This document shows, piece by piece, positions 1-26,312 of a stretch of 26,312 nucleotides of DNA. Both the position numbers and the translations under genes were made by a program. Each line of letters starts with the position of its first letter. Position 1 is the stretch's first letter. This stretch comes from a virus. Below the pieces are notes generated by a model. The model did no database searches, was not told where the DNA came from, and was given only the letters and a program-made list of their open reading frames with translations. The stretch is from positions 1 through 26,312 of IMG/VR virus record IMGVR_UViG_3300028615_000095; one strand, written 5' to 3'.

Positions 1-46
1 AGCCAGCCACTGCACACAGTGCGATGATTCCAAGTTCGATGCCCAT
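1..46 (-). CDS. Partial small membrane-type protein (N-terminus only)
   Basis: Reading leftwards from the ATG at 46-44 gives about 15 residues, MGIELGIIALCAVAG, before the window ends. After a short polar start it is hydrophobic, like the beginning of a single-pass membrane protein or a signal anchor. A GGAG ribosome binding site lies 8 bases upstream of the ATG (complement of 55-58), and a promoter-like pair sits at 87-114 on the same strand. The family cannot be told from 15 residues. The gene would be the first of a leftward unit diverging from the plus-strand early genes. Confidence 0.45.
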   Translation of the reverse strand, partial: MGIELGIIALCAVAG

Positions 47-86
47 CTGTTTAACTCCATATCTGTTTAACCACTCTATGGTTCTC

Positions 87-114
87 ATTATACACGGTAC
101 CAGATCATAGGCAA
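87..114 (-). promoter_or_regulatory. Sigma70-like promoter for the leftward gene
   Basis: On the minus strand, TTGCCT (complement of 109-114) is followed after 16 bases by a perfect TATAAT (complement of 87-92). The predicted transcript start near 80 leaves a leader of about 35 bases before the ATG at 46. The -35 box matches 4 of 6 consensus bases. Confidence 0.45.
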
Positions 115-437
115 GGGGTAGAATGTAAAGAACAGTAAATACTACAACCCCCGCTCTCTAGCTACTACAGTATATAGCAGCTAGTTCACTGTTGCCCCAC
201 GGTCAAAGGCTCCACAGTGGTGGTTTTGGTACTGTACAAACCGGATTCACAGGCTACCCAATACTACCCCACTGCCCCCACCAAAACACGCTCAGAGCCC
301 CATACAGAGCCACTGAGAGAGTAGTACTCTGAGGAATGACTGAATCAAATACGAATGAATGTAAGGAATGTATATAGCCCCGGAATTCATATGGAGGGGG
401 TTAAGCCCCCCAATAAACATCTGTCAAGGCATATAAT

Positions 438-505
438 GTAAAGTTATGTAAAGAAATGTTAATATAAGGGCACGTAGAGTAAAGTATGGGTAAAGAAAAG
501 TAAAG
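438..505 (+). repeat. Helically phased GTAAAG repeats
   Basis: GTAAAG occurs at 438-443, 448-453, 479-484, 490-495 and 500-505. Spacings are 10, 31, 11 and 10 bases, so all five copies lie on about the same face of the helix. A further copy is at 125-130, and TTAAAG is at 524-529. The last three copies are enclosed by AGGGCAC (467-473) and its exact reverse complement (512-518). This looks like a binding array for a repressor or replication initiator; the binding protein is unknown. Confidence 0.5.
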
Positions 506-822
506 CTAATGGTGCCCTGTTGATTAAAGTGGCTAGATATTTTAAAATATCCATGAGGGATGGTATAGTTCGGATGTGGGAGCTTAAGCCCCAATGCCAG
601 TATTCAAGCGGGTTATAGCGGTGGGGTGTATACCAGAGATTTAATACGGAAGACGATATTTTCTCCAGGATATTTGCCACAGTGATCACCAACAGGAGGT
701 GAATATTTCTCCCCTGGAGATATTTTGTGGGGTATACTTGGGTATGGTATTAACTATAAGGGAGATCGTAGTATGTAAGGGGCTTGCCCCCTACCACCCC
801 CAAATAGCAGCCAGTGGAAGTA

Positions 823-851
823 TTGACATACCCTGATTTACTGGCTATAAT
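823..851 (+). promoter_or_regulatory. Perfect consensus sigma70 promoter
   Basis: TTGACA (823-828) and TATAAT (846-851) are separated by exactly 17 bases, matching the bacterial sigma70 consensus at all twelve positions. The transcript would start near 858 and run into the plus-strand early genes. Confidence 0.75.
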
Positions 852-925
852 TTACATCCTATATCTCTAAGAGTAACCTTTGTAACATACTGTGTTCGCT
901 AAAGAATTTACAGAGGAACTTTTAA

Positions 926-964
926 ATGAAGGTTAACTACGTGCCGGTTTTGAATAAGTGTTGA
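926..964 (+). other. Twelve-codon ORF, possible leader or gene-start remnant
   Basis: ATG at 926 opens a frame reading MKVNYVPVLNKC that stops at the TGA 962-964, inside the -35 box of the next promoter. GAGGA lies 8 bases upstream of the ATG, so it could be translated from the promoter at 823-851. It may be a leader peptide or the leftover start of a lost gene; the sequence is too short to decide. Confidence 0.25.
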
Positions 965-989
965 CACTGCCTAGATAATATGGTAGTAT
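961..989 (+). promoter_or_regulatory. Sigma70-like promoter with TGG before the -10
   Basis: TTGACA (961-966) and TAGTAT (984-989) are 17 bases apart. TGG directly precedes the -10 box, as at three other promoters in this window. The start near 996 lies about 25 bases upstream of the ATG at 1022. Confidence 0.6.
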
Positions 990-1021
990 TTGGCTTTGTT
1001 AAAAAAATAAGAAGATTGTTT

Positions 1022-1099
1022 ATGAGGGTTTTGGTAGCCTGCGAATACAGTGGCATAGTTGAGGCTATGGCAACTCAATGGGGAGGAGAGAATGGTTAG
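1022..1099 (+). pseudogene. Truncated methyltransferase-like gene start
   Basis: ATG at 1022, with AAGAAG upstream, begins a 25-codon frame that stops at TAG 1097-1099. Its first residues, MRVLVACEYSG, closely resemble the N-terminus of a common phage family usually annotated as DNA cytosine methyltransferase-like, where the GxxSG-type loop is expected to help bind S-adenosylmethionine (family resemblance recalled, not searched). After about 13 residues the similarity ends, and the frame runs into the ribosome binding site and start of the HNH/AP2 gene at 1092. No remainder of a methyltransferase is seen downstream. The likely history is replacement of the gene body by the homing-type gene (inference). 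Alternatively it is a chance short peptide. Confidence 0.45.
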
Positions 1100-1898
1100 C
1101 ATACCAATGGAGATAGGGGAAGAGCACAATGGAATGGTGGTTATAGGAGACTCTGGTGAGAGGACCAGACTTGACAGTATCCTATGGAATGCCCAGTGTA
1201 AGCGATGTGACCACATAATGACAGCCACAAGGGGTAATTTGGTTAGGGGTACCGTGGAGGACAAATGTGCCTGTGTTCATACCATAACGCCTGTGAACAC
1301 CACTCATGGCCTAGCCTATACTCCTGAGTATTGGGCATGGACAGCGATGAAGCAGTCTTGTAGCAACCCTAACAATATCAGGTTTATGGAGTACGGTGCC
1401 AGAGGGGTTAAGGTGTGCAAGGAATGGGAAAATAGCTTTATGGCCTTCTACCGGGATATGGGAGAGAGACCGGGAAAGAAGTATAGAGTTGACCTAATAG
1501 ACCGTGATGGTCATTTTACTCCAGACAACACAGAATGGGTGATCCGTAGAAAACCACGAGAAGAGAGAACCGGGGTGGTTCAAAAGCCCAACGGCCTGTG
1601 GTATGCTAAACTGGTCACTAACGACCACGGTGTCCTAAAACTTGGTCATTATAAGGCTTGCGAAGACGCCCAAAGCATGCTAGAGTGGGTGTCAAATCAC
1701 CCTTTGTTCGATAGGTATATTCGTAAGAAAAGAGGGGGCACTAGTAGCAAATACAAGGGTGTGTGCTGGCTTAAGGGTGCCCAGAGGTGGAAAGCATACC
1801 ACCCTAGAACTGGGAAGTCCTTGGGGTGGCACAAGACAGAGGAGCGTGCTAGAATGGCCGTCGAGGCTTATTGTAGAGAGGTAGGAGAAGATTTATGA
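1092..1898 (+). CDS. HNH-type homing endonuclease with AP2-like DNA-binding domain
   Basis: The protein has 268 residues from ATG 1092, chosen because GGGGAGGA lies just upstream; a TTG 33 bases earlier lacks such a site. Three parts are visible. A zinc-ribbon-like section (residues about 35-62) has CxxC and CxC. A phage HNH-like section (about 75-150) has the typical YxAWxxMxxxC start, YGxRGVxVCxEW, and a VDLIDRDG...F.PDNTEW motif equivalent to the usual DRIDNDG..SPENCRW. A C-terminal AP2-like module (about 218-262) starts SSKYKGVCW and ends in a helix. Proteins of this build act as mobile endonucleases that cut DNA and insert beside other genes. Here the gene follows a truncated methyltransferase start and overlaps the next gene by ATGA. 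The first residue of the catalytic triad is not canonical, so activity is uncertain. Confidence 0.75.
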   Translation: MVSIPMEIGEEHNGMVVIGDSGERTRLDSILWNAQCKRCDHIMTATRGNLVRGTVEDKCACVHTITPVNTTHGLAYTPEYWAWTAMKQSCSNPNNIRFMEYGARGVKVCKEWENSFMAFYRDMGERPGKKYRVDLIDRDGHFTPDNTEWVIRRKPREERTGVVQKPNGLWYAKLVTNDHGVLKLGHYKACEDAQSMLEWVSNHPLFDRYIRKKRGGTSSKYKGVCWLKGAQRWKAYHPRTGKSLGWHKTEERARMAVEAYCREVGEDL

Positions 1899-2158
1899 GA
1901 ACCACTGAGGAAAAACTAATGACAAAAGTCAAGAAGGTAACAGGTTACCAAACAAGCGACGGTGTTGTCCATCAAGACCTACATAATGCCAGTAGGCATC
2001 AGGCTAAGTTAGAATTACAAGAAGCTGTTCAGCATGATGATAATTTTATAAATGGAGAACTAACCTTTATAGGCGTTGATGAGTTAACGGACTTTCTTGA
2101 GAGACATAGCGGATTGGTCTTATCCATAATGAGCTGGTCTTATGAGAGGGGGCTATGA
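1895..2158 (+). CDS. Small phage protein of unknown function
   Basis: The protein has 87 residues. Its start overlaps the stop of the endonuclease gene (ATGA at 1895-1898), with GGAG upstream. A second start at 1919, with GAGG 8 bases upstream, would give 79 residues. The pattern KVTGYQTSDGVVHQDLHNAS followed by a helical HQAKLELQEA stretch resembles small phage proteins in which a short beta section ending in DG is followed by an antirepressor-sized helical tail. No catalytic motif is seen. Tight overlap with both neighbours marks it as part of the early operon. The function is not recognised. Confidence 0.65.
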   Translation: MRTTEEKLMTKVKKVTGYQTSDGVVHQDLHNASRHQAKLELQEAVQHDDNFINGELTFIGVDELTDFLERHSGLVLSIMSWSYERGL

Positions 2159-2294
2159 GCTATTATCAGAAGAGCTTTCTTATCACCAAGTTGTGGCTGA
2201 GGGTGGTGTGCCTTGCCTGGGCGGCTTAACTACCCAAGAGTTAGTACAGGGCTGTGAAGCGTGGTTTGGCATCAAACTTATAGATTCATATTAA
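2142..2294 (+). CDS. Small protein of unknown function (50 residues)
   Basis: ATG 2142 opens a 50-codon frame, overlapping the previous gene by 17 bases and ending at TAA 2292-2294, directly at the ribosome binding site of the next ORF. The product begins MRGGYELLSEELSYHQVVAE and ends AWFGIKLIDSY. It is balanced in composition and looks like real protein rather than noise. The ribosome binding site is weak, so translation probably depends on coupling to the upstream gene. A competing 24-codon frame from 2155 is hydrophobic and less likely. No family is recognised. Confidence 0.4.
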   Translation: MRGGYELLSEELSYHQVVAEGGVPCLGGLTTQELVQGCEAWFGIKLIDSY

Positions 2295-2305
2295 GGAGGT
2301 AAGTA

Positions 2306-2533
2306 ATGAAAGCGAGTATAAATAAGAGTACAGATGATTTAATAGAGGCATACAGAATGCGTGCTGGCCAAGTTGGAGTTGGTATACACGGTAGTATATA
2401 TCTTAGAGTTGCTACAGGTGTTGTCCAACTTAGCGGGCATAACAATACTTGATGCCGAGAGGGGGTAGAGTGCAAAACTCTGGTGAAAGTATTGCCACCC
2501 GGAAGCAAAATAACACTTGAAACGGAGGTTTAA
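2306..2533 (+). pseudogene. Small ORF interrupted by an in-frame TGA
   Basis: A strong AAGGAGG (2293-2299) precedes ATG 2306. The frame runs 48 codons to TGA 2450-2452, then continues open in the same frame for 26 more codons to TAA 2531-2533. The part after the TGA contains KTLVKVLPPGSKITLE, a typical C-terminal strand-turn-strand of small phage proteins, while the part before it contains GIHGSIYLRVATGVVQL. The two halves read as one protein of about 75 residues broken by a nonsense codon. Either the gene is mutated, the TGA is read through, or only the 48-residue product (2306-2452) is made. The next gene's ribosome binding site lies within the 3' end. Confidence 0.5.
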
Positions 2534-2536
2534 TAA

Positions 2537-2737
2537 GTGGCAGCGATAAGAATTGATTGGGACCTATTATCAACATACTACTGCCCAGACTTGGAAGTGT
2601 ATACTGGAAAACTCCCTACAGAGCAAGACTGTCAAGAGGTATACAAGACAGTGCATGAAGAGATGGAAGCGTGGGGTTATCAAGTGGTCGGTATTGCTGA
2701 TAACTATAGATATATCATGGTAGTGGAGGTACAATGA
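2537..2737 (+). CDS. Small acidic protein of unknown function
   Basis: The protein has 66 residues from GTG 2537, with GGAGG 8 bases upstream. It begins MAAIRIDWDLLSTYYCPDLE and ends DNYRYIMVVEVQ, with a helical middle. The fold looks alpha/beta with a terminal strand, and there are no catalytic signatures. Its stop overlaps the start of the next gene (ATGA at 2734-2737), so the two are translationally coupled within the early operon. Confidence 0.6.
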   Translation: MAAIRIDWDLLSTYYCPDLEVYTGKLPTEQDCQEVYKTVHEEMEAWGYQVVGIADNYRYIMVVEVQ

Positions 2738-3024
2738 GAAATGTAGCGTTATTTCTATTAATATTAACTGTCCTAACAATTGTCTCAGGCACGGGATTAC
2801 TAGCGACGAGAGAGGTTGGCAATGAACCAAAACCTGTTGTTTTGGAAGTTAACCCTTATGAGCCACAAGACTTTACCTTAGAAAATGGTAGGATTGTAAA
2901 AACTATCTGTGTATTGCCAGATACAATGTACTTGAAGATGAATAAAGACGAAGTCGTTGTGTATATAATTACGTGTCAAAACGAAGTAGTGAATTGGACA
3001 ATCCCACATCCAACAGTGTTATAA
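2734..3024 (+). CDS. Small secreted or membrane-anchored protein
   Basis: The protein has 96 residues. Residues 4-24 (VALFLLILTVLTIVSGTGLLA) form one hydrophobic segment after a single Arg, fitting a signal peptide or N-terminal anchor with the remainder outside the cytoplasm. The rest is polar and beta-rich with two cysteines, and ends IPHPTVL. There is no lipobox cysteine directly after the segment. The ATGA overlap with the gene before gives coupling. Small envelope proteins of this sort in early regions can act on superinfection or on host transporters, but nothing in the sequence proves a role. Confidence 0.6.
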   Translation: MRNVALFLLILTVLTIVSGTGLLATREVGNEPKPVVLEVNPYEPQDFTLENGRIVKTICVLPDTMYLKMNKDEVVVYIITCQNEVVNWTIPHPTVL

Positions 3025-3034
3025 AGAAGATATA

Positions 3035-3448
3035 ATGTTTAAAATTATAGTGGCCGGGGGTAGGAATTTCCACGACTTTAGTGTTGTGGTAACGTACCTT
3101 GACAGGTTATTAAGGAAGAGGTTGCAAGAAGGCGAGGAGTTGATTATAGTCTCGGGTGCCGCTCCTGGGGTTGATAAACTTGGTGCGGATTGGGCGCACC
3201 TCAATAAAATAGATGTGAAAGAGTTTCCCGCACCTTGGGATGATATAGAAGGCAAACCTGCCTCCCAAATTGGAGTGACCATAAGTGGGAAGAAGTATTG
3301 GAAACGAGCTGGGCACGTAAGGAACAAACAAATGGCAGAATATGCAGATGGTCTGATAGCATTTTGGGATGGTCAAAGCAGGGGCACAAGTGATATGATC
3401 TCACAGGCAAAGAAACATAAGCTAAAAGTGAAGGTGGTTAAAATATAA
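3035..3448 (+). CDS. SLOG-superfamily (DUF2493/YspA-like) nucleotide-binding protein
   Basis: The protein has 137 residues. Family features are all present: an N-terminal strand and glycine loop (IIVAGGRNFHD, residues 4-14), a central SGAAPGVDKLGADWA (residues 40-54), a FPAPWDDIEGK segment, then RNKQMAEYADGLIAFWDGQSRGTSDMI near the C-terminus. This is a Rossmann-like fold related to DprA/SMF and to the SLOG sensors used in nucleotide-signal defence systems (known for the superfamily). Stand-alone phage copies are common, and their role is unsettled: they may bind or degrade a nucleotide or NAD-derived ligand (inference). An insertion (QIGVTISGKKYWKR) lies between the GK and RN motifs. Confidence 0.85.
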   Translation: MFKIIVAGGRNFHDFSVVVTYLDRLLRKRLQEGEELIIVSGAAPGVDKLGADWAHLNKIDVKEFPAPWDDIEGKPASQIGVTISGKKYWKRAGHVRNKQMAEYADGLIAFWDGQSRGTSDMISQAKKHKLKVKVVKI

Positions 3449-3475
3449 ATTTAGATATAAAAGAGGATTCGTGAT

Positions 3476-3745
3476 ATGACCAAGCCTATAGAAAAGACAG
3501 TTAATGCACGTATAAAAATTGACCCTCGGTATGTCCTGGGCGAACTTTATGAAAGACTTAAAGAGAAAGCAAGTGAAGGAAAATACTGTCTTAGTCACAT
3601 AAACTCAGAAGGGCGCTGGGTTGGATATTTAAAGTCGTCACCCAAGTTAGTCGGGTCTACGGTTAAGTTTGCAACGAAAGAAGAGAAGCGCATTCAGGAG
3701 GCTATTGAGGTTGTGATGGCTTTCTGTGCGAAATGCGATGATTAA
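3476..3745 (+). CDS. Small basic protein of unknown function
   Basis: The protein has 89 residues from ATG 3476, with GAGG about 9 bases upstream. It is rich in lysine and glutamate, with a helix at residues 18-34, a strand pair around GRWVGYLKSSPKLVGSTVKFA, and a C-terminal helix ending in CAKCDD. The lone CxxC is too little for a zinc finger. It shares its 3' end with the start of the next microprotein. No family is recognised. Confidence 0.6.
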   Translation: MTKPIEKTVNARIKIDPRYVLGELYERLKEKASEGKYCLSHINSEGRWVGYLKSSPKLVGSTVKFATKEEKRIQEAIEVVMAFCAKCDD

Positions 3746-3818
3746 AATATTTATTATTGTAGTCTTGGCGGTGATAATATACACCGCCGTAAGACAATTT
3801 ATTTGTAGAAAAAGTTAG
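3738..3818 (+). CDS. Single-span membrane microprotein
   Basis: ATG 3738, overlapping the end of the previous gene by 8 bases, encodes 26 residues: MIK, then the hydrophobic run IFIIVVLAVIIYTAV, then RQFICRKS. A short positive tail after one membrane span predicts an N-out, C-in anchor. There is no strong ribosome binding site, so coupling to the upstream gene is assumed. Its stop overlaps the stop of the converging minus-strand gene by four bases. It could be a small toxin-like or holin-accessory peptide, but nothing proves it. Confidence 0.4.
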   Translation: MIKIFIIVVLAVIIYTAVRQFICRKS

Positions 3819-3925
3819 CCTCCATAAATTGGGGCCATCCTCATAATGCCTATAAACATGAGCGTGAAGTAAACCGCTACGATTGCTAGCACCGCCCAGC
3901 CGGCTATTTTTAATCCTCGTTTCAT
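3815..3925 (-). CDS. Small membrane protein at the end of the leftward operon
   Basis: On the minus strand, GGAGG lies 7 bases upstream of the ATG at 3925. The 36-residue product begins MKRGLKIAGWAVLAIVAVYF and continues TLMFIGIMRMAPIYGG. One long membrane span follows a positive start, predicting N-in orientation. Its start overlaps the stop of the DNA ligase gene (ATGA), so it is translated as the last member of that operon. It is too short to assign. Confidence 0.55.
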   Translation of the reverse strand: MKRGLKIAGWAVLAIVAVYFTLMFIGIMRMAPIYGG

Positions 3926-5091
3926 ATCCCTTCCTCCCTAATTGATATTCCTACCGGAAACAAAGGAACTCCATAAGAGGTCAGTGTCTGATACCTCACG
4001 GTAAGCATATTTCCCAGTAGTTGATCTAAGTTTTCAAATTGCCAACGTCTTTGCTCTGTTGTCCCCTTACACACAGCTTCGAATGTGCTGTGAGGGTTGT
4101 TTTCGTCTACAGGTGTGTTTTGGTCGGTTCGGCACACGAATACGCATTGCCCTTTAAACTTGCCTCTGCCTTCCCTGCCACCAATAATTTCAAACTCTGC
4201 ATCATGGAAGTCTTTCATTTTAAGGAGATCTGTTGATCTGTTCTTAAACTTGTAGGAGCCAGAAGAGTTTCTAATAATTGTGCCTTCATACATCATACCA
4301 GGTCCAACAAATTTAGAATGTGCCTTTTGAATCCCCTCTTCACTTTTAACCTTCAGTGTGGTTACAAACTTTATATGTGTTTTTTGGTCTAAACTCTCCC
4401 ACCTGTCATATAATGCGGATGCTCTGGCCGCAAACCCTGCACTGATGTCTAACCCCCTGACTACAGGAAAGTCGTAGACATGGTATTGCAGCTTGTCGCG
4501 GCCTTTGTCGGTCTTCTCATTCCGAACGATAGACGTGATCTCCTCGAAGGTCAATTCCTCACTAAATAATTCCCCATCCACAGTCTCACCAGGTTCAAGC
4601 ATCTCCAGAAGTCCGCTCGTAAGATGATCCAAAGTTTTAAAATACTTGCCTCCACGGCTAGTATATTCAATCACATCACCTTCTTTTCTAGTAGCTAAAC
4701 ACCGTATACCATCAAGCTTAGGCTGTACATAGCAAGGAAATCTAATTTTGCTTTTCTTATCAGGGTATTTGTGTGCCAACATTGGCAAGGGTATGGTTGG
4801 CGCATCCGACAACTTATTAATATCTTCTACATACTGTTTGTCTTTTTTCTTATTCCATAGCGATTGGGCTTCAGAAATAGCTTGTTCAAAGCCTGTTGTC
4901 TCGTTGGCTCTGCCTACGTTCTTGGGCTCTGTTGCTTTTCTGGACTCTTGTTTCTTACCATCAACATATCCATGTAGTGTTACAACGCAACCAGTATTGT
5001 CACCATTATCCATAGCACTAGTTTGCCATTCCTTTACTTTGCCGTTTGAAGCAAGACCATATAAAGTAGGAAATTTTTTTACATCATTCAT
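3922..5091 (-). CDS. ATP-dependent DNA ligase with WGR-like N-terminal domain
   Basis: The enzyme seals nicks in duplex DNA through a lysyl-AMP intermediate. ATG 5091 is preferred (389 residues) because GGGGAG sits 9 bases upstream; ATG 5097 is also possible. Residues about 8-88 form a WGR-like module (LYGLASNGKVKEW..., ending in the NETTGFEQAISEAQSLW helix). The nucleotidyltransferase core follows, with motif I KLDGIR (catalytic Lys125), motif III around SRGGKYF, IIIa with YDF, motif IV EGTIIRN and motif V LLKMKD, then an OB-like C-terminal domain. It overlaps the genes on both sides. It would serve phage DNA replication and repair. KxDGI rather than KxDGS, together with the DNA-type OB fold, separates it from the RNA ligase in the same operon. 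Confidence 0.9.
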   Translation of the reverse strand: MNDVKKFPTLYGLASNGKVKEWQTSAMDNGDNTGCVVTLHGYVDGKKQESRKATEPKNVGRANETTGFEQAISEAQSLWNKKKDKQYVEDINKLSDAPTIPLPMLAHKYPDKKSKIRFPCYVQPKLDGIRCLATRKEGDVIEYTSRGGKYFKTLDHLTSGLLEMLEPGETVDGELFSEELTFEEITSIVRNEKTDKGRDKLQYHVYDFPVVRGLDISAGFAARASALYDRWESLDQKTHIKFVTTLKVKSEEGIQKAHSKFVGPGMMYEGTIIRNSSGSYKFKNRSTDLLKMKDFHDAEFEIIGGREGRGKFKGQCVFVCRTDQNTPVDENNPHSTFEAVCKGTTEQRRWQFENLDQLLGNMLTVRYQTLTSYGVPLFPVGISIREEGI

Positions 5092-5368
5092 AGTCATCAA
5101 CTCCCCTAACTAGGTCCTCATAATCCCTTAGAAGACAAAGGAGTTCTCCCAGAAAAGTATGTTCATAGCCTTCCAGGTAGCCCAGCAACCCCACTGTGGA
5201 CTCCCCTGATTGAGTCATTCCACAATAAGCAAGCTGTTGTAACTCGCCAACCTTTGCCAGATCTAAAAGTTCTTCTAGCATCTCTACCACTTCGTTATTG
5301 GGCGGCAATGATGTATTAACTTGCCTGAATGGCCTAACATTGTTTCTCGTACCATCTTTTTTATCCAA
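5084..5368 (-). CDS. Small acidic helical protein of unknown function
   Basis: The protein has 94 residues from a TTG start at 5368. AAGGAGG lies 6 bases upstream, within the last codons of the NTPase gene, so the two are coupled. A basic, disordered first 20 residues is followed by long leucine- and glutamate-rich helices (VVEMLEELLDLAKVGELQQL and FLGELLCLLRDYEDLV). It overlaps the DNA ligase start. The helical pattern resembles small phage proteins that bind partners, but no family is recognised. Confidence 0.6.
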   Translation of the reverse strand: MDKKDGTRNNVRPFRQVNTSLPPNNEVVEMLEELLDLAKVGELQQLAYCGMTQSGESTVGLLGYLEGYEHTFLGELLCLLRDYEDLVRGVDDYE

Positions 5369-5369
5369 A

Positions 5370-6590
5370 TCAAACCTCCTTTAAAAACTCATCTAGGAGT
5401 TGCCTCATCCTGTCAGAGAGGATAAGTAACTTCATTTTTTTACCTTCCCTGACGCTGCCCCTAAAAATAAATTGAATAAGCTCGGACAATGCAAATTGGT
5501 CAGGGTCTACATGAACCCCATTTTTTGATAAAAAGCTAGAGACCATTAAATGTGGGTATATGTTACAACAGTAAAAACAAGTATTATAATTCTTGTAGTC
5601 ATTAGATGCTCTCATGTTCTTAGGGACAAAAGGGCTTATTAATATCTCTTTGTCGTTTTTTTCAGGTTTGGAGTATCTTGGACCCCTCAATGCTTCTTCG
5701 TATTGTTTGAATGTTGTCCAAAATATTTTATCAGATTTAGGGAGCTTTTTGGCGGTAGCTGTAAGGCTCCTTCTTATGGTGCTTAGCTTATTTTCATTCC
5801 TTTCATACCAACTTACAGAAAACGTAGCAGGATAGTATCTGCCGCTTACAGTGTGTAGGTTCTGTATTGTTTTGGAAGGCTCTAAAAACTCTATGCTGTT
5901 CTTTAAAGTTTTAATTCCAACTTCAGGAGGTTCAATAGCATCTGTCAACACTTCGTATTGAATGTCTTTTAACTCCAACCATCTCGCCATTATGCTACCG
6001 TTGAACATATAGGTTAGGATGGTGCATTTTGAGAACGCCTTCCACACTCGGCTATTCATGATACGTAACAAGCAGTTACTGTGATAATAAATAGACTCGT
6101 CAGAGCATAAATCGAACACCTCTTGGTCCCTGCCTCTGTAATCAGAATAGTCGGGGTTCCATCGGACTTTATAGCCATCCAAGGCTACCCTGCCTGAGTC
6201 AAGCAGTATCGACACATCATTGCTTGACAAGTCTTGATAGGGCTCTATAGGCTGGATTGTCTCGTCTAATATTAGGCAGTATCCGTGTTTCTTTATGTCT
6301 TCTACTAGATCATTGCCAGCTAGACTCAACAAGCTATGACTAACAGCTACATTCTCTCCTTTAGCTATTAGCCTTTTTAAGCTTTCAGATTTATTAGGCA
6401 AAGGCTTGGGTGTTTTAAATTGTAAAGAAGGCAAGGCCCTTTGGACCCTGCCTTTATTTTTTCCATCGCCTACTTCAGCAAGATACGGTGAACAATAAAT
6501 ATACTTACTGTTTGAGTCTGATTTCATTAACTCAAAAGCGTAAGTAGTCTTACCGCTCCCCGGTATTGAATCTATTACTGTCGTGTGCAT
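5370..6590 (-). CDS. P-loop NTPase, helicase-like
   Basis: The protein has 406 residues from ATG 6590; a TTG one codon earlier is also possible. Near the N-terminus are Walker A SIPGSGKTT (residues 8-16) and, after about 115 residues, Walker B LILDE. The C-terminus has QFIFRGSVREGKKMKLLILSDRM, which fits the last helicase motif (QxxxRGxxR) with the strand after it. The layout matches small phage helicase-like ATPases of superfamily 1/2, although the middle motifs are weak and a DNA-binding role is inferred. Several cysteines cluster at about residue 335 (CFYCC). It lies between polynucleotide repair genes and DNA ligase, which supports a nucleic-acid role. Its ribosome binding site is weak. 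Confidence 0.65.
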   Translation of the reverse strand: MHTTVIDSIPGSGKTTYAFELMKSDSNSKYIYCSPYLAEVGDGKNKGRVQRALPSLQFKTPKPLPNKSESLKRLIAKGENVAVSHSLLSLAGNDLVEDIKKHGYCLILDETIQPIEPYQDLSSNDVSILLDSGRVALDGYKVRWNPDYSDYRGRDQEVFDLCSDESIYYHSNCLLRIMNSRVWKAFSKCTILTYMFNGSIMARWLELKDIQYEVLTDAIEPPEVGIKTLKNSIEFLEPSKTIQNLHTVSGRYYPATFSVSWYERNENKLSTIRRSLTATAKKLPKSDKIFWTTFKQYEEALRGPRYSKPEKNDKEILISPFVPKNMRASNDYKNYNTCFYCCNIYPHLMVSSFLSKNGVHVDPDQFALSELIQFIFRGSVREGKKMKLLILSDRMRQLLDEFLKEV

Positions 6591-6601
6591 CAATTGTATA
6601 C

Positions 6602-6835
6602 TTAAGCCGGGAGTACCACGACTACAACACGCTTACCGGTGTCTCGATCCATACCTGCGGCGAATGAGTATTCTTTGGGACATTCATGTTGTAGAAACTG
6701 ATAAGCTTCAGGTTGGGTATTGAACACCAGTTGCTTGTATTTGGGCTGTTCTTGCGCTTGTTCTTGGCTCTCCTCTGTTGACTCGTTAACAGTAGTTTCC
6801 TCTGATACGGTTTCTTGATTAGTTTGCTCTGTCAT
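6602..6835 (-). CDS. Small protein with acidic disordered N-terminus
   Basis: The protein has 77 residues. Residues 1-32 are almost only Glu, Gln, Ser and Thr, so disordered and strongly acidic; residues 33-77 look folded (beta-alpha-beta, ending GKRVVVVVLPA). A ribosome binding site AAGGAG lies upstream of the ATG at 6835. The acidic tail could mimic nucleic acid or tether a partner (inference). No family is recognised. Confidence 0.6.
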   Translation of the reverse strand: MTEQTNQETVSEETTVNESTEESQEQAQEQPKYKQLVFNTQPEAYQFLQHECPKEYSFAAGMDRDTGKRVVVVVLPA

Positions 6836-6855
6836 GGTATTTCTCCTTTCTTTGG

Positions 6856-7728
6856 TTAAAATTCAAGGTAGGGGTCTCCCACCGATACTACGTTTAATCC
6901 TATTTCAAGCCATTTCCTTATTACGCTAGGGCGGTCATCTATGGCGCATACAATATTCCAATTTGGTTCAATATCTTTCCAAAAAATACGTTCTTTAATA
7001 ACCGTGTCTCGCTCCTTATTACCAGCCGGCCTCATGTGAAAAGCATGATGGACTATACCATTACGAGTAAGCCACTCCTTGCTCTCTTTGTAGCAACAAC
7101 CATCTCTACCAGACATCACAACTATTGCATAACCTTGGGACTCAAAACCCTTGACCATATCAACTACATGAGGACGCGGTTTGTCTAGCCCCACTTTATC
7201 CCATTCATATGGACTTCTTATGCCCTCCATAGATGCCAGCGTGCCGTCTAAGTCAACAAGTACGGCTTTAGGCAGACTCTTGTTTGGTTCATACAGGCGG
7301 AGACCTTTGTATTCCCTCCACTTCTTATACATCCTGTATATGACATCCCTCCCTACTCCATTTTCGCGAAGTTGATCATTTTTGTATGCAACTTCTAAAG
7401 AGGTAGGAAATTCAAGTGTCGAAACCTTGTACCCCATCTTGGTAAGAATGTACTCCCACCGCTCCCTAACTTTTTCATTTAAATTGGTGTCAGAAATAAT
7501 AACATTCTTGCCTTGTTTTGCTGCACTTTCAGCCATAGCAGTTTGTACATCAGTTACCATGTCCTCTTTAGCCCTGGTAAATTTATAGTCGTGCCAGGTG
7601 CTTGCCCCAAACAAAGAAAACCTTATATCATCTCTGTTTAAATTTACCCACCCGCCAGATTTGCAAAGTTCTTTAGCCTTTGTACTTTTGCCCGAGCCGG
7701 GGATACCAACTGTAATGATGGCTTGCAT
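6856..7728 (-). CDS. pseT: Polynucleotide 5'-kinase / 3'-phosphatase (T4 PseT type)
   Basis: The protein has 290 residues, close to T4 Pnkp (301). The kinase domain comes first: Walker A GIPGSGKST (residues 8-16), RDD at 32-34 for the 5'-OH acceptor, and a lid with the R-x-x-x-R pattern near GVGRDVIYRMYKK. The HAD phosphatase domain starts at about residue 153 with the catalytic DLDGT (159-163), then MSGRDG and the acidic DDRPSVI motif near 265. Together these convert 2',3'-cyclic phosphate / 5'-OH RNA ends into ligatable ends. The ATG overlaps the RNA ligase stop (TAATG), so kinase and ligase are co-translated, as expected for a tRNA repair pair that counters PrrC-like anticodon nucleases. 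Confidence 0.95.
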   Translation of the reverse strand: MQAIITVGIPGSGKSTKAKELCKSGGWVNLNRDDIRFSLFGASTWHDYKFTRAKEDMVTDVQTAMAESAAKQGKNVIISDTNLNEKVRERWEYILTKMGYKVSTLEFPTSLEVAYKNDQLRENGVGRDVIYRMYKKWREYKGLRLYEPNKSLPKAVLVDLDGTLASMEGIRSPYEWDKVGLDKPRPHVVDMVKGFESQGYAIVVMSGRDGCCYKESKEWLTRNGIVHHAFHMRPAGNKERDTVIKERIFWKDIEPNWNIVCAIDDRPSVIRKWLEIGLNVVSVGDPYLEF

Positions 7729-8843
7729 TAATTAAACCCCTCCATGTTGGATTTTAAAAAAGTAATCTTATATTTTAGGCTGAAATTATGAAAAGCCTGA
7801 CTAGGCGTTGAATTGAATTTCCTTGCTTGGAACAGCATGGGAGCATATATCTTATGGTACGTGTTAACTTGAATAGCGAACTCTTTTTGACTTTCTATAT
7901 GTGACAAAGCAGAGTATGCGGTATCCATATCAACCTCGATCTTTTGGATCAATCTACTGTACCTTTCGATAGTGTCTGCATCTTCAGGGTAATACCTCAA
8001 ATACTCTTCTTGCTCATTTAACAGTATTAATTCAAGTATTCTCTTAGGACTAAGCCCTTCCCCTTTTAGCCTATGGACAGCTACGTACTGAGGAGATTTT
8101 ATTTTGCAGACTGGGACCCCTAGCTGATTATAGAGTACGTAGCCCTCATCTAAATCTTTTAATCTTTTAGAAGCCTCCACGCAATGTTCCACTGTGTCAA
8201 ATTTATATTCCTTAGCTACGTAGCAGCCAAGTCGTTTGACATTACCAACTACTGGGTCTCTATAATATTTGCCTGTTTTATTAGCCCTGGCTACCAAAAA
8301 ATGAAGCTTGTACCCATCGTACACCTTGACGACTCTGTTCTCTCTACAAGTAAGCTCGCATATGTAGGTTTTCTTTGGATCTAAAAACTTTTTACACCTC
8401 TCATCAAATTGAAACATGTCTTTGCAATGGAGGGCCTTCAGTACAAGGTCTCTGAATGTAACACCATACCCATTACACTCAGCTTCAGCGAAAGCTGTGC
8501 CCCTGGTTGCGATATACCAAAACCCTCTACGAAAATACAGTTTAATTAAGGAGCCGTCCACTTTCTCGAAGCAATAAGTCTTGGAAAAATCTATATTATC
8601 TTCAGTGGCGTCTGCTTCACCTAGATTAAAAAATCTATCAAAGCTGCGAGACACTGGCCTGTAGCTGCGACTATCAAGTATTAACCCTCTGCATTCCTTG
8701 ACAATAGGATGTGTCTTGGGAGAATTGATCTGGCTGTAGTTGAGCACTAAGAGTTTGTGACGCGGATACTCTTTTACGTTTATACTGTACTCATCTTTAA
8801 GGCTTTCAACGCCATGCTCTTTAAGGTACTCTGTAACCAGCAT
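7728..8843 (-). CDS. rnlA: RNA ligase 1 (T4 Rnl1 family)
   Basis: The protein has 371 residues (T4 Rnl1: 374). Motif I is EKVDGS with the adenylated Lys94; upstream are the family's ECRGLIL and FDRFFNLGE segments; downstream are motif IV (EGYVLYN) and motif V (CKIKSPQYV), followed by the all-helical Rnl1 C-terminal domain that gives tRNA specificity. The enzyme joins 5'-phosphate and 3'-OH RNA ends using ATP. AGGAGAGG precedes the ATG. It is coupled to the kinase/phosphatase gene directly downstream, so end healing and sealing are made together. Confidence 0.95.
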   Translation of the reverse strand: MLVTEYLKEHGVESLKDEYSINVKEYPRHKLLVLNYSQINSPKTHPIVKECRGLILDSRSYRPVSRSFDRFFNLGEADATEDNIDFSKTYCFEKVDGSLIKLYFRRGFWYIATRGTAFAEAECNGYGVTFRDLVLKALHCKDMFQFDERCKKFLDPKKTYICELTCRENRVVKVYDGYKLHFLVARANKTGKYYRDPVVGNVKRLGCYVAKEYKFDTVEHCVEASKRLKDLDEGYVLYNQLGVPVCKIKSPQYVAVHRLKGEGLSPKRILELILLNEQEEYLRYYPEDADTIERYSRLIQKIEVDMDTAYSALSHIESQKEFAIQVNTYHKIYAPMLFQARKFNSTPSQAFHNFSLKYKITFLKSNMEGFN

Positions 8844-8852
8844 TCACCTCTC

Positions 8853-9068
8853 CTATAGTTTTTCTCTGCTAACTAGCCTAGCCAGCCTAATATTGTACTT
8901 GCCTTTCCCATGTAGCTTGTCTACATAAGCTTGCGCGTCTTCTCTTCTTAGCCTATGAACAAAAATTAAATCAAAGAATGCGTTTACATAATAAAACCTG
9001 CTAGGTGAGGAAAACTGCTCACTGCTAGCTTCTGATCTGGAAACCTTGGTTATCTTCGGTCTCCTCAT
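8853..9068 (-). CDS. Small basic protein of unknown function
   Basis: The protein has 71 residues from ATG 9068, with GGAG 8 bases upstream. It is rich in Arg and Lys, with a serine-rich linker (residues 10-23), then a strand (FYYVNAFFDLIFVHRL) and a helix (REDAQAYVDKLHG). The helix with its DAQAYVDKLH stretch is like that in small nucleic-acid-associated proteins, but this is only suggestive. It overlaps the gene upstream by 44 bases in another frame. Confidence 0.55.
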   Translation of the reverse strand: MRRPKITKVSRSEASSEQFSSPSRFYYVNAFFDLIFVHRLRREDAQAYVDKLHGKGKYNIRLARLVSREKL

Positions 9069-9183
9069 TAATCGACTCCTGAATTGTGTCTATGACTGGC
9101 CCCAGTTCTTCTTCCGACATTTCAAACTCATCATCGGAATAAAGCTCCATAGGGTACCAACCTGTTGCGTTACTAATACTCAT
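9025..9183 (-). CDS. Small acidic protein of unknown function (52 residues)
   Basis: The ATG at 9183 overlaps the stop of the gene before it (TGATG), and TAG is at 9027-9025. The product begins MSISNATGWYPMELYSDDEF and continues with a run rich in glutamate (EMSEEELGPVIDTIQESINEE). It is strongly acidic and mostly helical. Stop-start coupling and position in a tight operon support it being a real gene. It has no recognised family; it is small and acidic enough to be a host-protein inhibitor, but nothing proves this. Confidence 0.55.
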   Translation of the reverse strand: MSISNATGWYPMELYSDDEFEMSEEELGPVIDTIQESINEETEDNQGFQIRS

Positions 9184-9599
9184 CAGAATCGACCCGTCCG
9201 TTTTTTACCACGTTTAGGTCCAGATCCTTGCGTGTGCTTGTGTTGTCCAATGTTTTGGTTCTTATTATGTGGGGCAGGTTCAGGTTCATCCACAACCTCA
9301 CCCAAGATTTTTCGAACATTGTTGACTGTGGCGGGTGCCGACTCGATCTTGGCACCAACACCATGAGCCAGAGCCTTCAAGTCTTCCCAAGGAAGGTTTT
9401 CTAGCCCAATGTCCAGGTATTGCTGGACATCAAACACCATGTCCACGTTCCAAAAATTAACTGACAATCCTTCGTTAACTTGCATCTCAAACACACCTTG
9501 GTGTGGCACGGTCCATCCGCTTTTGATTAATTTGTTATATTGTTCAAAAAAATCAGTAACGCTACGTGCAATAATTTTTTTCGTTTCTGCTTCTTTCAA
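9183..9599 (-). CDS. Unknown protein with basic disordered tail
   Basis: The protein has 138 residues from a TTG start at 9599, chosen because GGAGG lies 7 bases upstream. Residues 1-105 look folded and alpha/beta (FFEQYNKLIKSGWTVPHQG..., VNFWNVDMVFDVQQYL). Residues 106-138 are low-complexity Pro, Asn, Gln, Lys and Arg ending GPKRGKKRTGRF, a likely nucleic-acid-binding tail. It lies between the macro domain gene and the small acidic gene; the 52-residue gene is coupled to its stop. Confidence 0.6.
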   Translation of the reverse strand: MKEAETKKIIARSVTDFFEQYNKLIKSGWTVPHQGVFEMQVNEGLSVNFWNVDMVFDVQQYLDIGLENLPWEDLKALAHGVGAKIESAPATVNNVRKILGEVVDEPEPAPHNKNQNIGQHKHTQGSGPKRGKKRTGRF

Positions 9600-9619
9600 A
9601 ACACACCTCCTTCCAGTTT

Positions 9620-10120
9620 TTATGGGCAGTATACCGTAATGTTAAGGTCAGGGCAAGTGATTTTAATAATTTCAGCAACTCTGTTCCAGTCCCCTCCAGC
9701 CAACCCACACCCTAGCTTGGGTATCCCGATACGCTCTTTTGGTAAGCCTTGGTACTCTAGGATGTGGTTCACCCTCCTGATGTCATCAGCCATTGCATTA
9801 AGCGCCATTTCAAGGCTTTTGTAATCAAGTTGGCGCTGATCCCCTCCATAACCATACTGGCCGTACAGATTGTAAACCGTAGGTGTGTAGTTAGGAGGAA
9901 TGCCCCCGATATTGGTTGTTTTTGTGAAAGTGCCAAGTTTTCCGGCATAGCCTTTCTCAGTTACCATGTCAACTTCTCTGGCCTCGGGGAAGGCTGTGAC
10001 AATGGCCTTGGCCACACCGGCCCCCATAGTGTTGAAACAATTGCAGCAGTGTGCTATGACATCCACATCGTTATTTTTGGCCGCCACAATGAGATCTTTT
10101 CCGCTTATTACTATTGACAT
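9620..10120 (-). CDS. Macro domain protein (ADP-ribose binding or processing)
   Basis: The protein has 166 residues and is a single macro domain. It shows VIAHCCNCFNTMGAGVAKAI (residues 21-40), the ADP-ribose-binding loop with the key Asn-x-x-x-x-MGAGVA pattern, and a second loop IGIPKLGCGLAGGDW near 130-145. Spacing and LGCGLAGGDW are typical of the Poa1p/TARG1-like branch, which includes ADP-ribose-1''-phosphate phosphatases and ADP-ribosyl hydrolases (known for the branch; substrate here is inferred). It is the first gene of the leftward operon, with its own promoter at 10142-10169 and a GGAGGG site 5 bases before the ATG. Phage macro proteins may clear ADP-ribose products made by tRNA repair or by NAD-based defence. 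Confidence 0.88.
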   Translation of the reverse strand: MSIVISGKDLIVAAKNNDVDVIAHCCNCFNTMGAGVAKAIVTAFPEAREVDMVTEKGYAGKLGTFTKTTNIGGIPPNYTPTVYNLYGQYGYGGDQRQLDYKSLEMALNAMADDIRRVNHILEYQGLPKERIGIPKLGCGLAGGDWNRVAEIIKITCPDLNITVYCP

Positions 10121-10141
10121 AATTTCCCTCCATTACGTAGT

Positions 10142-10169
10142 ATGATACCACAGTTTTAGGGATTGTCAA
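10142..10169 (-). promoter_or_regulatory. Sigma70-like promoter of the leftward macro/RNA-repair operon
   Basis: On the minus strand, TTGACA (complement of 10164-10169) and TATCAT (complement of 10142-10147) are 16 bases apart, with TGG directly before the -10. The transcript would start about 15 bases before the macro gene's ATG, leaving a very short leader that contains the ribosome binding site. Confidence 0.65.
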
Positions 10170-10251
10170 TGGTTTCCTTACACTTCTTAACCATAATAAC
10201 TACCGTTTGTCTGCTATTATTACCGTTTATGCGTTACTGCTTAGAAAGGGG

Positions 10252-10279
10252 TTTACAAATTGAAAAAGTGTGGTATCCT
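10252..10279 (+). promoter_or_regulatory. Sigma70-like promoter of the tRNA / structured RNA unit
   Basis: TTTACA (10252-10257) and TATCCT (10274-10279) are 16 bases apart, with GTGTGG before the -10, the same TGG context as the divergent promoter at 10142-10169. It would start transcription about 12 bases before tRNA-Arg and run through tRNA-Thr and the structured RNA downstream. Confidence 0.5.
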
Positions 10280-10297
10280 GTAACAGTTGGTTTAAAA

Positions 10298-10375
10298 GCC
10301 CTCGTAGCTCAGATGGATAGCAGCAACGGCCTTCTAAGCCGTAAGTCGCAGGTTCGAATCCTGCCGGGGGTGCCA
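10298..10375 (+). tRNA. tRNA-Arg(TCT)
   Basis: A 78-base cloverleaf with CCA encoded. The acceptor stem has seven pairs including G-U at 1-72 and one inner U-G. The anticodon stem ACGGC/GCCGT holds loop CTTCTAA, giving anticodon TCT for AGA. The T arm GCAGG-TTCGAAT-CCTGC is standard. The D arm has one extra base on its 3' side and only three clear pairs, the one irregular element. Confidence 0.9.
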
Positions 10376-10437
10376 CCTTGAATAACAATTACAGCTAGTT
10401 TATTCGATCAAGTACGGTTGACACTAGCCGTGAACAT

Positions 10438-10513
10438 GCCCTGTTAGCTCAATTGGTAGAGCTACCGCCTTGTAAGCGGTAGGTTGGAGGTTCAAGTCCT
10501 TCACAGGGCACCA
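10438..10513 (+). tRNA. tRNA-Thr(TGT)
   Basis: A 76-base cloverleaf with a perfect 7-bp acceptor stem (GCCCTGT with ACAGGGC), discriminator A and encoded CCA. Anticodon stem ACCGC/GCGGT with loop CTTGTAA gives anticodon TGT for ACA codons. It lies 62 bases after tRNA-Arg and directly upstream of the structured non-coding stretch. Confidence 0.95.
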
Positions 10514-10550
10514 TCTACAAAACGCAACCGAACTGAAAAAGCATATCAAA

Positions 10551-10662
10551 CCCAGGCACTGTCCCGCCCTGACAACCTGGTAGGGAGGAGGGCTGAAGAC
10601 ATTCAGTCTCTTGTCGATACGGGTCAGCTTAAGCGACTGACTTCCCGGTGCTATGCACTGGG
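10551..10662 (+). ncRNA. Structured non-coding RNA, upstream domain (candidate)
   Basis: No gene fits here. Stems seen in order are CCAGG/CCTGG (10552-10556 with 10576-10580), or alternatively GCCCT/AGGGC (10566-10570 with 10589-10593); CTGAA/TTCAG closing the loop GACA (10593-10606); GTCAG/CTGAC (10623-10627 with 10637-10641); and a strong 8-bp hairpin CCCGGTGC/GCACTGGG with one G-U pair and loop TAT (10644-10662). CCCAG at 10551 could also pair with CTGGG at 10658 to close the whole domain. It may be the 5' half of the RNA at 10669-10802. Confidence 0.4.
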
Positions 10663-10668
10663 CCAACA

Positions 10669-10802
10669 ATTATAGGGAGCCTGACGAAAGAGTGCATCAC
10701 TCTAAGCTGGTCAGCAGACACCACATTATCACTTCAAGGTCAATTAGTCAAACAGAATCACTATTCCACTAACAACCTGAACAGGTGTCTCCTCCCTATA
10801 AT
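10669..10802 (+). ncRNA. Candidate novel structured RNA with three-way junction
   Basis: An 11-bp perfect stem closes the element: ATTATAGGGAG (10669-10679) with CTCCCTATAAT (10792-10802). Inside are two arms. Arm A is CTGAC/GTCAG (10681-10685 with 10710-10714) enclosing AGAGTG/CACTCT with loop CAT (10689-10703). Arm B has four successive nested helices: AGACACC/GGTGTCT (10716-10722 with 10784-10790), TTCA(A)GGT/ACCTGAA (10733-10740 with 10775-10781), TTAGT/ACTAA (10744-10748 with 10768-10772) and GAAT/ATTC with loop CACT (10755-10766). All are mutually compatible. It lies after two tRNAs, probably on the same transcript, and ends about 85 bases before the next gene. CTGACGA in arm A recalls a hammerhead core, but the required GAAA is missing. 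Family unknown. Confidence 0.6.
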
Positions 10803-10888
10803 GGGCTAAGTGTGTCCAAAATTTGTGGATAGTTATTATAATGAATAATATTTAGATTTTTTATAGATAAAAATAATAAGGTGAGAAC

Positions 10889-11092
10889 ATGAGGTGTGTA
10901 GCTTGTAACCGGATACTTTCGATTGAAGAGCTTATCGTAGACAGGCCAGGATTGAAGGAGCCAGAGGACCTTTGCTATGTGTGCAGGGGTTCAATAACGG
11001 TCAGTGAGTTTGATAACTATAACCCCAGGTTTAGGCAGTTCGAGGGTATTAGACCCGGCCTGACTAAGCCGTGTCACTCAAATGATGAGTAA
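10889..11092 (+). CDS. Small zinc-ribbon-like protein
   Basis: The protein has 67 residues. Two CxxC pairs (MRCVACN at residues 3-6 and LCYVCRG at about 29-32) form a likely four-cysteine zinc site, followed by a polar tail ending KPCHSNDE. AAGGTGAG precedes the ATG. Small proteins with this MRCxACN start are common in tailed phages with no proven role; a regulatory or nucleic-acid-binding function is a guess. The 86 bases upstream of the start are very AT-rich, with TATAAT at 10837-10842 but no good -35 box. Confidence 0.7.
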   Translation: MRCVACNRILSIEELIVDRPGLKEPEDLCYVCRGSITVSEFDNYNPRFRQFEGIRPGLTKPCHSNDE

Positions 11093-11134
11093 TTACCATT
11101 CAGCGGATTAAAAGCCCCTTTCGTCAAAAAATAG

Positions 11135-11163
11135 TTGACAACCTATAACTACAGTGGTACAAT
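11135..11163 (+). promoter_or_regulatory. Sigma70-like promoter with TGG before the -10
   Basis: TTGACA (11135-11140) and TACAAT (11158-11163) are 17 bases apart; GTGG precedes the -10. The predicted start near 11170 gives the next gene a leader of only about 15 bases and would also carry tRNA-Pro and the bfd-like gene. Confidence 0.65.
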
Positions 11164-11184
11164 AGTAAATGTACAGTGAGAAAT

Positions 11185-11661
11185 ATGAATAAAGATCTTG
11201 GAAAAGAAGTAGAAGACTTACTGGAGAAGTCGCGAGCGTACAAAGGCTCCACCTCTCGGCTGAGGAAGGAGATCACAAAGGTTTCCCTTTTGACCCAACC
11301 TGCTGTGGAAATCCTCTATAGGCACTTGAACAGTGAGAGGGTGGCGGTAGAGTTGGTCAAGGATGCAAAATGGGTGCTAAGCACTGCCGGACGACTTTTC
11401 CCAAGACAGCCCGCTCTTTCGCTATGGGTCAAGACCCGTAAGGCGGCCTCTTCAACAACTTCGAAAAAGACTGGTGCGAAGCCGAAACCTAAAAAGCCGG
11501 TTTCGGCGGGGAAGAAAAAACCGGACTCTAGGCCGGAGGAGAGTCAGTCCGAGGTCAGGCCCCAAAGCAATTTTAGCTTAGACTACGAACCGCTGGAAAG
11601 CGACAAAGAGAAGCAGGCTGATAAAGCTGAAGCTACAAATGGTGAAGATACAGAATTTTAA
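11185..11661 (+). CDS. Unknown protein with long charged disordered tail
   Basis: The protein has 158 residues from ATG 11185; a GTG at 11176 is an alternative start. Residues 1-90 are helical (EVEDLLEKSRAYKGSTSRLR, AVELVKDAKWVLSTAGRLF). Residues 91-125 are a Lys/Pro/Ala-rich basic stretch like a histone tail, and the last 30 residues are acidic. Its strong private promoter and the split basic-acidic tail suggest a DNA- or protein-binding factor made early (inference). It stops three bases before tRNA-Pro. No family is recognised. Confidence 0.65.
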   Translation: MNKDLGKEVEDLLEKSRAYKGSTSRLRKEITKVSLLTQPAVEILYRHLNSERVAVELVKDAKWVLSTAGRLFPRQPALSLWVKTRKAASSTTSKKTGAKPKPKKPVSAGKKKPDSRPEESQSEVRPQSNFSLDYEPLESDKEKQADKAEATNGEDTEF

Positions 11662-11664
11662 ATA

Positions 11665-11741
11665 CCGGGGGTAGCGCAGTTGGGTAGCGCGCCTGCTTTG
11701 GGAGCAGGATGTCAAAGGTTCGAGTCCTTTCTCCCGGACCA
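11665..11741 (+). tRNA. tRNA-Pro(TGG)
   Basis: A 77-base cloverleaf with acceptor CCGGGGG/CTCCCGG (one G-U), discriminator A and encoded CCA. Anticodon stem CCTGC/GCAGG with loop TTTGGGA gives anticodon TGG for CCA codons. It sits between two genes of one transcription unit and must be cut out of a mixed mRNA-tRNA transcript. Confidence 0.95.
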
Positions 11742-11756
11742 CATGAGGGGCAGGTG

Positions 11757-11990
11757 ATGCTAGTATGCCTTTGTAAGAAAGTTAGCGATAAACAGCTTTT
11801 TGCTAGGATTGCTGATGGTTGCACTCAAATAGAACAATTAAAAAGTGAACTTGGCGTTTGCACCCAGTGTAAAAATTGTGAAATCTTTATTTCTCAACTT
11901 TTGAAAGATTATTTAGCGCGACGCACAACAACAATAAACAATAAAACCGATGAGGGCTCTATGCTCAGGATCAATCAGGATGATTGCTAA
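11757..11990 (+). CDS. bfd: Bfd-like [2Fe-2S] ferredoxin (bacterioferritin-associated)
   Basis: The protein has 77 residues from ATG 11757, with AGGGGCAGG upstream; an earlier in-frame start would lie inside tRNA-Pro and is rejected. Cysteines at 4, 6, 38 and 41 (VCLCKKVSD... and TQCKNC) have the same spacing and positions as E. coli Bfd, which binds a [2Fe-2S] cluster and delivers electrons to bacterioferritin to release stored iron. An extra Cys lies at 35. Residues 54-77 are a polar tail not needed for the fold. In a phage this would be an auxiliary metabolic gene that frees iron during infection; a role as a regulator or as part of another redox protein is also possible. Confidence 0.82.
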   Translation: MLVCLCKKVSDKQLFARIADGCTQIEQLKSELGVCTQCKNCEIFISQLLKDYLARRTTTINNKTDEGSMLRINQDDC

Positions 11991-12043
11991 TGACTGTACC
12001 CCGACTGTGAATCTCCATAACAATTAATATCTAATAAAGGAGT

Positions 12044-12194
12044 CGCTTGGGTTGATCACCAAGCGTTGTATACCCCAAGGCAAGCAGCTTTGGGTTGGAC
12101 GGCCAATCAGAGTATGCCGTTTCTGGGCTTGGTAACAAGTCAATGTTTTTGGCCCTGTTTGGATTGAGGATTCTCGGTCGCAGGGCTTTTTATT
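12044..12194 (+). ncRNA. Candidate small RNA with five hairpins and a terminator
   Basis: This gene-free stretch has hairpins in a row: CGCTTGG/CCAAGCG (7 bp, 12044-12065); CCCAA/TTGGG (12074-12094); ACGGC/GCCGT (12099-12120); CTTG-GTAA-CAAG with a GNRA-type loop (12128-12139); and GCCCTG/CAGGGC (12152-12186) followed by TTTTTATTATT, an intrinsic terminator. GGGC at 12125-12128 could pair with GCCC at 12152-12155 instead, an alternative fold that would open the terminator. No clear promoter was seen close upstream, so it may be processed from the transcript that includes tRNA-Pro and bfd. Confidence 0.4.
12152..12194 (+). terminator. Rho-independent terminator after bfd unit
   Basis: Stem GCCCTG (12152-12157) with CAGGGC (12181-12186), with an inner GAG/CTC hairpin in the 23-base loop, then five T and TATTATT. 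It is the first terminator after the bfd-like gene. Confidence 0.5.
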
Positions 12195-12206
12195 ATTAAT
12201 AGAGAG

Positions 12207-12294
12207 CCACTACGCCTATCCTTTAAGCCTTGGCCATGGGCCGCGTAGCAAGCATGGCGACAGTGGAGCGCAACCTCAGTGGTTGTTTTTATTT
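12207..12294 (+). terminator. Hairpin domain ending in intrinsic terminator before tRNA-Met
   Basis: CCACT/AGTGG (12207-12211 with 12262-12266) and CTACGC/GCGTAG (12210-12215 with 12243-12248, sharing two bases with the first) can close a stem-loop over a GC-rich palindrome (GGCCATGGGCC). It is followed by CAACC-TCAGT-GGTTG (12271-12285) and TTTTTATTT, a clean terminator shape. The T run ends exactly at the first base of the mature tRNA-Met, so it may end the upstream RNA or be a processing signal. Confidence 0.45.
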
Positions 12295-12370
12295 GCGGGA
12301 TGGCGCAGTCTGGTAGCGTGTCGGGCTCATAACCCGAAGGCCGTGGGTTCAAATCCCTCTCCCGCAACCA
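12294..12370 (+). tRNA. tRNA-Met(CAT), initiator-like
   Basis: A 77-base cloverleaf with acceptor TGCGGGA/TCCCGCA, discriminator A and encoded CCA. The anticodon stem TCGGG-CTCATAA-CCCGA has the three consecutive G-C pairs typical of bacterial initiator tRNA. Unlike a classic initiator, base 1 pairs with base 72 (T-A instead of the C-A mismatch), and the D stem has C11-G24 as in elongators. It could be a phage initiator tRNA with a weak first pair; elongator Met or, if its wobble base is modified, Ile(ATA) are alternatives. Confidence 0.9.
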
Positions 12371-12378
12371 TACTTATT

Positions 12379-12437
12379 GGCATGTAGCTCAACTGGCAGA
12401 GCTTCCGGTTGTTAAGTATTCTTAGCCATGCCAGCCA
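12379..12437 (+). pseudogene. Broken tRNA-Asn(GTT)
   Basis: GGCATG (12379-12384) pairs with CATGCC (12427-12432), as an acceptor stem would, followed by AGCCA. The D arm AGCTC...GAGC is normal and the anticodon loop TTGTTAA is present, but the 3' side of the anticodon stem, the variable loop and the whole T arm are missing (59 bases in all). It is best read as a deletion remnant of a tRNA in the same array. Confidence 0.5.
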
Positions 12438-12485
12438 ATTGATAGGAGGACGATATGTTGTAACACTCTCAACGAAGGTACAACA

Positions 12486-12758
12486 ATGTCACGTTCTTAC
12501 AAGAAGACTCCGGGGATTTGCGACCGCAATCCCTTTATGAAAAACTATTCCAACCGAATCATTAGAAGAAAACCAATTTCCTATGAAATCGCAAACGGTG
12601 GCGCTTATCGCAAGATAATGTGCTCCTATGATATATGCGATTACAAGTTTCTATACCATGGTGGAGATCACGCCATTAGGCAAGAGATCTCCAATCACTT
12701 GTTATTTTTAAGCAACGAAGATGCCGATAAAGAATATTATCGTTGCAAAACTAAGTGA
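12486..12758 (+). CDS. Small basic phage protein, MSRSYKKTP family
   Basis: The protein has 90 residues beginning MSRSYKKTPGICDRNPFMKN, an opening shared by a family of small basic proteins in phages and bacteria that is usually annotated only as hypothetical (recalled, not searched). It is rich in Arg, Lys and Tyr, with a second half (KIMCSYDICDYKFLYHG) containing two cysteines. The ribosome binding site GAAGG lies in the loop of a possible hairpin GTTGTA/TACAAC (12457-12484) just before the ATG, which might modulate translation. It opens the late module; the role is unknown. Confidence 0.65.
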   Translation: MSRSYKKTPGICDRNPFMKNYSNRIIRRKPISYEIANGGAYRKIMCSYDICDYKFLYHGGDHAIRQEISNHLLFLSNEDADKEYYRCKTK

Positions 12759-13185
12759 ATTACTATTAGGCAAAGTACCAGACTGGCTATACGAAAAGCT
12801 TACTGGGAAAACTGATAACTGTCAAAATAGGTGCGTAGTGGCAACAAAATCTTTTAAAAATCATCCCGTAGCCGGTTTAGTTGAGAGCATCAGAATAGAA
12901 GATGTCCAAGCCGGCAACCCCGCCAAAGTACATAAAGTCCCGAAGGGCTCCTCAATAAAAGCCGTAGGTAGTGGAAGTGCCACGGTATACACTACTACAT
13001 CCCCTCGATCTCTTTCAGATCAAGACACAACCGACTCCGATATAGAAAATAGTACTAACGCAACATGGGATGCTTGGGCCACTGGTGCTGCTGCTGGTAA
13101 TTCCCAGGAGACAACAGACCACCCCGTTGAAACAGTTGCGCTAGTAGTTTCTAGTGGAACATGGACTTTAGAAATAGCAGTTTAG
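12721..13185 (+). CDS. Probable small virion-associated protein, unknown
   Basis: The protein has 154 residues from ATG 12721, overlapping the previous gene by 38 bases. A GTG at 12838 with AGGTG before it would give about 115 residues. Residues 8-30 form a likely amphipathic helix (ELLLGKVPDWLYEKLTG). The rest is Ser/Thr/Ala-rich and beta-like (SIKAVGSGSATVYTTTSPRS, ending in TVALVVSSGTWTLEIAV), as in small surface or decoration proteins of virions. It sits just upstream of the holin-like and terminase genes. The start is uncertain and the family is not recognised. Confidence 0.5.
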   Translation: MPIKNIIVAKLSELLLGKVPDWLYEKLTGKTDNCQNRCVVATKSFKNHPVAGLVESIRIEDVQAGNPAKVHKVPKGSSIKAVGSGSATVYTTTSPRSLSDQDTTDSDIENSTNATWDAWATGAAAGNSQETTDHPVETVALVVSSGTWTLEIAV

Positions 13186-13201
13186 ATTAGAGTGATGTTT
13201 T

Positions 13202-13546
13202 ATGTCGAGCCCATTTGAGATAGTTAAAAGGTATTACGAAGGATTCAAAAACATAATGGGCATGTTAGTTCAGGATAACACTCCAATGGGACAAGCGCTG
13301 TTTCAGCAAGCTCACGAAGCAATGGCTAAGAAAGCTCAAGTAGGTGGTCTTGGCGGATCAATACTAGGAGCTATATGGGCTGCTATTGGTGAAAATGCTG
13401 CGACGTTTGGTGTTTTATTTGCGGGCGTCAGCATGATATGCACTATAACAGGCTCTGTTTGGCTTATTAGGCATAAACGTTACCAGATAAAGCTTACGAA
13501 AGCTCAGTTGAAAAAATTAGAAAGAGACCTAAGAGAAGAGGAGTAG
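13202..13546 (+). CDS. Putative holin-like membrane protein
   Basis: The protein has 114 residues. A glycine-rich semi-hydrophobic stretch (residues 47-62) is followed by a strong membrane span at about 66-89 (AATFGVLFAGVSMICTITGSVWLI). The charged C-terminal tail with heptad-like Leu spacing (RYQIKLTKAQLKKLERDLREEE) is typical of small phage holins. It directly precedes terminase, four bases away, a place where some phages keep lysis or membrane genes. No endolysin lies in the window to support it, so another small membrane protein is possible. Confidence 0.45.
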   Translation: MSSPFEIVKRYYEGFKNIMGMLVQDNTPMGQALFQQAHEAMAKKAQVGGLGGSILGAIWAAIGENAATFGVLFAGVSMICTITGSVWLIRHKRYQIKLTKAQLKKLERDLREEE

Positions 13547-13550
13547 TTCA

Positions 13551-16040
13551 GTGACTGTTAGACCTAGATCGCCTTTTCAAGAAAAATATTTAAAGGCAGA
13601 TGCTAGGGTAATGGTAGTAGGCGGTGCGGCGGGTTGCTTACCGGCAGACGCGGAATACTTATCGGAGAGTGGCTGGAGAAGTATTTCTGATTACAATGGT
13701 GGAAAAGTCGGAGTTGTACGCCTATCAGAATCTGATAAAGATTTTGCAGAGCTAAGCTTTGAAAAACCTAAAGGCTTTGTAAACCTTAGTTGCGAGGCCA
13801 TGAGGCATATTCGCTCCACAAGGTTTGGTATGAAGTTGTCTGACGAACACAAGGTTGTTTATTGGAATGACAACACACAAGGGTATAGGGTACTCCCATA
13901 CTCTGAGGTCTTACAACAGCATGACAAGTCCAAGACCAAGGGTTGGACCGGTAAAATTAAGACAAGCTTCAGCAAAGTATCGGGCAGAAATGGCATACCT
14001 CTATCAGAGGGCTATTTGAGACTACAAGTTGCAATAATGGCAGATGGCTGTTTCGTGCCTGAAGGTGCAAACAACTGCTGTGCTGTTTACTTATCGAAGG
14101 AGCAGAAAAAAGAAAGATTTGAGGAGCTTTGTAAGAAGTTTAACATTCCGTTCAAATACGCTGGCTGGAGGGAAACTGACAAGTATTCTACGGGCGGTAT
14201 TCATAAGTTTATAGTTTGGCCTCAGTTGAGGCAGAAAAAGTATACTGGGGTCTTTTGGGAAGCAACCCAAGAACAACTAGATATTATAGCCGATGAAGTG
14301 CCGCACTGGGACGGGTCTATAGTAAGAAATTCAACCTCGGACACGTACAGATACTTCAGTAAGCACAGAGAGAATGCGGATTTCATACAGTACGTTTTTT
14401 CCTCCCAAGGACGTACCGCTACGATAAACAAAGACAAAAGGGAAGAAGGCGACTGCGGGTTTACAGTAAATTATAATGCAGCGGGAGGCGGGTTTAGGTC
14501 ATTCGCTAATAAGGACGGCAAGTGTGAGGTAGTTACCGAGCCCACACCTGACGGAAGAAAGTATTGTTTTGAGACCAGCACAGGCTTCTTCTTAGCGAGG
14601 TATAATGGAAGAATCTTTGTTACTGGCAACTCTTCCAAGTCTTATGTCGGATTAATGCGACATGCTAGGTTTATAGAAGATCCCCATTACGTTGGGTATG
14701 TTATTCGTAAAAACGCGAGCATGATTATGTCAACAGGCGGCTTGTTTGACGAGGCCGTTGAGTTATACAGGGAAATAGAGCCTGGTATTGGTATAAAAAC
14801 CAGAGACAAGAAAATAATATTTCCGTCTGGTGCTCAGGTTGCGTTTAATCATTATGAAAATGACACAGCTGGCGAAGAGCTTTATCAAGGCTTGCAGATA
14901 ACAAACATAATGTATGATGAGGCAACCCAGGCTGATGAAAAGCACATTTGGTGGTTGCTTTCTCGTATGAGGTCAAAAGCCAATTATGATGGGTCGATGT
15001 GGTTAACATGCAACCCAGACCCGGATTCTTTTATAGCCAAGTGGATAGACTGGTATCTCATACCTGAGAAGGATGAGAATGGAAACAAGAACAAACATGC
15101 AGGGCGACCAGATCCTGCAAAAAACGGTGTTGTCAGATATATGCTCCGTAGGGGCGATGACATAGTCTGGGCAGACACGAAAGAAGAACTTATAGAAAAG
15201 TATCAAGTACCAGGCCGTGCCCCAGTCAGACCAATTTCTTTTATGGGACTTTTTGGTACTATTGATGACAACCCGCCGCTAAAAGAGATGAATCCAGACT
15301 ATAAGACAAACCTGGAGTCATTGCGGAGAGTTGAAAGGGAACGGCTACTGCATGGTAATTGGTATGCCAGACCAGAAGCGTCTGGTCACTTCAAAAGACA
15401 GTGGCTGGAAGAAGAGTTAGAAGAGCCCGCAGCTTGTGATATTGTTCGAACAGTGAGGGCTTGGGACTTAGCTGGGGAGTTAAAGTCGGAGACAAACCCT
15501 GATCCTGATTATATTGCTTCAGTTAAAATGTCGCTTTTGAGAAATGGGCGATACTTTATCCATGATGTCTTACGATTCAGAGCGAGGTTTGGTGACTGGG
15601 TAAACAAGATTGTAGAAGTTGCTAAAAGGGATGGAAGAAGGGTTGACATACTTATCCCGGAAGATCCCAATGCGAGTGCGAAGGCTGCATCCAGAATGTT
15701 AGTAAATGACATCATTTCTCACGGGTTTTACGCCAAATGTAAACCAACCAATAGATCTAAGCTGGACAGGTACCGGCCCTTTGCAGCCTCGGCCAAAAAT
15801 GGTAATGTGTCTATTCTAGTTGGCTGTGCCAATGATGAAGAAAACAATATACAAAATGATAATAACTTTTATTATGCGGAACAAGAAGTGTTTAAAGGCA
15901 ATGGCAAGGACAGGCACGATGATATGGTTGACTCTACAGCGGATGCTTTTACAGAATTAGCGGCCAAGCAGGTTATACCCACATTCAGTTTGCCAATGTT
16001 TTCTAAACAAAATGAGTTTAACAGGAAAGTAATAGGATAG
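13551..16040 (+). CDS. terL: Terminase large subunit interrupted by an intein
   Basis: The precursor has 829 residues from GTG 13551, with GAGGAG upstream. The first 28 residues end in VVGGAAG, the intein spans residues 29-360, and the protein resumes SSKSYVGL, so splicing restores the Walker A loop GGAAGSSKS and gives a protein of 497 residues. Walker B is IMYDEA (454-459), with motif III-like WLTCNPD soon after. The nuclease domain has Asp residues in RAWDLAGE, LIPEDPNA and the final HDDMVDSTADAF. The enzyme is the ATP-driven DNA-packaging motor that cuts concatemers and docks on the portal. No recognisable small subunit lies upstream; the 12486 and 12721 products are the only positional candidates. 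Confidence 0.95.
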   Translation: MTVRPRSPFQEKYLKADARVMVVGGAAGCLPADAEYLSESGWRSISDYNGGKVGVVRLSESDKDFAELSFEKPKGFVNLSCEAMRHIRSTRFGMKLSDEHKVVYWNDNTQGYRVLPYSEVLQQHDKSKTKGWTGKIKTSFSKVSGRNGIPLSEGYLRLQVAIMADGCFVPEGANNCCAVYLSKEQKKERFEELCKKFNIPFKYAGWRETDKYSTGGIHKFIVWPQLRQKKYTGVFWEATQEQLDIIADEVPHWDGSIVRNSTSDTYRYFSKHRENADFIQYVFSSQGRTATINKDKREEGDCGFTVNYNAAGGGFRSFANKDGKCEVVTEPTPDGRKYCFETSTGFFLARYNGRIFVTGNSSKSYVGLMRHARFIEDPHYVGYVIRKNASMIMSTGGLFDEAVELYREIEPGIGIKTRDKKIIFPSGAQVAFNHYENDTAGEELYQGLQITNIMYDEATQADEKHIWWLLSRMRSKANYDGSMWLTCNPDPDSFIAKWIDWYLIPEKDENGNKNKHAGRPDPAKNGVVRYMLRRGDDIVWADTKEELIEKYQVPGRAPVRPISFMGLFGTIDDNPPLKEMNPDYKTNLESLRRVERERLLHGNWYARPEASGHFKRQWLEEELEEPAACDIVRTVRAWDLAGELKSETNPDPDYIASVKMSLLRNGRYFIHDVLRFRARFGDWVNKIVEVAKRDGRRVDILIPEDPNASAKAASRMLVNDIISHGFYAKCKPTNRSKLDRYRPFAASAKNGNVSILVGCANDEENNIQNDNNFYYAEQEVFKGNGKDRHDDMVDSTADAFTELAAKQVIPTFSLPMFSKQNEFNRKVIG
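13635..14630 (+). mobile_element. LAGLIDADG intein in the terminase Walker A loop
   Basis: The intein has 332 residues, from Cys29 to Asn360 of the terminase reading frame. Block A is CLPADAEYLSESGW. Block B is LSDEHKVVYW with its His at 100. Two DOD endonuclease motifs follow: QVAIMADG (159-166) and EVPHWDGS (249-256), 90 residues apart. The end is GRIFVTGN followed by Ser361 as +1 nucleophile. The penultimate residue is Gly instead of the usual His, a variation known in some inteins. The intact endonuclease core suggests it still homes into intein-free terminase genes. It sits exactly between Gly and Ser of the P-loop, where no terminase could work unspliced. Confidence 0.93.
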
Positions 16041-16044
16041 CACT

Positions 16045-17508
16045 ATGCCCGATGAACCGTTAGATGTGCCTAAGCCTGGATCTGACATGCAGCTCAGGTT
16101 GTCCAGCGAGAAAGGTTACACCGGTCTCAGAGCGATAGACGGTGTTATCTATGAAGATAGTAGGAGAGCGCTACAGTGGCCTCAGTCAAATAAGACATTT
16201 AGGGATATGTCGAATGATGTAACAATCGGTTCGGCACTCTCGTTGCTCGAAAGAATGATAACCAGAGTCCCTTGGCATGTAGAGCCGCCAGCATCTCCCA
16301 CAGAAGAACAACAGAGGCAGGCAAATTTTGTAACGCAGTGTATGGATGATATGACGCATTCGTGGCTGCAAATGATAAAAGAGATTACCAGTACCTACAC
16401 TTACGGACATTGCGTGCTAGAGAAAGTTTTTAGGCGTAGACGCCACAAGAATGGATCTAAGTACAATGATGGGCTAATTGGTATAAAAAAACTCCCTATA
16501 CGGTCCCAGGAAACAATATCTAAGTGGATTTGGAAAAACGAAGGCAGGGAGTTGGCAGGTTTAGAGCAGGACACAGCGCTTGTTGTAGATAAAGTAAGAT
16601 TGGGTTTGCCGAAAGCGAAAATAACAATCCCAAGAAAAAAGTTTTTGCTTTTCAGAACGGATGTTAGAAAAGACAACCCTGAAGGCAGGTCGCCTCTTGC
16701 AAAAGTTTGGACAGCATGGCAGTTTAGGAAGGTTATTGAAGAGTCCGAAGCTATTGGTGTTACCAGGGGCTTAGGTGGGATTCCTTATTTTCAACTCCAC
16801 CCTAAGTTTATGAGCCCTGATGCTACGGCGGAGGAACAAGAAGTATACGAAACTGTAAAAAAGATAGGCAGGAATCTTCATAATAACGAGCAGGCTGCCG
16901 TAATTATGCCTGCTTTGTATAACGACCAAGGGAAGCCCATGTTTGATTTCAAGCTAATAGGGCCTCCCAATGCTTCTCAGTATGATACAAATGAGAGCAT
17001 AACTAGGTGGGATAATAAAATCTTACAAGCCCTGTTTGCTGATATATTGCAGATGGGGAATAATACAGAAGGCAGCCATAACTTAGCGGAGAACAAAGCC
17101 TCTTTAGTTGCTATGGCTGTTGAGGACAGATTGCAAGAGATAGCAGACGTTCTTAACCATGAGTTAATACCACACTTGTACGAGTTAAACGGTTGGGACC
17201 GTTCAGCTACTTGTAAGTTTAGGTATGGGAAGGTACAAGAGGTTGCTGTTGATAAGTTTGCTGCTGCATTGCAAAGAATCGGTGCAGTTGGACTTGCACA
17301 CATATCAGTCAATAATATTAACCATATAAACGAACGTCTTGGGCTGCCAGACAGAATCCCAGAAGACACTCCTCTCGAAGAGCTAAGAGAGATGATGAGT
17401 AATTTTGATAGTAAGGCTGCGGAAGGTATGAAAGAAGGCACTGGAAGTGGCACGGGCAAATCAGAAAGTGCATCTGATAAATCGGTAGCCAATAAGGAGA
17501 ATAAATAA
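16045..17508 (+). CDS. Portal protein (DUF935 / Mu gp29-like)
   Basis: The protein has 487 residues, the usual size. The N-terminal half has RDMSNDVTIGSALSLLERMI, YGHCVLEKVFR and the strand-rich stem region; the middle has KKFLLFRTDVRKDNPEGRSPL, the family signature around the clip domain; the C-terminal part has ADILQMGNNTEGSHNLAENK and a final Ser/Gly/Lys-rich tail. It would form the dodecameric channel at the capsid vertex that terminase docks on. It starts four bases after terminase and its TAA overlaps the ATG of an 11-codon ORF before the protease gene. Confidence 0.88.
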   Translation: MPDEPLDVPKPGSDMQLRLSSEKGYTGLRAIDGVIYEDSRRALQWPQSNKTFRDMSNDVTIGSALSLLERMITRVPWHVEPPASPTEEQQRQANFVTQCMDDMTHSWLQMIKEITSTYTYGHCVLEKVFRRRRHKNGSKYNDGLIGIKKLPIRSQETISKWIWKNEGRELAGLEQDTALVVDKVRLGLPKAKITIPRKKFLLFRTDVRKDNPEGRSPLAKVWTAWQFRKVIEESEAIGVTRGLGGIPYFQLHPKFMSPDATAEEQEVYETVKKIGRNLHNNEQAAVIMPALYNDQGKPMFDFKLIGPPNASQYDTNESITRWDNKILQALFADILQMGNNTEGSHNLAENKASLVAMAVEDRLQEIADVLNHELIPHLYELNGWDRSATCKFRYGKVQEVAVDKFAAALQRIGAVGLAHISVNNINHINERLGLPDRIPEDTPLEELREMMSNFDSKAAEGMKEGTGSGTGKSESASDKSVANKENK

Positions 17509-17532
17509 TGTCGAAAAGTCTAAGGGGGTCTG

Positions 17533-18903
17533 ATGGCTCATAACCTTTACAGACTCGTTGAGAAGATTAAGACAGAGCCCCTGCTGGTTACAGAAGAAGG
17601 TCTTAAAACCGCACTTAATTACCTTGAAAGTAGGAATTATCCGGCCTTTGAGATGAGTATTCTTGGGGGCCGGCCTCGACAAAAAGATGAAATCAAGTAT
17701 GTAGAAGAGAGTCAAACAGGTGTTATCTCGGTACATGGACCCCTCAGCTACATCGAGTACCAGCCCTTGTGCGGTGAAGAACAAACCTCTTATCAGGGAA
17801 TGGAAGCTCAGTTTGATGCTCTTGTCGAGGCGGGTGCTAAGACTATAGTTTTTGATTTCGATACGCCTGGAGGTATCGCTTACTCTGTCTTTGAGACAGC
17901 CAAATATTTTAGGGATGTGGCAGATAGAGTAGGCGTGACGCTTTTGGGTTATGTCGATGGGACAGCGTACTCTGCTGGATACGCCTTGATCAGTGCAATG
18001 GATATGATCATAGCAAACCCAGACGCCAGAGTGGGCAGTATAGGTGTTCTGGTGCATCTACAGAACATTAATAGGGCTAAGAAAGCTGCTGGCATTGATG
18101 ACACATACTTATTTGCAGGTAAAAATAAAATACCGTTTGACAGCGATGGTAGCTTTAGAAAGGAATTCTTAGAAAAAATAGAAAAGGATGTTGAATCAAC
18201 TTATATAAAATTTGTTGATCACGTAGCTGAAATGACCGGCTTGGACAAACAGACTATCATAAATACACAGGCCGATACATATAATGCTGAAGCTGCCCTG
18301 GACATCGGCTTGATAGATGCTACTATGACAAGGGAGGAGTTTTTCTCCTATCTAGCAGACGTATCTGAAAACAGTAAGCAAGGAAAGGGTATGCAATTTT
18401 CCAGAAAATTTTTATTAAACAACCCAGAGGATAATAGTGAAAGCATGAGCACTATTGATAAAGAAACTGCCGAGCAGTTGCAAGTACAACTGGCAGAATC
18501 ACGCTCTAAACAAGAGGCTCTTAGTAACGAGCTTACTAGCTTGAAAGAGCTTAATACGGAACTGACACAAAAGCTGTCCAGTGCAAGTACAGAGCTTGAG
18601 TCTATCAAAGCTGAGCGTGAAAAAGAGCAAAAAGAAGCAGCTCAGAAAAAATTGGAACAGAGAAAAACTGAACTTGCAAAGGTAGTCGCTGAAGACAAAG
18701 TTGAAGCTTTGTTTGCCAGCACTGAATCTTTGGATGATGAAAGCTTTAACACTGTTCTCGAAGGTCTGAAGGTCGGTGTAAAGGCTGAAGAAGAGCGGGA
18801 AGAGTTTAAGGAAACCGGCTTCTCCGCCGAAGGCGACAGCAATTTGCAGGAAGAAAAATACAGTAAGGTTTCTGAAATCATCGACCAGAAGTTTAATAAG
18901 TAA
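17533..18903 (+). CDS. Prohead protease (S49/SppA type) fused to scaffold
   Basis: The protein has 456 residues, with AAGGGGG before ATG 17533. Residues about 60-275 form a ClpP/SppA-fold protease with GVISVHGPL, DFDTPGG (oxyanion strand), the nucleophile Ser147 in DGTAYSAGYAL, and a candidate general-base Lys in FAGKNK (197-199). Residues about 300-400 are a coiled coil rich in Glu, Lys and Gln (scaffold), and the C-terminal end is a typical hydrophobic-acidic scaffold hook (YSKVSEIIDQKF). Such fusions build the procapsid and then digest the core. A second, scaffold-only product is likely from an internal start at 18391, as in lambda C/Nu3. Confidence 0.9.
   Translation: MAHNLYRLVEKIKTEPLLVTEEGLKTALNYLESRNYPAFEMSILGGRPRQKDEIKYVEESQTGVISVHGPLSYIEYQPLCGEEQTSYQGMEAQFDALVEAGAKTIVFDFDTPGGIAYSVFETAKYFRDVADRVGVTLLGYVDGTAYSAGYALISAMDMIIANPDARVGSIGVLVHLQNINRAKKAAGIDDTYLFAGKNKIPFDSDGSFRKEFLEKIEKDVESTYIKFVDHVAEMTGLDKQTIINTQADTYNAEAALDIGLIDATMTREEFFSYLADVSENSKQGKGMQFSRKFLLNNPEDNSESMSTIDKETAEQLQVQLAESRSKQEALSNELTSLKELNTELTQKLSSASTELESIKAEREKEQKEAAQKKLEQRKTELAKVVAEDKVEALFASTESLDDESFNTVLEGLKVGVKAEEEREEFKETGFSAEGDSNLQEEKYSKVSEIIDQKFNK
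18391..18903 (+). CDS. Internal-start scaffold protein (in frame with protease)
   Basis: ATG 18391 lies in frame at residue 287 of the protease gene, just after the protease domain, and AAGGAAAGGG upstream of it is a good ribosome binding site. It would make a separate 170-residue scaffold containing the whole coiled coil and C-terminal capsid-binding end. ATG 18445 (MSTIDKETAEQ) is an alternative start with a poorer site. The arrangement copies lambda C/Nu3 (known); expression here is inferred. Confidence 0.5.
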   Translation: MQFSRKFLLNNPEDNSESMSTIDKETAEQLQVQLAESRSKQEALSNELTSLKELNTELTQKLSSASTELESIKAEREKEQKEAAQKKLEQRKTELAKVVAEDKVEALFASTESLDDESFNTVLEGLKVGVKAEEEREEFKETGFSAEGDSNLQEEKYSKVSEIIDQKFNK

Positions 18904-18921
18904 AAGTAAAGGACAATATAA

Positions 18922-19629
18922 ATGACAAAAGTAGCAACACGCGCTCCTCGTCTTGGTGATTTGGTCCAGGATGAGTATGGACGCCATGTTGGTTTTTGCA
19001 GAAAAACTATTACAGTTAACGAAGCTGCCGAAACTGAGTATAAGATTGGTCGTGTTTTAGGCCGCAGTTTGACTGGCGGCTCTGCCACAGCTACTGCTGA
19101 TTCCGGCAACACTGGTGACGGTACCATGGGTGCAGTTACTGTGGATGGTAATGCTATTATCGGCAACTATAGAGTAGTTGTTCAAGAAGCTGCTCTGGAC
19201 GGCGGAGAATTTCGCGTTGAAAGCCCGCTTGGTGATGTTGTTGGCGTAGGCAATGTAGGTGAAGAGTTCACAGGTGGCGGCATTTCTTTCACCTTGTCTG
19301 ATGGCGCAGCAGATTTTGCTGAAGGCGATTTCTTCATCGTAGAAGTTACAGGAACTGAAAAGTATCATACTATCGGCGCTGAAGATGTTGATGGTAGTCA
19401 AGATTTTGCTGGCATCTATATCGGTAGTCCTGATGGCGATAATAAGCAAACCATTGCCGCTGCGACAGACACTAAAGTGGTTGTACTTTGGCGTGGACCA
19501 GCGACTATTGGTGAAGATTTGTTAACGTATGGTGCAACAGTGGATACTGATGCTGAAAAGGATACTGTCAAAAAGCAGATAGTAAACGCTGGTTTCAAGA
19601 TCCAAGAACAGCCTAACCAGTTCGCATAA
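18922..19629 (+). CDS. Capsid decoration protein (lambda gpD-like) with inserted domain
   Basis: The protein has 235 residues, about twice the size of lambda gpD. The first 55 residues (RAPRLGDLVQDEYG...NEAAETEYKIGRVLG) and the last 80 (GIYIGSPDGD..., VVVLWRGPATIGEDLLTYG) are of the head-decoration type. Between them (about 68-145) sits a repeat-like beta domain (GNYRVVVQEAALDGGEFRVESPLGDVVGVG..., SFTLSDGAADFAEGDFFIVEV) found as an insertion in many phage head proteins. The protein would cap the lattice trimers from outside. It lies between protease/scaffold and capsid genes, as in lambda. Confidence 0.85.
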   Translation: MTKVATRAPRLGDLVQDEYGRHVGFCRKTITVNEAAETEYKIGRVLGRSLTGGSATATADSGNTGDGTMGAVTVDGNAIIGNYRVVVQEAALDGGEFRVESPLGDVVGVGNVGEEFTGGGISFTLSDGAADFAEGDFFIVEVTGTEKYHTIGAEDVDGSQDFAGIYIGSPDGDNKQTIAAATDTKVVVLWRGPATIGEDLLTYGATVDTDAEKDTVKKQIVNAGFKIQEQPNQFA

Positions 19630-19650
19630 TAACGAAGGAATTAATTAACA

Positions 19651-20700
19651 ATGGCAACAGTTAGAACTACAACTGACGGTTTCAAAGTAACAGATTGGTC
19701 CGATGAGATCAACAACATTGACCGTAAGTATAACTTTTTCACTGGCATGGGGATCTTCAGCGACAATTTCAAAGCGACCACTACGATTTCGTTCGATAAA
19801 GATATGAACGATCTCACGTTGCTCCCTGATTCTAGCCGCAGAGAGCGAAATGCTAGTAAAGGCAAAGAGCGCAAAGTAGAAACTTTCGTGCTCCCGTTAG
19901 GTTACTTCAAGCATGACGATGCTATTACTCCTGAAGATCTTCAGGACGTTAAGATGGCGGGTACCGCTAACGATGTGGAGACTTGGGCCAATATTCGGGC
20001 TAAGAAGCTTGAGGATATGCGCTGGAGAGTCATGCTTACCCACGAATACATGATGATGAAAGCTGCGCAAGGTTCTTGCGTAACTCCAGAAGGTACTGTG
20101 CTAGCCGACATGTTCTCCGAATTCGGTGTGTCTCAAGATACAGTAGACTTCCAACTGGACTCCAGCACCACAGATGTTGATGCCAAGATTTCTGAAGTAA
20201 AGAATCTTGTTCAGAAAAACTTGCTCACAGGTTCTTTGGCAGGCCGTATTCAAATCGTTGTTGGACGTGGCTTCTTCAATGCTCTGCGTAACCATGCCAA
20301 CATTCGTCAATCATATCTGCACTACCAGAACAGTGGCCGTCAGCGCCTCCGTGACGACTTGGCGCAATACTTCGACTGGGGTATTACAGAGACCTTTGAA
20401 CATAATGGCGTAGAATTCATCGTTTACGATGCTACATTCAAATTGCCCGACGGCAGTACTGAGGTGTCCACTACGGACAACGAAGGCTATACTGTCCTGC
20501 CGACAGCCAGAGACATGTACCGAGCGTACTATGGTCCTGCTAACAAGCTTAGCTTGGCCAACATGCTGGGCAGAAAAATGTTTGCCTTTGAGTATACTGA
20601 CCCGCGAGACGAGTTTTATGATATGTCAGTGGAAACTTCTCCGCTGTTTATCCCGACTCAGCCAAAGGCTATCGTCAAGGTTACAACTACTCTGCCCTAA
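19651..20700 (+). CDS. Major capsid protein (lambda gpE family)
   Basis: The protein has 349 residues (lambda gpE: 341) and matches that family: TDWSDEINNIDRKYNFFTGMG at the start, an extended loop with TLLPDSSRRERNASKGKERK, the family stretch VETFVLPLGYFKHDDAITPEDL, then MRWRVMLTHEYMMMKAAQG, RIQIVVGRGFFNALRNH (domain A) and a final PLFIPTQPKAIVKV. It forms the HK97-fold shell. The downstream GC hairpin (20712-20733) may limit read-through or protect the abundant mRNA. Confidence 0.92.
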   Translation: MATVRTTTDGFKVTDWSDEINNIDRKYNFFTGMGIFSDNFKATTTISFDKDMNDLTLLPDSSRRERNASKGKERKVETFVLPLGYFKHDDAITPEDLQDVKMAGTANDVETWANIRAKKLEDMRWRVMLTHEYMMMKAAQGSCVTPEGTVLADMFSEFGVSQDTVDFQLDSSTTDVDAKISEVKNLVQKNLLTGSLAGRIQIVVGRGFFNALRNHANIRQSYLHYQNSGRQRLRDDLAQYFDWGITETFEHNGVEFIVYDATFKLPDGSTEVSTTDNEGYTVLPTARDMYRAYYGPANKLSLANMLGRKMFAFEYTDPRDEFYDMSVETSPLFIPTQPKAIVKVTTTLP

Positions 20701-20711
20701 TAGGCGGTAAT

Positions 20712-20733
20712 GGAGGGGAGGGGGTTCCCCTCC
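20712..20733 (+). terminator. GC hairpin after the capsid gene
   Basis: GGAGGGG (20712-20718) pairs with CCCCTCC (20727-20733) around an 8-base loop. There is no T run after it, so it is either a weak terminator or an mRNA-stabilising 3' hairpin between the capsid gene and the less abundant connector genes. Confidence 0.45.
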
Positions 20734-20771
20734 TCCTTCACGCCACACTTTAACCGACTAAGGAGATGCCA

Positions 20772-21236
20772 GTGGCGTTAACGCTTATTGAACAGGTAAA
20801 AGTGATGGTTGGTGATCTAGGCACCACCAGTATACTGTCTGATGATGTATACCAGCATTTCCTAGATAAGTATAATGATAATGTCAACAGAGCATCTGTT
20901 GATGCAGCTAAAACTATTTTATTCTATCTGGCTTCATGGCCTACTAGAGAGCGCACTGGAGACATTGAGGTCTGGAGACAGTGGGCATCGAACTATAGGG
21001 AAGCGCTAACGTTATTTTTGAACAATGCAGCAGTTAGTCAATATAATCCAGTTCCCTACGCAGGCGGCATAAGCAAGTCTGATATGAAAAATAATGACCT
21101 CAACCACGATAATGTCAGGGTCCCTATTTATCAAGGAAAGTCTACTGGCGAGCGTGTATACAATGACCCTGTAAACGATACACGGGATGAAAGTTTAGAT
21201 TTCTACGACTATGACGACGATAGAAGGTTCCCATGA
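20772..21236 (+). CDS. Head-tail connector (adaptor) protein
   Basis: The protein has 154 residues from GTG 20772. This start is preferred because GGAG lies 6 bases upstream, while the ATG at 20766 touches the ribosome binding site. Residues 1-85 are an all-helical bundle (LIEQVKVMVGDLGTTSILSD, YQHFLDKYNDNVNRASVDAA, WRQWASNYREAL), the layout of gp6-type adaptor proteins that extend the portal ring. The tail is acidic and disordered (DFYDYDDDRRF). The stop overlaps the next start by ATGA. The assignment rests on fold pattern and position. Confidence 0.65.
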   Translation: MALTLIEQVKVMVGDLGTTSILSDDVYQHFLDKYNDNVNRASVDAAKTILFYLASWPTRERTGDIEVWRQWASNYREALTLFLNNAAVSQYNPVPYAGGISKSDMKNNDLNHDNVRVPIYQGKSTGERVYNDPVNDTRDESLDFYDYDDDRRFP

Positions 21237-21700
21237 AGAATGATGTAGCCGATAACAGAGTATGGGACAAAGTTAAAAAAAGACTGTTAAAGGCCAATGC
21301 GAGGAAAATAAAAACAGGTTTTTTTGAAGGATCTAGGTACCCTCCAGAAGATGGGGGCTTGCCAGTGGCAACGGTTGCGTTGTACCAAGAAATGGGGACA
21401 TACCCCATTCCACCCCGGCCATTTATTAGGGAAGGCACAGTGGAGCCTATAAAAAGAGGCAAAGCAGGCGTGCTGAAAGAGATGTCTAGATCGATGAGGC
21501 GAGTTGTACGGGGTACGGCGTCTGTAGATGCGGAGTATACAAGGATAGGCGAGAGAATAGAGAATGTAATGAAAGGCGCTATAAGAGACTGGTCTTTCCC
21601 TCGTAATGCGCCTTCTACGATAAAAAGTAAAGGTAAAGATGACCCTCTCGTGGACACAGAGAGGATGGTAAATTCCGTTGAATCAATAGTTGAAAGGTAG
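21233..21700 (+). CDS. Minor tail / neck protein, HK97 gp10-like
   Basis: The protein has 155 residues. The family signature is clear: VATVALYQEMGTYPIPPRPFIREG (about residues 38-62), matching the A-x-x-x-E-x-G...PPRPF-x-R motif of HK97 gp10 / Mu gpG-like morphogenesis proteins, then a helical middle and an RDWSFPRNAPSTIKSKGKDDPLVDT end where the family has its conserved PL-x-DTG-x-L. The G of DTG is replaced (DTERMVNS). It probably helps join tail to head. ATGA overlap with the gene upstream. Confidence 0.82.
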   Translation: MKNDVADNRVWDKVKKRLLKANARKIKTGFFEGSRYPPEDGGLPVATVALYQEMGTYPIPPRPFIREGTVEPIKRGKAGVLKEMSRSMRRVVRGTASVDAEYTRIGERIENVMKGAIRDWSFPRNAPSTIKSKGKDDPLVDTERMVNSVESIVER

Positions 21701-21702
21701 AT

Positions 21703-22110
21703 ATGGCCATAACTAGCCCCTTGGAAGATTTCTCGCCGTCTGGGACATTCAAATCTACCAGCACAGGCAGGACAACCTTGGTTGTAAATAGGGTTGCCCA
21801 AGGCTCTCTTGTAAATCATAGGTGGGTTGAAGGAAATGTAACCCAAGTGACTATAGAAGGAGTCAACATACAGCCCATGAATGAACGGGAGAAGCTAATT
21901 TTTCCAGAGTCCGAGAGGACTAAAGAGTGGCTTAAAGTATATTCTCCAGAACTACTTAGAACTTTAAAAGAGGGTGCGGGGGGCTACGCACCCGATACGT
22001 TTAGTTTTAATGGTATAGACTACGAAATAAAAAAGGTCAGAAACTACTCAATGGGTGTTCAGGACCATTATAAAGCGCTTGCAGTCAGTATAGAAAAGAC
22101 ACCTAACTAA
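21703..22110 (+). CDS. Head-closure (stopper) protein, SPP1 gp16-like
   Basis: The protein has 135 residues. The N-terminus is disordered (LEDFSPSGTFKSTSTGRTTL). The core has a beta barrel pattern: MNEREKLIFPESERTKEWLKVYS, then DTFSFNGIDYEIKKVRNYSMGVQDHYKALAV. The surface strands around FNGIDYEIKKVRNY...HYKA match the stopper ring family that seals the connector after packaging. Position between the gp10-like and neck-terminator genes agrees with this; sequence evidence alone is moderate. Confidence 0.65.
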   Translation: MAITSPLEDFSPSGTFKSTSTGRTTLVVNRVAQGSLVNHRWVEGNVTQVTIEGVNIQPMNEREKLIFPESERTKEWLKVYSPELLRTLKEGAGGYAPDTFSFNGIDYEIKKVRNYSMGVQDHYKALAVSIEKTPN

Positions 22111-22111
22111 T

Positions 22112-22645
22112 ATGCCTATTTACGATAACGTTGAAGATATATACTTTAGTGCTGCTAACATTGCTGAATTTGCAATTGCAGATACATACCCTAACACCCC
22201 TGTTGCCCTGTCTCATGAAAATATCTCAGAACTGCCAGAAAGTTATATATCTGTGTATCCATTGGGTATAAGCCCAATAGGGCGAAAGACAGAAAGTACT
22301 CTGGCAGACGAAAATGAAACAATAGTAATAGAATGCAACTATGAAATAAGAGTTCAATATTCATTCATAGGTAGCAACGCTCTCGGCATGGGCCTGAAGT
22401 TTTTTCATGCCATAAATAGTAATATTTTGGTTATGGAAGAGCTTATTAAAAACAATTTGTTCGTCCTTAGAAAGGAGAACCTGGTTAAAGTGCCAGAAAA
22501 AAGAGAAACTGGTTGGATAGATAAGCATACTTTAGATGTGCATTACGGTCTGGCAATCAGAACAGAACAATTAGTAACAACTGTAGGTACGGTTACTTTC
22601 TTGGACCCGGTAACGGGAGAGCAGATAACAGTAACTGTACCCTAA
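22112..22645 (+). CDS. Tail terminator / neck protein (gp12-like)
   Basis: The protein has 177 residues and directly follows the stopper gene. It has the mixed alpha/beta pattern of tail-terminator proteins, with a helix (VEDIYFSAANIAEFAIADT), the central strands ETIVIECNYEIRVQYSFIG, a long helix (LGMGLKFFHAINSNILVMEEL) and final strands (DVHYGLAIRTEQ) before a polar tail. It would cap the tail tube and sheath and dock to the stopper. It is the last gene before the sheath, the expected slot. Confidence 0.65.
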   Translation: MPIYDNVEDIYFSAANIAEFAIADTYPNTPVALSHENISELPESYISVYPLGISPIGRKTESTLADENETIVIECNYEIRVQYSFIGSNALGMGLKFFHAINSNILVMEELIKNNLFVLRKENLVKVPEKRETGWIDKHTLDVHYGLAIRTEQLVTTVGTVTFLDPVTGEQITVTVP

Positions 22646-22682
22646 GCAGATACAATTTAAAATAATATAGAGAGGAAACCTA

Positions 22683-23711
22683 GTGGCGGAAATAGACCAA
22701 ATTATTCAGGTTCAGATTTCCAGGGAAACGCAAGCAATCGCTACTGCATCTTTCCAGGTACCGCTTATACTTACGGAGCACACTGCTTTTGTTGAAAGAG
22801 CTAAAGAGTATACAGACCTTGAAGCAGTGGAAGTAGATTTTGCTGTAGGAAGTACGACACACACAATTGCTAGTAAAGTCTTTGGTCAAACTGTAAGACC
22901 ACCTAAAATAGTAATTGGCCGGAAAGCAGCAGACCCCGAGACTTATGATCAGGCGTTACCTCTGGTAGAGCAAGAGAACAACGACTGGTACTGTTTGATT
23001 TGCGAATCGCACCTGGATGCTGACATACTTGCCCTAGCTGCTCTTATTGAAGCTAGACGCAAGGTGTATGCAACAGCTACACAAGACCCGGATGCTTTGC
23101 TGGCGGCAACAACAGACATCACTGGTCAGTTGTCGGATTTAGGCTACGAGAGAACGTTCATTACTTATCATTCTGCCGCAGACACCTCTTTTCCAGAGGC
23201 CGTGTGGGTAGGTGATCAACTTCCGAGAGTGCCCGGTTCAAACGATTGGACACTTAAGAGTGGCAGTGGACTAACCGCAGACAATTTGACAGACACAGAA
23301 AGAGCTAACTTAAGAAGTAAAAATTCTAATATGTACACAAGTGTAGCTGGTGTTTCTGTGTTCCAAGATGGAGATATGGTAAGCGGCAAGCCTATTGATG
23401 AGCAGATCCTTATTGATTGGACTGTTTCTCGTATGCAGGAGGCTATATACTTTCGACTGATAAACAGTTTAAAGATTCCGTATACAAGAGCCGGATTCAC
23501 TATTATAGAAAATGAGATGAGAGCTGTTTTGGCGCAAGGGGTTGCTAACGGTGGCTTTGCAAATAACCCTGCACCAACAGTAACTGCTCCAGACCCTTTG
23601 ACCATCTCCGATACACTACGAGCGGCACGAACCGCAGGCGATTTCTTGTTCACTGCCCGCTTGGCCGGGTCTGGTCGCAAGTTCATCTTGAAAGGTACAC
23701 TAACAGTTTAA
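22683..23711 (+). CDS. Tail sheath protein (DUF3383 family)
   Basis: The protein has 342 residues from GTG 22683, with GAGAGGA upstream. It starts IDQIIQVQISRETQAIATASFQVPLIL, the family's N-terminal strand, has the KVFGQTVRPPKIVIGRKA segment, NNDWYCLICESH, and ends LRAARTAGDFLFTARLAGSGRKFILKGTLTV, with the C-terminal strand used for sheath-to-sheath meshing. It forms the contractile sheath and so makes this a myovirus. The length fits DUF3383 sheaths. Tail-tube genes follow directly. Confidence 0.9.
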   Translation: MAEIDQIIQVQISRETQAIATASFQVPLILTEHTAFVERAKEYTDLEAVEVDFAVGSTTHTIASKVFGQTVRPPKIVIGRKAADPETYDQALPLVEQENNDWYCLICESHLDADILALAALIEARRKVYATATQDPDALLAATTDITGQLSDLGYERTFITYHSAADTSFPEAVWVGDQLPRVPGSNDWTLKSGSGLTADNLTDTERANLRSKNSNMYTSVAGVSVFQDGDMVSGKPIDEQILIDWTVSRMQEAIYFRLINSLKIPYTRAGFTIIENEMRAVLAQGVANGGFANNPAPTVTAPDPLTISDTLRAARTAGDFLFTARLAGSGRKFILKGTLTV

Positions 23712-23723
23712 GGGCTATATTAA

Positions 23724-24245
23724 ATGACGGATACAAACTTAGGTACATACAGCCCGGAAGAGATTCAAGTAGTTATTAGTGTGGGCGACATAGTCCACAC
23801 GGTAAGCGGCTACATGGATGGGACTTTTGTTAATATAAGTCGGGAAGTCCCTCTCTCTACTCTGTATACGGGTGCCGACAACAGCGGAGCTAGAACCCTT
23901 AGAACAAATAGATCAGCCAGTATCACTCTGAGCCTGCATCAGTCTTCCTCTAGTAATGATGTGTTAACACAGCTTTACTTGAATGATCAAGATGCCAGAG
24001 ACAATACTTGGCTATTTAACATTCTGATCAAAGACAACTCAGGCAGATCTATTTACCAGGGCAATCAGTGTTTTATTGGGGTTTTGCCTGACAGTGCATT
24101 CTCTACTGAAATTGAAACAAGAGAGTGGACTCTACAGGTTCGGGATCTTGAGCAGAAGCTTGGCGGTAACGCTCAGTTTGCTCCTGATGCTGAAGCTAAT
24201 CTGATAGAGCTTGGTGCTGATATAGATCCACGCTTCGCTTCTTAA
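23724..24245 (+). CDS. Tail tube protein, first paralogue (DUF3277-like)
   Basis: The protein has 173 residues. It contains YSPEEIQVVISVG at the start, GYMDGTFVNISREV, SITLSLHQSSSSNDVLTQLYLND, then FNILIKDNSGRSIYQG and EIETREWTLQVRDLEQKLGGN, the core of the DUF3277 tube family that stacks as hexamers inside the sheath. It is the closest of the three copies to a standard tube protein (position after sheath, complete C-terminal LGGN strand). A hairpin terminator follows, probably keeping this copy the most abundant. Confidence 0.85.
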   Translation: MTDTNLGTYSPEEIQVVISVGDIVHTVSGYMDGTFVNISREVPLSTLYTGADNSGARTLRTNRSASITLSLHQSSSSNDVLTQLYLNDQDARDNTWLFNILIKDNSGRSIYQGNQCFIGVLPDSAFSTEIETREWTLQVRDLEQKLGGNAQFAPDAEANLIELGADIDPRFAS

Positions 24246-24260
24246 GACATACGAACCACA

Positions 24261-24289
24261 GGCGCTCCTTTATGGGGCGCCTTGTTATT
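24261..24289 (+). terminator. Terminator or attenuator between tube paralogues 1 and 2
   Basis: GGCGCTCC (24261-24268) pairs with GGGGCGCC (24274-24281), an 8-bp stem with one T-G pair and a 5-base loop, followed by TTGTTATTT. It is only 15 bases after the first tube gene, so it would reduce transcription of the tail genes downstream. Confidence 0.6.
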
Positions 24290-24304
24290 TGGGAGTTTTT
24301 TCAG

Positions 24305-24805
24305 ATGAGTCTATGGACATACAGTCCCTCTGATATTCAAATTCTTATAGCTGGTATTTATCCCATAGAGGGTTACATAAATGGTAGCTTTGTAAGCGTT
24401 GCTAAAGACATCGCTCCGTTCTCATCTGAAAAGGCTTCTGATGGCTCTGTTGGAAGAATCTATAATAATAATGATGACTACACTATAACACTAACCATAA
24501 TGGGGCAGTCCCCTAGTAATGATGTGTTAACTAAGCTTTGGCAGCTAGATGAGATAACTCAGCGTGCCAAATTCCCACTGCTTATAAAAGATTCTGTTGG
24601 CACTAGCTTTTTCTACTCCAGTAACACCTGGATTAGAGCGGTGCCCCCTTTAGAGTACAATGAAACAGAGCTAGAAAGAACCTGGGTATTAAAGAGCAGC
24701 CAGGGCACAATAAATATAGGTGGTAATGACGATCCTGGTGATATTTTAGAGGATATTACAAATGTGATAACCAGCTCTCTTCCTACTCTTGAGGGGGTTA
24801 TTTAA
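24305..24805 (+). CDS. Tail tube-like protein, second paralogue
   Basis: The protein has 166 residues from ATG 24305, with GGGAG 9 bases upstream; an upstream in-frame start at 24272 would lie inside the terminator hairpin and is not chosen. It keeps the pattern of the first copy: TYSPSDIQILIAG, GYINGSFVSVAKDI, PSNDVLTKLWQLDE, FPLLIKDSVGTSFF, ETELERTWVLK and a final GG-x-D. It differs at many surface positions and ends in a longer hydrophobic tail (ILEDITNVITSSLPTLEGVI). It may form a specialised ring of the tube or a baseplate hub. It overlaps the next gene by one base. Confidence 0.8.
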   Translation: MSLWTYSPSDIQILIAGIYPIEGYINGSFVSVAKDIAPFSSEKASDGSVGRIYNNNDDYTITLTIMGQSPSNDVLTKLWQLDEITQRAKFPLLIKDSVGTSFFYSSNTWIRAVPPLEYNETELERTWVLKSSQGTINIGGNDDPGDILEDITNVITSSLPTLEGVI

Positions 24806-25284
24806 TGGAAACAACTATTAATACCTACTCCCCCACGGATGTTTATCTGAATATAGGTAGGTTCACTTGTCAGTCCTGGAAGTCCATTGAAATAGAAAGA
24901 ACTGTAGGTTTCAGAACTATAAGAGGCATACGGGGTAAAAACACAAGGGTAGCAAACCCAGACACATCAGCAACAATAAGAGTGCAAGTGTTGCAGACTT
25001 CTCATACAAATGATGTACTAAGTGCTATTCATGACCAAGATCTCGATGAGAAGACTGGCAGGTTAGAGGTACTTCTTACAGATAAATCAGGAAGTAGTGT
25101 TTTTAAAAGCAGTGAAGCTTACCTTATGAAGTTCCCTAGAGCTGTTTACTCAGGGGAGCTTGTATACCATGAATGGGAGATCTTTTGTCAAAAAACTACG
25201 AAGTATTTAGTTGGAGGCAATAACAAGCCTGAAACCAAACTGTTTGATTCGCTGACTAGCGCATTATCTGGTTTGATTCAATAA
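24805..25284 (+). CDS. Tail tube-like protein, third paralogue
   Basis: The protein has 159 residues. It shares the same frame of motifs in weaker form: NTYSPTDVYLNIG, TSATIRVQVLQTSHTNDVLSAI, LEVLLTDKSGSSVFKSSEAY, ELVYHEWEIFCQK, then VGGNNKPETKLFDSLTSALSGLIQ. The second strand region (RTVGFRTIRGIRGKNTRVANP) is longer and basic. Gene order (three copies between sheath and chaperone) and this divergence suggest gene duplication followed by division of labour (inference). It is translationally coupled to copy 2. Confidence 0.78.
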   Translation: METTINTYSPTDVYLNIGRFTCQSWKSIEIERTVGFRTIRGIRGKNTRVANPDTSATIRVQVLQTSHTNDVLSAIHDQDLDEKTGRLEVLLTDKSGSSVFKSSEAYLMKFPRAVYSGELVYHEWEIFCQKTTKYLVGGNNKPETKLFDSLTSALSGLIQ

Positions 25285-25298
25285 TTGAGTGAGGAAAT

Positions 25299-25691
25299 AT
25301 GGCAGACTTACCAGTAAGACCCGAAAAAGAAGTTGAAGTAGGGGGTGAAACTTTTAAACTTAGGAAGTATTCAACCACTAAAGGTATCAAGTTTGAAAAA
25401 TATTTGATAAAAATAGCTGGTCCCGCATATATTGAGTCTCAAAAAAGTGAGGATGTTACATTAGCTGACGTGCTGGCTAAAGTTCTTGAGAACTTGGATG
25501 AGATAGATGAGAACGTTATCAAAGATATGGTAGCAAGTGCTGTAATCTACCCGGAGATGAGCCCACAGAAATATGAAACACATTTTTCTGGGAAATCCGT
25601 TCTACTGTTTAAGTTGCTTAAGGAGATAATCTTTTACAACTTTGAAGATGTTTTTACACTACTCGGTTTGGGAGAGATACCAGAGGAGTAG
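25299..25691 (+). CDS. Tail assembly chaperone, short form
   Basis: The protein has 130 residues, with GAGTGAGGA before ATG 25299. It has a beta start (RPEKEVEVGGETFKLRKYSTTKG) and a helical rest (LADVLAKVLENLDEIDENVIK, KSVLLFKLLKEIIFYNFEDV), the usual pattern of gpG-type chaperones located between tube and tape measure. Its last codons hold the slippery heptamer TTTGGGA at 25667-25673. It would coat the tape measure during tail assembly and is absent from the virion. Confidence 0.8.
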   Translation: MADLPVRPEKEVEVGGETFKLRKYSTTKGIKFEKYLIKIAGPAYIESQKSEDVTLADVLAKVLENLDEIDENVIKDMVASAVIYPEMSPQKYETHFSGKSVLLFKLLKEIIFYNFEDVFTLLGLGEIPEE

Positions 25692-25966
25692 CCAGCTCTA
25701 ATGGAGCCAAGCCGAGCTTAGAAGAACAAAATCTTTTGGACACATTCTCTCAGGATTGGCGCATCTTCAGAGTATTAACTTTCAACGAGCCAAGGCTTGC
25801 AACTAAATATGAGTTGGATACTATATATACTGTGTCCGATTTGTATGACTTCTTAGAGATAATTGATGCTAAGCAAGCTTTAGACAATATAATAGATAAG
25901 AAAGTTAAAGCAAGACAGAGAGAAGAAAAATCTAAAGTTCAGGCCAATAAACGAAAAGGTAGGTAG
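25299..25966 (+). CDS. Tail assembly chaperone, -1 frameshifted long form
   Basis: Ribosomes that slip back one base at 25667-25673 (T-TTG-GGA in the zero frame) read through to TAG 25964-25966, giving about 222 residues: 125 from the first frame plus 97 beginning RDTRGVASSNGAKPSLEEQN. The -1 frame is open only from 25646, so the slip must fall between there and the stop at 25689, exactly where the heptamer lies. The extension has the usual gpT-like content, FSQDWRIFRVLTFNEPRLATKYELD... and a Lys/Arg-rich end. The second frame alone would need a TTG start at 25736 with no ribosome binding site. Confidence 0.82.
25667..25673 (+). promoter_or_regulatory. Programmed -1 frameshift slippery site
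   Basis: TTTGGGA fits X-XXY-YYZ in the zero frame (codons TTG and GGA re-pair as TTT and GGG). It sits seven codons before the short form's stop. No strong pseudoknot is evident directly downstream by eye. Confidence 0.75.
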
Positions 25967-25971
25967 GGCTA

Positions 25972-26312
25972 GTGGAAGTATCAAGATTATTTGCAAGCTT
26001 CGGTGTAAGGGTTAACAGAGCCGAGCTTAGAAAAATAGATATGGCCCTGGCCGCCATGGAAAGGAAGATAAGGGCCTGGAACAAACGACAAAGGCGAATG
26101 GGGCCGATGCTTCGTTTGTCGAATTTTGATGTGGATGACGCCAGACTACGTGTGGTGCTGGGCAACGCCCTTGACAGAGCCAGTAGAAGAGTTACTTTTG
26201 AGATAAGTAGATTTGCTGTTAGGCCGGGAGCTGTTCAAGCTGCTGTAAATAGGGCTGCCAGGGCAGGTGTTATCGCCCCGGTACCGGGTGCAGTGGGTGC
26301 AGTGGGGGCAGG
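25972..26312 (+). CDS. Tail tape measure protein (N-terminal part)
   Basis: GTG 25972, with AGGTAGGG upstream, begins a frame open to the window's end (113 codons seen). It starts MEVSRLFASFGVRVNRAELRK, then helical charged repeats and an alanine- and valine-rich stretch (PGAVQAAVNRAARAGV, PGAVGAVGA) as in tape measure proteins, which set tail length. Its place directly after the frameshifted chaperone makes the call firm although the sequence is truncated. Confidence 0.82.
   Translation, partial: MEVSRLFASFGVRVNRAELRKIDMALAAMERKIRAWNKRQRRMGPMLRLSNFDVDDARLRVVLGNALDRASRRVTFEISRFAVRPGAVQAAVNRAARAGVIAPVPGAVGAVGA

Follow-up and report, generated by a model that had tools for sequence, protein, structure and literature searches.

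Stable RNAs of phage tRNA clusters, such as rnaC and rnaD of T4, sRNA2 of PAK_P3, GOLLD and ROOL, are still without an agreed function. The T4 pair (species 1 and 2 RNA) has been without a known function since the 1970s, and PAK_P3 sRNA2, which lies between two tRNAs, is among the more strongly expressed features of late infection (PMC4933390). GOLLD and ROOL are often located near phage tRNA islands (PMC12286853). Within the T4 tRNA cluster, rnaC (139 nt, with a folding z-score of -4.6) and rnaD (119 nt) both lie directly 3' of tRNA-Arg, and sRNA2 of PAK_P3 is 134 nt long as annotated.

The locus described here comes from an uncultured phage represented by an IMG/VR virus record of 26,312 bases, and this whole stretch of analyzed DNA is referred to as the window. 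Judging from gene order (PNK, RNA ligase, macrodomain-like protein, tRNAs, terL, portal, protease, capsid and sheath, with names inferred from relatives) and from TerL similarity, the phage is placed with phiPMW, vB_PsaM_M1 and vB_PpS_SYP, to which its TerL is 49-52% identical; Pseudomonas phages of the PaP1/PAK_P4 type are more distant (TerL identity of about 38%), and PAK_P3 belongs to the same broad TerL lineage as the window. A TerL search of IMG/VR and GenBank phages found nothing closer, in lists from which the window's own genome records were perhaps omitted, and genome contigs searched with the RNA ligase, the 67-aa gene and TerL yielded no close relative. As a separate observation, an intein-like insert, some 330 aa long and close to the Walker A region, apparently splits TerL (window positions 13551-16040; GGAAG/CLPADAEYLS...FVTGN/SSKS). 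The features around the element are as follows.

10252..10279, plus strand: putative sigma70-like promoter, TTTACA-16-TATCCT with an extended -10, 18 nt upstream of tRNA-Arg
10298..10375, plus strand: tRNA-Arg (TCT)
10438..10513, plus strand: tRNA-Thr (TGT)
10514..10829, plus strand: noncoding gap of 316 nt after tRNA-Thr, closed in the MFE structure by the 8-bp stem P0 (10514-10521 / 10822-10829)
10551..10662, plus strand: four simple hairpins 5' of the element in the MFE structure (CCAGG/CCTGG; GGCTGAA/TTCAGTC; GTCAG/CTGAC; CCCGGTGC/GCACTGGG)
10581..10590, plus strand: alternative partner for P1, TAGGGAGGAG, perfectly complementary to 10789-10798 (CTCCTCCCTA)
10669..10802, plus strand: predicted three-way-junction element of 134 nt, MFE of -37.6 kcal/mol, z-score of -4.5
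10669..10679, plus strand: 5' strand of P1, ATTATAGGGAG, pairing with 10792-10802 in an 11-bp perfect stem
10681..10714, plus strand: arm P2, CTGAC/GTCAG (10681-10685 / 10710-10714) with apical AGAGTG/CACTCT (10689-10694 / 10698-10703)
10716..10790, plus strand: arm P3, AGACACC/GGTGTCT (10716-10722 / 10784-10790), with the less certain distal helices P4 (10733-10740 / 10775-10781) and P5 (10744-10748 / 10768-10772)
10792..10802, plus strand: 3' strand of P1, CTCCCTATAAT
10889..11092, plus strand: gene for a 67-aa protein with two CxxC pairs and weak PHROG matches only, the next gene, 87 nt 3' of the element

The element starts 155 nt after tRNA-Thr. The preliminary description had set it behind a promoter, tRNA-Arg and tRNA-Thr; both tRNAs were confirmed, and the promoter-like site agrees with the consensus at 9 of 12 positions. 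Its view that no reading frame explains the stretch also held, the only candidates being 53- and 63-aa ORFs with GTG/TTG starts; a family search with the ORFs overlapping the element gave no matches, and a minus-strand 81-aa ORF was rejected as a gene, its PHROG match covering the tRNA only and being judged spurious. Two further observations concern the surrounding sequence. tRNA-Thr is flanked by AGTACGGTTG (10411-10420) and CAACCGAACT (10525-10534), which are 90% complementary and could make a pre-tRNA bracket. A second noncoding hairpin-rich stretch (12000-12290, local z of -4.2) lies between tRNA-Pro and tRNA-Met, and a likely intrinsic terminator (GCCCTG..CAGGGC-TTTTT) was seen near 12158-12195.

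The 11-bp perfect stem with two arms that had been described earlier is present at exactly 10669-10679 and 10792-10802. Inside P0, which begins at the base directly after tRNA-Thr and by itself is short enough for chance, the MFE structure has the four simple hairpins, followed by the 134-nt element and one small hairpin. With the whole gap folded, the ensemble pair probabilities were mostly 0.88 to 1.0 for P1 (0.61 for its outermost pair), 0.91 to 0.99 for P2, 0.92 to 1.0 for the apical hairpin of P2 and 0.87 to 1.0 for P3. The four successive helices ascribed to the second arm are less secure, as its distal part (P4, P5 and a weak tip) belongs to the MFE structure yet is built of short helices. 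An internal duplication (10546-10579 / 10748-10779) was dropped, 4.8% of shuffles reaching its alignment score, and a hammerhead was rejected as well: CTGACGA fits the CUGANGA box, but the next stem is without a following GAAA and no Rfam match was obtained.

In the best reading, the element is another of the uncharacterised small RNAs that phages often carry beside their tRNA genes. Stated more fully, it may be a lineage-private, stable small RNA that is processed from the tRNA transcript and has its ends guarded by the 11-bp stem, a proposal to which we give about an even chance. The RNA would be the 3' portion of the transcript that holds tRNA-Arg and tRNA-Thr and would be freed by a cut during the maturation of tRNA-Thr, with the closing stem serving as the nuclease-resistant base of a compact three-way junction; because the junction would be protected by this stem, the RNA would be expected to build up during infection as a stable species, like T4 rnaC/rnaD and PAK_P3 sRNA2, and it might act in trans on the translation of host or phage. 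The tRNA genes immediately upstream, in the same orientation and with a promoter-like site, support this stable-RNA reading, as do the excess of the fold over shuffles, the high pair probabilities of P1-P3, the structured tRNA-cluster gaps of relatives and the T4 and PAK_P3 precedents in the same place; the lack of a homologue, the folds of equal z within genes, the absence of the T arm seen in rnaC and sRNA2, and the failure to find an intrinsic terminator before the next gene count against it. If expressed, the element would show that RNAs of this kind can also arise with no tRNA-like domain. A bolder version, which we consider doubtful, takes the closed 316-nt gap (10514-10829), in which the 134-nt junction occupies the 3' end, as the first member seen of a new class of phage RNAs that come from tRNA operons and carry no tRNA-like processing domain.

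The observation of the predicted fold is real, and the fold is unlikely by chance for its own gap; the preliminary description had likewise held it unlikely by chance. Its energy was tested against shuffled sequence, a check proposed there, and proved better than the controls (-37.6 against -22.9 +/- 3.3 kcal/mol; z of -4.5), with 0 of 200 shuffles as good. For the 375-nt gap, the best local fold was equalled in 6 of 959 gap shuffles, and 0.7% of gap shuffles contained a perfect inverted repeat that was 11 bp or longer and fitted within 150 nt; the z of the whole stretch 10514-10890 was -2.6. The claim of improbability did not extend to the window as a whole, where the element's fold is not exceptional and genes hold equally good ones. 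A z of -5.1 or lower was found at four plus-strand and two minus-strand places, several of them in coding genes, whereas a shuffled strand has 0.54 such places, and a plain 134-nt window scan gave a z below -4 in 4 of 782 windows. Since equally good folds occur elsewhere in the window, some of them in genes, fold energy by itself is no proof of function.

By sequence, the element is an orphan in the collections searched. In blastn searches, it matched only tRNA or AT-rich sequence among phages and had no homologue among plasmids; IMG/VR pattern scans with 26, 18 and 8+11 bases found no homologue, and the nine loci from the last of these scans showed no credible match to R1, a single-sequence covariance model of the element. 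When R1 was run on loci and on complete records from about 55 other phages, no second copy was found, and the best non-self match (18 bits, E of 0.1) was dismissed as chance. Because a single-sequence model is insensitive, these negative results exclude only recognisable relatives; as a rough control, another conserved RNA (the leader RNA described below) was readily found in the same loci, with a far more sensitive model of 11 sequences. With no homologue found, there is no evidence of selection on the element's structure, and a new family cannot be claimed from a single sequence that has no second member in any collection and hence no covariation support.

A serious rival is that the element has no function and is a product of chance, or a neutral remnant, in the rapidly evolving filler that separates tRNA genes. 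Such an origin would agree with the orphan sequence and the equal z-scores inside genes, and also with the number of perfect 11-bp inverted repeats that fit in 150 nt, three in the window and about one per shuffled 26-kb window; however, only about 0.6-0.7% of gap shuffles equal the element and the tRNA-cluster gaps of relatives are structured as a class, and we regard this alternative as somewhat unlikely.

The latter point comes from 76 noncoding gaps (90-420 nt) in or just after tRNA clusters, taken from tRNA-bearing loci of the window, its relatives and PAK_P3, and suggests that structured gaps are the rule in this lineage. The mean folding z was -1.8, with 34% of gaps below -2 and 20% below -3, figures that are an upper bound since some gaps hold terminators or tRNAs missed by ARAGORN. 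Several of the relatives' gaps are stem-closed elements without evident mutual sequence similarity (e.g., 1058-1156 and 5258-5355 of locus L064, and 5563-5697 of L016). Unrelated stem-closed sequences near tRNAs would be expected if the stem alone were needed, as in the other serious rival, in which the stem is cut in an RNase III-like manner or blocks 3' exonucleases, parting the tRNAs from the mRNA of the 67-aa protein, and the arms are functionless. The element does lie between the tRNAs and this mRNA in a single orientation, and the search for an intrinsic terminator from 10802 to the start of the 67-aa gene (10889) was negative, so that read-through into that gene is possible. Eleven perfect base pairs are nevertheless short for a bacterial RNase III, and the internal arms are predicted as well as the stem; we judge such a role in processing or punctuation to be somewhat unlikely as well.

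The survey also exposed one covarying element in the leaders of tRNA operons, with phiPMW among the carriers, and this is a stronger result than the 134-nt element itself. The conserved leader RNA lies upstream of the tRNA cluster in related phages, in a single copy per genome and, where inspected (phiPMW, SYP and L025), shortly behind a promoter of the TTGACA/TATAAT type; in phiPMW it is at 43438-43509 of KU862660. Its loci include L026:5144-5216, L027:6761-6832, L029:4752-4823, L018:7052-7124, L014:1437-1508, L006:6535-6606, L023:5370-5443, L025:6665-6738, L019:4044-4116, L033:5703-5776 and L008:4932-5004. An 8-bp outer helix, an internal loop (UGAUG.A opposite GUGAU), a second helix and a loop with an invariant UCUCCU make up the architecture. 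The leader RNA is clearly covarying: RNAalifold on the 11 sequences gave compensatory changes in 15 of 16 predicted pairs, and in the named structure 83.8% of cells were paired, with 52 double-change cells in comparison to 19.4 +/- 3.4 after shuffling and no more than 13 in slid controls. The conservation of the UCUCCU loop is biased because the sequences were picked partly by the loop motif, a bias from which the helix covariation is free, although trimming of the alignment was done by eye. This loop is complementary to a Shine-Dalgarno sequence (anti-SD-like), and in a count of sense-strand hairpin loops across all loci CTCCT occurred 15 times and AGGAG 0 times, the count including a few duplicates and one case in T4, with its cluster on the other strand. 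A covariance model (R2), built from the 11 sequences, matched 15 of 30 records, all with E below 1e-6, the model-building sequences matching by construction. R2 had no match in the window (unfiltered best score of 9.1 bits, E of 0.48), and the leader RNA matched no Rfam family.

Strong hairpin arrays with CUCCU loops were observed in other loci, in the stretch from the tRNAs to the gene that precedes terL (L002:1818-1997, L004:5520-5640, L005:4950-5070, L015:7131-7273 and L007:6190-6260), with a local z down to -8.7 (L002), and, in relatives that do not have the leader RNA, perhaps fulfil its function. Group I introns were also seen in related phages (L003:10210-10502 and L091:12784-13079).

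A conformational switch, in which 10581-10590 (TAGGGAGGAG) would compete with the 5' strand of P1 for CTCCTCCCTA (10789-10798) and control read-through or the downstream gene, is very improbable and not a serious rival. The perfect 10-bp alternative pairing is there, but it is predicted to be rare (probability of about 0.005), the fold in which it is forced is 5.6 kcal/mol worse, prefix folds have P1-P3 already formed once 10802 is transcribed, and no expression platform was seen.

A search with all Rfam 15 families, at gathering score and, over 1.3 kb, at E<=5 with permissive filters, returned only tRNAs and one spurious antisense-tRNA match. None of the families named for this search in the preliminary description (GOLLD, ROOL, HEARO and hammerhead) was matched; its idea of a compact, structured RNA beside the phage tRNAs stands as a prediction, and that of a shortened GOLLD/ROOL relative is not supported. 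Descent from GOLLD, ROOL or another known large phage RNA by shortening or divergence, for which the similar neighbourhood speaks (PMC12286853), has a negligible probability, since the lack of an Rfam match even at E<=5 rules out, as far as similarity can be detected, a relative of GOLLD, ROOL or HEARO and essentially refutes GOLLD/ROOL membership at that level, and since the closed gap measures about 316 nt vs >800 nt in many GOLLD members.

Compared with the known systems, the element is like T4 rnaC and rnaD in lying 3' of phage tRNA genes, in falling within 110-140 nt and in having no ORF, and like PAK_P3 sRNA2 in its tRNA neighbourhood and its 134 nt. It differs in its termini: a tRNA-like T arm (CCGGGTTCGAATCCCGG) forms the end of rnaC, and rnaD ends in GCGCACC(A), whereas the window element has neither a T arm nor a CCA-like end. 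Within the gap, tRNA models at E<=5 gave no match and a GGTTCGA-type loop is absent from 10514-10830, and rnaC and rnaD gave no covariance-model match to the element. PAK_P3 sRNA2 differs in being tRNA-like with a T arm, in its weak predicted fold (z of -0.3) and in having no credible R1 match. As an observation on sRNA2 itself, its 3' half with flank (L012:18434-18505) and an inter-tRNA gap of SYP (L008:7340-7398) share GCTAGGCTTG..GAGGTAG.AGCCCG..TCCAAAACCTC.CAC, readable as an H-type pseudoknot, and a 45-nt piece is 91% identical in KIL phages. GOLLD and ROOL are likewise structured phage RNAs near tRNA islands, but they are much larger and deeply conserved, and their covariance models do not match the window. 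The T arm of rnaC and sRNA2 could account for their processing; as it is visible in both and absent here, the element, if working, would resemble the stable RNAs of tRNA clusters in position and size while lacking that feature.
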